Shown here: piece after piece, positions 1-64,000 of the stretch
How positions within the stretch are numbered: position 1 is the first letter of the stretch
How the letters are laid out: each line of letters opens with the position of its first letter
Assembly (NCBI GenBank): GCA_029204225.1
Contig: CM055092.1
Location: forward strand, 12,712,476-12,776,475
Source: Diphasiastrum complanatum
Lineage: Eukaryota > Streptophyta > Lycopodiopsida > Lycopodiales > Lycopodiaceae
Length of the DNA stretch: 64,000 nucleotides
Reading direction: 5' to 3'
Position numbers and translations under genes: made by a program
Notes under the pieces: generated by a model
Told to the model about the DNA's origin: nothing
The model's database searches: none
What the model saw: the letters and a program-made list of their open reading frames with translations, nothing else

Positions 1-170
1 GAGCCAATCTCAGTCCCCTGTTTCAAGATCTCGACCGAGCCGACCCTCAGTCCTCTACTTACAATCTCGACCGAGCCTAGTCTCCATTCTCTACTTACAC
101 TCTCGACCAAGCCGAATCCATTATAGCTGACTGAGCCGAGTCTGCATTCCTTGTCAACCGAGTCCAAAAC
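1..170 (+). repeat. Decayed minisatellite upstream of ORF relic
   Basis: Imperfect units built on ATCTCGACCGAGCC with variable tails of about 20-36 bp. The core resembles ATCTCAACCGACG of the arrays at 40.8, 45.2 and 46.0 kb. The array stops just before the ATG at 171, the same array-then-ORF arrangement as at 46 kb, so this is a diverged copy of that module. Confidence 0.7.
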
Positions 171-680
171 ATGTCTATCACAACATCTTTCAGTTCTGAT
201 GATTCTAATTGTGATAAAATTGAGTTCAATATGGAAAATTTTGATTTATCTGAGATGAGACACACCAATTATTGACACACATAGAGTTCTAGATCTCTTC
301 TTTTACTGGATATCAGAGCTCGTTCCTATTACATATTGTCTATGCCTCTTATGACCACATCGATAGATCTTTTCGGTTTTTATTACCTCCTAACATGAAT
401 ATGATTTATATCATCCCTATCTCTGGAGCTGAACTCCACACATTTGGCTTCCCTAGGGGACCAAATATAGTCAATAAAATACTCCAAAAGATTGAATCCA
501 CTACATACTTCAAATACATAGATCCTTCAGTGAATAAGTGGAAAAACAAATATGGCTACCGCATTGAGACAATCAATAATAAGCCCTTAGACATGAAATC
601 TTATGAAATGAGAAATGGCGGAGGACCCATTTTTTTTAAGCCCTTACAATTTCTTAATAATTCATGTAAATTTTGAATCT
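171..680 (+). pseudogene. Relic of the extra 3' ORF of the large gypsy family
   Basis: The ATG at 171 opens a reading frame that resembles the start of the ORF at 46335 (Met-Ser, a serine run, Asp-Asp) but stops after about 34 codons. A further piece from 395 to 676 reads FGFPRGPNIV and WKNKYGYR, matching FGFPRGPNVV and WKNKDGYR of the 46 kb copy. The frame is broken by stops and frameshifts, so no product is expected. Function of the ORF is unknown; it is recognised only by similarity between the two copies in this window. Confidence 0.75.
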
Positions 681-689
681 TAAATTTAG

Positions 690-1228
690 AAATTAATGGA
701 TTATTTGTAAGATACTACATTTTGCAAATATTTTAAATTTGGACTGAGCGACCCAAAATATTAAAAATTTTACATTCAAATCGCCAAAAAATAAAACATT
801 AATTTTGTCCAATTTTTTATTATAAATAATAAATTAGGTGAATGTTACACAATTTAATGTTAACAATTTAAAATTTGAAAAAATGCTACAAAATAATTAT
901 TCTTTTTTGAACTCAATCTACAAAAATATTATTTGTAACACACGCTACATTATTTGTGAATTATCAAAAGTTCTTTTATATTTTAATTTTTAGTTATATT
1001 TTTTAAATTTTCAGTTTAATATTTAATTTTCTAGTTTTTTATTTTTAAAATTTATTTTCTTATTATTAAAATTTATAGTTTAAAATTATTATTATTTAAA
1101 ATTATTTTTAATTTTTATATTTAAATTTTTTGATTTTATAATCTTAAAAACTTACACAATTTTATAAAAAATCAGAACATTAAAAAATTTAAAATTAAAA
1201 AAAAAAATCAAAAAGCTAGACATAGTCA
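690..1228. other. AT-rich stretch without a gene
   Basis: Long A/T runs and no credible reading frame. It lies between the ORF relic and the first transposase-like piece. It could be the end of the neighbouring element, but I see no convincing terminal repeat. Confidence 0.6.
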
Positions 1229-2665
1229 AGGACCTATGCTTAGTGTTAAAAAATTGATATTAGTTCTCAAGTTAGATGAATCAGAAGTAATAAAGGGACA
1301 AAAGCTAGAAAGGGTTAGTGTTACACTTATGAATGGAGCATTAAGCAATACCCTAAACTCGGAGAGTCCGAAAATAATATTTGGTGGTTGGCAGCTTTCC
1401 AGGTTTAAATCTATTCTATTGAGTACTAGCAACTAATTCATTTCGAGAATATATGGTTTTGTGTTTTAAGCTAATATTGTTTTGTTATTATAGGTCCAAG
1501 TTCAATTCTCTAAAAATAGTTCATAATTTTGTGTTTCAAACAAGTTTTAAAAGAAGATCATGACATTCTATTTTGGATTTTTAGTAAAACAGAATATCCA
1601 TAGATAATTAAGAATCATATGAGCGACACACCACTCAATGTTCCTGGAATAGGTGACTTTAAGGTGGAATGGCATTTGGCTGGAGATTTGAAGTCGTTGA
1701 AGTGCATGTTCAACGTTTCACATGGAGCAAATTCAAAACATCCATGTCTCTATTGCATGAAAACTACACATGACATGTTGAAGAGCACGAGAGTTTCAAG
1801 GGATATAGAAGATCTGACTTGGAAACCAGTAATGCCGATTCTGCTTAAAAATGTTCACATTTGTACACTACATGGAGAGGTTAGAATTATCGAAAAATTG
1901 ATATACCTTCATATTTGGTTTGCTTGGAATACTAAGCCAGAGTCATTAGCCAAAAAAGCAATAGCTCAATTGGAAGAAGTTTTATCAAAAGTGGGACTTC
2001 ATAAAGGACACGCTAAAATACAAAAGGACGAGAAACTTTCAGGGAAAACGAGAAACATCCCATGCAAACCAAGTATAGGAGGATCCAAAGCTCGTCGTTT
2101 CTTATCAAATCATTCCGGAAAACCAACTAAATCCAATACTCAATTTGGATAGATGTACTCAATGCCACAAAAGATTTTGAAGAAAAAGGAACAACGAGGA
2201 ATAAAAAAGTTGAAGTTTGGACAAAGCTTGACAACATGGTCAAATTGCTCAGAAAAGATAAACTGTCTGACACTGATGTCCTACTAATAAAAAAATCAAC
2301 AATTGAGTTTGTGGATGCAGTTAAAGACGCCTGGGGTGAAAATCATATTACACATTAAATGGTAAATCTCTTTGCAATGTAACTAACTCTTCGAATTATA
2401 ATCTCATTGCACGTATGCTAAATTTAAAATGATTAATATAACAATATTTGTATCTCTGATATTGCAGCACATTTTACGACATCATGCATCATTTTTTGCA
2501 AAAACTTATGGTAGTCTAAGTATTTGGTCATCACAAGGAATGGAGAAATCGCATTGGCAAGCTAGAGCAGCATTTCATCAAAATACACAACATGGTGGAA
2601 CATCTCAAAAAAATAGTTACATCATCCAGCTACTTCAATGGTTCTACAGGCGTATTCAAATCTGA
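1229..2665 (+). pseudogene. C-terminal half of a transposase-like gene, broken
   Basis: Four coding pieces follow one another. First is 1236-1436 (LKLDESEVIKGQKLERVSV). Next is 1619-2152 (EWHLAGDLKSLKCMFNVSHG, then a C-x2-C pair in HPCLYCM). A third runs in another frame from about 2146 to 2358 (WIDVLNATKDF to GENHITH, ending at TAA). Last is 2465-2665 (HILRHHASFFAKTYGSL, QGMEKSHWQARAAFH). A likely intron lies between GTAAAT at 2361 and TTGCAG ending at 2465; joining across it gives an expected HITH-x-M-HILRHH reading with one stop in the way. One frameshift near 2150 and that stop make it non-functional. The GDLK...GANS..PC..C and QGMEKSH patterns recall uncharacterised transposon proteins I have seen mainly in animals and protists; this assignment is from memory. 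The upstream half appears to be the minus-strand gene at 8.7-9.9 kb. Confidence 0.6.
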
Positions 2666-2828
2666 TATAAAACTAGATCAACAAATTATTAGAAATTCAA
2701 AAAGACGTGCAAATTTATAGACGAAAATAATATTGATGCAAGACTCAAACCATAGTAATTTTCATGATATCAAATTAAAAAAGTATATGTATTATATCAC
2801 ATCATTTCAAGTACAATGCAAGGCAATA

Positions 2829-4322
2829 TCATTGTTTCTCTTTGTCTTTAATGATTAGCTTTGTTGTGTGGTCATGAAGAAATTTTTTTCTATCATATGA
2901 ATCTAGAAAATCAATGGATCTTCTTTTGCTCAAGTCAATGTATCTGGAGGAAATAACTAAGGAGGAAGACCTTTTTGGAACTTCGTCAGCTACATAGCCA
3001 AATACTTTTATGACAATGTCTCTCTTCGTAGAAATAATTTTATATGTATTTGGAGGGCATTTATGCTCGTTCGTGAAATAGGATAACGCTTTAATTGCCA
3101 TTATTACTGTCGCAGCATCTGAAGAAAATTTGCTATGATGAATGCAAATCTCTTTATTTACAAAGCACTTCAAATAATTGGTCAGGGATGAATCCCTTTG
3201 TCGTGATCCTTGGCCTTCCCTCAAATATCCCTGCCTTGTTGCAAAGGCATCCACCTCCACAATAGCCTGTAAAATACGAGCAAAGGTCACATATCTTGAA
3301 AAACAAAATAACTATATTTGAATAAAAATCTCATTTAGATAAAACCATATTTATGTACCAGATCATGCTCATCAGCTTGAATAAGTGCAGCAGTATGTAG
3401 ATCATGACCAGCAACAATGGTTGTCGAAGCAGTGGATGGATTAGTTTCCGAAGACTGTGACACATATTTGTTTCGGATTCTCAGAAATTTCTCCTCGTAG
3501 GGCAAATTTGCCTGGTATGCCCTGTTTTCAGACATGATTGACTGCAGGGCTTCAGTCTCATCCAGCCATTCATCTCTATCTTTGTAATCAATAGAAACAC
3601 GTAGATCATCATCACCATCGAGATCTATGAAATTAGACAAAATTGATAATATTTTGTCCTCCCTCAGATCAAGAACATCTCCAACATCATTCAGAGAGAG
3701 GTATGTGACACTTTTCATGTAATACACCGGCAAATCGAGGAGAGTCTTGGTTTTGTCATATGGATTCACGTCAGTTAAGGAAGAAATGGACAATGCACGA
3801 GACTCGGCTGGGTCGTACATTGCTGCCAATCTTGCCTCCTCGTCAGCACCCAAGCTGTCATCAACAATAGCTGACTCTGATATCACAAAATCAGCTGATG
3901 ATGAGGCATCTTCAATGCTTAGCCTCGAAGTTCCTACCTCCTCAGGAACAAGAGCAGAAAGATGCCTTCCTACAAAAAGCGACATGATTGATTGTGCTGG
4001 TCACAATGGACCACACGTTTAAAATCACTCACTATTTTTGTGAATCATCGGTTGCGGCTTTGCTTTGAAGATGGTTGGGCAAGTACCAGGTCATGGAAAT
4101 GGATGAATTGTAAATTATCCATTATCAACATAAATTGATTCAAACTATCATAATACTCTTTATACAACACTGAAAAATAGCATTTATGTTCTGATCCAAA
4201 CCTCTCAATATCAAAAGACATATTGAAATCGTCTTATAGTGACCTATGTGGTTACCAACACCGGATTCAATGAGGAAGGCATGCAATGCATAATCAAAAG
4301 TATTAGAAGATGAGGCGACCAT
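2829..4322 (-). CDS. Three-exon gene of unknown function
   Basis: I do not recognise the product. A complete spliced model can be drawn: exon 1 4322-4256 (ATG at 4322), intron 4255-3970 (GTAACC...TTTGTAG), exon 2 3969-3359, intron 3358-3267 (GTACAT...TTTACAG), exon 3 3266-2829 with TAA. Both joins keep frame (phases 1 and 0) and give about 371 residues. An in-frame TGA lies just upstream of TTG 4388, so ATG 4322 is the first usable start. The N-terminal half is acidic and serine-rich; residues about 60-180 hold repeated Asp/Glu clusters, and the C-terminus is basic (SKRRSIDFL, DRKKFLHDH). No membrane segment or signal peptide is evident. It is transcribed away from the CENH3-like gene, out of a shared promoter region with its own TATA box at 4587-4596, and converges on the broken transposase half. 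Two clean introns suggest recent or continuing function. It may be an accessory protein of the transposon; that is inference. Confidence 0.6.
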
Positions 4323-4324
4323 CT

Positions 4325-4500
4325 CGAAAGTATGACCGGTAGGGCTGAGTATCGCTACGATGCGGGGTGGCAGGGAGTTAGAAGACAATCAGGGAATCCT
4401 CACGTGATGGCAATATTGGTGACTGACCGGATATCGGAATGATGCGAGGGATCCAAGATCGTCTAGAATCTGAAATAGATTCTTGCGTGGTAGCGATACT
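4325..4500 (-). repeat. Leader repeat, inverted copy
   Basis: Read on the minus strand this contains ATTGCCATCACGTGAGG...CGCATCGTAGCGATA, the same pattern as the plus-strand leader at 5168-5400 (ATCGCCATCACGCGAGTCC...CGCATCGTAGCGATATC). The two genes facing away from each other therefore carry related 5' leaders as an inverted duplication around the central array. Confidence 0.65.
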
Positions 4501-4585
4501 GCAAAGAACTAGTAGTGTTGACACACCAAGAGCTACAGGGAGTGAAAATCCAAAACTAAGCAAAAGATTTTAACTGATCAAACAG

Positions 4586-4612
4586 CATTTATATAGCTAA
4601 AACCAATAAAAT
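4586..4612 (-). promoter_or_regulatory. TATA box and CCAAT-type box of the left gene
   Basis: On the minus strand the order is TTTATTGG, TTTTAGC, then CTATATAAA, about 265 bases before the ATG at 4322. The spacing and the opposed TATA box at 5082 support a divergent promoter. Confidence 0.55.
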
Positions 4613-4629
4613 CCAAGCCGTACACGCGT

Positions 4630-5058
4630 CGATCCAACAGCGGATCAGATCTATGACGTGTAATATAACTGTCCACATGTGCGAGACCACATGTGCTACA
4701 ATACACGTCAATCTGCCATTCGGCCATGTGCCCACACGTTCGAGCTAATACATGCTAGAACGCACGTCACCAAACCATTCGACCACGTGGCCAAACGTGC
4801 AAGTCCCACACGTGTTGCCCGTATGTGCAATTTCACATGTGCGGATACAGACGTGTATTCCACACGTCAAGTATTGATTGGGCCACGTGCCCACACGTGC
4901 GAGAATATACGTGAGAGAATACATGTCGCTGATCCATTTGGCCACGTGTCCACATGTGGGATACCACACATGTTGATCCAGACGTGCAGTTTCACACGTG
5001 TGTATACAGACATGTGGTTTCACACGTTAGTTACTGATTGGGCCATGTGTCGCAAGTA
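4630..5058. repeat. ACGTG/ACATGTG-rich array between divergent genes
   Basis: About 430 bp packed with G-box-like cores (CACGTG, ACACGTG, ACATGTG, ACGTC). A recurrent longer unit reads roughly GGCCACGTGCCCACACGTGC and is repeated with drift, near CCATTCGGCCATGTG, CCATTCGACCACGTG, TTGGGCCACGTGCC and TTTGGCCACGTGTCC. ACGTG cores are bound by plant bZIP and bHLH factors. Because the motif is palindromic and sits between opposed TATA boxes, it could serve both genes, or bind a transposon protein. Reading frames across it on both strands come from the repeat. Confidence 0.7.
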
Positions 5059-5081
5059 TTTACAAATGCCAACTTTTTTCC

Positions 5082-5091
5082 ACTATATAAG
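5082..5091 (+). promoter_or_regulatory. TATA box of the CENH3-like gene
   Basis: CTATATAAG lies about 335 bases before the ATG at 5419 and just right of the ACGTG array. It mirrors the minus-strand TATA box at 4587-4596. Confidence 0.55.
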
Positions 5092-5167
5092 TCCATTCTT
5101 GGGGATTGTACAAGTTTTTGCGTAATTTGCTTTCACGTTTGATTGCTTCCATATGACTTGCTTTTGT

Positions 5168-5400
5168 GATATCGCCATCATGCGAGTGACCTCATCCCCA
5201 GGCCTATTCCTTACACCCTCTCGCGTCGTAGCAATATCAGCCTGACTCTCCCAGTATCGCCATCACGCGAGTCCCTTCATCTCCCCGCCTAACTCTACTA
5301 CTCTCTCGCATCGTAGCGATATCACCCTCACAGTTCTCAATGTTGCCATCATGTGAGATAATCTAGCTTTCTCTTCTGTTGTATCTCTGTCCTCACGTGG
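5168..5400 (+). repeat. Repeated 5' leader (about 85-90 bp units)
   Basis: Two and a half direct units of the form TATCGCCATCAYGCGAGT...CTCTCGCRTCGTAGCRATATC, at about 5168, 5254 and 5340. The last breaks down before the ATG at 5419. Related sequence occurs inverted at 4325-4500. The units contain GCGA/TCGC pairs that could fold in RNA or bind a protein. Confidence 0.65.
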
Positions 5401-5418
5401 TATAGATATCCGGCCTCA

Positions 5419-7269
5419 ATGGCTTGGACGAAGCAAACCGCTAGTCTTACCAACTTTGTTCAATCATCTCGTCCCCAGACTTCTGAACTCGTATGTCCGC
5501 AAAGACGCGGAAGACCTCGCTGTCCATGGTTGAGGGACATCAGGGCATTGCAGAGGAGCACCAAACTTTTAATCCTGAAAGCAGCCTTCTATCGGACTGT
5601 CAAGGAGGTTACACAAGATATGACCACTCATCTGCCCTATGCAGTGAGGTGGAATATCATTGCATTGGAGGCACTCCATACTGCATACGAGGACTTTCAA
5701 ACAAAATTGTTTGAGGATTCGATGCTGTGCTCCATTCATGGCAAGAGGGTGACACTGATGCCCAAGGACATGCTTCTTGTCATGAGGCTTCGAAACACCT
5801 ATGATAGCATTTTTACATCTGGCTTCACACAGAGGCAAGTTCCTCTTGAAAGAGGGCCTGTCCCACCCCGAAAAAAGAGAAAGCAAGCGCAGCCCAAGCG
5901 TTCGCAACCCAAGCCCAGGTCTCCCAACTCTTCACCCTTACCTCCTCCCATTAGAAAAGATCTGGCTAGTACGTCCGCAATTCCATTGGTTGAGAGTCCT
6001 CCCCTAACCCCTGATCTTCACCTGCAAGATTCTCCTTCTATGCATGCGGATGACCTAAATACAGTGGTAGACATGATTGTTTCTGATGTTGATGCAACTG
6101 ATAAAGAGTTGCACATCAGACTTCCCAATGAACCTAAAGACACATTTTTTTATTCTGAGAGGTACATTGATTTTGACATGTATATAGCCAAGAAAATAGA
6201 TGATCTCGGAGGAGATTTTATGTTTGGTATAGACGATATTAATTTTGCAATGCATATCAAAGACCCGCATTGTAGGGAGCTAAAAGAGAAGACCTCCTAT
6301 ATCTCAAACACAGTTGTTGAATCCGCTTGTGCATATTATGTACATAAATACACATATACAGTCACGAAGGAGATTTTTTTTGTATCTCTATTTTTTGGGC
6401 ATCTGTTGAATAAAGAGAGAAAAGCTAGAAGGCTCTCCAGGCACACTAGCACGGAGGCATCAATGTTCATCATTCCATACTATTCAAAGTAAGATAATTT
6501 CTTCTTGTAATATTTGTTTTTTGTAAGATTTGCTTTTTGGAAACTCTTATAGATTCTAGTAATTCATTGCTTGTCATTTTCTGGCAGCAAACATTGGAGT
6601 GTGCACGTCATATCCATGAAATTGGATTCTACTAGAAGCTGCACACCTGTGTGCATGACAATGAATTCTTTGCATGCCACCCATTCCATGGGTAAGTCCA
6701 TGTACAAGAGGATGGTGGAGCTATTGCCCAGGCTGCGGATGGGCTGATTGTAAATACCAACAAAGAGATTGTTGATGCAAAGGTAAAAAGAATCTTTTTA
6801 CGTATTTTATTTGCATGATGGCATGGAGTTTTATATTGAATTATAATTTAACAAATTTTGCTGTGATTTCTCAATCTTCGCAACAAGACAATGCTTTCAG
6901 CTACAAATGATATTCAATCTAGAATGTTAAATTGTTCTTGGATTGGTATATGGTGCAACCTCCAAATGCTAATATCCGTGAGGTATTTTTCTCAAGTTCC
7001 AATATCCTGATGATATATTGTTAGCTTTGTGAATTTATAGTTTTTAAAACATTGGCTAATACATACATACACTTGATATTTTATCTTGTAGTTCCAATGT
7101 CCTGAGGTATCAACAAATGCGATTCATCAGTATCGGCATGAAATGTTGGAAATTTTACTGTGCAAGGCCCTACAAGCATGAAGGTGCCTTGGATGAACTT
7201 GCCAGGGAATCTGTGGATGAAGTTGTAGTGCTCAAGGATATGCCTCAAGCACCTTTGATTGAAATGTAA
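5419..7269 (+). CDS. CENH3-like histone fold joined to a probable Ulp1/C48-like domain
   Basis: The first exon (5419-6488) encodes 356 residues. Residues 1-9 read MAWTKQTAS, keeping the H3 TKQTA tail motif but with Trp for Arg2. Residues 38-127 align throughout with the H3 fold: LRDIRALQRSTKLLI, FYRTVKEVTQDM, LFEDSMLCSIHGKRVTLMPK, LLVMRLR. RW at 77-78, an extra residue by loop 1, and SMLC-IH-KRVTLM are closer to plant CENH3 than to canonical H3. Then PPRKKRKQAQPKR (149-161), a likely nuclear signal, and a Pro/Ser linker. The C-terminal region to IIPYYS, then the splice 6489-6587 to NKHWSVHVIS, resembles Ulp1/SENP cysteine proteases at the catalytic His-Trp. Later pieces (exon near 6945-6982, intron 6983-7091, exon from 7092) read QCPEVSTN...HEMLEIL and end at TAA 7267 after one frameshift. 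The expected Asp appears as Asn (MNSLHATHS) and the Cys motif is not visible, so protease activity is doubtful. The histone part has no introns, unlike ordinary plant CENH3 genes, suggesting capture by reverse transcription. Confidence 0.7.
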
Positions 7270-7938
7270 ATATTGTCACATAAGTTCCAACAGACACATA
7301 GAAATATATCATCATATTATGATGCATAGAACAACAGATAGGCAAATAGAAAGTTGGCTATTACTGAATGCCACAAATATATTATATCGATTTTAAAAAC
7401 AATGTACATTTTTCAAAATACTTCATAAAAATTGTTCGATGAAATCTTGAAGTCATTTGAGACTTCTTTGAATTTCTTTTTTTTTTTTAAAAAGTACATT
7501 GTTGTTGCTCGTCTATCATCCCAGTGTTTATGCGATTTCAACAATTTCTACGCTTCTATTTAAGTCCTTGCACTGTATGCGACTTTTTTGTCTTGGTCTT
7601 ACCTGTACATTAAAGAAACTTGTTAAACAATATCAACATTGAGATTATTTTAAATGAAATATTGCAATATCGAAAACACTGAAACATTTTTAAATAAAAT
7701 CATTGAAAGTCATTTCAAACGTGAAAATCTTGGACCTATAGTGTTGCGTATACTTTGTCAGATTGGGTGCATGCAACAGCTAAAAACGCAAAATATTTTC
7801 AAAAGGATCAAAATCCTTAAAAAGAGTCATCATTTTTGAGTTTTTCAAATTTTGTCAAAAACATGTTTTTTCACAAAAAATTTTCATAAATCAAAAAAAA
7901 TATTTATACAAAAAATATCCATTTTGACCAAAAAATTA
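7270..7938. other. No recognisable gene
   Basis: AT-rich sequence with poly-A/T runs. A 61-codon frame at 7654-7839 has no recognisable motif. Confidence 0.6.
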
Positions 7939-8331
7939 TGCGAGGATAGCTTTCCTTCCATCAGACGAGGACTTTGTTCATTGTTCATCTGGTAGCCTAA
8001 CTAGCTATACACACACTACTCTTTGTTCTATCATTAAGGATTTTTCATTGTTGATCCATGGAGCTTTAACAACTAAGACAGAAGAGCGAATGAGAGTGTT
8101 TACTAAGTGCTTACCAAAATTCATCACCGATGTTGTCGAATTCCCCGCATTCTCAGATGTGCTCAAAACATTGAAGCTTCTCTGAGAGCTACAATTAAAC
8201 CCTACTCTCATGTTCTACATCATATATGGATCTTAATTGCCTTGAGTACATTGATCATGAGTCGTTGCTACAAGAGAAGATTTGCCTCGAACGTTGCAGC
8301 AAACACACGGAAACAAGCAATGAGCTCATGA
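7939..8331 (+). pseudogene. Possible exon remnant, unknown
   Basis: An open stretch of about 82 codons from 7939 to the TGA at 8182 reads like protein (FLPSDEDFVHCSSGS, TEERMRVFTKCLPKFI, FPAFSDVLKTLK) but has no ATG near its start. A second frame continues to about 8331. It may be a downstream exon or a scrap of another gene in the same module. Not recognised. Confidence 0.3.
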
Positions 8332-8552
8332 GAGAAGCAGAGCAAAAAGTTTTTTCATATGCTCAACATAGTTGAATCAAATTTATTTACATAAAATCTT
8401 TAAATTAAACAACAAAAAGATTCTTTACAAACTTAAAGATTCTCGTATGACCTGCATAGCAAATTTTATTTTGCTATGCTCGTCGGCATGGTAAATTTTT
8501 TTAACAAACTCAAGTCACCTTGCAAAGGGACTAAGACTTTCCTTCGGATAGG

Positions 8553-8690
8553 GCATGTGTTGAGCATAGGTCCTCTCTCGACCTATGCTGAGCATAGGTC
8601 ATCCTCTCCTATGCTCAGCATAGGTCCTCCTCCCTCGACCTATGCTCAACATAGATTCTCTTCCCTCTGACCTATGCTAAGCATAGGTCC
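8553..8690. repeat. Tandem palindromes CCTATGCTNAGCATAGG
   Basis: Four to five copies of the 17-bp near-perfect palindrome separated by CT-rich spacers (TCCTCCTCCCTCGA type), spaced about 27-32 bp. The array ends exactly at the broken end of the minus-strand transposase-like gene. One half-copy, GACCTATGCTTAG, lies at the other broken end at 1231-1243. Confidence 0.8.
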
Positions 8691-9882
8691 TCCCTCAACC
8701 TTTCCATAAAACTTTACAATAAACCTCAGTAAATGATTTAGATCTACAAACATATTGTTGGTGGAATCATATGACAAAGTGCCATGTTTTGAGTTATAAA
8801 TTTCATTGATATGGTAAGGAATACCAATGATGTTTTGCAAACCCCTGTTTAACACATCCTTCTCTAATTTGATTTGAAAGGGCCGACGAATAGGAAATTT
8901 TTTTATATGTACTTGTTCAAATGCCTCTTTGATAATTTTAAACATTGTGTCATATGCATCCCTGCTAATACCAGAATAATCACATGCTCCTTGTATCAAT
9001 TTTTGGTCAGTGATCTTGTCGACTTCGCCCATAAGGGCCTCTGCAATCTTGGACTTGATTCGAGAATATCGTTGATTTCCTAGTAGACTCGTTGTTGACT
9101 TAGTTGTAAGTACTGCACTCAAAGACTTTCCAATTATGTCCCTGTCTTTCAAATTTTCATTGGTGACTAAAGCTGATCTGCAAAATAAAAATAAGATTTA
9201 GAAAAAAAACAATTCACAATCATTGATGTGCTAGATACAAAACACATGAATAGTTTAAAACATAATCTTACTTGAAAGCATATATTCTTTTTTTCCGTTG
9301 ACCCCCACTTGATGAAAGCTCGTCAATACTTTTTAAAATAACTCTTTTTCGCTTATTGTTCAGTATTTTCTTCCGTAATGTGTTTACTTCTACATTTATT
9401 TGACAATATGAGATACGCAATGTTTGTACAATTAGTTTCATATTGTCAGTTTCTTGGTTGAAATTTAATATAATATCTTGCAAACAAGAATTATCTATCT
9501 TCAAGATTTCATTCTCTTCTTTTGTTTGCAAAAAAATAGTTTCTCTTTCTCGGTAGTCAGTAAGCAAACCATTCAACATATTTTCCAAACAATGGATTTT
9601 TTTTATTGAGTTACTAATGCCATAACTTTTCAATCTTTCACAATAACCAAATAGACCAATGTGTCCTTCACACAAAAACAGTATGAGTTGTGTGACCGAT
9701 CTAAAATTTGGATGTTGCATTGAGCTTGGATCGATTGTATACAAACTTCCATCAACCCACAGATCACAATGTTTCCTCTCTTCCGTCCTTTGGTGAGCTG
9801 GTAAGGTGGATCCTTTCAGATTTTTTCTCGACAATGGAGCATATTCTGTGGGAAGATCAATATGGAGATGATATTTAGACAT
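8677..9882 (-). CDS. N-terminal half of a transposase-like gene
   Basis: ATG at 9882 (MSKYHLHIDLPTEYAP). Exon 1 runs 9882-9272, the intron 9271-9178 (GTAAGA...TTTTGCAG), and exon 2 from 9177. The join is in frame (phase 2). Exon 1 has a predicted coiled-coil-like stretch at about residues 90-180 (LENMLNGLLTDYRERE, KEENEILKID) followed by basic residues (NNKRKRVILK, GGQRKKR). Exon 2 encodes DYSGISRDAYDTMFKIIKEA and a region ending LLRFIVKFYGK. The genuine frame stops making sense where it enters the palindrome array at about 8690; beyond that the frame reads repeat sequence to 8646. The 15 nt AGGACCTATGCTTAG at the break recur at 1229-1243 in the same frame at the start of the C-terminal half. 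Frame-preserving splice sites and no stops suggest young age. The transposase role is inferred from the partner half. Confidence 0.55.
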
Positions 9883-9962
9883 CTTAATAATCAGTAGATT
9901 AATCTAGTAGAAAACCAGCTTGTTATATATCTTGTAAGCTACTAAAACTTGTCTTAATTAAA

Positions 9963-10245
9963 AAAAAAAATTAATTGGAAAAGTTTGAAATGACCTTGGC
10001 GCTCTTTTTGATCCATCACACTCCATGTTTCTTGCTTTATATGCAAAATCAAAGCTTTGCAGTTATGAGCAAAATATTTTTTCAATAGATGTGTGTTGAA
10101 ATTGCAAATTTTTGAATTGCAAAAGTTTGAAATAACCTTGCCGTTCCATTTGATCCAACACACTCCATATTTTCTGAATTGCAAAAATCTAGATTCACGT
10201 TGGCGCTCACTGTGATCCAATATATTCCAAGTTTTTTGCCATGAT
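9963..10245. repeat. Three degenerate tandem units upstream of the minus-strand gene
   Basis: Units containing CTTGGCGCTC...TGATCC, CTTGCCGTTCC...TTGATCCA and GTTGGCGCTC...TGATCCA recur at about 9993, 10136 and 10199. They lie 5' of the ATG at 9882 and could be promoter or subterminal repeats of the transposon. Confidence 0.5.
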
Positions 10246-10499
10246 TTTTAGATCAATAAGACTATTTTCTTTTGATGTGAATGCTATGAGTAGATGGAAA
10301 GAAAACTTTGATGTGCAATACGATTTAGTTAATGGTAGAAAATAGAATCTTGAAGTATGGACCCCACGCGTTGCGGCTACCCAACTTTCAGTTAACTACA
10401 TACGTTACTAGTGAGGTCAAGTCATCAGAGTTGTGCGGGCAGACCAAAAACTCGGTCGAAGTTTTTAAATCCGACGATTTTCTCTCTCTTACGTGGCAT

Positions 10500-11145
10500 T
10501 TCTCCCTTTTGGGCCTTGGAACTCCTCTAATGCGAATCGGCAAAGTGCATGTTATTACATGCGACACTTCTGAAGTCCTTCTAGGCTGAAGTTATTTCAA
10601 CAGCAACCAATATTCAGAATAGATGTCCTACTAAAGGTCTCTCAGACAACATATCTTAATGGAGTTATTGAAGAAGACATTGACATGGTGCAACTCGAGG
10701 TTATATCATCGAAGTATGTGTAAACTCCATAGAGCACTTTATGGCTTGAAGCAATTTGCTCCAGCATGGTTTCAAAGGATCAATACTTTTCTTATTGATC
10801 ACAGCTACACACCTAGCTCTTCAGATTCGAATGTTTACTTCAAGACAGTGCAACAGTCTTTTATCATTATCACTCTTCAGCAACAGTATTAATATGATAA
10901 AAAAAACTAAGACTATGCTACCTTCCGAATTCGACATGACCGATCTGGACGAAGCTCATTTCTACCTTGGTATTCAAATACACAGGGACAGAAATCAGAA
11001 GTTGTTCTACATTACTCAGTAGAGGTACATCTACAACATGTTAGTCATATATAATCTGGTTAATTGCAAGTTAGCTCTCTCGCCAATGGAACCAGGTCTC
11101 AAATTGTCAAAGGACCAGTGTCCGCAAACATTCGAAGAGGAGTAG
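10500..11145 (+). pseudogene. Copia pol fragment (integrase end to reverse transcriptase)
   Basis: The 5' piece reads KVHVITCDTSEVL, shared with the minus-strand fragment at 52.7 kb. From 10620 the reverse transcriptase is recognisable: TYLNGVIEEDIDMVQL, then KLHRALYGLKQFAPAWFQRI, SSSDSNVYFK and DLDEAHFYLGIQI, spread over three frames. The palm motif YVDD is missing or disrupted. It belongs to the same family (D) as the elements at 27.8 and 57-62 kb. Confidence 0.8.
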
Positions 11146-11165
11146 ATGCATGTGAAGAAACGAAA

Positions 11166-11958
11166 TGTTTCTAACTACAAAGCCTTGCTAGCTTTCAGCC
11201 CTCAGCCTGACAAAGATGTTCGCGAACACGAAAGTCAGGAGACACAAAGCACGAAACGTTTCACAAACATGAAAGTCAAAGGAAATGAAGACGAACGGTT
11301 CACGAACACAAAAGATTCACAAACAAGAATCTTTTGCGGTCTAGGACGAGATTCTTTTGCGGTCCAGTACGAGAGAAGGTAAACGACCAAAATGAAACCA
11401 ATGACAGAAACAAAACCTTCTCCGACCCTCCACGCTCCAAAGAGTACCAGCAAGATCATGCAAGTACCCAGAAGTACAGATATCTGATCTAATGGCATGA
11501 CGTCAGTAGATACATTTTAGGTCATGGCTAATCTGTGATCAAGATCCATAGAGATCCACTGTCCGCTAGTAAAACAAGACGATTACTCGTGAGAGGACCG
11601 CATTTCTCCCACGCCAACGCACTGCATGGATTTGCATGTAGTGCGTGAAGAAATCAGAGAAAGATCAATATAGATGATTCTTCTCGTTGTGTCTGATCTC
11701 GAATGCAAATGCGTCTACTGTTATTCGTATGTTTGAGTTTTCTTGTTCATTTAAATTTTGCACATTGGTTAAAACTATGTTGAATGCTGGATTAATTTTA
11801 TAAACGTAGATTAGCAGTGCTTGACTAGATTCTAGAGGACTGTAGGAGTGATTCAGCTGAAAGTGTCCAGCGATCGCATCTGAACTCCATCCAAAGCGCA
11901 AGAGGATCATGCTTCCTTCGCAAAAGCTTTGCGACTGTGAAATCCCAAATTCTCATCA
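11166..11958 (+). repeat. 5' LTR of copia family A
   Basis: Starts TGTTTCTAACTAC and ends CTCATCA just before a primer site. A second copy lies at 26908-27822; this copy lacks a segment of about 220 bp that the other has after GTCATGGCTAATCTG. The LTR contains clustered direct repeats of the type GAACACGAAAGTC. Confidence 0.8.
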
Positions 11959-11959
11959 G

Positions 11960-12004
11960 TGGTATCAGAGCATATCACACCATTCTCATCAGTGGTATCA
12001 GAGC
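11960..12004 (+). promoter_or_regulatory. Duplicated tRNA-Met primer binding site
   Basis: TGGTATCAGAGC, the plant initiator-tRNA-Met primer site, occurs at 11960-11971 and again at 11993-12004. The two lie within a direct duplication that includes the LTR end ATTCTCATCAG. Confidence 0.85.
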
Positions 12005-12107
12005 AGGTTATCCTATCATATTTTGACATAGCCAAGAAGCTAGCAGATCCAGGAGGCCAAGCATTCAAACAAACAACCATCAACAAGGGAACAGACTCCA
12101 AGAAGCA

Positions 12108-14850
12108 ATGGCTTCAATCAGTAGCATGCAGAGCAAGATCTACACAATACTTGACTCTTCAGGATCTAACTTTCTAGCCTAGAAAGTTAAGACATCACTG
12201 ATACTCAAGGGCGAAGGACTATTCCCCTGGGTGGATGGCACAGAAGAAATGCCTACGACAACAGACAAGGAGCTACGCAAATGGAGGGAGAAAAACGACA
12301 AGACAGTAGCCTTGCTATCATCTTCCATCGAAGATAGCCTTACACTTGACCTGACTACACTCTCCAAAGCTAAGGAGATGTTGTATGCATTACTCGCCAA
12401 ATTTCAGACAAAATCAAAAAGTCAAATCATGATGCTGGAAGATCAGCTAACAAATTTGCAGTGAGATGGAAAAGACCTCACTTCTTTCGTAAGAAAGATG
12501 AAGGAGCTTTTTCTGTCACTACATAACTTTGGAGCAAAGAACATTGTGTCAGTTGAGAAGCAGCTCACGTACCTGTTGAGAGCCTTACCTAGATCATTCC
12601 AGACGACAAGAACCCTGCTCGCGAAAGATCCCGCCATGAACCTCGAAAAGGCAATTGTCGAGATTCAAGAGGAAGTCGAGGCTAGAGAACATCTTGATCA
12701 CAAATATGGTTCTGACCAAGCCCTCTACGACAACAAATAAAAATCCAAGAAAGAATTTAAGCCAAAGAGAGAGTCAAATCAGAGGCAAGATCATGATCAG
12801 CAAGCAGAGGAAACCAGCAAAGGCAACTGGAAGACCAAAGGGACATCGAAACAACAAGGTGCAGACAAGAAGACTTGTGTGAGATGTAGAAGAGACGGAC
12901 ATACAGTAGATACCTGCTGGCTCAATCCCAAGATTGAGTATATCCATTGCCATAAGAAGGGTCACGTGGCCATGGATTGCCGCCAGAACCCAAGAAACAA
13001 ATCGGCATAGAACACACAGGAGAACGACAATAGTTCATCCTACATCGAGGATCCCGAGAGCTCGAAAATGGGCGAAGAAAGAACGAACAGAAATTGTTCG
13101 ACCGTCTATATCTGTGAAGATGTGTGTGTAGCATCAAAATCTGACACACATGAGGTGATCCTAGATTCAAGACCCACCTCACACTTCGTGACATCAAGAC
13201 GAATATTGTCTGATTTCAGAAGTGCTGATCCCTCAAGATTCATAGTTCTTGGAGATGGATCTAGACATCAAGTGAACGGTATTGGTTCACTATGGCTCAA
13301 CACCAATGGCAGAGATAGACGACTCAAAGATGTTCTGTTCATGCCTACTCTGCAACAAGACTTGGTCTCTGTAGCAAGAATAGCAGATGCAGGGATGTGC
13401 GTGACATTTTCTGACGAAGCATGCAATGTGATTGATGCCAGTACTAGTACTTTGATTGCTCAAGGCAGAAGTAACGGGAACCTATATCATCTGAAGGTAC
13501 GCCTACTTGCAGATCAGGTGCATCAGACTCATGACGACTTGCCAGACACTCTGTGACACAGAAGACTCTGCCACATGAACTCAATGTTACTTTACCAAAC
13601 AAGCCATCATGGAGCGATAACAGGGGTCAGCATCTCGAATGCAACCAATTCGACCATCTATGATGCATGTTTGAAAGGCAAGATGTCATGCACACCATTC
13701 ATTAAAGACTCCTACAGAACGACAAAGATTTTGGAGCTAGTGCACTCTGACATCTGCGGATGATTCAACGTGATCTCAGTAGGAGATTCAAAGTATTATA
13801 TAACCTTCATTGATTATTATAGCAAATTTTCCAGAGTGTATTTTATTTAGAATAAATCTGAAGCACTTGACAAATTCACAGAATATGTGAATTGGTTGGT
13901 GGAGGCAGCATAAAAGTTTAAATTCTTGACCATGCTATTATGATGCATATACAAGATTGATCTGACTTCTACAATGATCATGGCATCATTCACAGAAGAA
14001 CTGCAGCCTACATACTGCATCACAATGGTGTTGTTGAATGAAAGAACAGGACCCTGATGGAAGCAGCCAGATGCATAATGGCCTACTCGAAGGCTCCAAG
14101 GGCATTATGGGCTGAAGTAGTAGCTACAGCCGCATACATCCAGAACAGAACAGGAAAGTCTGGTGTCCCTCACACGACACCACATGAGCTATGGTGGGAT
14201 AGAAAGTCCAATCTGTCTCACGTCAAAATCTTTGGCTGTGCAGCTTATGCACATATTCCTGACAAGCTTCAAAAAAAACTTGATGAGAAAGCTGAGCAGA
14301 GATTTTTGGTAGGTTATGACAACAACTCGCCATACTACAGAGTCTACATGCCAGACACGAACATTGTGAAAATAGTGAGAAATGTCAGATTCGATGAGAG
14401 CAGGACAATGGCCAATGACATCCTATCAGCTACAAAGTTCTGGAGAGACAGTATTATGACCTGCCGCCAATGAAAGAGGGAGCAGAGGACGAACACGAAA
14501 ATGAAAATTTTTGAGGCGTCTCCCATTCGAACGACGAATCTGATGAAGAAAGATTCGAGAGACAACCTGCTTTTGTAGTTTCTATAAACCAAGATGGTTT
14601 CGGACTGAGCAGAGCAGACAAAGGCAAAGGCATAGTTGTCCCAGGAGGATCTCCCAGAAGGTCGACAAGACACAAAAAGCACCAACAAGATATGTGTCAG
14701 GCAGCTCAGCTTCCACATCAGAAGAGTTCTACGAATCCAGTGGCAAACCACAGACTTTCGAAGAAGCGATTGACAGTCCAGAGAAGGACAGATGGATCCA
14801 AGCCATGAACGAAGAGATGGAGTCCGTGAGGAAGAACTAGGTATGGACGT
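12108..14850 (+). pseudogene. Copia family A gag-pol, broken
   Basis: The ATG at 12108 (MASISSMQSKIY) opens gag, with a stop where a Trp codon is expected (GCC TAG AAA). Gag continues through TLAKAKEML-type sequence and a double zinc knuckle, C-x2-C-x4-H-x4-C in CVRCRRDGHTVDTC then IHCHKKGHVAMDC at about 12880-12980. Protease-like ILDSRPTSHFV at 13160 has a changed active site (DSR instead of DSG). Pre-integrase and integrase pieces follow (LVHSDICG, TFIDYYSKFSRVY, MEAARCIMAYSKAPRALWAE). The element is lost at about 14900, where the gag-only element begins; reverse transcriptase and RNase H are absent. At least six stops or frameshifts make it inactive. Confidence 0.85.
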
Positions 14851-14924
14851 TGGTAGGATTATCGAAATTTAAAAAGGTCCCTGCTAAAACAATCTGAGAC
14901 TACACCTATCGGATCTATCATCTA

Positions 14925-16673
14925 GTGAAGGACTGTAATCCACTGATTCTTGAACAGATCGTCATGGCAAAATACTATGTTGGACTGTCCAAGAGGATCA
15001 GATCTGGTATGGTAGAATTAGCATCCTATGCGTCACCTGTACAACTCTGTAAGGATGTTGCCAAGATGGAAATCTCACTCGGGAAGAAGGATTTTTCCTA
15101 TCTAGATGGGGAATCAGAGAAACAAAGGTCGACAACGAGCAATGATCCAACAAGAATGGAACCCCATGCAAGGCAACCGTAGTGCAGCAAGGTCAAGCAG
15201 AACAAGTGTAGGGGAAGACCCAAAACCTTGCACTTTAAGCTATCAACAAGCTTATGCTCGCTCTATTAAGTTTCTTGAAAAGGACGAATGTACCTTCTAC
15301 TTTGGAGATCATCCAAGTACCAGGTGTCCAATCGAGAATTCGCGCTTGCTAAAAGGACAAGATACAGAGCAACAGGCTTGTCGACAGCAAGATCCAGCGG
15401 TTCAATGATTAGAAGCAGAATCAAGCCAACAAGGAGCTCACTAGAACGGTGGATGTCAGATTGATCCATCTAAATCACGAGTTTCTTCAACAAATAGTGG
15501 CAAGGTAGAAGTTTTGGTTATATTCTCTTGCATGTCACCAAATTCAATGGAGGACCATAACAGCCTACCAGTCTATTTTGTGGAAGATCCTAAGGGGAAT
15601 CTGTTACCAGTGTATGCCTATCAACTTAGAGGTGATGGCATACTGCACTCAGTTAGGTGCTATGGATGCGGAGGAAAACACCGACGTGCTGAATGTCCAC
15701 ACCGAGGGAATCCGTCAACATTTGATCCCTCGTGTTCACAATGCGGAGTTAATCATCCATGCCAAGATCGCCCGATGAGAAATTCACAAATAGCCAGGAG
15801 GCATTTGGCCTATGTAGACCGACATCCATTTGTGGTAACCCTTCCACCTCGAACGTACTACAAAAGAAAAATCTTCGTGCCACCAGGTTATGAAGCGAGT
15901 GACGAAGAATAAAATCTGACAAAAGTCCCAAGGTACGCAAAGATACCCTTGGGCAAACAAGTAGAACCATCACAGAAGACAAAGATAGTAGAATTCATCA
16001 AGCCAACAACTATCGAGGAAATCAAGACACGGGCAACTGAGAACTCCAGCAGACTCTATCAAGGCTTTTTTCGCACTCAATGCGAAGAATTCTTAGTGAT
16101 GAATTACAAAGGGGACTAGCGTCAACAGGGCAACTTGAAGGCAATTCAGCACAAGATCCAAGAAAAAGTGCCATCACGCAGCCTTCAACGGGAAAGTGCA
16201 ATGACCAAGAGAAGACTAAAGTTGATGATTGCCCCTCAACGAGCAAGATTCAACCAAAGTCTAATTGTTCCACAATTCAACAGACCTGCAAATCAACGCC
16301 AATTTGGGGTATATCCATTCTTCAAAGGCCAAATCCAGGGAATCCAAGCCCAAAATGGCCAATTGTATAGCAAGAACCAGAACCTACAATCATAAAGCCT
16401 TGTCCTAAATCTATGATATTGACTGTAGAGGAAAGTCATGAGGCTGATGCATACTTCGAATACCTGGACAGACAAGAGTATCAAGCAAACACGTCATATC
16501 CACATTATGATTTGGGGGAGTCTATGACATTGGGACTAGTTGCGCCAATCTATGAAGATCCATTATATCAGCAAGATTTATCTTGGGATCCTCCGATGGA
16601 ATGCCTCGACTACCCAATTGTCAATGAACAAGGTTTTTTGATATGGCCACCAGACCCTTATGTGTATTATTGA
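14925..16673 (+). pseudogene. Gag of a gag-only LTR-type element, copy 1
   Basis: Coding pieces at 14925-15182, 15106-15408, 15514-15912, 16135-16395 and 16413-16673 form one protein across several stops and frameshifts. Features: YYVGLSKRIRSGMVELASYA (retroviral-type gag helix region), ECTFYFGDHPSTRCP, then two Cys-rich knuckles CYGCGGKHRRAECP and CSQCGVNHPCQD, and a Pro/Gln-rich tail. The last frame ends PPDPYVYY. No protease, reverse transcriptase or integrase follows before the LTR-like region, so the element depended on another for mobility, or pol was lost. Copy 2 at 18285-19440 is very similar. Confidence 0.75.
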
Positions 16674-17345
16674 AAATCTGGCAAGTCTAGATTCTTGCTA
16701 ATCAACAATCAATAAAGCCTCAGGTTTTATGTAAGCGAATTCTATCCACGCTTTTCCTGAAGCACCCATGTCCCAGCAATAAACGAACAGACAACAGCAC
16801 CCCTTCACGACAGTTGCAGCCTAGTGCCGAGGGACCGGCACTACTTTGGGTCGTGGACCCTGTTGTGGGTATCTCATATATACAAATAAATAAGTGGGTC
16901 CCACCACTTAAACACTGTTGGCCAAGCCTTGCCTAGTGGGCCTCGCCACAGTACAGTAGAATACTAAGTGCAAGGCACTGGCATCTTGTGTGTATAAGCC
17001 CAGCCACCAATGAGCACAAGTAGCAAGTTGTAATTCCTAGGAATAAGAGACTAGTGGCTTAAAACTCTTAAATGACATTAGAGGCCCTAAGTCAAGTTGC
17101 AAATAAAAAAGCTAAAAGGGTCCAACTTAAAACTCACATGAATCATGTGAGTGCCCTTGTGCTTTCTTAGCACCAATAGATTTAAGTTGTATTTATTTTA
17201 AAGGCTTGGATTAGAATCCTTGCCCCAATGAAGTGGCCAATGAGAGTGAAGGAGGCTCACCTCTAAAATCTATAAGAGAGAGCCATTTCCTTTGTATTGT
17301 ATCATCTTTCATTCTCTTCTTAATAAAACTCTCTTGGCTTTTCCA

Positions 17346-17465
<120 letters not shown>

Positions 17466-17908
17466 CCTACATTGGGATAGAATAGCCTTGAGTAGACACT
17501 CGAGCCCCCAAAGCCTTTCTCAGCCTAGGCATTCTCTCTCTCCCTCTCTCCACTTTCTTTCTCCTCTCTCTCCTCTCCCTCTCTATTCTTACTATGTAGG
17601 TGAAGGCGAGGTTGCCGCTTCCAACGACGAACCTCTATCCTACACCGACGACACAACAATGGCATCATTGCCGGGGAGTGCCACACACTCGTTTCGCTGC
17701 ATAGCTTTCTCACTCTCTTCATCTTTTCCTCTATCCCTCTCCTCTTCTCTCTCTTCTCTTTTTTCACCAAAAAAATCAAATTCTAAGGGTAGAATAGTGT
17801 GAGTAGTGTTAGTTTTTGCTGTTTTTTCGTGAGGGTTTGTTCCGTGAAAATCTTAAAATTGTGCAAAAATACCCCAAAAAAATACACTTTTTTCATGATT
17901 TTTTGAGA

Positions 17909-17990
17909 TCTGCTGGGAAGTAACCTTCGCAAAGAGTTTTTTAGATTTCGACAAATCTGCTGGGAAGTAACCTTTGCAAAGAGTTTTTTG
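17909..17990 (+). repeat. Short tandem duplication
   Basis: TCTGCTGGGAAGTAACCTT(C/T)GCAAAGAGTTTTTT occurs twice about 48 bp apart within the LTR-like region. Confidence 0.85.
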
Positions 17991-18284
17991 GCTACTCTGA
18001 AATTTTTGTGAAGATCCAATGGTTAGATTTAGAAATATCTAAGAAAAAGTGCCAAAAAGTGTCAAAAGCTGAGTTTTTTCAAGATCTTGACAAATCTGCC
18101 CATCAAGAACTCTTGCAGAGCTCACATTGTCTAAAAATGGTCCATAGACAGCTATTGTAGGAAGGTTGAAGGTTAGATTCACTCATATTTGAAGAAATCT
18201 CAACAAAAAACAAAAAAAAAACACAAAGAACCAAGAAAAGGAGCTAAAATCACACTATTAGCCAACTAAAACTAATCTGATCTT

Positions 18285-19440
18285 GTGAAGGATTGTAATC
18301 CACCGATTCCTAATCAGATCGTCATGGCAAAATACTATGCTAGATTGCCCAAAAGGATCAGCTCTGGTATGGTAGAATTAGCATCCTATGCGTCACCTGT
18401 ACAACTCTGTAAGGATGTTGCCAAGATAAAAATCTCACTCGGGAAGAAGGATATTCCCTATCTAGATGGGGAGTCAGAGGAACAAAGGTCGACAATGAGC
18501 AATGATCCAACCGGAATAGAACCCCATGCAAGGCAAAAAAGTGCAGCAAGGTCAAGCAAAACAAGTGCAGCGGAAGACCCAGAACCTTGCACTTTAAGCT
18601 ATCAGCAAGCTTATGCTCGCTCTATTAAGTTTCTTGAAAAGGATGAATGTACCTTCTGCTTTGGAGATCATCCAAGTACTAGGTGTCCAATCAAGAATCC
18701 GCACTTGTTAAAAGGACAAAATACATAGCAACAGGCTTGTCGACAACAAGATCCAATGGTTCAACGGTCAGAAGTAGAATCAAGCCAACAAAGAGCTCAC
18801 GAGAAGGGTGGATGTCAGATTGATCCATCTAAATCACGAGTTTCTTCAACAAACAGTGGCAAGGTAGAAGTTTTGGTTATATGCTCTTGCATGTCACCGA
18901 ATTCGATGGAGGACCATAATAGCTTACCAGTCTATTTTGTGGAAGATCTTAAGGGGAATCTATTACCGGTGTATGCCTATCAACTTAGAGGTGATGGCAT
19001 ACTGCACTCAGTTAGGTGCTATGGATGTGGAGGAAAACACCGACGTGCTGAATGTCCACACCGAGGGGATCCGTCAACATTTGATCCCTCATGTTCACAA
19101 TGCGGAGTTAATCATCCATGCCGAGATTGCCCAATGAGAAATTCACAAATAGCCAGGAGGCATTTGGCCTATGTAGACCGACATGCACCTGTGGTAACCC
19201 TTCCACCTCGAACGTACTACAAAATAAAAATCTTAGTGCCACCGGGTTATGAAGCGATTGATGAAGAAGAAAATCTGACAAAAGTTCCAAAGTACGCAAA
19301 GATACCCTCGGGCAAACAAGTAGAACCATCACAGCAGACAAAGATGGTAGAATTCATCAAGCCAACGACTATCGAGGAAATCAAGACACGGGCAACCGAG
19401 GAACTCTAGCAGATTCTGTCAGGGCTTTTTTCGCACTCAA
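18285..19440 (+). pseudogene. Gag of the gag-only element, copy 2
   Basis: Pieces at 18285-18728 (stop TAG at 18726) and 18756-19409 encode the same protein as copy 1, with ECTFCFGDHPSTRCP, CYGCGGKHRRAECP and CSQCGVNHPCRDCP. This copy is cleaner than copy 1, with one frame of 217 codons across the zinc knuckles. It ends at a nested copia insertion, and the remaining internal sequence resumes at 22846 with a deletion relative to copy 1 (positions about 16118-16553 of copy 1 are missing). Confidence 0.75.
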
Positions 19441-19449
19441 TGCGAAGAA

Positions 19450-19700
19450 TGTGAAGAATTGAAAAATATTATCTATGTTAGATATAGGGGTCTTATGTTT
19501 TTTACATCAAGCATCTAGGTGTAGGATGTTGATAGGAACAAATTTGGCATACATGGCAAATTATGCATTTCCACTTGTAATGCCACTATTGAGCCAAAAT
19601 CGAGTAAGAGGCTAAACTCGTGCCAATTAGAGTGTAGACAAGTGTAATGCTTTTTTTTTATGAATTCTAAGAGGTCCAATAGGATTTAGAGGTGGAACCA
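19450..19700 (+). repeat. Truncated 5' LTR of the nested copia
   Basis: Matches the first 251 bp of the 3' LTR at 22110 up to AGAGGTGGAACCA, then jumps directly to integrase coding sequence. Confidence 0.9.
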
Positions 19701-21516
19701 CAAGCATCCTTTGGAGTTAATCCACTCGGATGTGCATTTCTTATCAACTACAAGCAAGGGAGGAGCCACTTGTTTTGTTACTTTCATTGATGATTACAAA
19801 AGATTCACTTGGATATATCTTCTTGCTTCAAAATCTATGGTGTTTGATCATTTCCTTATTTTCAAAGCTTAGGTAGAGAAGCAATTCTCGTTCAAAATTA
19901 AAGCTCTTAGAAGTGATGGAGGTGGTGAATATATCTCCAATAAATTTCAAGATTTTTGTGAGCTTTCTCTATGTGAATGTGCAAAATCTATGAGAATTGA
20001 GGCATCTTTGCCCAAAGATTTTTGGGGAGAAGCCATTAATTGTGCAAATTATCTTTGCAATAGGCTCCCACATATAGCTCTTGGAGGAAAGTCACCATAT
20101 GAAATCTTATATTTGAAGAAGCCTAAGGTTGATCACCTTAGAATTTTTGGATGCATATGCTTTGTCCATATTCCCTTGGAAACAAGGAAGAAGGAAGATC
20201 CTAGTGCATGCAAAGGGATCATGGTTGGATACTCATCCACCAAGAAGGCCTATAGAGTCTTTATACTCTCTACTTCTCAAGTTATTGAAAGTAGAGATGT
20301 TGTCTTTCATGAAGATCAACACTCATCTTTTGAAGAGGCCGAGATCAAGAAATATATGGATGCATCACCGATTATTGATTTTGAAGACAATCATGATGTG
20401 ATGGGGTCGAGATTTGAAGAAGACTCTCCTCGAATTTTCTCACCAAGAAGATCCATGAGAGATAGATCTGAGCCTAAGAGGCTCTCATATGTTGACAAAG
20501 GCAAACAAGTGGATCTTGATTCCACTAATTATGTTTTTTATGTCTCTCATGAAGAGCCAAAGAATGTACAAGAGCCACTCAATACCAAGGAGTGGTATGA
20601 TGCCATGAAACAAGAGTATGATGCATTGATCACCAACAATACTTGGGAGCTTGTGGATCCTCCATCCAACAAGCATGTGATTGGTTGCAAGTGGGTATTC
20701 TGGATCAAGTTCAATCATGATGGCACCATCAACAAGCATAAAGCAAGATTATGTGCCAAAGGATTTGGTCAAATCCATGGCCTTGATTATGAGGAGACCT
20801 TTGCACCCGTTGCAAAGATGGTGACAATAAGAATTCTTATTTCTCTTGCTTGTTTCTTCAAGTGGAAGGTGTTCCAATTAGATGTATCCAATGCTTTTCT
20901 AAATGGTTATCTTGAGGAGGAGATCTATATGGAACAACCTCAACGATTCATCAAGGATGAGTCCAAAGTGTGCTTGCTCTTCAAAAGTCTTTATGGACTC
21001 AAGCAAGCACCAAGATCATGGTATTCAAGACTTAATTCTTTTCTTATCTCACTAGGATTTACTCTTAGTGACTATGATCTTTCCATGTATCTAAAGTTTG
21101 TTGATACCAATATTGTCATTATTCTAATTTATGTTGATGACATTATTCTTTTTGGAAGTTGTATCAAGCTAGTTGATGAAACTAAGCTAGCACTTGGATG
21201 TGAGTTTAAAATGCAAGATCTAGGAGAGATACATTACATCCTAGGCCTAGAAATTGAGTTTTATGAAAATCATGTCTTTATATGCCAATCTAGATATGCT
21301 CACTCTATGTTGAAAAAATTTCATCTGGAAAATTCTAAGAGCATAGACACTCCAATGGAGCAAATTGTAAAAGATCCTAATAAAGGTGATGAAAGATCCT
21401 TTGAGGAAATCACATTTTTTAGGAGTCTTGTAGGCTCCTTGATTTGGCTTACCATTACTAGGCCCGATCTAAGTTTTTTGTGTGCACAAATTGGGGCAAT
21501 TTATGCAAGATTCTAA
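19701..21516 (+). pseudogene. Copia integrase (part) and reverse transcriptase
   Basis: Begins inside the integrase core (LIHSDVHFLS, VTFIDDYKRFTW, ALRSDGGGEYIS), with one stop at about 19871. Then a 508-codon open frame (19990-21516) holds the end of integrase (SLPKDFWGEAINCANYLCNR, RIFGCICFVHIP) and a nearly complete reverse transcriptase: WKVFQLDVSNAFLNGYLEEE, SLYGLKQAPRSWYSRL, palm motif LIYVDDIILFG, and MQDLGEIHYILGLEI. It ends at a TAA before RNase H. The open frame suggests recent insertion, but the missing gag and protease prevent autonomous movement. Confidence 0.92.
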
Positions 21517-22045
21517 GATCCATCATTGGAAGATGGCCTAGAGGATTCTAGGATATGTATCTTCATCTTGTGATTATGGTCTACTCTAAGAAAGTGAAGA
21601 TCTATCCATTGTTGGCTACTAGAATTCGGACTTTGCAAGTGACAAGATGGATCAAAAGTCTATTAGTGCATACACTATATTTCTTGGAGGCAATCTAATA
21701 TCTTGGCTTTCCAAAAAGCAAGATACTATATCTCTCTCTTCATGTGAGGCCGAGTACAAAGCACTCACTACAACTACCAAAGAGGTGCTTTGGATCAAGA
21801 GGTTATTAATGGAGCTAAAGTGCATCAAGGAAGATGATCTACCAATGATCAAGTGTGATAACATCTCAGCCCAAGCTCTTGGTAATCATCCCATATTTCA
21901 TGCAAGAAGCAAGCACATAGAAGTGGCACACCATTTTGTGAGAGAAAAGCTTATTGGAAATCTATTTGGAGCATGTCAACTCGTCCTCTTGTATTGCCGA
22001 TCTACTCACCAAGCCTTTGAGCACAAGTGCTTTCATCAAGCATAG
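21517..22045 (+). pseudogene. Copia RNase H of the nested element
   Basis: After a frameshifted gap (21517-21646) the frame 21647-22045 reads FLGGNLISWLSKKQDTISLS, SCEAEYKALTTTTKEVLWI and HARSKHIEVAHHFVRE, typical of copia RNase H. The catalytic Asp at the domain start lies in the damaged part. Confidence 0.9.
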
Positions 22046-22101
22046 ATCAAATCTTGGAGTTATATCAAGATCAATGCTCAAATCTTCATAGATCATTTTT
22101 T

Positions 22102-22845
22102 AGGAGGAGTGTGAAGAACTGAAAAAGATTATCTATGTTAGATATAGGGGTCTTATGTTTTTTACATCAAGCATCTAGGTGTAGGATGTTGATAGGAACA
22201 AATTTGGCATACATGGCAAATTATGCATTTCCACTTGTAATGCCACTATTGAGCCAAAATAGAGTAAGAGGCTAAACTCGTGCCAATTAGAGTGTAGAAA
22301 AGTGTACTGCTTTTTTTTGATGAATTCTAAGAGGTCCAATAGGATTTAGAGGTGGAACCATGTGAGGTCCAATAGGAATTTGAGGTGTGCTTGAATATAG
22401 TCCAATAGAATTAAGAGGTGCATGGATCAATGGTCCAATAGAATTAAGAGGTGACAAAGTGTGGTCCAATCATAGTTAAGCATAGTGGTAGCTCGTGGAT
22501 CTACTACTATCATTGTACTCCTCATTTTGAAGCTAATTGATTTGGTGATTGTGTGGATTTTGAGTGTCATTGAATTTCTAGCTTTCTCTCTCTACTAGAG
22601 AGCTCGTGATGATTTTTTTCTCTCTACCCGAGGAGAGCAGCTTGTTTTTACTTAGAATAATTTTTGAATACTTCCCACATGTGTGAGTGAGAGTTGGAAG
22701 TGATTGAATGCATGTAGTGGTGTGTTTTTGCCATAGGATCTAAGATTGATCTTGAATCTCAATCTAGTCTTGATCTTGGTGCATCTACACACCTTAGAAG
22801 ATCACAAGTACATGTTGTGGACAATCCACACGTGTGAAATCAACA
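22102..22845 (+). repeat. Polypurine tract and 3' LTR of the nested copia
   Basis: AGGAGGAG (22102-22109) is followed by the LTR 22110-22845 (736 bp, TGTGAAG...CAACA). It contains three repeats of GGTCCAATAGAATTAAGAGGTG type. Confidence 0.9.
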
Positions 22846-24018
<1,173 letters not shown>

Positions 24019-24668
24019 AGAAATGAACATCTGAGTTCAAATGGTTGCTTTGTCTTGATACTTGATCTAGGAAAAGGCCTTCTGTGTGACTTTGCCAACA
24101 CACAAGCTTCACAAGGTAGAAGCTCCTTTGATAGTGTCTTTGGTAGACCAACAACTTTTCCTTCTTTGACCATAGATTGCATGGCTCTGAAATTGGGATG
24201 ACCCAATCTCTTATGCCACAGATCCTCCTGTAGAACCTTGGTCTCATAACCAATATCTGAAATATTAGCACTCTCCCTAGAATCTAGTTTGTACAACTTA
24301 CCAATTCTAGATCCTCTAGCAATAACTTCATTTTCTCTTGAGATTATACACTTGTCAACTTGAAACTTGACATCCAATCAACTATCAAACAACTGTCCTA
24401 CACTAATGAGATTCTTAGTCAATTTAGGTACATACAATACATCATGTAAGCAAAAAGATTTTGATGATGATGCATGTAATGGAATGCTACATATTCCTTC
24501 AATCCTACACTCTACATCATTAGCAGTATAGATTGACCTTTTTGCACGTAGATATGGCATGAGATTAGTGAAAGAGTTCCTAGAACTAGACATGTGGGAA
24601 CTAGCCCCACTATCTATGCACCAGACTTCTTCATTCTTAAAAGGGAAAGATGAAAAAGTAGACATCAT
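24019..24668 (-). pseudogene. Copia family C protease and pre-integrase
   Basis: The minus-strand frame 24668-24378 holds the aspartic protease (VWCIDSGASSHMSSS, LHDVLYVPKLTKNLISVGQL). After one stop the next frame has the GAG-pre-integrase domain (LWHKRLGHPNFRAM, LPCEACVLAKSHRRPF). It is cut at about 24019 by the junction with the gag-only unit; integrase, reverse transcriptase and RNase H are absent. Confidence 0.88.
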
Positions 24669-25555
24669 TAATGAATCCTCTCTACACCCTCACACTCACC
24701 CTCATTAGTAAGGCTAGCTTTCTTAGATTGGTGCTTCTTCTTGAAACAATTTAATGCATAATGTCCTTTCTTTCCACATAAAAAACACTTGATCTTTGAC
24801 AGCTTCTTCTTGCCACTGGATGTTGCACCTTGTGAGGACTGATCCTCACCACCTTCTTTGGCTTTGTCCTTCTTGAAGTGTTGTTGTCCTTTGCCCTTGC
24901 CTCTTGACTTGTCTCTGATGAAGATTGCTTTGTCATCTCCACCATCTTTCAATGAAACTCTATTGATCCTCAGCATCTTGTTCTCTTGCCTACTTTCTTT
25001 AGCAATGAGAACACCTTGCGGTGTCTCCAAGGATGGAAGATCCTCTCTAACAACATAAGTCTGCACAATATTGTCATACTCATCTCTAAGTCCATTTAGG
25101 ACTACTTGAAAAATTTCAGTGTTCTTAAGAGCATCACTACTACCAGCTAACTCTTGATGAAGATCCTTAACTCTCATGACATATGATGAAGCACTCTCAT
25201 CTACTCTCTGATAACTTAGAAATATTTGGTTTCTAAGTGTAAGCAATCTAGAAGTATCTTTGACTTCATAGATTGTTTTTAGAGTATCCCAAGCTTCCTT
25301 GACAGTGGTGCATGTACTGATCTCTCTTAACACTTCATTGGTAACATTCATTTTTATAAAATGAAGGGCAATTTTGGTTCTTTTGTGGAATGCTGCAGCT
25401 TCATTAGATGCAGTAGGTTCTTCTTTAGCTCCACTCACAATATCCATTACATCCTGTAGAATCAATAATGATTCCATTTTGATCTTCCACATTTTATAAT
25501 TGGAAGATGTTAATCTCTCACTGTGCTCTAAGAAATGTGAACCAGATGAAGACAT
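24668..25555 (-). CDS. Copia family C gag
   Basis: Intact 295-codon gag with ATG at 25555 (MSSSGSHFLEHSERLTSSNY). It shows the copia gag core (YKMWKIKMESLLI, AWDTLKTIYE, QIFLSYQRVDESASSYVMRV), a Lys/Gly-rich linker and a CCHC zinc knuckle CFLCGKKGHYALNC near residue 265. The protein would form the particle and package RNA. Pol downstream is truncated, so the copy is not autonomous although gag itself is unbroken. Confidence 0.88.
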   Translation of the reverse strand: MSSSGSHFLEHSERLTSSNYKMWKIKMESLLILQDVMDIVSGAKEEPTASNEAAAFHKRTKIALHFIKMNVTNEVLREISTCTTVKEAWDTLKTIYEVKDTSRLLTLRNQIFLSYQRVDESASSYVMRVKDLHQELAGSSDALKNTEIFQVVLNGLRDEYDNIVQTYVVREDLPSLETPQGVLIAKESRQENKMLRINRVSLKDGGDDKAIFIRDKSRGKGKGQQHFKKDKAKEGGEDQSSQGATSSGKKKLSKIKCFLCGKKGHYALNCFKKKHQSKKASLTNEGECEGVERIH

Positions 25556-26164
25556 CTTCTTGGTGAGAAATTCTAGTAATCAGTCACAAAAGAAGAAGCT
25601 CATGCAAGCAAGAAGTCTTTCTCTCCCACGAGTTTCAATGTATTGATAAACTCTCTAGGAACTTACTTTCAGCTCAAACACAATAATATGTGTGAAATGA
25701 AAAGTCTAAGTCCTCAGAACACTCACTTCTATCCAATCCTACATGATTGACAGTGAAAATTGATGAAAAATGGTGAAAAAGATAGATGTGTGCTCACTTT
25801 GGCATATCCCACGAGTTGAGTACCCTCTCAAACTCTCTGATTGCCTAAAACTCTTCTAAAAACAAATCAAATTGATTTAGAAAGAAGAACAACACATTCT
25901 ACTCTCCAATACCTATCCAACAAGCTATAGAACATCAAATTTGGATCATTCCTTGAGAAGTAGCACTCATTAATGAGGGCTGATTTCACATGTGTGAGCT
26001 CTCTGTCCGTACAGAGCTGATCAGATCAGCCTTGATTTGATCCACTTATGGTCCACAGATTGCTTGTTTCTCAGTGAGTTTGAATCCTTCTCCAAAATCT
26101 GAGTTCTTGCAAGCAAAAACACTGATGATTCGATGTATACACCCTCACCTCTTCAAAGCATGAA

Positions 26165-26176
26165 GCTCTGATACCA
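26165..26176 (-). promoter_or_regulatory. tRNA-Met primer binding site of copia family C
   Basis: On the minus strand TGGTATCAGAGC directly follows the LTR end TTCACA. Confidence 0.9.
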
Positions 26177-26907
26177 TGTGAAGTTTTTAGCATGTGTGAA
26201 CTTCACCACACACCCTACAGGATCTTACTGAGGTGTTGTGATTGCACAAGATTAATCAAAGAACAATATGCTAGAAAAAATCTAAGGCAAGAGCACAATG
26301 GCATACATCTGATGAAAAAATTTAACTCTTCACTATGAGAAATGAATGTCAAAAATAATTTTAAGTGTTCAATATGGAAAAAAAAAGGCTGCTCTCGAGT
26401 AGAGAGAGAAAATCATACATAGAAAACTCGGGTTGAGAGAGAATGAGTCTAAAACACCAAAATCTCAATATTCACAATATGGCAAAACATGCCCAGCTTG
26501 CCCTACATGAGAGAGACTCGAATTCCTATAGTGGAGTTGCATGGAAAGTCCACTTAACTGAACTAATTCACCTACAAAGATCCACATGTGTAACTGCATG
26601 CATGTATGGTGCATGTACTGCATGTCAACTTATAAAATTGCCTAGACATTTGTAGATCACAGAAACTACTTTGCATGTTGCATGCACTGATTGCATGTGG
26701 CTTGCATGCATATAGTAAGACTTTGCATGCTATCTAAATATCTGCATGTCATTATAATTGAACCTATCTAGCTCAAATCCGAGCTACACTAAAAGGATAT
26801 GTGCTCAATTCACACTCCTTATATGTACAACATGAAGACTAGTGGAAATTATCATGGACATGACCCCAAACTCGAGATAGGAAGATAATATTTTAATAAT
26901 CTTCACA
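26177..26907 (-). repeat. 5' LTR of copia family C
   Basis: 731 bp on the minus strand, starting TGTGAAGATTATT and ending CTTCACA. The start resembles the nested copia LTR (TGTGAAGAACTG), suggesting related families. It contains clusters of TGCATG(C/T). Confidence 0.85.
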
Positions 26908-27822
26908 TGTTTCAAACTACAAAGCCTTGCTAGCTTTCAGCCCTCAGCCTGATGAAGATGTTTGCGAACATGAAAGTCAGGAGACATGAAGCACGAAAAG
27001 TTTTGCGAACACGAAAGTCAAAGAAAACGAAGACGAATGGTTCGCGAACACAAAAGTCAGAGCAGACGAAGACGAACGGTTCGTGAACATGAAAGATTCA
27101 CGAACGAGAATCTTTTGCGGTCTGGCACGAGAATCTTTTACTGCTCAGTACAAGAGAAGGCAAACTACCAAAACGAGACCAACGACGGAAACAAAACCTT
27201 CTCCTACCCTCCATGCTCCAAAGAGTACCAGCAAGATCATGCAAGTACCCAGAAGTACAGATATCTGATCAGATGGCATGACGTCAGCAGATACATTTTA
27301 GGTCGTGGCTAATCTGCCACTCTTGTAATTCCTTGATTACTTGTAGATGCTTAATCACTCCAATCTCAGCTTTACATAGAGCGACTATACTTACTGGAAG
27401 ATACTTGACATATAGATCAATAGAATACACATAGATCAATAGAATACAGTGTAATGTAGTAGTCTGATACTAGTAAGCAATCAAGACGAAATATAGACAA
27501 CAAGTCTGCCTGCGTGCGAGACGAGCTCTGTGATCAGGATCCATAGAGATCCACTGTCCGCTAGTAAAGTGAGACGATTACTCGTGAGAGAACCGTGTTT
27601 CTCCCATGCTAACGCACTGCGTGGATTTGTATGTAGTGCTTAAAGAAATCAGAGAAAGATCAATATAGATGATTCTTCTTGTTGTGTCTGATCTCGAATG
27701 CAAATGTGTTTGCTGTTATTCGTATGTCTGAGTTTTCTTATTCATTTGAATTCCGCACCTTGGTTGAAACTATGTTGGATGATGCGTTAATTTTATAAAC
27801 GTAGATCAGCAGTGCCTGACTA
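26908..27822 (+). repeat. LTR of copia family A, second copy
   Basis: Matches 11166 onward (CTACAAAGCCTTGCTAGCTT) and has about 220 bp that the first copy lacks. It stops before the LTR end at CAGTGCCTGACTA and passes straight into RNase H sequence of another family. Confidence 0.8.
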
Positions 27823-28332
27823 CATATAACAAACTCAATTTACTCAGTGGTTACACATATGCAAGTTGGGTAGGAGATGTAGACACTCGTAAATCCACTT
27901 CTGGATTTACATTCTTTCTCAACAATGGTCCTATTTCCTGGAACAGTCGCAAGCAATCTTTGATATCTCTATCTTCTACAGAATCAGAATATATCGCAGC
28001 CTCACAAGCTACGAAGGAAGCAATTCGTTTGAGAAACTTACTTTCAGATATCAGTCTAAATCAATATGCTCCAACATTATTATTTTGTGATAATCAAAGT
28101 GCCCTTGCCTTGTCAACCAACCCTATATTTCATTCTAAGAGTAAGCACATTGACTCAAGTATCACTATGCCAGAAGCAAAGTTCTCATCAAAGAGGTCAA
28201 ATTGCAGTACTGTTGAACGCAAGATATCACATCAGATATTTTTACTAAAGCGATAAGCTTGGATGCACACATAAACTTGTGCAGAACTAACTTTAAAGGT
28301 CAAGGCATTCATGGATTTAGATTAAGGGAGAG
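27823..28332 (+). pseudogene. Copia family D RNase H fragment and polypurine tract
   Basis: Reads GYTYASWVGDVDTRKSTSGF, FFLNNGPISWNSRKQSLISL and STESEYIAASQATKEAIRLR, then FHSKSKHID, ending at TAA 28255. Polypurine tract ATTAAGGGAGAG at 28321-28332. Confidence 0.9.
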
Positions 28333-29350
28333 TGTTTGATTATTCTCCTACTAATCGACTAATCGACATTTTAATCTTCGTCCAACTATTATCCAAACCT
28401 ACAGATTTCTTCATGTTTTTACACAGTCTGCATAACTACTCGGAAACAGTTTATGGTGTTGGGATTTTTGGGATTTTCTGTCACTTTGGCTTTTTCACAA
28501 AATACCAGATGCCTCAAATGTCAAGGAAATGACTTTAGGAGAGACCTTCGCATTTTACACATTTTTTGCAAGACAATTTATTGTTCGTTTTAAAGGCTAC
28601 AAACTTGCTCTAACCGTTTAGCAAGTAAATTTCTGGGAAGACTATCTGGATCGATGCCAGCACATCATAGCCAACTAGATGACACATTTGATGACCTAAT
28701 TAGATGTCCTACTATTGGACGTTGCCGCATTTGCTTAGTATAAATAGTTGCTCATATTTTTACATTATATAGCATTGATGCGATCAAGAGATCAGCAAGT
28801 ATTGAATAGTTAGCTCTCTCTCTCAAGCTTGCGAGCTTGGACACTCTTGAGTATTCTAGCTCACTTCTTTAGAGTTGATTAGAGATTGCTATTGTGCTCA
28901 CTGCTTATTAGCATTGCGCTTAATTCAAACTTTTATTTAGTCGCTCAGAGATAGCTTAGAGTACGCGACATCGATCCACAAACTTGTTGTACTCATCTAA
29001 TTTGTTTCATTTTTCATACTGAATCAATACTATCTTCTTATTGCGTTCAGCTTCATCTGAAAATGTATGCGTTTCTGTAGTTCTTTGCGATTGATTATTT
29101 GTCTGATAATTCAATGCTTAAATGTTTGGCTACGTAATCACTGTAGTACTAATGATTTCAAAGCTAGTTACTATTAGATCGAACGTGATTTCTATCACTA
29201 TTGTTTTGTTTGAAATTGATAGGCGTAGTCATGCATAGAGAAAGACAAAGATAGTTTATTTCGTTGTGCACAATAAGTTTTCTTTCTTGTCGTTCGAATT
29301 CCTTTTATTTGATTCTTTTCAACCTATCTTCTACACATCTCTTTCCAACA
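28333..29350 (+). repeat. 3' LTR of copia family D
   Basis: Starts TGTTTGATTATTC and ends TTTCCAACA, about 1018 bp. It contains the promoter-like CTTAGTATAAATAG at 28735. The minus-strand LTR at 57101-57890 shares long stretches, including TCTCAAGCTT, AGAGATAGCTTAGAGTA and TTTGGCTACGTAAT. Confidence 0.85.
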
Positions 29351-29360
29351 AAACTTGTTG

Positions 29361-30149
29361 AAGAGGGAGTGTGAAAAATTATCAACTAGTTAAGTTGTCT
29401 AATTTGGCAATTTGGAGGCCAAAGTAAATTTTCACTTAGAGATAAGTTTTTTTATGTCAATAAGGCCTAAGAATAGTGTCCTTATTATTTTTAGCACCTA
29501 GAGATGTTGATAAGGTCATACTTGGACCCATTTTTATTGGTTGGTAGACATACATTGAATCTAGTCACAAATATCTAGCTTTTTGGAGAAGTTTCTAGAA
29601 ACTACCATTTAGGGTCATTTTTGGCAAGTGGCCAAATGTCATATTTTATGCTATAAATAGCAGTTCCATAAAGCATTATGTATTCAAGAGTTCTCTCTTT
29701 ACTTAGAGAACATTCATCTTCTATGATATTTTCTTCTTCTAGCACTTCTCCCCTTATTATCTTGATTTCTAATGTGTAGAATGCTAATTTTCTTGTTGTT
29801 CTTGAGTTCACACGTGTGAAGGACAGTGTACTACTAAGTTTGTATGGATAGGGACAGTACTATATTGGTTCATAGTGATTTTTTATGAAACTTTTATGCA
29901 TTTCCATGTTCTAGCATGTTAGATGCATGATTTTCAACATTGTTGATGAACTAGATATGCAACCAAATTTGCCTCTACATCCTTTTGATCATTTAAGCAT
30001 GTTCTGGATTTGATCTTTTTCACAATTCATAGTGTGTTTCTTGGGATGCAATGTGCTATTTTCTTTCAATTCTTGTGATTTGGTTGAAGGAGATCATGTT
30101 AGATCAATGATCAATGATAGACATCAACTGTAGGATTGGTCAATGACAT
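29361..30149 (+). repeat. Polypurine tract and LTR relic (family E)
   Basis: AAGAGGGAG followed by TGTGAAAAATTATCAACTAG at 29370 looks like a polypurine tract and LTR start. A diverged copy of the first part is at 35876-36000. The 3' end was not located. Confidence 0.55.
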
Positions 30150-30437
30150 TTGCATGATCAGATGGTAAATAAGACGTGTAATACTGGACGTATTGCAAGA
30201 TGGTTATTATTATTGACTGAATTTGGCTTTCAAACTGTGGTCAGAAAGGGGAAGCAACATTATCTAGTCGATCATGTTTCGCGAATTGAATCCACACCAG
30301 TTAATACTGAAGTGGATGATGAAATGCCAGATGTTGCATTGTTCTATGTTGAAGCAGTACCTGAGTGGGCGACAGATGTTGTTGAGTACCTGATGCTAGG
30401 ATTAGTGATGTCTTCATATCCTTTAGAAAATCATTGA
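30150..30437 (+). pseudogene. Gypsy RNase H fragment
   Basis: Reads TGRIARWLLLLTEFGFQTVV, RKGKQHYLVDHVSRIES and DDEMPDVALF, the end of a Ty3/gypsy RNase H, closest to the same region of the large element (43.37-43.55 kb). No other domain is attached. Confidence 0.85.
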
Positions 30438-30440
30438 ACA

Positions 30441-31850
30441 CATTCGTGTTGATGATATATAGAGTTGATCTAGCTCTCTTATCATTTTTTCTAATGTATT
30501 GTGCTAGTTATGGCCATAGCTCAATACCTAGCACTATTTCCATAAAATCATGAATAACTAGAAATAATTCCACGCTTATTTTGAAATTATAATGTCTTTA
30601 AGGAGACAATCTATCATTGTTATCCAAAACAAGACTAGTTTGAGGAGACATGATTAATGCCATTGAGTTATATTGATCAAACAAAAACAGCATGCAACAC
30701 AACCTTATCTAATGCTTGTAAGACATTCTATATGTGTACTATAGAATATCTTTTGAAAACAAAAATCAAATATCAACAAAATGTGTCAAATTTTCAAAAC
30801 TACTTGACAATTAAAGATGGATTAAAGAAGGTTTTCTTGAGATATGCCTATCCAAGAACTACAATATGCACAAAACCTGATGTAGTGTAGATATTGAGTA
30901 TGACCGATGCTTTACAATTTCCTAGTAGAACCATGCAAACTAGTAAATTGATTGGTAGATAACTTAGGATTTTGAAATTGAATTCTAGCAACCTTTATAC
31001 TAGTGAATTGTTCGTAAAATAAAAATGAGGGCATTAGCCTGAGCCATCATACAACATTGTTTGAACCCGATGTAAACTTCATTAAAGAATACTCAAAAGA
31101 TAGTCAGAGCTTCTTAACTAATTACACTCATGACTTTTACTAAGCTGTGATGTGTTCAGACTTTTATACATTTTTAATGGGCCTATGTTGCATTGGGAAG
31201 AAAATATGGATTCAAAAATTTATCAATTTTCTACTTGTCAGCCTCAAAAGAGCTAATGTTTAACATTTGTTTTACAATCTTAAGAAGTTGAGGAAACCCA
31301 ATAAAATTAAACTCATAAGAATGCCAATTTTTGCACATTGCACTTGAGGAAGGACAAGTAATATGTGGCTGGCCTACTTCTAGACATCATAACATAGAAA
31401 ACTGTTTTGTGCAGATTCGACCAAAAGGTCCAAAATCTTAGAAGCTTTTACCCTTTATTAGTACTATCTTCAAATATCATGTCATAAACTCTAATTCGCA
31501 TGCATCATGCTTGAATAACTTCAAAAGTCTAACTCTCTCAAACATCAACTTTTCTTCACATTCTAGTGCTTACAACTACAAGTCTACCTTAAGAATCTGC
31601 GACGATAGGAGCTACGCTTAGCTATTAGCTATAGCCACAATATATTAGCATCCCAAAAGAACTTCCTCACAAATCTCCATTGATAACCTAGGTTCAGGTG
31701 CCAGCTGCTGCTGATCATGGCTTATCGGTTAAATGATATCAGAAGCTTTAAAGTTTAAACTACCTCTGGATAGTGGGCTATACAAATAGACAGCTACTGA
31801 TAATTAACGAACATCTCCCATTGATGTCGAATTATAAGGAGAATCTAATG
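30441..31850. other. No recognisable gene
   Basis: AT-rich, non-repetitive in this window; only short frames without motifs. Confidence 0.6.
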
Positions 31851-31853
31851 CTG

Positions 31854-32213
31854 TTAAGGTCGAGTCTGCTCTACTGCTTTCTGTTCGTCCTTAGTCTCCC
31901 AGACACTGTCGCCGATGGGGCTAGGGCCCGCGGGCGGAATGTTGACGTTTCTCGGGAACATGTTGAAGAAACGGCTCGATAATCGCTTGCGGGCTTGAAT
32001 TTCTAAGGTGGCAAGTGGATATGGTGTCTGCTTACTCTCCTTGGAAGAAGCCATCTGATCACTTTGTTCGGTACCAGCCAGTACATCTTTCATCAAGTAA
32101 GCTCTGATGCAATAAGTTTCACGTACACAGACGCTAATTAAGAATGTACACAATAGAACTTTCAAAACTGTCGCCATACCTTTTTCCTGATTGACCTGGA
32201 GCTTGTCAACCAA
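31854..32213 (-). CDS. Secreted signalling-peptide precursor, IDA/PIP-like
   Basis: A 119-codon frame; the likely start is the second Met at 32177 (MATVLKVLLCTFLISV), which gives a clean signal peptide of about 20-25 residues, with the ATG at 32213 as the alternative. The middle is variable and polar. Near the C-terminus residues 82-103 read FNMFPRNVNIPPAGPSPIGD. The core NIPPAGPS resembles the IDA-family motif PIPPSGPS, and GPSPIG resembles the SGPSP-x-G core of PIP peptides. Basic residues before the motif (ARKRLSS) could be a processing site. Such precursors are small, single-exon and have one C-terminal motif, as here. About 17 residues follow the motif, more than in most IDA proteins. 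The region has few repeats, consistent with a host gene. The family call is by motif only. Confidence 0.5.
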   Translation of the reverse strand: MVDKLQVNQEKGMATVLKVLLCTFLISVCVRETYCIRAYLMKDVLAGTEQSDQMASSKESKQTPYPLATLEIQARKRLSSRFFNMFPRNVNIPPAGPSPIGDSVWETKDEQKAVEQTRP

Positions 32214-32967
32214 TATAACCAGCTGTAAACTGCAAAATCTGCTCCGTTTATTCAGATCGGGCTGGTATCTCCGAGATCGATGAATAGTTTTATGATCACT
32301 AATCTCAAATCGTTATGCTGAGATAGCGAGTTCGCGCTATGCTGTCTTCCGTGAAGGATGAATATGCATCAGATGTCTGTCTGAGATATTCTTCTACTGT
32401 CAAGCTTGAGTCGTTTCGAAGTTCATCTGTCTGGCCAGTTAAAGACTGCGCTCACTGTGTACAATATGACTCATACGTACCCTCTCCCTTGTACAGTATA
32501 TGTTTGAATGAATTTAAGTTTGTTAGAAGGCCTGATCATTGCAAAACATGTGAAGGCGGAATCAGATGATCGATATTGTCCAGCCTCAAGTAATGATCCT
32601 AGTCCTACTAGTTATCAAAAGATCCTAATCAATCGCGAATTAAAAAGATTATTTTCAAAATGATCCTCAAAGCAAGTTTCAGGGACACTTTGTCATTGCA
32701 CAAACTGTAACACTTAATACATCAAGGAAAGTATAAAGAAATATGGATTCACAAGCCAACAAATGGATACGAAGAATTATAGACCTGTAACTGAATGAAC
32801 GATATTTAACAAAGCTAGAACATAATTGTGGCCTTTCTCGAGAATGACACCAAAGTATGTGTTGAAGCTGTAACTTTTTCACAAACCCAAACTGAAAGTG
32901 CATGAAATATTGAGAGTAGATTGAGGATGCTGCTTGATAAAAAAAATGACATCAAAGAAAACTAAAT

Positions 32968-32969
<2 letters not shown>

Positions 32970-33051
<82 letters not shown>
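32970..33051 (+). repeat. (GA)n microsatellite
   Basis: Uninterrupted GA run of about 80 bp. Confidence 0.97.
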
Positions 33052-33055
<4 letters not shown>

Positions 33056-33059
33056 TCCG

Positions 33060-35875
33060 CCCACCATCGTAACTTTTCTCAGAAGAATTAACAGTGAAAT
33101 ATAATAGTCAATCCACTTGTATTTGTCCCTTCTTTATTCCTTTTTCTTTGACATTTTTGTCATATGTTTCAAAAGTTCAAACTACCTTTTTCATGTGCTG
33201 ATTTTGGAAGAGTGGCCTGTACAATAAATTATAATACAATCCACTTGGGGTATGTCCTTGCCATTTTGTTACATATTTTAAGGTTGAAACTTCCTGTTGC
33301 ATTGATGACTCTCAATGTTACTTCAGCTACGCAACCTTTAGGATGCTCACAACCACAAGTAGCTAGTGGGTGGAAAATGCATGTCAAAGTGGATTTACAA
33401 CTTACCATTTAGTCTCACTTTTGGGCACGCTTATCAAGCATGCAAGAGTATACATAAAGTGCAACATGTTGCAAGTTTGTAGGGCCAAGGTTGGAGACAA
33501 AAGGACGATTTCAAATCAATGAAGGAACAATATAGATTTTGGAACATAAATAATTGATTAATCTTGCCAAATGGAATTGTTAATACATTTACAATGTCAA
33601 AGTTTAACCCATTGGTTGATGTAACATAGAACAACTTTGGACAACATTGGTCTATTTCCAAAAATAGTTGTCTACTTGTGGTGGAACAAGGTTTGACTCC
33701 ATTATCATGGAGAAATATATGATCTTCATAGCAAGGCCATTGTTTAGAGCTCTTCACATTTATTCATTTGTACATAAGGAGCATTAAATGTCACACATTT
33801 ATATTAAGAAGAAAGTGATAAGGTGGTCACAATTTAGATGTAGTAGTTCTAGACTCCTCAATTCAAAATTAGACGAACAAAACTCAATGAAAATTTTGTA
33901 ATTACAAAGCATCAACATCTACCTTCATCATGTATGTGACTAGTTTGATGAGGAGTATACAAAAAAGCTTGACCTCAATTGAGGTGAAACCAAAAGGTCT
34001 ACAAGTAGCTGATATAGAAAATTGTTGATACTAGTGCTATTCTAGTGGAGCAAGACAGTGCACTCCCCACATGGGATCAAATGAGTGGATATCAATAGTG
34101 ACATGAACCTCAATGAAGGTTCATGCCACTTCCTACATTGCATCAAGGGAAAAAGCCATCAACTACACACAAATCATATGCAATATTATAAGTACTTTAC
34201 TTGGACATCATAAGAATAGGTATTGCAAGGTCCAATGCATGTGTCATACCTTCAATGGCATCCTTTTATGCATATACCATTATTGACACTCAAATCAAGA
34301 ATAAAAATAAAATTCTTTAACATCATAAAGGTTTTTCTATTGAGTGTAGCTCTCCTGCAAATCTATTTGCTTTGTTGAAAGCCAAAAAAATCATTTTTCC
34401 ACCCTCAAGCCATCAAATTATAGAGTTAATTAATTCAAAGTGAGAACTTGAATGATTGAAAATTTAATTTCATGGATGACACAAATAAATCTCCCACTTT
34501 TGAATTAGGCAACAACTTAGATTAAGCTAGCTTCCAATCTTCTTGAAATGATCATTGATGTGAGTTTTCTCATCACAACGATTTACTAGATTTCCTTGAT
34601 GCTTTTTGGTACTATCAACCCATGAGATCATAGTGAATCAAGCCTAGGTGGACAAGCCCAACTCAAGAAGATTTTCTTAAGGGCATGACCTTTATTAACA
34701 TGCATTTTCTAATCACACAAATTGAGGACCTGAAAGTTTTCAGTTGAAAGTGTAAACTTTTTAACACATTCTAGTTTGCTTAGAAAGCATAACATGTTAC
34801 TTATTTTAAAGCACACGGGCAAATCGTACCATGCCATTATATAAGGCAAAATTTCACTTTGAAATATACACATGCCTATTTAGTTTAATAATCTAAACTT
34901 CATAGATGTGAACACCTATTTCATTTCACAAATGTCATGTTAAATCAAATTATATGCAATATATTACAGTAGAAGTCGTTGGTGGGCACACATCAGTCAG
35001 TGCAATTTGAACACCCAAAATATGAGCTTCGCCCCTCCAAGCCTCGCATAAAATTGATTAGGAGCCCTTTTCGAATAGAATATCGCGTGTCTAACACCTT
35101 CTGTGATGTATAAAAATCTTCCATGACTTATTACACTTCATGAGACATGTTCATGATAAAAGAGCACTAATGCATTTGAATCTTTGGATCATGGTAATCT
35201 CAACACCCAAATAAGCAATTCAAACAAAAATACCCAATAAGAGAAGAAAAGCTAGTCATATTTACTCACTTGTCATCTTATGTTGCGAACAATAAAATAT
35301 TGCAACAAAAAATTTCATCATTGTTGAGCATTTGAGTTCTTTCATTAGTTTGCATACATGCTTTAGCAATCTGGCATCCATGTGATGTCATGTGGTAGAT
35401 GCGCATAATTGACTTTCATTATTACGACCGTAGTGTTGAACAATTAAGTAATTTGTCATTGACAAAAAGTTGTGCATCGATTGGAAATTTATTTGTTGAT
35501 GAAGGAAAGGAGAGCAGGATCAGGTATTGTTTTAAGAATGTTGTTGTGATCTCAACAATATAATAGAATGACATGGAAAAATGGTCAATGACATTGCAGG
35601 GAGAATCTATGGGATATCAGTTAAGCAGACAAACGAGGATTGGGTGGAGGTTCCTACGCAAATGGAAAAGCATCAGTCTCTAGGCATAATGTGAGGCTAT
35701 AGTGAGTGATTTTATTGCAGAAGGAATTTTAAGAAGCTTAGACGTGAAGGCATTCTAGTGGAGCTTTGACTACATGAGTTTTCTACCTACAAAGAGCCAA
35801 AAGCAAAGAAGAAATGTGGGTTCACAAAAGGCAATCCAAGTCTTTCACAGAAGTACATGGTTGTCTGCACAAAAT
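33060..35875. other. No recognisable gene
   Basis: Mixed low-GC sequence with short frames (33164-33412, 33434-33757) that show no motif. No LTR or pol sequence was recognised. Confidence 0.55.
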
Positions 35876-36060
35876 TGTGAAAAATGTCAACTAGTTAAGT
35901 TGATCTAATTTGGCAATAAGGCCTTATAATAGTGTTTTTACTAATTTTGGCTAGTATTGAAGTTGATAGGTTGGATTTAGACCTACTCTCATTGGTGACT
36001 CATCGATTGATTGAGTTTAAAAAATTTTATACCAGAGCGATTGATTGAATTTGAGAAATC
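35876..36060 (+). repeat. Diverged LTR relic of family E
   Basis: TTGTGAAAAATGTCAACTAG, TAATTTGGCAATAAGGCC and ATAGTG match the LTR start at 29370 with indels. Confidence 0.6.
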
Positions 36061-36279
36061 TAATTAGGCTTTGAACATTCAAATGGCATTCAAATGGCTC
36101 AAAGTCTATGCTTGAAATGTAGTTTTGGTCCTCAGTACATGACAAAGCTCATCTGCTGATTTAATTCGGCCAACATCAAGTGTGTGACATTTATATTGCT
36201 CTGGTCCTTATCACTCAAAATAGATCATTGAGTGATTTAATTGGACCAACCTGGCAATGTATGGAATTCCATCAAAGGC

Positions 36280-37050
36280 AAAGCCGACCTGTTAACCAAG
36301 GGGGCGTTGACGCTTAGGTAGACATGTCCTCGGAATGAGCCTCGGGAAACTCGACTATTTGCCAAAAAACTCTAACAACTCTAAGAGAGAGAGGGGGGAA
36401 GGCAGCACTCGAGTATAGACTTAGTCGCTGGGTTTCTCCCATGTTCATTGCTCTGTGCCTTGTCCACTCCCGCCGGTGGGCGGATGGGGGGGAACACTCG
36501 GGCCTTGGTAGCCTAAATGCCAAACGAAAAAAGCCTAAGGTAGGGTGGCTCAAGTCGCCCAACCCAAAAATGTTTCTCGAATTTCACATGTGATGGTCGC
36601 ATGAATAGTAGGACCCATAGGTGTCAGAGAGCAAGGAGCAAGAAGCATGTCAAGTGCGGTGGGAAAGAATGGGTCAAAATGAGCGGAAAGGGGTGGGGGG
36701 GGGTTTGCACGGCAGTAATTAATATTCTGCAAGTGCCATTAATGATCAAATTGGCGCTAAATTGGCACCGAATTCGCTTCCTCTCACTCGCTCTACCTTC
36801 CTCTCTGTCCCAGGCTTGTACTCGTTTCTCTCCTCGCAAACAGGTCAAAGGTTTCTCTCCGTTGAGCCGGACAAAAACAGGGCGAACAAGGGGGGATTTC
36901 TGGACAAAAGGTAAAGCTGACAATTCTTGATACTCGCAGCACAACCAGGTTTAAGATGCTGATGCTGATGATGAGTGTGCGGGCAACTGCTATGGCGCAT
37001 TGACTATTCGATTGCCGATTTTGGCCTCCACTCGATGGTAAGCTTTACGA
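36280..37050 (+). promoter_or_regulatory. GC-richer, CT-rich promoter or first-exon-like patch
   Basis: Base composition rises well above the surroundings, with a poly-G run at 36698-36706 and a CT-rich tract at 36775-36840 typical of plant 5' leaders. At 36956-37035 an open stretch reads DADADDECAGNCYGALTIRL and ends at a possible donor, CGATG|GTAAGC. It may be the start of a host gene or an inserted promoter; the product is not recognised. Confidence 0.3.
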
Positions 37051-39811
37051 TCTCATTTCTACCAACTCCACAAGCTGCATTTTGTTTGGTAGTCATAGCA
37101 CAAATTCAAACAATCATCTTACTCTGAAGATCAAGTACTACAATATGTGAATAAAGAAACACATCCAAGAAATAGAGAGAGACACTGACATAATGCAGCA
37201 ACGCTTGCTCGAGGAGGCTCTCAAACGCCACACACTGAATTACATAGTCATGCTCGTATATATACACACTGCCACTTCTCGGAGATCTAATGCTCCACTG
37301 CTTCTCACCATATGTTGCATACAAGCCAGAGAGATAGAAAGTAAGTGTTGGGAACTTATAGGTGGATCAGTAATACAGTAGCCTATCATCCCTTCTGGGA
37401 ATGATCATTACCTGATCAACCATTTTCTGCAGTAAAACTTTTCCTTGTGATTCACCTCAATGACTTAGGTCGTTGTGGGCGCTGTTTATCATCATCTCTA
37501 TTCCATGGGCTCAACTTTAACTTTGGGGTATTGAAGAATAGCTCCAGTGAAAGTATGTCCGGCTTTGATGTTGGGTGGCCATAGGCGGTTCGATACCCAT
37601 ATATGCTTTGTTGATTAGATTGTGAGTTTCATGCAAGCTCAAAGAATTTTTCATGTGCGGGTGGTCTTTATAAGCTTTGCTCATGGCCACTGTAGTTTGT
37701 CATTTGTGGCTACACACTCTCGGCTAGAACTCATCTATCTTAAATGTCTGCCCAACTGTGCATCAACCTTACATTTTGATGGTGTCTGTCAATGATTGCC
37801 TGGCGTTTTTGCTCTCTCCACATTTGGCTCTTGATACCAGAGCAGACCGGAATACCCGAACGTTCTAGTCCTCCGTTATCAATTTTTCAATGGTCCCTTC
37901 GAAGATGCCTGACTCCAGCATCGATTATCATGGAACTCCAGATTGCGTATCTCACTCAACAAAGAATGGATCACCGGTAGAGATGCCAGAAACTATTCTT
38001 AAGACAGTGGGCTCTATGTGCATGATGGAAGCATTCAGTCAAAAACATTTTGCGGGTATCTTGGAGTTCATTTGTTGTAGTCATTGACCTTGCTCACTCG
38101 ATATTGAATTTTTAGTTGATTGCTTAATCAGTTAGCGTGGAATTTTGGTTTGCTGCTATTAGTTCACTACTTTTTGAAGCTTATTTGTCAGTCATTTGTT
38201 ATTTCCTTCAAGGATACAAAGTGCTTGCTGAGATAAAATGCTAGCTGTAGGTTTTTGGAAGCACCCACCACTACTGAGAAGAAGTGTCAGAGGCTTGCTG
38301 CGAAAGTTGGAAATAGCCATTATCCTTTGAGGCATTGAGATTGTTACAAAGGCAGATCAGGTAGGAGTTCCTACATATTTGCCATAGTTGGCCGTTGTGC
38401 ATTACACCCTCTTATGTAAATATGCGCTAAACTGAATGAAGATTATTTTCAGGTTGTTTCGTCACTTATTCCAATCAAGCAATCTAATTATTGAGTCATT
38501 CCATAGGGGTTAGTTGTTGATGAAATTCATTAAAAAAGTCTGAATCTATGGGATAGTAATTAAGTAGATCATCAAGAGGCTGAGAATCTACGTACTACAC
38601 TCGATAGGATATTGGTGTGAAATCACCCTTCACAGGAGTGTGTTTGTGGCATTTGTAGGTTTACCATAATTACGACTTCTATTGCTTGTTTTTAGGGCTT
38701 GCAAGTTGGCAAAAATCCTCGCAGCCCTGCTATGACCTATCCTAAAGAATTTTTAAATGGTTTTTAGTAGGTTTCAAAAAAAAATTGGTGAAAATATAGC
38801 CTCCATTAAGTGGTTTTTATAGGATTTTTGCTGTTTTAGTAACCTACAAGCTAACTCTGACGGAAAACATGATTTTCAAGTCTGATTGAGGATGTCTACG
38901 ATCGCCTAAGACTTTGAATTATAGCTCTAAAGCCTGATTTTCAAGGAAAGACACTATTTCCGTCAATATAAAGGTACAAGCACTACGATATTGAGGATAG
39001 AAGAGGCTGCCACTAAGGTGGATGATATGGAGGTGATCTTGCAACCAATTTTGTAAGATAGTTGCCCCTACTTTTGTAAGATAGATGCTTGCTTGTTAAC
39101 TTTTGTAATTTATTTGCTCTTGCTTTTGTAAGATAGATGCTTGCTTGTTAACTTTTGTAATTTATTTGCTCCTGCTTTTGATAGATGTTTGTTTCTCAAA
39201 ATTTATAACTATGAGTATTAATAAGTCCATTTACCATACTAAATATTCTATTGGAGTCCATGGTTTGTTATTAGAATGGAAAGCAATGTTGTAGATTAAG
39301 TAACTTTGAGTTTGAAGAATGTCTTATATGTCCCATCTTCTGATACTCATGCTTCATTTTCTAACGTGGAGGAAGTTCTTCAAAAACTGCATAGATGTTT
39401 TTCCATATTCGCTGATGTTGGAGGTGATGCACTAGCATCATGAGCACCGCTAAGAAAGCCATCAAAACAGCAAGAATTGCTTTTCAGACTTGTGAAGGGA
39501 TGGCGCAATTGGTTTGAGGAAGGTCCTGACCCTTTTGGCTCGGAACGGGCTTCTTAGATTTCAATCAAACATCTTGTAATGTTATGCAATTTCTTATTGA
39601 ACTAGGATGTTTTTGTAGGTGTTCACAATCGGGATTTCAGTGAAGAAGATCAAAAACGATTGTGATGAGATATTTTAATGTGCCAATAGTCGAGAAGCAT
39701 GAGAGAAGACATAGTCAATTGTCTCTACAAAAGGGCAAAGTTTTAGTGAAGAAAAAAAATAGAAATGGCATTGCACTAAACAACATAGAAGTTAGAAAAT
39801 GAATTATGAAC
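37051..39811. other. No recognisable gene
   Basis: Short frames only; 37890-38087 (SKMPDSSIDYHGTPDCVSHS) reads somewhat like protein but has no known motif. At 39058-39180 a short direct repeat contains TTTTGTAAGATAGATGCTTG. Confidence 0.5.
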
Positions 39812-40490
39812 AGCTTTGAATGTATTGTCAAGTTCTCTTGAGCAAATAAAGAAGATCCTCTACGAGTTCCTGATAATTGCTAAGCTCCTTGTTCATGGCA
39901 ATGTTCTTGAGTGAAGTTTCTATGAGCATGCTTGATTTCCTTGCATTGTGGATTAACTAGTTTCTTGTTTCCTTGTTTCTTGCTTAGTTGTGAATTAGGA
40001 TTCATTTCTTGTTTGTGGAATAAGGTAGGAATCAGCACTCAAGTAAACTAAATAGGCTGGAATAGTGGTGTAGATCTTGCATACTTTCTTACATTCCAGT
40101 TCTTGATTGTTCTTGAGCAATCTAGGCATCAAGAAATGAGTGTTTCTTGAATCTTAGACTGTTAAAATGTTGTTAGGAATCTAGTTACTTGTTTCTTGTT
40201 CCTTGTTTCAGTAGTTAATCTTGTTCTTGATCGTTGTCTGATTTAGTAGATAGTGGTAGGATTGCTCACTGTTTCAAAACATTGATCTTTTTGAGCTATG
40301 TCTGGTTACATGGCTGGTTAATGTATGTAGTTGAGTAACGGGATCCGTGACTCCCACTGACAGGCTAGAAAATACACGCTGCAATCTATGTAACACTTAT
40401 AGTAACTGTTCTAATAAGAAGAAGATCCGTAAGAACCGTAACTACAGAAGAAAGAACGAAGAAGTAAAGAAACACAAAGAACCGTGTTCA
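39812..40490 (+). repeat. 5' LTR (partial) of the large gypsy element
   Basis: Nearly the same as 50360-51040, from AGCTTTGAATGTATTGTCAAG to AAAGAACCGTGTTCA. Only the 3' part of the LTR remains or was recognised. The LTR-like sequence carries several TTTCTTG repeats. Confidence 0.85.
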
Positions 40491-40513
40491 TAGATTCAGA
40501 GAATCTGTGAACA

Positions 40514-40526
40514 TTTGGCGCCATTC
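40514..40526 (+). promoter_or_regulatory. Primer-binding-site-like TTTGGCGCC
   Basis: TTTGGCGCCATTCC resembles the TGGCGCC primer sites of Tat/Athila-type gypsy elements. It lies 23 bases after the LTR end shared by both copies, unless the true LTR end is GTGAACA at 40513. Confidence 0.5.
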
Positions 40527-40772
40527 CACAGCTACACAGACATTAAATCACCCCAAACCATTCCAATCTGTGCGGCAAAACCATCGCTCTTAGAACTTCC
40601 ACACCTCCATTACAGAGCTCACTACTTTTGTTCTGACTAGAACGAAGCTCAGTTCTCAACCGACGCTTCACGCTCCTTCCCAAGCCGAGCCACGACTCTT
40701 ATCTGGACTGGACCGCTACACATCAACTCTCGACCAAGCCACTATAGAACAATCCTGCCATGTCTTGAGTTA

Positions 40773-41340
40773 CATCTCAACCGACGCATTTGCTCACGTC
40801 TCGACCGACGCTTTTGAGTAAGATCTCAACCGACGACCTCGCGTCAGATCTCGACCGATAGCTTCAGTTATAATCTCAATCGACGCATTTGCTCACGTCT
40901 CGATTGACGCTTTGATTCAGATCTCGACCGACGACCTCGTGTCAGATCTCGACCGACAGCTTCTGTTACAATCTCAACTGATGCATTTTCTCATGTCTCA
41001 ACCGATGCTTTGAGTCAGATCTCGACCGATGACCTCACGTCAGATCTTAACCGACAACTTCAGTTACAATCTCAACCGATGCATTTGCTCACATCTCGAC
41101 CGACGCTTTGCGTCAAATCTCAACCGACGACCTCGCGTCAGATCTTGATCGACGCTTCGCATCAGATCTCAATCGACGACCTCGCGTCATAACTCGACCG
41201 ATGACCTCACGTCAGTCCTCGACCGACGACCTCGCGTCAGAACTCAACCGATGACATCCGTCAGTTCTAGACCGACGCCCTCACGTCAATTCTCGACCGA
41301 CGGATGATCTCAGATCTCAACCGACTCTTGAACCATTCAG
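40773..41340 (+). repeat. Minisatellite block 1, higher-order organised
   Basis: About 23 units of 22-26 bp with core ATCTCRACCGACG. Four unit types recur in order, with tails CATTTGCTCACGT, CTTTGAGTCAG, ACCTCGCGTCAG and GCTTCAGTTACA, giving a period near 98 bp through the first half. It lies between the primer site and pol. Confidence 0.9.
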
Positions 41341-42050
41341 ACCATAATCAGACACACTACAGTCATTGCAAGCACCTTCCAACCGTAACAATCGTATTAC
41401 ACCGTAGTGATCGCTTTGCACCGTAGCCATCATCAACAAGCACCACAACTATTGTAACAACCGCAAACACACAACCTCCATAGTTGCACTGTCGAAACCG
41501 CAATCACATACCTTTAATCTTCCAACGATAGCAACCGTATCGCAGCTATCGCACCACCCATTTTCACCCGTAGGAACAGTCATCCATCATAACCCATAGG
41601 CATCGTAATCTACCGTACCATACAGATCGTAAACCACGCTCATCCTTCGCAAACCGTTCGGACCGCAATATACCACAATTGCCCGTAAACCGTCGCAACC
41701 CGTAGGGACCGCAATCCATCACAAACTGTATAGACCGCAAACCATCCCCACCCACTGGAATCCAATCGTCTCCATTCTCACACTGTAGAAATTGCACCAA
41801 TGCTCACACACATTCAACCACATCCACCGTTCAGCCATAGCGGCCTTAGTCACCTCCAACTTGAGCGTCTTCACACCACAATCAACAGTAACAACTGCAT
41901 TCAATCGTTCCACCACATTCAGTCATATCAACCGCCACTGGTCGCATTGCACTCGCATCAACCGTGCACCCGTAGCAATCGCATTCCAACACCCGTATTC
42001 ACTGTAACAACAGTCCAAGAGCCTATTTCACAATCCTACGGTACTCTACG
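41341..42050 (+). other. Low-complexity leader, gag not found
   Basis: Rich in CCGTA and CAACCG words, with scattered short frames but no gag or protease motif. In an autonomous gypsy element gag and protease would lie here. Confidence 0.6.
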
Positions 42051-42052
42051 AG

Positions 42053-43027
42053 TTGTTATGGATCGCCCTTACGATCCGAATTCTATGGAGGACTATCCAC
42101 CAGAGATGGTCTCCCCATCCACCGAACAGGCTCGATTTAACAGATATTTGGAATTATATAGAAATGAAAGGAATCCCACCTGAAATAGTCATCCATAGGA
42201 TTCATTTAGAAGACAATGCTAAGCCTATTAGGGCTAAACCCTATCGATCTAACCCTGTCTATTGTGAGCGGATCGACGAAGATATTAAGAAATTGTTGGA
42301 TGTTGGCTTCTTTTATGAAGTTCAACATACTGATTGGGTATCACCCATTGTGGTTGTACCCAAGAAAAATGGCAAGCTTCGTATCTATGTCGATCTCAAA
42401 AACCTTAATGTGGTTATGAAGAAAGACCATTTTTCCTTGCCTTTAACGACCCAAATCCTAGAGGAAATGGCAGGAGCTGAAGCTTTCAGCTTTTTGGATG
42501 GATTCAGCGGGCATTTCCTTGTTCAAATAGCCCCTGAAGATAAACATAAAACGGCCTTTGCAACAGAGAACGGGGTTTATGCTTATAACATTATGCCTTT
42601 TGGCTTATGCAATGCCCCTTCAACATTCCGAAGGGTCATGCAACTGGCCTTTCAAGATCTGTTACATCGATCCGTGGAGATTTATCTCGACGATCTAGGT
42701 GTACATTTCCCTGCAACTACACACCTTGACGCCCTAGAGAAAATCTTCATTCGATGTCGTAGATTTGGAATCTCACTAAACCCTGATAAATGCCAAATAT
42801 GGGTCACCCATGGGGTCGTACTCGGGCATATAATTTCAAAGGACAATATTTCTACCGACCCGTCAAAAATCAAGGTTATAATGGAAATGCCCTTACCTGC
42901 AACAATGAAGGAAGTATATGTCTTCCTCGGTCATACAAATTATTATCGCATCTTTATAATCGACTATGCCGGCAAGGCACGCCTCATTTATTTAGTTGTC
43001 GTAGATCTTCGCTGGACCGAAAAATGA
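42053..43027 (+). pseudogene. Gypsy reverse transcriptase
   Basis: Open for 324 codons. Visible motifs: KPYRSNP, DWVSPIVVVPKKNGKLRIYV, FLDGFSGHFLVQIAPEDKHK, YNIMPFGLCNAPSTFRRVMQ, palm EIYLDDLGVH, and GHIISKDNISTDPSKIKVI. It ends at TGA just after RWTEK, where RNase H should continue, so the polyprotein is interrupted here. Confidence 0.93.
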
Positions 43028-43732
43028 ATTAAGGCCTTTGAGGAGTTGAAAACAGCCCTCACCACGGCTCCCATACTCTGCTCACCAGATTACACAAAAG
43101 ATCTCCATGTGCATACTGACGCAAGTAATTGATATAAGTATGCCATTGGAGGTCTTCTTGCACAATTGGACGAGTATGGCAAAGACTTTCCAATACGTTT
43201 CTTGAGCAGGCAACTGGTGCCTGCTGAAGTAAACTATACAACCACCGAGAGAGAAGCATTGGCGATGGTCTATGCTGTGCAACAACTAAGACATTATTTA
43301 TTAGGCCAGACCTTTGTGTTCTACACAGACCATCAAGCCCTGCTATATATCGTTAATAAATCCTATAAAACGGGACGTATAGCTCGATGGCTGTTGATTT
43401 TAGAGGAATTTAATTTTCGCGTAGTTGTTTGGAAAGGGACCCAACATTTCATGGCGGATCACCTTTCTAGACTACCAAGTGCTGAAAAAGCAACTGCACC
43501 AGTCAATGATGATCTCCCTGATGCATGCCTTTTTCAGATCGATGCTACACCCTTATGGGCTGAGGAGATCACTCAGTTCCTCACAATAGGCAGACTCAAA
43601 GAAGGCCTGAGTACGGCGACAAAAAGAAAATTTTTGCTAAAAGTAGCGCCCTTTCAATTAATTGCGGGACAACTTTACAAAAGGGGCGTTGACAGTATCA
43701 TTCGTCGATGTGCTTATGAATATGAGATATGA
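43028..43732 (+). pseudogene. Gypsy RNase H
   Basis: Continues in frame after the stop with LHVHTDASN, another stop, then 43166-43732: FLSRQLVPAEVNYTTTEREA, YTDHQALLYIVNK and TGRIARWLLILEEFNFRVVV. Ends GVDSIIRRCAYEYEI before a TGA. Confidence 0.92.
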
Positions 43733-44839
43733 CCTATCATATCTCAGGCTCATAAGGGCATTGGAGGTGGCCACTTTTCTGCTGAAGCCACAGCGAAGAT
43801 TATCCTTCGAGCAGGACTGTGGTGGCCATCTTTGTTTAAGGACACGTTTGTTGTCATTAAAGTGTGTGATGTTTGTCAACGAGCCAAGAAAAACACCAAA
43901 CCAGACTTCACGCCACTGACTCCCATTATCGAAGCCTTCCATAAGTGGGGAATTGACTTTGTTGGACCAATCAGTCCAGCAACAAAACATACCCAAGCTC
44001 GTTACATCCTCATAGCCACAGATTACGCCACTAAGTGGGTGGAGGCTCGAGCAACGAAGGACGCCAACACAAAAACAGTCGCGCGTTTTTTTTACGAAAA
44101 CATTATTACACATTTTGGCTGTCCCATTGAGCTAGTTAGTAATCGCGACACGTATTTTTTAAATGCTGTCATTGATAACCTCCTATGCCATTACCTTGTT
44201 GTTCACAGAAAAAGTACACCGTACTACCCTAGATGTAATGGCCAGGCTGAATCAACTAACAAGACGATATGTAAAATTTTGACCAAGATAGTTGAAACCA
44301 GTCGTTCTGATTGGGAAACAAAACTTTTCTCAGTTGTTTGGGCTTACTGCACCACCCCGAAGAAAGCCACTAGGTGGGTTACCCCTTTCCACTTAGTATA
44401 TGGTCAAGAGGCGGTAATGCCAGTAGAATTCTTAGTCCCATTATTACGAGTCATGGAAGCTTTTTCAACAGATCTCTGTGAAAAAACTGCAATCGAACAA
44501 CAACTCAAAACAGGCTATTTACGGTAACCCAGTTATGCGAGACAAGACTTATATCTTACCACGCACAACTGGTTAATAAACGACGCCAAAAGGCCTGGCA
44601 TGACCGTCACCTACGCAATAAAGATCTACATTTAGGTGACCAGGTTCTTCTTTATACATCCAAGAAGCACCTCTTTTAAATTGAAATTCAGAAGTGAGGG
44701 GTTATATGTTATTAATAAAATCTTTCCTAATGGTGCAGTCCAGTTGCAAACACTTGACGGAATCCTCCTAGACATTGTCGTAAATGGTGGTCATCTAAGG
44801 CGGTATTACAAAGAGTTGTTTTTTGTTGACCCAATTTAA
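43733..44839 (+). pseudogene. Gypsy integrase
   Basis: Zinc-binding region (HKGIGGGHFS, WWPSLFKDTF, CDVCQRAKK), then the DDE core: KWGIDFVGPI (first Asp), ELVSNRDTYFLN (second Asp), PRCNGQAESTNK (Glu). The frame 43832-44527 is open for 231 codons; a C-terminal piece at 44636-44839 ends at TAA without a chromodomain. The ATDYATKWVEARATKD sequence is of the Tat/Athila type. Confidence 0.92.
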
Positions 44840-45235
44840 CATCTTGTCCTTAGTATATATTTTACATTTTTTATTCTTTCTTTCTATTTTTCTTATGTTG
44901 TTGCTTGTAGTTCTAGTTTTGCATGCCTATTTTTCACCTCGTTCATTGTTTATACTTCATACCATTACTTATGTACTTTCTATGCATTCTCTTCTTCCTG
45001 TACATACTCATGGGTCATGGATGTTCTAGATCAACAAATGATAGGCTACACCATCGGAAATGATTCTCACACTTTAGCCACCTCATCTCTGTCTAACTGG
45101 TATCTCAAGCATACAAACATTCCTGGGGATACACTCTTTTCATAAGAACTTCTACTCTGGGCCACAATCATATTTTCAACTTGAAGTTCTTCACTTGCAT
45201 CACACAGATCCATTCCTTCATATTGGGATTTTGTC
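44840..45235 (+). other. T-rich spacer between pol and the 3' ORF block
   Basis: Short frames encode hydrophobic low-complexity sequence; no domain recognised. Confidence 0.6.
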
Positions 45236-45410
45236 AAATCTCAATCGACGAGATCCGCTCAAATCTCAACCGACGGGATCCGCTCAAATCTCAACCAACG
45301 GGATCCGCTCAGATCCCAACCGACGGATTTTATCAGTTCTCCACCGACGCGACTCTCTCAGATCTCGACTGACGTGACTCCATCAAATCTCGACCGACGC
45401 TTCTCATTCA
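45236..45410 (+). repeat. Minisatellite block 2
   Basis: Seven units of about 25 bp, AATCTCAACCGACGGGATCC type, related to block 1. Confidence 0.9.
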
Positions 45411-46023
45411 AAATCCAACAAACAGACACGTTTCATCGCGCCCGAACCCAGCTGACGGCATTCATAAATGCCATTCGCACCTCAGCCAAGTGCGAACTCT
45501 AGAGCTCTCTGGCGACAATCTACTGGCAATTTTCAGGCTCTCCTACACGATCTTGGCGCTCTTTCGTTCTGTGCATCAATGGTTGCTTCCAAATTATCTC
45601 CACCCAGTATCAGCCATCCTAGTGTGTTTCCCATTGAGAGCGCCATCACAAACAGTCTCCAAACCTAATATCGCTAGTGGAGAACAAAGCATTTGAAACA
45701 TTTCGCATGCGGAGGGGTATTGTCACGCAAGCATTCCACACGCTTCCATTACACTATTGAATATCACATTTCAATCATACACACTTTTCTTTCATCATCT
45801 CCAAACACCGTTTTCACCAAAAGCTACTCCCTTTACATCTCCCAATATCTTCATCCCTTCCGCTTCGTCACAAACATATACCGACATCTTCTTTTTCGGA
45901 ACTTCTATTGTTCACATCATACTTCGTTTGCCACACATCCTCCATACTCTTCTATCCACAACACCTCCACTTTCACACACCTTCCTTCCCAACCTCAGTT
46001 CCTCATAGACCATTCCTTTCAAT

Positions 46024-46262
46024 TACATCTCAACCGACACCCTCCGCTCACATCTCAGCCGACGCCCTCCACTCACATCTCAGCTGACGCCCTCCGCTCA
46101 CATCTCAGCCGATGCCATCCGCTCACATCTCAGCCGACGCCCTCCGCTCACATCTCAGCCGACTCCCTCCGCTCACATCTCAGCCGATGCCCTCTGCTCA
46201 CATCTCAGTCGACGCCATCCACTTACATCTCAATCGACGCCCTCCGCTCACATCTCAACCGG
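46024..46262 (+). repeat. Minisatellite block 3
   Basis: About ten units of 25 bp, ACATCTCAGCCGACGCCCTC type. The repeat happens to be open in one frame, so the long frame starting at 45693 includes translated repeat. Located just before the ORF at 46335. Confidence 0.9.
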
Positions 46263-46334
46263 AACCTGTTAACCCTGTCTGAAATCTTAACCAACACTCT
46301 TTTTTTCAGATTCTTATTTTCCAATTTTTTCATC

Positions 46335-46808
46335 ATGTCTACCAACCCTGCCTCCAGTTCTGATGACCCTGATGCCAATAAGGTCGACATCCAATTGCCC
46401 AAATTGGATATTACTGAAATGAAACACTGGTACCAACAAGCACCATCCTTCTTTCAAGCCATTGAGTTCCAGATGCCAGTCCTGACAGGATATCAAAGCC
46501 CGTATCTCGTGCATATGATATATGCCAACTACAATGCTATAGCAAGGTCGTGCCAGCTAATAGTCCCTCCTGTGAGAAACTATGTTTACAACATATCATT
46601 TGCACCGGCCGACTTGCAACCTTTTGGGTTTCCAAGAGGACCCAATGTTGTCACCAGGACACTTAAAAAAATCGAGCAGACAACATATTTCAAATGCATT
46701 GACCCATTCGTGGCCAAGTGGAAAAACAAGGACGGGTATCGAGTCGAAGCAATCAATGAACCACAACTACAAGCGGCATGTGCGTACTTGACAAAGTGCA
46801 CACAATGA
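46335..46808 (+). CDS. Extra 3' ORF of the large gypsy element, first part
   Basis: The ATG at 46335 (MSTNPASSSDDPDANK) is chosen because the upstream part of the open frame is minisatellite and because the copy at 171 starts at the same point. About 157 residues. Recognisable pieces shared with the 1-680 copy: FGFPRGPNVV and WKNKDGYRVE. The downstream frame after the stop continues with sequence such as FHMMADSRLHVQNLYDWAQF and SITILGYLLTDI, so the original protein was longer. Role unknown. Tat and Ogre-type elements often carry extra ORFs; that relation is inference. Confidence 0.55.
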   Translation: MSTNPASSSDDPDANKVDIQLPKLDITEMKHWYQQAPSFFQAIEFQMPVLTGYQSPYLVHMIYANYNAIARSCQLIVPPVRNYVYNISFAPADLQPFGFPRGPNVVTRTLKKIEQTTYFKCIDPFVAKWKNKDGYRVEAINEPQLQAACAYLTKCTQ

Positions 46809-49800
46809 CCAAGAACCAAGTTGTGGAGGGTACCCATGTCCCTGTTTCACATGATGGCAGATTCACGACTGCATGTCCAGAACCTCTATGATTGGGCACA
46901 GTTTGTTTCAAATTGTCTTCATGAGTGCATTAAGAACAAGCAGTCGATAACAATACTCGGATATCTCTTGACAGATATCACCCTCCACTAAGTCCAGAAT
47001 GGGCCAAAGCTTCAACAACACTTGTAGCTTGCGGACAAGGCATGGAAAATTCCCATCAAGTCAACAAAGTTCAAGCGTACATGATCAAGGGCCACTTCAC
47101 CATCGGGATCCCAGCCAAAATGAGTAAACACCAGTATTCTCCCTCTAGTACAGAAGCAAAGAAGCCCACAACCGGACCCACAAGCAGCTGCAACCTCCGG
47201 AGCTCAAGAGGCCGATACCTCCAAGGCCCAGTTGCCAGACACAAGGCAACAAAGGATGCAAAACAAGCTTCAAGCTGGAAGCGCATCACCAGTGGGATCA
47301 GTTTCAGATGGTTCCACCTCAGATGATGGAAGCTCATCCACGGCCTCACAACCACACTCATCACCCTCACATGTCATCGACGGGGGTGATGGAGCAACTA
47401 CCTCTACACCAGCACCTGACACAACAGTATCTCAAGTCACAGGTCAGCCAGATCAAGTCACCCACCCACACTGATTACTACGCCAACGCCACCAACATCA
47501 CCACCGGCACAAGTTTTTTTTTTTGGGGGGGGAGGAGTGGGGATATCCAATCCCCAGCTCACGGAAGCGGCTCAGCAACCGCAAGAACAACAACCACAGG
47601 CCCAGCAAGTCCACACATTGGACACATCGCAGTATTTTGATGTTGTGGATCTGATGAAAATAAGCGACGACGAGCCAGAAAAGGAGAAGCAGCCAGGAGA
47701 AAGTCTGACCCATCCACTAACCACCACCACCACCACAACAGCTACTAACATCATCCCTCCACTACCTTCACCTCCACCTCCATCTTCAGCTCTAACACCA
47801 CATTTATTTTTTGGTTTAGCCTCACCATCCCACACTCCAGATCAGTACCCAACCCTCACTAACCCTGAGCAGTCACCAAAGCAGCCAAACGCTCAATGAT
47901 CGGCCTATCCTAAATGAGCTACCATATGCATTGGTTGGTTAGCCAATATCAAATGCTCGAGAGCAAGGTCCAACATCAAGACCAGTAAATTACACATCAT
48001 CAAAGACTGGCCAAAGAAAAATAAAGAGAGACAGTGGAAATCAAATCCGTGATGGCCAGGCAGAAGACCACTCTGGAAGAGGTCCAGCAGCAACTGAAGC
48101 ACCAAATGGTCCAAATCGACCAAGTATGAGATGGATCATTAGGTGCAATGATAGTCGACACTCCTCTAGTCAAGCCCAAGGATATTCAATTCCAGGCCCC
48201 ACAGGCCTCAGCCATCCGGATGGAAAAATATGTAAGGCTAATCCAAGAACGAGAGGCCAAAAAGAAAAATTTTGAAAACATTGTGGCCAGGCAAGAGAAG
48301 ATCATCTTGGAGTCCCAAAAGCAGCTAGAAGATACCACGAAGACCCTACAGAAAGTCTTGGACAAGGTGAATCAATTATGGGACACGGCGTGCAAGGCCC
48401 AAGTAGGCGCTCAATCAACGAGGCCACGGGACGATGATGGGAATGATGGAGCAGGAAATCAGGACAGGCAAACCCAATCTTCAAACGGTAGCTTGGGATC
48501 GGTGGCCAAAGAGCCGGTGCTTCTTCTAGGACATTTTTCCGACCCCCTCCCACATTTAACCCCTCCTACTCTGCATTTAATTTTTTCGAAACATTTATTC
48601 CGACTTACCCGATTCTTTCATCTTCCCTCTCTCTATCACCTCCTAGCAAAATAATGGGCCCATCAAAAGGTCCAGCTGACACATACAAGGCCCAACGAGA
48701 CGAGTTTCTCCAACAACTCCACTCCCCCAATGCGGCGTATAACTTGTTGATCCCACCTCCTCCTAAATCTATCACCCCCGCACCTCTCTCTCCAGATCAT
48801 TCCATCCCAAACCTTCCAGAAACTAACACCGACATGGGGGGTGATGATGACTTCTTGGCAGATCAACCAGAGACAAGAAGGTTCTTGCCCAGACAAGATA
48901 CGGACACAGCTGAGCCATCGACAAGCAAGAAAGCCAAAGAAAAAGACACGGGCACCAAGGCCCTAGATGATTATCTAGTGAGGCCATTCCAACCGCGTAG
49001 GACAACTTCCCCTACCATGCCCTGAGGCAAATTGGTTGACACAAGAGAGTCAAAAAAGTTTGAGAGGAAATACCCTCTCAACATGAGGGGAGGCAAAGAG
49101 GACGTAGATCAAAGCCAATACTCCACCAGGGCTGAGATCATCGCAGCGCTACAACCGCAACCGGAGTGGCAAAATAAAGTCTTGAAGGATAGCAGGTGAC
49201 TCCAAGAGTATCTGAAGGCACTGGCATGGAAGCGAGTGGATCTCTTCTACATACACACAAAAATCCATGGCCGATAGAAAAGCCATGAATGGAGTTGGTA
49301 AACTGGCCAGTCATTCCGGGAATTTCAGAGAGAACCTCCCCGGATGATCTAAGGCTGCAGTTACTCGACTTCGGGCACAAGTACAAAACAAGTGCTGATC
49401 TTTGCGTGCAAAAAAGTGCTGAATATTGCAAATCTATGGCCTTTCTGATGCAGCAAGATTTTTTTTGGGATCGAGGCTTGGATCCCATTAAGATCAACCC
49501 GAATGTAGCCCTCTAGTCAAAAGAAGACCATGAAATGATGGCCAGGCTATACTACAGAACGGCCTTTATGTCATCGCGTTATGTGACCATGGTGGAGGAC
49601 TGGGAAAGAATGGGCTTTGTGGAGAAGATAAGAGAATACCTAGGGCCTCTCGATTTCGGAAGTAAGCTTTGCTTCCAAGTTTTTGAAGCCTTGGGGTGAA
49701 AGATGAGCGAGAGAAAGCAAATGGCACGACGACGAGGCGAGCAGGACTCGCAAGAAGTTCTCAGGAAGGCTGGAATGTAGCAGCCAATCGAGAGACTTCC

Positions 49801-49900
49801 AATTTTGAAAATAAAAAAATAAAAAAAGAATAAGTTTTGTGGATGAGAAGCACCTGGTTTTATGGAAGCAAATGAAAATCCACGCTTTTCCAAGTGCCAA
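46809..49900 (+). pseudogene. Decayed remainder of the 3' ORF region
   Basis: Successive frames carry Ser/Thr/Pro/Gln-rich segments (47232-47474, 47537-47899), a coiled-coil-like part (48148-48654, KKNFENIVARQEKIILESQK) and a final part starting at ATG 48654 (MGPSKGPADTYKAQRDEFLQ) open to 49025. Many stops and frameshifts follow. A T12-G9 homopolymer junction at 47514-47533 marks one frameshift. I recognise no domain. Confidence 0.5.
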
Positions 49901-50157
49901 GCGAAAAGACATCACCGCTGTTGTAGTGAGTCCTGCAATAGATTAGGGGTGGATAATGTTAGCAGATTCTAGAGAATCCCCAGATGCCGAGCCAAGATGA
50001 AGACACAGAATACCTCTCACCCATGACCAAGGAGGTCTCAGAAGGAGGAGAGCAGAAGAAACTGAGAGCCGAGCATGAGAGCCGAGAAATTACTAGCTAG
50101 GATGACAGTGAAATATCTATGTAAGCCTACATGGTGTATCCCAAAGAAGGAACGACC

Positions 50158-51040
50158 ATGTAGGAGCTAGTCATATTTCCTAGGCTTTGTAAATAAATGT
50201 AGACCCCCCTTAAATTAGTTAGAGTGAGCCACCTTTTGATGGTGACCTTTAGTGGAAGGGCAAATTCTACATGTAATTTCTAATTTGGTGGAATTGCCAC
50301 TTGGGCTCCACATGGGCAGCCTTCTTGCTTATTTAAGAGCTCCCCTCTCTTTTGAGGGAGCTTTGAATGTATTGTCAAGTTCTCTTGAGAAAATAAAGAA
50401 GATCCTCCACGAGTTCTTGATAATTGCTAAGCTCCTTGTTCATGGAAATATTCTTGAGTGAAGTTTCTATGAGCATGTTTGATTTCCTTGCATTGTGGAT
50501 TAACTAATTTCTTGTTTCCTTGTTTCTTGCTTAGCTGTGGATTAGGATTCATTTCTTGTTTGTGGAATAAGGTAGGAATCAGCACTCAAGTAAACTAAAT
50601 AGGCTGGAATAGTGGTGCAGATCTTGCATACTTTCTTACATTCTAGTTCTTGATTGTTCTTGAGCAATCTAGGCATCAAGAAATGAGTGTTTCTTGATTT
50701 TTAGACTGTTAAAATGTTGTTAGGAATCTAGTTACTTATTTCTTGTTCCTTGTTTCAGTAGTTAATTTTGTTCTTGATCGCTTTCCGATTTAGTAGATAG
50801 TGGTAGGATTGCTCACTGTTTCAGAATGTTGATCTTTTTGAGCTATGTCTGGTTACATGGCTGGTTAACGTATGTAGCTGAGTATCAGATCCGTGACTCC
50901 CACTGACAGACTGGAAAATACACGCTGCAATCTGTGTAACACTTCTGTTTAGTAACTGTTTTAATAAGAAGAAGACTCGTAAGAACCGTAACTACAGAAG
51001 AAAGAATAAAGAAGTAAAGAAACACAAAGAACCGTGTTCA
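50158..51040 (+). repeat. 3' LTR of the large gypsy element
   Basis: From 50360 to 51040 it matches the 5' LTR at 39812-40490. The left end is uncertain; TGTAGGAGCTAG at about 50158 is one candidate. Ends AACCGTGTTCA. Confidence 0.7.
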
Positions 51041-51540
51041 AGAAAGGATCGTGATTGGTAGATTACCCTGGATGAATATACAAGATAGTGGAATTTTGGT
51101 AATGACTGGCCATCTTACCAAATTGACTATGTTAATTTGGGTAAAGACCACGTAATTATTTGAGTATCTGTTTTGGTTTTACTAATTACCAAAGTGGCAT
51201 TATGAACATTTGTGATTCAAAGTTCACTGGTCACTTTTGGTTGGTCGTATTTGTTAAACTAGAGATGATTATGAACTTAAAATTCTTCTAATCATTGGTA
51301 ATTGCTTTTTTTTATTGAGTTTAGGACAAGAATTCGATGAATTATGATTGACGAATCATAGTTTAGATTCTAGTTATACTTGATCGGTTAAAAGAAGGAT
51401 TACCTACAAGATCAGAAGATCAGTTAAATATCTATTCATATTTTCTCCTCGGAGAGTAATCACCTTGATGGAGATTGGGTTATAGTAACTATTTGGCTAC
51501 CGGTTATAGCCTGTGTGTGCTTACATATAGTTTTAAACCT
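51041..51540. other. No recognisable gene
   Basis: AT-rich flank between the large element and the next gypsy remnant; nothing recognised. Confidence 0.5.
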
Positions 51541-52126
51541 ATATCACCCTTTGCGGTAGAGACTTGGGCGTTCTAGTTTCAGAAAGTAGTGGATTTCCTA
51601 CATGATATGCAGGAAATGCTACGAATTGCACGTGAGAATGTCTAGTGTACCCAGGATGGGGACCGACATTATGCAAGTCTGAAAAGATCACCGAGAGACT
51701 TCCAAGTGGGGGATTGGGAATTTTTAAGAATTTTGATGGACTCAAGTGTAATGCGTACCAGCAAGCATTACAAGTTGTCCCCTAGACATACAAGACCATT
51801 TAAGATCTTGTAAAAGATCGGATCCTTAGCTTACCAATTGGAACTCCCGAAAGGATCGCAAGTGCATCCCGTATTTCACGTAAACTGTCTTTGAAAGAGT
51901 CTATGTGAAGGAGAGCATCTTGGATCTGGAGATCAGTTGGACCTGTTGGATGAATCATCGGATGTATCTCGTCTTGAAACCGAAAAGATCTTGGATAGTT
52001 ACCAAGCATCTGGTTCAATAGAAGGGATGTACAGACGATGATGATTCCTGTGAATAGGAAGGAAGCTTACGAAGGAACTTTCCCAGTTTTAAGTTCTGAG
52101 GACAGAACTTGAATAAGGGGGAAGAA
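51541..52126 (+). pseudogene. Chromovirus-type gypsy integrase C-terminus
   Basis: Frames read DFLHDMQEMLRIARENV, KHYKLSPRHTRPFKIL and AYQLELPKGSQVHPVFHVNC, the linker and end of a chromovirus-type integrase, with stops. Followed by the purine-rich AATAAGGGGGAAGAA before the LTR. Confidence 0.8.
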
Positions 52127-52610
52127 TGTCATGCCCATGACTGGCCTTGGGTAGCATGTCCCTGCTAGGGATCGGTAGACCAACAACTTGTAAGTTAATT
52201 GTGACTATAAGGGTTTGGGGCCCTTATGTGTACATGGTCATAACTAGTGGTTGTAGGCCTAAACACTTGATGGTGGATTGGTATGGGTCTATCAATCATG
52301 TCATTGGAAAACTGGATGACGTGGCCCAGATAGGCTATAGAGGTGTCCAGTGAGGTGTCACAGTGCACTACTAGTGGTGCATGGGCCTTGGAGGGTATAA
52401 GTATACCTGCTGGGCTCTCACTAGTGGATGCTTGATAGCATGACTGGTGGCAGGATGCTGCTGATGTGATGTCTCATTCCTCTCTGAGCGATTGATCCAT
52501 AGCTTGGGGGCTAGATCCGTTCGATCTAGGTTTGGTTGGGTTGGTTTGTCCACCATCAGGTTCTCTTGTGTTGCTTGTGATTGGCATGCTTAGAATAGGA
52601 TCCTTGGATT
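52127..52610 (+). repeat. 3' LTR of the chromovirus remnant
   Basis: Starts TGTCATGCCCATGAC right after the polypurine tract. The right end is not defined and merges with copia sequence near 52610. Confidence 0.6.
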
Positions 52611-52625
52611 GAGGACTTTATACCT

Positions 52626-53815
52626 TTAGTAGGACATTTGTTCTAAACATAAACTATAGTTGAAATTGCTTCCACCCCGAAGGACTTCGGAAGTGTTGCA
52701 TGTGATAACATGCACTTTGTCGTTCTGTTCTTTAGGCTCAGCAAGACCATTCAACTGAGGCAAATAGGAGATAATGTATTGTTGCTCAAGGTCATTTTTA
52801 AGGCAGTACTCCTTGAATTTGGGAGAGATATATTCTCCCCTATTGTTAGACCTCAATGCTTTAATTCTTTTACCAGTTTGATTTTCTGCATGCCCTTCGA
52901 ATTGTCGAAACTTGTTGAAAGATTCTGATTTCTGCTTAATAAAATAAATAGTTGTTCTTCTTGGAAATTCGTCAAAAAAGGTAATAAAATACTTTGCATC
53001 CAGCAATGACGGAGTTTGCATTGGACCACATATATTTGAATGAACAACGTTTAACAAATCATTTGTTGCATGCCTATGACTCGATTTACAAGGAATCCTA
53101 GTCTGCTTTCCAATGATGCAGCTATGACAGGCAGGGAGGTTGACTTTGTCAGATGGATAGTCGAGATCAAGTGCTAGGAATCATTTAGACATGTATGAAA
53201 CAAATGTATAATTCAAGTGTCCTAATCGACGATGCCATAGAAATGCTTTATTGACAAGAATAGAGTTTTTCAAGACTTGACTAGTATCAGAATAACAATG
53301 TGCCAATCTATATAAATTTTTGTGCCTCTTGCCGAGTGCAAGGATCTTCCTTTTCTAATCAATAATTCGGCATTGATTAGAATCGAATTCTACCTTATGA
53401 CCTAAATCAGTTATTCTACTTACTGATAGCATATTTGTAGAAAGTTTAGGAACATACGAAACATTTGATAGTAGCTTGAATTGATCATGCTGGAATTTCA
53501 ATGTCACAGTACCTTCACCTTCGATAGTGTGAGTGCTATCATTCGCCAAGATGAACGTATCTTATTGTACTATAAGGCGTATAGGAGTGAAAATTTTCAT
53601 GATGATTGGTCATTGTTGAGTAGCTCCAGAATCCAGAAACCAAGAATTATCCGAATAGTGCTTTAAATGCTCCTTCGTCCATGTCAATGTCGGGAGGTGA
53701 TGTGACTACATTCACATGTTGATCTGGTTGCTTACTGATTCTTAGCTTTGAGAACCCTGCAATCCTGGATCTCATGATTAGTGTGCTTGCAATACTTACA
53801 AAACATCTTCTTTTT
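52626..53815 (-). pseudogene. Copia family D fragment: protease and integrase
   Basis: Minus-strand order: gag zinc-knuckle end (53700-53815), protease-side sequence 53549-53355 (STHTIEGEGTVTLKFQ, YVPKLSTNMLSVSRITDLGH), and the integrase core 53057-52700 (VVHSNICGPMQTPSL, FFDEFPRRTTIYF, ALRSNNRGEYISPKFKEYC). It matches the longer copy at 60.7-62 kb. The end carries the 77-bp segment with KVHVITCNTSEVL. Confidence 0.85.
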
Positions 53816-54230
53816 CAACTGTGGATTTGATAATTGTTCTTGACTTTAAGTCGGTTTCTTATTTGATGCGAACTGCTTAGAACTTTTTTGCTATTATCAT
53901 TTTGAGCCTTTGTTGACATATAGAGCTTGAGATGATGAAGTCGACAAAGTGTCTTGACTTCTTTCTTTTTCCAATGCTCAGCCACACACTCCCTTAAAGA
54001 AACATGTTGAAGCTCCACCTCCTTTGCCATGACTTGTTCTCTAACAAAATAATAAGCCACTTCAGTATGCTTGCTCCTTGCATAGTTTTGACCATACAAC
54101 TTTGATCCATCTTAGGAATGATCTCCATCCTAAGTATAGACCTCCTTTCTATGGTTTTATAATAGCTTTCATAATTGATATAGAGAATAGTGTCCACATT
54201 GGATGCTTCACTATTTCAAACTATTACTTA
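53816..54230 (-). pseudogene. Mixed copia fragment with RNase H end
   Basis: Part of the frame 54099-53815 reads YARSKHTEVAYYFVREQVMA, an RNase H end of a different copia, joined directly to family D gag-like sequence (KTLCRLHHLKLYMSTKAQND). It is a chimera formed by recombination or nested insertion. Confidence 0.65.
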
Positions 54231-54576
54231 GATCGACCAGAGGAATATCCTTGTAGGAGTCAAAGACAACCATGAAGGGAGCAAAACAGTTAGGCATCTA
54301 AGATAGCCATGCTTCCTTCGAGTGAGATATTCAAAATGAGTAGTGGAACGAGTATCAGTACACGAGAGAGAAATTATTAGAGGGCATTCGACAGTGGAAC
54401 ACACATAAGAAAATAGAGAATCTATAATAAGTTGTTGTGAATACAACTATTAGATCACGATTATATGCCTGAGAATGGTTCACAATAGTAACACACTATT
54501 AGGAAGACCTTGGCTATACCAAGCCGATGTAATAACCCATTGGAAGAAGAAGGAAATTACCTTCAGAGACCACTGA

Positions 54577-55560
54577 ATGGCTGCACCAGAAGGGAAGAGT
54601 CATAAAAGGATCACTATATCCTTGAAAAAAGATAAATATAAGCTGAGGAAGGGGATGACTTTAACACATGCATATAGTAATAGAGTTGAGTACGTAGATA
54701 GAGGGGGTTGTGGTGATCCTGAAATTAGTGCAACTATATTCGGTTTTGTTATTCGAAAGATATTAATAAATTCAGGATCAAATATAAACTTGATGACTGA
54801 AAAAATGGCTGAAGAGTTAGGATTAGAAGATCAAATCCAGCCCACTGTTCATCATGAAATACATTTAGCTGACGTATCTCGTTGCATACCAGTGGGTGAG
54901 TTGAGAAACATTACTGTAAATATAGAGACAAAGACTTTCATGATGAATTTCTTTGTCATTAACCCACCGAATACGCCACCGTATTCGATATTGTTTGGTA
55001 GGCCATGGTTATACTAGGTTGATGCTATCATTAACTGGTCTACCAAGCAAATATTTTTTTCAAGGATTCTAACGACTAGCCCAATAGGAGGTCATCTTAT
55101 AAGATGGGGTGAGGAAGTACGGGAGCCTATAGATTCCCAAGTAGATTTTATAGAGTGTAATGAGATAGAAGAGGAGGATGATAGAGAACCTCTGATGTCC
55201 GACTCAATGGACTATGAAGAAATAGAAATTAGCTGCTAAGATAAACAGCAATCCGACCAAGAATGGGAGGAGTATGTATTACTTCTCCAGAAGTACCAAA
55301 ATGTGTTTGCTTGGTCAATGGATGATTTAACTGGTATACCGATTAAATGGGAAGAACATAGAATAGGTTTAATTCAGGGAGTTATACCAGTTAGACAAAG
55401 ACTGTCTAGATTAAACCCGAAGTATTCATTGTTAGTAAAGGATGAATTAGATAGATGTCTTAGAGCAAGAATTATTTATCCTGTTTTGAGTAGTGAATGG
55501 ATACCACCCATAGTAATAGTACCAAAGAAAAAGACAGGAAAGATTAGAGTATGCTAGGAT
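54577..55560 (+). pseudogene. Gypsy protease and start of reverse transcriptase
   Basis: 54577-55017 holds a retroviral-type protease region with ILINSGSNINLMTE where DSG is expected, and SILFGRPWLY. After stops, 55303-55557 begins reverse transcriptase (WEEHRIGLIQGVIPVRQRLS, WIPPIVIVPKKKTGKIRV) and stops at the next codon. Confidence 0.85.
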
Positions 55561-57090
55561 TTAGGAAGTTAAATGAGGCTACTTCAAAGGACTACCATCC
55601 ACTGCCATATACACAAATATCATTTCTAGATGATTTTTCAGGATACAATCAAGCTAAAACCACATTCACCACTAACTAGGGGACTTATGCTTATACGTGT
55701 ATGCCCTTTGGTTTGTGCAATGCACCTACAATAATTCAGCACATGATGACTAACATTTTTCAAAAAAAATTGAGGAAGTTTTTAGAAATTTTTATGGATG
55801 ATTTTTGTGTCTATTCGTCCACTAAAGGTCATCTAGAGGCATTAAAAAAGACCTTAAGAAGATGTCAAGAGACATCATTAAAATTATGCCCTTCCCAATG
55901 CTATTTTGGAATGAGGGAAGGTATCTTGTTAGGACATAAAATTTCAAAGGATGGCATACAGCCGACATTGAAAAGGTTGGAATGATCTTAGAGTTCTTAG
56001 AGCCAACTAATATAAGAGAACTTAGGGGATTTTTAGGACATGTAGGATACTATAGAAGAATTATTAAAGATTATGCTATAATAGTAACTCCTCTTACAAG
56101 ATTACTAAAGAAGAGCATAGAATACCATTGGTCAAATGATCACCAAAAAGCTTTTGATAAGCTAAAACAATCATTAGAAGAAGCGATCGGAGTGAGACCA
56201 CCAAACTGGATGAAAAGTTCCATGTCTACATAGACACTTCATCATTTGCCATAGGAGTAGTACCTAGTCAAAAAGATACTCAAAACAAAGATTATTTGAT
56301 CTATTATGCTGGTAGACAGTTAACAGCATCTGAGAAAAACTATATCACTACAGAGCGAAAAGCTTTAGGAATGATTTATTCGATTAAAAAGTTTAAGCAT
56401 TACCTTTTAGGTTATCCTTTCATTTTCCATGTAGATCACTACGCACTTAATCATTTAGTGAACAAGCCCGATCTTTTAGGTAGAATCTCTAGATGGATTT
56501 TATTATTAGATGAATTTGACTGTCAAATAGAATTAAGAAGAGGTAAGGATCACCAGAATGCTGACTACATTTCATGTCTTCACACTAAAGATCAACTTGA
56601 ACCAATTTCAGACGAGTTTCCGGATGAGCACATAATGTGCATCCAAGCAGAGTCGTCTATATATTCAGATATTATTAATTTTCTACAAGATCAAGTATAT
56701 CCTGATCATTTTAATAAACAAAAAAAAAGTTTTTCTTGCTAAAGTAGGACCATATACAATTATAGAAAAAAAATTATATAAGGTAGGAGCAGACGATAAT
56801 CTTCGTCGTTGTTTAGAACCCACCAAAGTCACTAGTGTAATCCGAGCGTTACATGAAGAAAATTCGGGGGTTATTACCGCTGAAAAAATTTTGAATGCCA
56901 GGTATTGGTGGCCTACCATTTATAGAGACGTTAAAAGATTTTATAGGACCTATTAAACCAACCACTCGTTGACCACAAAGACATTACATACTTGTTGTGA
57001 TGGACTATGCTACCAAAATGGTAGAAGCCGAAGCTACTGCCAAAAACGATGCTAAAACAGTAGCAAAGTTTTTGTTCCAAAACATTATGA
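55561..57090 (+). pseudogene. Gypsy reverse transcriptase, RNase H and integrase start
   Basis: 55701-55985 has MPFGLCNAPTIIQHMM and palm EIFMDDFCVYSS. 55982-56233 carries the connection region (FLGHVGYYRRIIKDYA). 56296-56742 holds RNase H (YYAGRQLTASEKNYITTERK, FHVDHYALNHLVNK, WILLLDEFDCQIELRRGKDH). Integrase follows to about 57090 (HEENSGVITAEKI, YWWPTIYRDVKRF, MDYATKMVEAEATAKND). It breaks off where the minus-strand copia LTR begins. The missing end was not found on the far side. Confidence 0.88.
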
Positions 57091-57100
57091 CCAATTTTTT

Positions 57101-57890
57101 ATAGAAAACCAGCAACCAGAAAAAGAGACAGAAATCTTTTAGTAACTAACTTTAATTACGTAGCCAAACAATGAAGAACTGAATTATCAGAAAGCAATAT
57201 GAGATCACAAAGATTCTAACATAATACTGAATGCAATAAAGGATATGATTGATTCAGCAAAATGATGAGCACAAGACAATTGTAGATAGAAATCGCATAC
57301 TCTAAGCTATCTCTGAAAACTTTGTCTGATTTGCACTTCAACTGATAAGTGGTAAGCGCTAATAGCAAAACTTTAAAAGAACTCTAAAGAATTGAGCTAG
57401 AATGCTCAAGAGTGTTCGAGATTGAAAGCTTGAGAGAGCTGCTAAATTCTACTTCAATGTATTGCATGATTGAATTGCTTGAATTAAAATGTAGAAGTAT
57501 GATCAGCTATTTATACTAAGCATATAATGAGCATCTAGTAGGACAGCTGATTAGGTTGTAGATCATAATGGCCAGTGGGCCATAGTGAGCTGGCATCCAT
57601 CCAGTTAGTACTTCCTAGAAATTTACTCGCTATAGGGTTAGGGCAAGGGCAAGTCTTTAGCTTCAAAACGAGTAGAACAATTAACTATCATTCATCGACA
57701 TGACCGAAGTGGCTGAAGTTCATCGAAGTCTTTAAAGTTTGTCGATGATGTCAATATGGCAAATCCATCTGTGAGCGATTTCTCGTGTAGTTTTGCATAC
57801 TTTTGTGTAAAAGCATCCATAGAGCTACAGAGTTTTATAATGTAGTGGATGAAGATTAAAAAACGATTAGTCGATAATGAGGATCCAACA
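57101..57890 (-). repeat. 3' LTR of copia family D (minus)
   Basis: On the minus strand TGTTGGATCCTCATTATCG follows the polypurine tract TAAGGGGGAG (57891-57900). It shares long stretches with the LTR at 28333, including TTAGTATAAATAG. It is shorter than the other copy and appears truncated at 57101. Confidence 0.85.
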
Positions 57891-57900
57891 CTCCCCCTTA

Positions 57901-59440
57901 ATCTGAATCCATGAATGCTTTGACCTTCAAACTTAGTTTTGCACAAATTTCTTGTGTGCATCCAAGCTTAATGCTTTAGTAAAAATATCTATTGTTCTAT
58001 CTTGCATTCGACAGTGCTGCAAGTCAACCTCTTTGCTGAGAGCTTTTCTTCTGACAGTGATAATTAATTCAATGTGCTTATTCCTAGAATGAAATATGGG
58101 GTGGACAAATAAAACAATGGCACTTTGATTATCACAAATTACAATTGTCAGAGCATATTGATTCAGACTAATATCTAAAAGTAAGTTTCTTAACCATACT
58201 GCTTCATTTGTAGTTTGAGAGGCTACGATATACTATGATTCAATGGAAGATAGAGCTATTGAAGTTTGTGTGTGACTGTTCCATGAAATAGGACCATTGT
58301 TGAGGAAGAATGTAAAGCCATAATTGGATTTTATGAAGGTCTACATCTCCTACCCAACTTGCATCTGAATAATCACTGAAAATATTGAGTTTGTCATTGT
58401 TGACTGTTTCATAACAAATGAAAAAGTCCATAGTAGCTCGAAGATATCTCATGACTCTGATAAGAGCCTTCCGAATGTGATATACCAAACTTGGTCATAA
58501 ACTAACTTAATGAACTGACTGCAAAAGCTATGTCTCGTCTGGTACAGATCATTGCGTACATAAGAGATCCTATTATTGAATGATAAGGACACTCACGTAT
58601 CTTTTCTCTCCCTTTGATTGTTCGAGGACACTGGTCTTTCGACATCTTGAGTCTTGGATCCATTGGTGAGAGAGCTAATTTGCAATTCATCAGATTATAT
58701 CTAATTAAGACATTGTGAATGTATCTTTGTGATAGCATTGTCTTAGCTTCTTTTATCAGATCGTTACTATTGCTGAAAAGCAATGTGTCATCCACATACA
58801 AAGTGATGATTATAGACGAATGTTGCACTGACTTGAAGTAGACATTAGAATCTGAAGATCTTGGTGTGTAGTCATGATCAATAAGGAGTATTTATCCTTT
58901 GAAACTATGCTCGAGCAGATTGCTTCAAGCCATAAAGTGTTGTATGGAGTTTACACACATGATTGTTTTTACCTTCGATATTGTAACCTTCAGTTTGCAC
59001 CATGTAAATGTCCTCTTCAATAATCTGTTAAGATACGTTGTTTGTACATCCATCTGATGTATTTTCAAATCTGCTGCAGCAGCAAATGACAATAGAAGTC
59101 TCATAGAAGAATGCTTAACTACTGGACTAAAGGTCTCAGTGTAGTCGACGTTGTGTACTTGAGAGAATCCTCTGGCGACAAGTCAAGCCTTTCTTCGATC
59201 GATACTTCCATTTTTCTTGTACTTGATTTTGAACAACCATTTGCAATCAACTACATTTCTGTTGGCAGGTAATTCGACAATTGTCCATGTTTGGTTCTTG
59301 ATAAGAGACGAATACTCTTTATCCATAGCTTCTTTCCAGAGAGAATTGGGCTAACTGAGTGCCTTTTTGTCAACTCTTGAACGAGGTAAGTTGCAGACTC
59401 GTCGATATACCTATTAGGTGGTCTGTTGTGGTGGCCTAGT
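57901..59440 (-). pseudogene. Copia family D reverse transcriptase and RNase H
   Basis: Minus-strand pieces: start region PPNRYIDESATYLVQEL near 59400, palm motif TLYVDDTLLFSNS in 58828-58502, TRRDIAFAVSSLS, then RNase H (SDYSDASWVGDVDLHK) to 58240, and AASQTTNEAVWLRNLLL-type sequence near 58190. Many stops and frameshifts. Confidence 0.85.
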
Positions 59441-59448
59441 TGTTATAG

Positions 59449-60352
59449 ATTTTCACAAAATCAATGAATTAAATAGTATAAAAGATTTGATCATTCTCCA
59501 AGAGAGAGAATAATCTCTTCTTTTGTATGATAAGTGTATGTAAGAAGGTGAATGGAACGTGATGTGTAATATTCACAATGAATACTACAACGACATATGT
59601 GGTTATCCAAAGACACTTGGGTAAATTGGCATCCAGAAACACCAATGGTGAAATGATTTGGTCAAGGTCTGTGAAAATAGATTCATCAAACAGAATCAAA
59701 TTGGCTAATGATTCCTCTTGATTGAACACAGAGAATTAGTTCTTATCACAGGAATCAAACAGAACAGAGCATCAAACAAGTTCGTTATCTGAACACATAG
59801 CTCATTCAAAATTGAAAGAAGTTCTGCTTATGGTTATGCTTAACAGCTTCGACTAATTCCTTGCACACATTAGTTAGAATTGTCGCTCTCTAGTGACGCC
59901 TGAAAATCCAAGTTATAGTACCTAAAATTCAGTAAGAAATGAAAAGTATGTGTGATGCAGACAGACAAGTATCACAATTAATTATAAATCATTCAGAGTG
60001 TATTTGCTCAATTGATAAGAAGTAATGTTGTAAGAGATGGAAGAGGGAAAGAATGCTCAAGCTTATAGAAACTGGCTCTCTTCTCTCTATTGATACTCGA
60101 ATCTGTGCATGTGTACAATGGCACGAAGTGTCGACCTTATAGGAACGAACGCTAGCCTAAATGATGTTTACCAACCGTTAAGATGTCGATTGAGATCTGC
60201 TAATGCGTCTCTATAGAACATCGCACAAAACGTCGCGAGTTCTAATTTAAAAGTAAACTTACAATATACAAATAGGCCTTTACATGAATTTAGGCACTAG
60301 AGCATATTTACATGTATAAAAATTGAAAATTCTTACAATATAAAACAATAAC
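59449..60352. mobile_element. Probable insertion (solo-LTR-like) in copia family D pol
   Basis: The copia polyprotein is recognisable up to SRVSRYGTS (minus, near 60370) and resumes at PPNRYIDES (near 59430). The roughly 900 bp between are unrelated to copia coding sequence. They begin TGTTATAG and end near AAAACA on the plus strand. No clear target duplication was seen. Confidence 0.45.
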
Positions 60353-61240
60353 TTTGGATAATGTGGGATCATGAGGTTCCATATCTGCTGACTCTTGATG
60401 ATCTTTTGGGTGATAATAGAAGTTGATCTTCATTATGCTGTACTTGCTGAACTGGAACATCATCATCTTCGGACTCATTGTTGATAAGTTGTTCCTTGAG
60501 AGTATATGTGCTTGGACCTTCAATAGGAATAGTCAACTTTTGAACTGGAAAGTTTGATATGTCGGGAGAGTCTGATAGTTTGAATATATGAGCTTTGCCC
60601 TTACCTTTGAGGTCAATAAACTGATCTTCAATGAAGATGCCATCCTGGCTAGTGAATATCTTCGACTCGACAAGATCGAACAACTTATAAGCTTTATATG
60701 AAGTAGTGTAGCTGATGAAAATAGACTTGATACTCTAGAAGTTGAGCTTCTTCCTAAAATCATGCAGAATTTGTGCATAAGTGATAAATCCAAAAACTCG
60801 TAAGTTCGATAAAGAAGGTTTGGAGCCTATCCAAACTTTGTATGGTGTTTTTTTCTGAGAGACCTTTAGTACATGCACTTTGCTGATTCGACTAAGGTTT
60901 TTTTTTTTTCTCTCAGCAAGACCATTTTGAGGTGAATAGGAGGTCATGTATTGTTCCTCAATGTTTTTGCTAAGACAATTGTCCTTGAATTTGGTACAAT
61001 GTATTCTCCCCCGTTCTTGACTTTTGCATGCTCTTTGAATTGTCAAAACTTGTTGGAAGCCTCCGATTTCTGCTTAATGAAATAAACATTTGTTCTTCTA
61101 GAATATTCGTCAATGAAGGTGATAAAATACTTTGCATCAAGCAACAACAAAGTTCGCATTGGACCACATATATCTGAATGAGCAACGTCTAACAAATCTT
61201 TTGTTGCATGCCTATGACTTGATCTAAAGGGAATCCTAGT
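60353..61240 (-). pseudogene. Copia family D integrase
   Basis: Integrase pieces: LFVSLSRN-type catalytic region 61185-60970, then 61046-60735 with SPQNGLAERKKKNLSRISKV and PYKVWIGSKPSLSNLRVFGF, and the C-terminal linker in 60683-60369 (LSPKRSSRVSRYG). A homopolymer run of T near 60900 marks a frameshift. This copy lacks the 77-bp segment seen at 10.55 and 52.7 kb. Confidence 0.85.
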
Positions 61241-61792
61241 CTACTTTCCAAGGATTCCGAGGATGCAGCTATGAGAGACAAGGAGGGGGAGGTCAACTTT
61301 GTCGGTTGGATAGTCAAGATCAAGTGCTAGGGATTTCTTAGACATGTATGAAACAAGTGTATGATTCAAGTGTCCTAAATGATGATGCCATAGTAATGCT
61401 TTATTGACAAGAACAGAGGTCTTCAAGGCTTGACTAGTATCAAAATAACAATGTGCCAATCTATATAAGTTTCCATGCCTCTTGTCGAGTGCAAGGACCT
61501 TAGTCGTCCTATCAAAAATTTGGCATTGATCAGACTCGAACTCTACCTTATGGCCTAAATCAGTGATTCTACTTATTGATAAAAAATTTGTAAAGAGTTT
61601 AGGTACATACAAAACATTTGATAGTAGTTTGAATTGATGATGCTGAAATTTCAATCTTACAGTACCTTCACCTTCGATAGTGTGAGTACTATCATCGCCA
61701 AGATGAACGTATCTTATTGTATTGTAAGGCATATATGAGTGAAAATGTTCACGATGACTGGTCATATGTTGAGTAGCTCTAGAATCCAGAAA
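61241..61792 (-). pseudogene. Copia family D protease end and pre-integrase
   Basis: The frame from 61765 reads DDSTHTIEGEGTVRLKF, LYVPKLFTNFLSISRI and LLWHHHLGHLNHTLVSYMSK, the usual protease-to-pre-integrase junction. The active-site region lies just upstream across a stop. Confidence 0.85.
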
Positions 61793-62689
61793 TCAATTAT
61801 TATCCAATAGTGCTTTTCGGTCTTTGACCATAAATGCTCCTTCGTCCATGTCAATGTTGGGAGGTGTTGTGACTACATTCACCTGTTGATCTGGTTGCTT
61901 ACTGGCATTTTTCACTTTGAGAACCCTGCAATCCTGGATCTCATGATTAGTGTGCTTACAATACTTATAGAACATCTTCTTCTGCGGTTGTGGATTTGAT
62001 AATTGTTCTTGACTTTGAGTCGGTTTCTGATTTAATGCGGACTGCTTAGAGCTTCTATGTTTTTGTTTTTTTGAGCTTTTGTTATATAGAGCATGAGATG
62101 ATGAAATCGACGAAGCGTCTTGACTTCTTCGATTATCTTCTTGCAGCAACATAGTGATAACTCTAGTAAGAGTTAAAGTTGAGTGTGTCATTATGATCAT
62201 CACCTAGTCTCATATGTAGAGGGCAAGCTTGAAAGCAATGTCATAATCATGTCTTGATCGTCTATGACTAATCTGACAGCGACCATCTGTTGCAAGAGAC
62301 TTTTAAATCAGTTAACATGATTCTGAATTGAAACACCTTTTTTTAGTGAAGAATTTTCTTCATAGATGTAACTTAGAAAATACGTCCTTCACATCATATA
62401 ATGAGCTCAGGATGTCCCATACTTCTTTCGAAGTTTTAGCTTTAGATATGTGGCCAATGTGAGTGTCTGATATACTTAGAATAATAAGCGCAAGAGCTTT
62501 ACCATCCTTCGACTTCCACTTTGAGTCGTTTGTGTTGTCTTTAGGCTTCACTTCGATACCTATGACAACCTCTCCTAACTCGTTGGCGATTAGCAAGGTC
62601 TTCATCTTAAATTTCCACAAGTAGTAATTGGATCCATTTAGCTTGTCTGCGACAAGACTGACTTTACTTTGAGAATCCATCTGGAACAT
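61793..62689 (-). pseudogene. Copia family D gag
   Basis: The ATG near 62689 region (QMDSQSKVSLVADKLNGSNY, LWKFKMKTLLIAN) is followed after frameshifts by a basic Gln/Ser-rich part and a zinc knuckle KYCKHTNHEIQDC at about 61940. ALIILSISDTHIGHISKAKT matches the gag core. Broken by stops between 62203 and 62360. Confidence 0.85.
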
Positions 62690-62756
62690 TAGTCTGTCGA
62701 TATATCGATGACGTTAAGAGATAGATACCGTGCTATGCTACAATTGAAAATCAACT

Positions 62757-62768
62757 ATCTGATACCAA
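62757..62768 (-). promoter_or_regulatory. tRNA-Met primer site relic of copia family D
   Basis: On the minus strand TTGGTATCAGATAG matches TGGTATCAGA of the initiator-tRNA-Met site. No LTR was found next to it, so the 5' LTR is missing. Confidence 0.65.
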
Positions 62769-62879
62769 AATTTGATGCCACAAATTGAAGAATATGATGA
62801 TATCGATTTGATATCGCGAAAGATACCAAGTATTAGAGCTCTGATATAACAGATCGCTCTGATATCATGAAGGTAATAG

Positions 62880-63570
62880 CATATTAAATAACATGCTCTG
62901 ATATTATCTAATTACCACATGGTGACCCTTGCAACATGATTGGGCCCCTCATTATGAACCTCTAAATGTGATTGAACCCCATAATCCAATGAGATGAGGA
63001 TACTGGATTGAGATGTACCACTTGCATTTTTGCATCCCTACAAACTAGGATATGTGTCCACCTCTCATAGAACTCAAGTAGACATCATCAAATCTATGCC
63101 AATCAACTTAAAGACATTTACAAAAGAGTGGTGACTAAAGGTCCAACCTCATGATGACATCTAGCATGGAAATTAACTAGCTAGCTTTCATCTACTTTCA
63201 CATTTAAGGCAAGGATAGACCATCTACCTCACCCTTCCATAGACGGAAGGGCCTCAGAGGTAGACCTTTGCTCCAGCTCATGAAAGTGCTAAGAAGCCTC
63301 TATACTTGTCAATTTTCCCACTTTTGTTCAAGATTACACTTCTTGTTGAGAGCCAAGACAAGCTTACAACTTCCACATATACAAAGAACTGCAGCTTCAA
63401 GGAAAAATGCAACATTCCAAAGCTTTTCTAGCATAGCACATACCGCATTGTTTTCTAATAGATTACAAAGACGAAGAGTAAACAAAATCATAAAATCAAG
63501 CTATGATATAAAAAATATTTTTTCTTGTCACATTCACCAAGCACCCTTTATTTTCTCAAAAGCATAATCA
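62880..63570. other. No recognisable gene
   Basis: Flank between the copia element and the dehydrogenase gene; short frames without motifs. May include the 3' untranslated region of the dehydrogenase. Confidence 0.5.
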
Positions 63571-63578
63571 AATTCCTA

Positions 63579-63656
63579 TATTGTGTAGAAAACCATGGCA
63601 AGACCCATCATCTTGCTTATTGTGTAGAAAACCATGGCAAGACCCATCATCTTGCT
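63579..63656. repeat. 39-bp tandem duplication
   Basis: TATTGTGTAGAAAACCATGG plus CAAGACCCATCATCTTGCT occurs twice head to tail just downstream of the dehydrogenase stop, probably in its 3' untranslated region. Confidence 0.92.
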
Positions 63657-63688
63657 TATAGTAGATTGAAAAAACAAGATGGCAGCCC

Positions 63689-64000
63689 TTAGAATTCAAT
63701 AACTTTGCGCTTGTAGAAGAAGAGTCCTGTAGGTCCACCTATAGGATGTAGGGCTAGCCATACGGGGGTGTCAACACCCTCATCCATGGTATCTGGAGCT
63801 ACTCCTCCAGGTAGTAGCTTTTCTTCCTGCAATGTCATGTCTGTTTGGATGATGCCTGGGCATAAGCAATTCACAAAGACTTTATAGCCCTGAGAAAGAT
63901 CCATGAGATGGGCAGCAAGATACCTTGTGTAAGCATTCAAACACAACTTTGAAACCTGATAATATGGGTACTCAATTGCCCAACCACGTTTCTCCATTCG
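63689..64000 (-). CDS. Short-chain dehydrogenase/reductase, C-terminal part
   Basis: The frame is open from the window edge to the stop at 63689, so only the last 103 or so residues are seen. It has the catalytic YxxxK motif (YYQVSKLCLNAYTRYLA), the following PGIIQTDMT turn (PG...T), and a C-terminal GGPTGLFFYKRKVIEF typical of plant carbonyl reductase and neomenthol/salutaridine-type SDRs. These are NADPH-dependent cytosolic reductases with a Rossmann fold; the TGxxxGxG cofactor motif would lie beyond the window. Substrate cannot be told. No frame damage is seen, and it lies outside the repeats, so it is likely a working host gene. Confidence 0.85.
   Translation of the reverse strand, partial: RMEKRGWAIEYPYYQVSKLCLNAYTRYLAAHLMDLSQGYKVFVNCLCPGIIQTDMTLQEEKLLPGGVAPDTMDEGVDTPVWLALHPIGGPTGLFFYKRKVIEF

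Follow-up and report, generated by a model that had tools for sequence, protein, structure and literature searches.

Mobile-element copies carrying a fused histone H3–Ulp1-like gene in the genome of Diphasiastrum complanatum

The genome of Diphasiastrum complanatum holds hundreds of mobile-element copies in which a histone is fused to an Ulp1-like domain, and comparison of gene copies suggests that selection kept both parts working. The sequences support the existence, in this plant genome, of a large and diverged transposon group that carries a RAG1/Transib-type gene together with a gene for an H3 histone, a linker and an Ulp1/SENP-like domain. A plant source is supported by 32 matches in the genome to the auxin-response-factor family PF06507 (best 3.2e-21), which is not known outside land plants and their algal kin. 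Histones are DNA-packaging proteins. Transposons are known to carry captured genes, and in a few cases the cargo includes an enzyme of DNA methylation or silencing. A sequence-only reading of the window, by which we mean the whole stretch of 64,000 nucleotides analysed here, had proposed an H3-type histone joined to an Ulp1-like domain within a mobile element; this proposal was borne out, and the two parts lie in one reading frame.

Structure and copies of the fused gene

The histone-Ulp1 gene of the window comprises the following features, each given with its basis.

5419..6488, + strand: exon 1 of the histone-Ulp1 gene (ORF 5419-6492, 357 aa)
5419..5445, + strand: H3-like N-terminus, MAWTKQTAS in the window copy (MARTKQTAR-type in other copies)
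5530..5802, + strand: H3 histone fold, residues 38-128 (Pfam match, PDB sequences)
5863..5922, + strand: basic NLS-like linker PPRKKRKQAQPKRSQPKPRS, residues 149-168 (sequence)
6121..6486, + strand: first half of the Ulp1-like domain, sharing exon 1 with the histone fold (alignments A4 and A5; PDB profile)
6588..6782, + strand: exon 2, KHWS with the catalytic-type His, and MNSL with Asn replacing Asp (copy comparison)
6875..6982, + strand: exon 3, QQDDAFSCGWY in other copies (copy comparison)
7092..7269, + strand: exon 4, FQCPEVSTNAIHQYRHEMLEILL... in other copies (copy comparison)

The histone fold, which had been placed at residues 38-127, was found by the Pfam Histone family (PF00125; residues 14-125 of the window ORF, E 1.5e-22, cut-off passed) and by the sequences of solved H3 structures (residues 11-126, 3e-21), in comparison with which loop 1 of the window fold is 4 residues longer. 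The window ORF likewise contains both the TKQTA tail motif and the basic run. The proposed splice from 6488 to 6588 agrees with the other copies, in which exon 1 ends and exon 2 starts at these positions, but the gene is longer than had been thought, because two further exons exist at 6875-6982 and 7092-7269. In the resulting four-exon model, which was derived from DNA alone and holds across copies, exon 1 encodes the H3 fold together with the linker and half of the C-terminal domain, namely the first, and exon 4 encodes the last helix-like stretch. With regard to the possibility, raised beforehand, that the histone and C-terminal parts never share a transcript, a single exon carries the H3 fold and the first Ulp1-like half. 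We predicted an AG at the exon 3 acceptor of the other copies, and of these, 13 of 14 main and 6 of 8 diverged ones have CAG there. The gene in the window is dead, a relic of the element: its exon 3 acceptor has changed from AG to AA (CAA), the exon contains two stops and a Tyr at the catalytic Cys position, and exon 4 has lost 5 bases. An intact whole gene, 517 residues in one reading frame, is present in copy c13 (L013).

The search for further copies suggested by the sequence-only reading located the same protein, here called family I, at no fewer than 114 places in the genome (1.74 Gb), and the window copy is therefore one member of a many-copy family. This search yielded 117 rows, six of which are halves of three copies, with the best 114 of 9280 candidates scored; some rows may be duplicated assembly stretches. 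Apart from the window itself, identity to the window protein ranges from 72 to 90%, and ten stop-free rows spanning at least residues 2-357 occur among the family I matches listed.

Further families were defined from 14 places retrieved in a search with a CENH3 query (best 150 of 5403 candidates scored, E <= 4.5e-14), in which the first 13 of the best 150 rows had canonical-H3-like scores and the one of these that was retrieved (L046) reads as canonical H3. Family II (L050) starts with MARTKQTTR, contains HHWS, MNSL and QQVDSFSCGWY, and gave 119 rows from 101 candidates at 52-100% identity. Family III (L051, L052) has the same domain order with Tyr for Cys, and the start of L051 reads MARTK followed by a stop. 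Family IV (L053, L056, L059), in which L059 starts with MDRRKQTRR and L053 contains GHWS, MN and QQNDSFNCGWY, gave at least 150 rows (of 6977 candidates) at 79-100% identity; six further places on a single contig (C23) match the query at 95-99% identity, a sign of recent spread or duplication. These four diverged families have a common domain order.

Family V, which accounts for seven of the 14 retrieved places (L047-L049, L054, L055, L057, L058), has an H3 fold with CENH3-like letters, a proline-rich or unrelated N-terminal start and a stop at or shortly beyond the end of the fold; none of these seven places showed an Ulp1-like part. Its members may belong to another mobile element or may be retrocopies of a variant histone. 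Two of them (L054 and L055) have downstream ORFs in common. Separately, public contigs encode three H3-like proteins with long extra segments (P0002, P0003, P0004), and P0003 has in common with the transposon histones ALEALH and a DYDKYF-type stretch after the fold.

The C-terminal region, previously described as protease-like, was classified with a multi-family profile. Single C-terminal sequences gave nothing of note against Pfam, PDB and the protein database, and AlphaFold modelling of exon 1 (alignment A4, ten sequences) gave a pLDDT of 42, with no structural match in the fold search. The A5 profile, built from six rows of families I-IV and searched against PDB sequences up to E 10, gave 16 matches, of which 15 were SENP or Ulp1 proteins; these include SENP2 (3.5e-6) and yeast Ulp1 (8.1e-5), with HW and Q..CG aligned. 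Ulp1/SENP proteins constitute MEROPS family C48. The Pfam family Peptidase_C48 (PF02902) did not recognise the domain, and its three matches in the genome include none at the listed places of families I, II or IV (compared by eye). Among family I copies, 24 of 26 have the catalytic His, 22 of 23 the Gln and 16 of 23 the Cys, and the position of the catalytic Asp is Asn in all 25 copies with letters there. In the A5 rows, Cys is present in four of six (families I, II and IV), with Tyr in the family III row and in L040, and M-N is present in five of six, the sixth being a gap. Because Asn replaces the third catalytic residue, protease activity is not assured, and because it does so in 25 of 25 copies, we class the domain as Ulp1-like and not as an active C48 member.

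The carrier element and its transposase-like gene

In the window, the element is divided into two blocks, within which the other genes lie as follows.

1242..7723, + strand: larger element block, from the end of gene A through gene B and the histone-Ulp1 gene to the beginning of the 3' part (blastn comparison with 20 other loci)
8702..10532, − strand: 5' block, with the 5' terminus CATTAGAGGAGTTCC... from 10532 and the first gene A exons (copy comparison)
9253..9882, − strand: gene A exon 1, MSKYHLHIDL... (tblastn, ORF)
8703..9179, − strand: gene A exon 2, first part (tblastn)
1242..2752, + strand: gene A remainder, with KLDE (first D), GDLK (second D), CLYC, HxxxxH and GMEKSH (E) (tblastn, ORF)
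3335..3985, − strand: gene B, a 216 aa ORF on the opposite strand (ORF listing)

In 10 of the 20 other loci both blocks are present, and the 5' block (from about 10532-10535 to 8702) is directly joined to the block running from 1242 to 7723; the window differs in that its larger block has the opposite orientation to the block at 8702-10532, and GGACCTATGCTTAG, whole or as a piece, is found at both joints of this inversion. Palindromic repeat units (AGCATAGGT/ACCTATGCT) also lie near both joints, at window positions 1225-1245 and 8530-8720, and look like another element that was inserted into gene A before the inversion. The element measures 9541 bases in copy c09, with internal gains and losses in other copies, and its termini of about 30 bp are of the CA..TG type: 5'-CATTAGAGGAGTTCC... 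(CATTAGAGGAGTT) and ...AACTCCTCTAATG-3'. No target-site duplication was found at c09, c12 and c15, the three copies with both ends whole; in c27, the fourth copy examined for this feature, the 3' TG is absent. The genes are arranged as gene A (+), gene B (−), the histone-Ulp1 gene (+) and gene D (−), and the window copy stops at 7723, upstream of gene D. Pieces of genes B and D from copy c09 (L009) had no Pfam match over the cut-off. In one copy (L026), sections of the element's 3' part are repeated about three to four times in tandem. Elsewhere in the window, at 19990-21516, 24668-25555, 42053-44527 and 61241-61765, Ty1/copia-like and Ty3/gypsy-like ORFs were recognised when the translations were read by eye.

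Gene A, which is broken in the window, is a RAG1/Transib-like transposase as judged by modelling. The modelled fold of its homolog P0005 is the RAG1/Transib core fold, with VIA-align matches, among the folds listed, to RAG1, Transib, ISCth4, P element and Hermes, and P0005 has the motif D411, D508, C528xxC531, H761xxxxH766, E785; all five parts (D, D, CxxC, HxxxxH and E) are also present in the element's own gene A query. The CxxC occurs in 19 of 21 gene A homologs and the HxxxxH with E in 4 of 21, these four being the homologs in which at least 385 residues follow the second D (at most 288 do so in the remaining 17). Searches of gene A profiles against PDB sequences returned unrelated matches only (best E 0.04 and 0.054), and the homologs had no Pfam match over the cut-off. 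The association with the histone-Ulp1 gene was also seen in family IV, in which a gene A exon lies upstream of the H3 ORF at 18 distinct places, compared with 0.14 in shifted controls. Transib-like proteins in plants have already been reported (PMC9435367), and gene A adds a plant relative of the RAG1/Transib recombinases.

A carrier of the MULE type, a kind of plant transposon that has captured Ulp1-like domains, was rejected on the RAG1/Transib fold of the transposase-like gene and the CA..TG termini of about 30 bp. In Pfam searches, none of nine ORF pieces from copy c09 matched a MULE family, and no MULE is among the 25 listed of the 46 Pfam families for the 21 gene A homologs.

Selection on the two domains

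Ratios of dN/dS were calculated from 26 of 30 family I sequences (c14, c18, c25 and L044 were dropped for gaps) and are given below for the histone fold, the linker and the Ulp1-like part, in that order; the pairs overlap in branches, and the pairwise values are thus not independent.

Main copies vs L040 (16 pairs): 0.14, 0.53, 0.22
Main copies vs L042: 0.14, 0.48, 0.23
Main copies vs L037: 0.19, 0.58, 0.26
Main copies vs L038: 0.16, 0.58, 0.38
Main copies vs L043: 0.34, 0.49, 0.23
Main copies vs window: 0.16, 0.39, 0.40
Main copies among themselves (120 pairs): 0.35, 0.44, 0.40
L040 vs L042: 0.42, 0.99, 0.68
Window vs L040: 0.12, 0.51, 0.27
L043 vs L040: 0.29, 0.62, 0.21
L037 vs L040: 0.25, 0.94, 0.46

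The Ulp1-like part is constrained no more than the linker in the comparisons of the main copies with the window and among themselves; the former may reflect decay, since the Ulp1-like part of the window copy is broken. Variants found in a single copy differ from shared variants in the same direction over the whole gene (N/S 0.67 vs 0.31), in the histone fold (0.60 vs 0.25), in the Ulp1-like part (0.69 vs 0.26) and in the linker (0.69 vs 0.42), with values of 0.66 vs 0.63 in the tail. The plain reading of these sequence patterns is that the fold and the Ulp1-like part would have been constrained during element activity and decayed later; together, the comparisons support purifying selection on both domains of family I during the spread of the element.

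In the tail of family I, K at residue 5 and Q at residue 6 are present in 23 of 23 copies with letters, R at residue 3 in 16 of 23 and T at residue 4 in 15 of 23. Private and shared variants are alike in the tail, and the mean conservation of its first nine residues (0.874) is lower than that of the fold (0.93), so that these data do not demonstrate selection acting on the entire tail.

Possible roles, origin of the histone and relation to known systems

We propose that the histone part brings the Ulp1-like part into chromatin, where the protein might pair with H4 and enter nucleosomes or might be read as an H3 tail. The Ulp1-like part could then remove SUMO from, or bind SUMO on, silencing factors or the transposase complex, and copies of the element would thereby evade silencing, as is thought for the VANC/Kaonashi Ulp1 genes of Vandal elements. 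This anti-silencing role is drawn by analogy, since a review describes what the Ulp1 domain does in Kaonashi elements as unknown (PMC13317346). Taken as a whole, with its supported part (the transposon, the fusion and the selection) and its conjectural part (chromatin and SUMO), we regard this explanation as evenly poised between right and wrong. We further speculate, as an unlikely extension, that by placing its own histone variant in nucleosomes the element might create a private chromatin state, which the Ulp1-like domain would keep free of SUMO-dependent silencing; if so, the element would be rewriting the way in which it is itself packaged, and in this genome such elements would probably be more numerous than the host H3 genes.

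Alternatively, the protein could be a histone mimic joined to a pseudo-protease, whose H3 part binds readers or chaperones and whose Ulp1-like part binds SUMO as a non-cutting decoy. The Asn at the catalytic Asp position (25 of 25 copies, with M-N in five of six A5 rows and a gap in the sixth) and the ARTKQT- or RRKQT-type start in families I, II and IV would fit such a decoy; however, His, Gln and Cys are present in the A5 rows of families I, II and IV except L040 (Tyr for Cys), and comparisons between subfamilies show purifying selection on the Ulp1-like part. We consider this reading improbable. The histone domain might instead steer the transposition complex by marking or finding chromatin, for instance centromeric chromatin, as an insertion target, in keeping with the histone-Ulp1 gene accompanying a transposase gene and with positions resembling CENH3. 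The copies are scattered across many contigs, though, and the kinship with CENH3 has no firm tree support; we regard steering as quite unlikely.

The sequence-only reading had proposed that the element captured a CENH3 cDNA, and a rival explanation follows from this, namely that such a captured CENH3 disturbs or uses centromeric chromatin. CENH3-like positions (RW, LLIP and SMLC) are indeed present in the fold. In loop 1, family I has four extra residues and RW, families II and III have RW without the extra length, family IV has RF, and family V has neither the extra length nor RW/RF. On the other hand, the N-terminus is of the canonical H3 type (ARTKQTAR), with ARTKQT- or RRKQT-type starts in families I, II and IV, and the transposon histones lack the 'PGTVAL' stretch seen in the plant CENH3s of the comparison. 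Trees of 18 and 15 rows were built with plant CENH3 sequences included. In both, a branch separates the histones of families I-IV from H3 and plant CENH3, with 68/87 in the 18-row tree and 84/81 in the 15-row tree, neither branch being starred. Families I-V and plant CENH3 come together in the best 15-row tree (78/87, not starred); a clade of families I-IV with plant CENH3 that leaves out family V is neither supported nor rejected by its p-AU of 0.077 in the 15-row analysis. With CENH3-like positions in the fold but a canonical H3 start and no 'PGTVAL', the histone may or may not derive from CENH3, and we regard the centromeric explanation as very doubtful. The genome's own CENH3 was not found with the CENH3 query, which returned 13 canonical-H3-like and 137 other H3-like rows among the best 150 of 5403; an intron-bearing CENH3 would be indistinguishable among these rows. 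That the fused gene is passive cargo, a functionless captured host sequence amplified by hitch-hiking, would agree with the many broken copies, the window's included, and with the frequency of captured gene pieces in plant elements noted in the accessible part of PMC13317346, but it is highly improbable because of the selection on the two domains (dN/dS 0.14-0.22 vs 0.53 in the linker, main copies vs L040), in addition to which shared variants are more constrained than private ones and one architecture is kept across four families.

If the protein of our preferred reading enters chromatin, it would offer a direct way to study the effect of an element on the surrounding nucleosomes. Automatic annotation could miscount the numerous H3-like ORFs as histone or CENH3 genes.

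Like CENH3/CENP-A and canonical H3, the transposon histone has a whole H3 fold and H3-like first residues, with some CENH3-like positions; unlike them, it is fused to an Ulp1-like domain, transposon-borne and many-copy, and it occupies its own branch in the trees. The Ulp1-like domain resembles Ulp1/SENP in its profile match, which includes HW and Q..CG, but differs in having Asn for the catalytic Asp and in escaping recognition by PF02902. In the literature searched for histones or Ulp1 in transposons, with Repbase Reports and most subscription papers outside its scope, no transposon-borne histone was found.

Among elements carrying genes of chromatin or DNA modification, as this one does, the accessible text of PMC12730594 describes fungal DNA transposons with TET/JBP and Harbinger elements with SET, as transposons encoding epigenetic enzymes, but does not name a core histone among their cargo. 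The same text assigns EnSpm/CACTA, Mirage, Chapaev, Transib, Plavaka, ESTA, Lanisha and RAG1 to the CMCT clade, with which the present element, as far as that description goes, has in common the D-D-E residues, the C(2)C and H(3-4)H between the second D and E, the 5'-CA..TG-3' termini and the RAG1/Transib fold (PMC12730594). It differs from that clade in carrying a histone gene, and no 2-5 bp target-site duplication was seen at its three copies with both ends whole; gene A differs in having no Pfam match over the cut-off and no related PDB profile match. The closest parallel in content is with the Kaonashi (KIU) Vandal MULEs of Arabidopsis and other angiosperms, which carry a Ulp1 domain and are stated to escape silencing, again according to the accessible part of PMC13317346. 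Both are plant DNA transposons with a Ulp1 domain in a second gene; in Kaonashi/Vandal elements, Ulp1 is joined to a VANC-type gene in MULEs, whereas here an Ulp1-like domain is joined to H3 and accompanied by a RAG1/Transib-like transposase.
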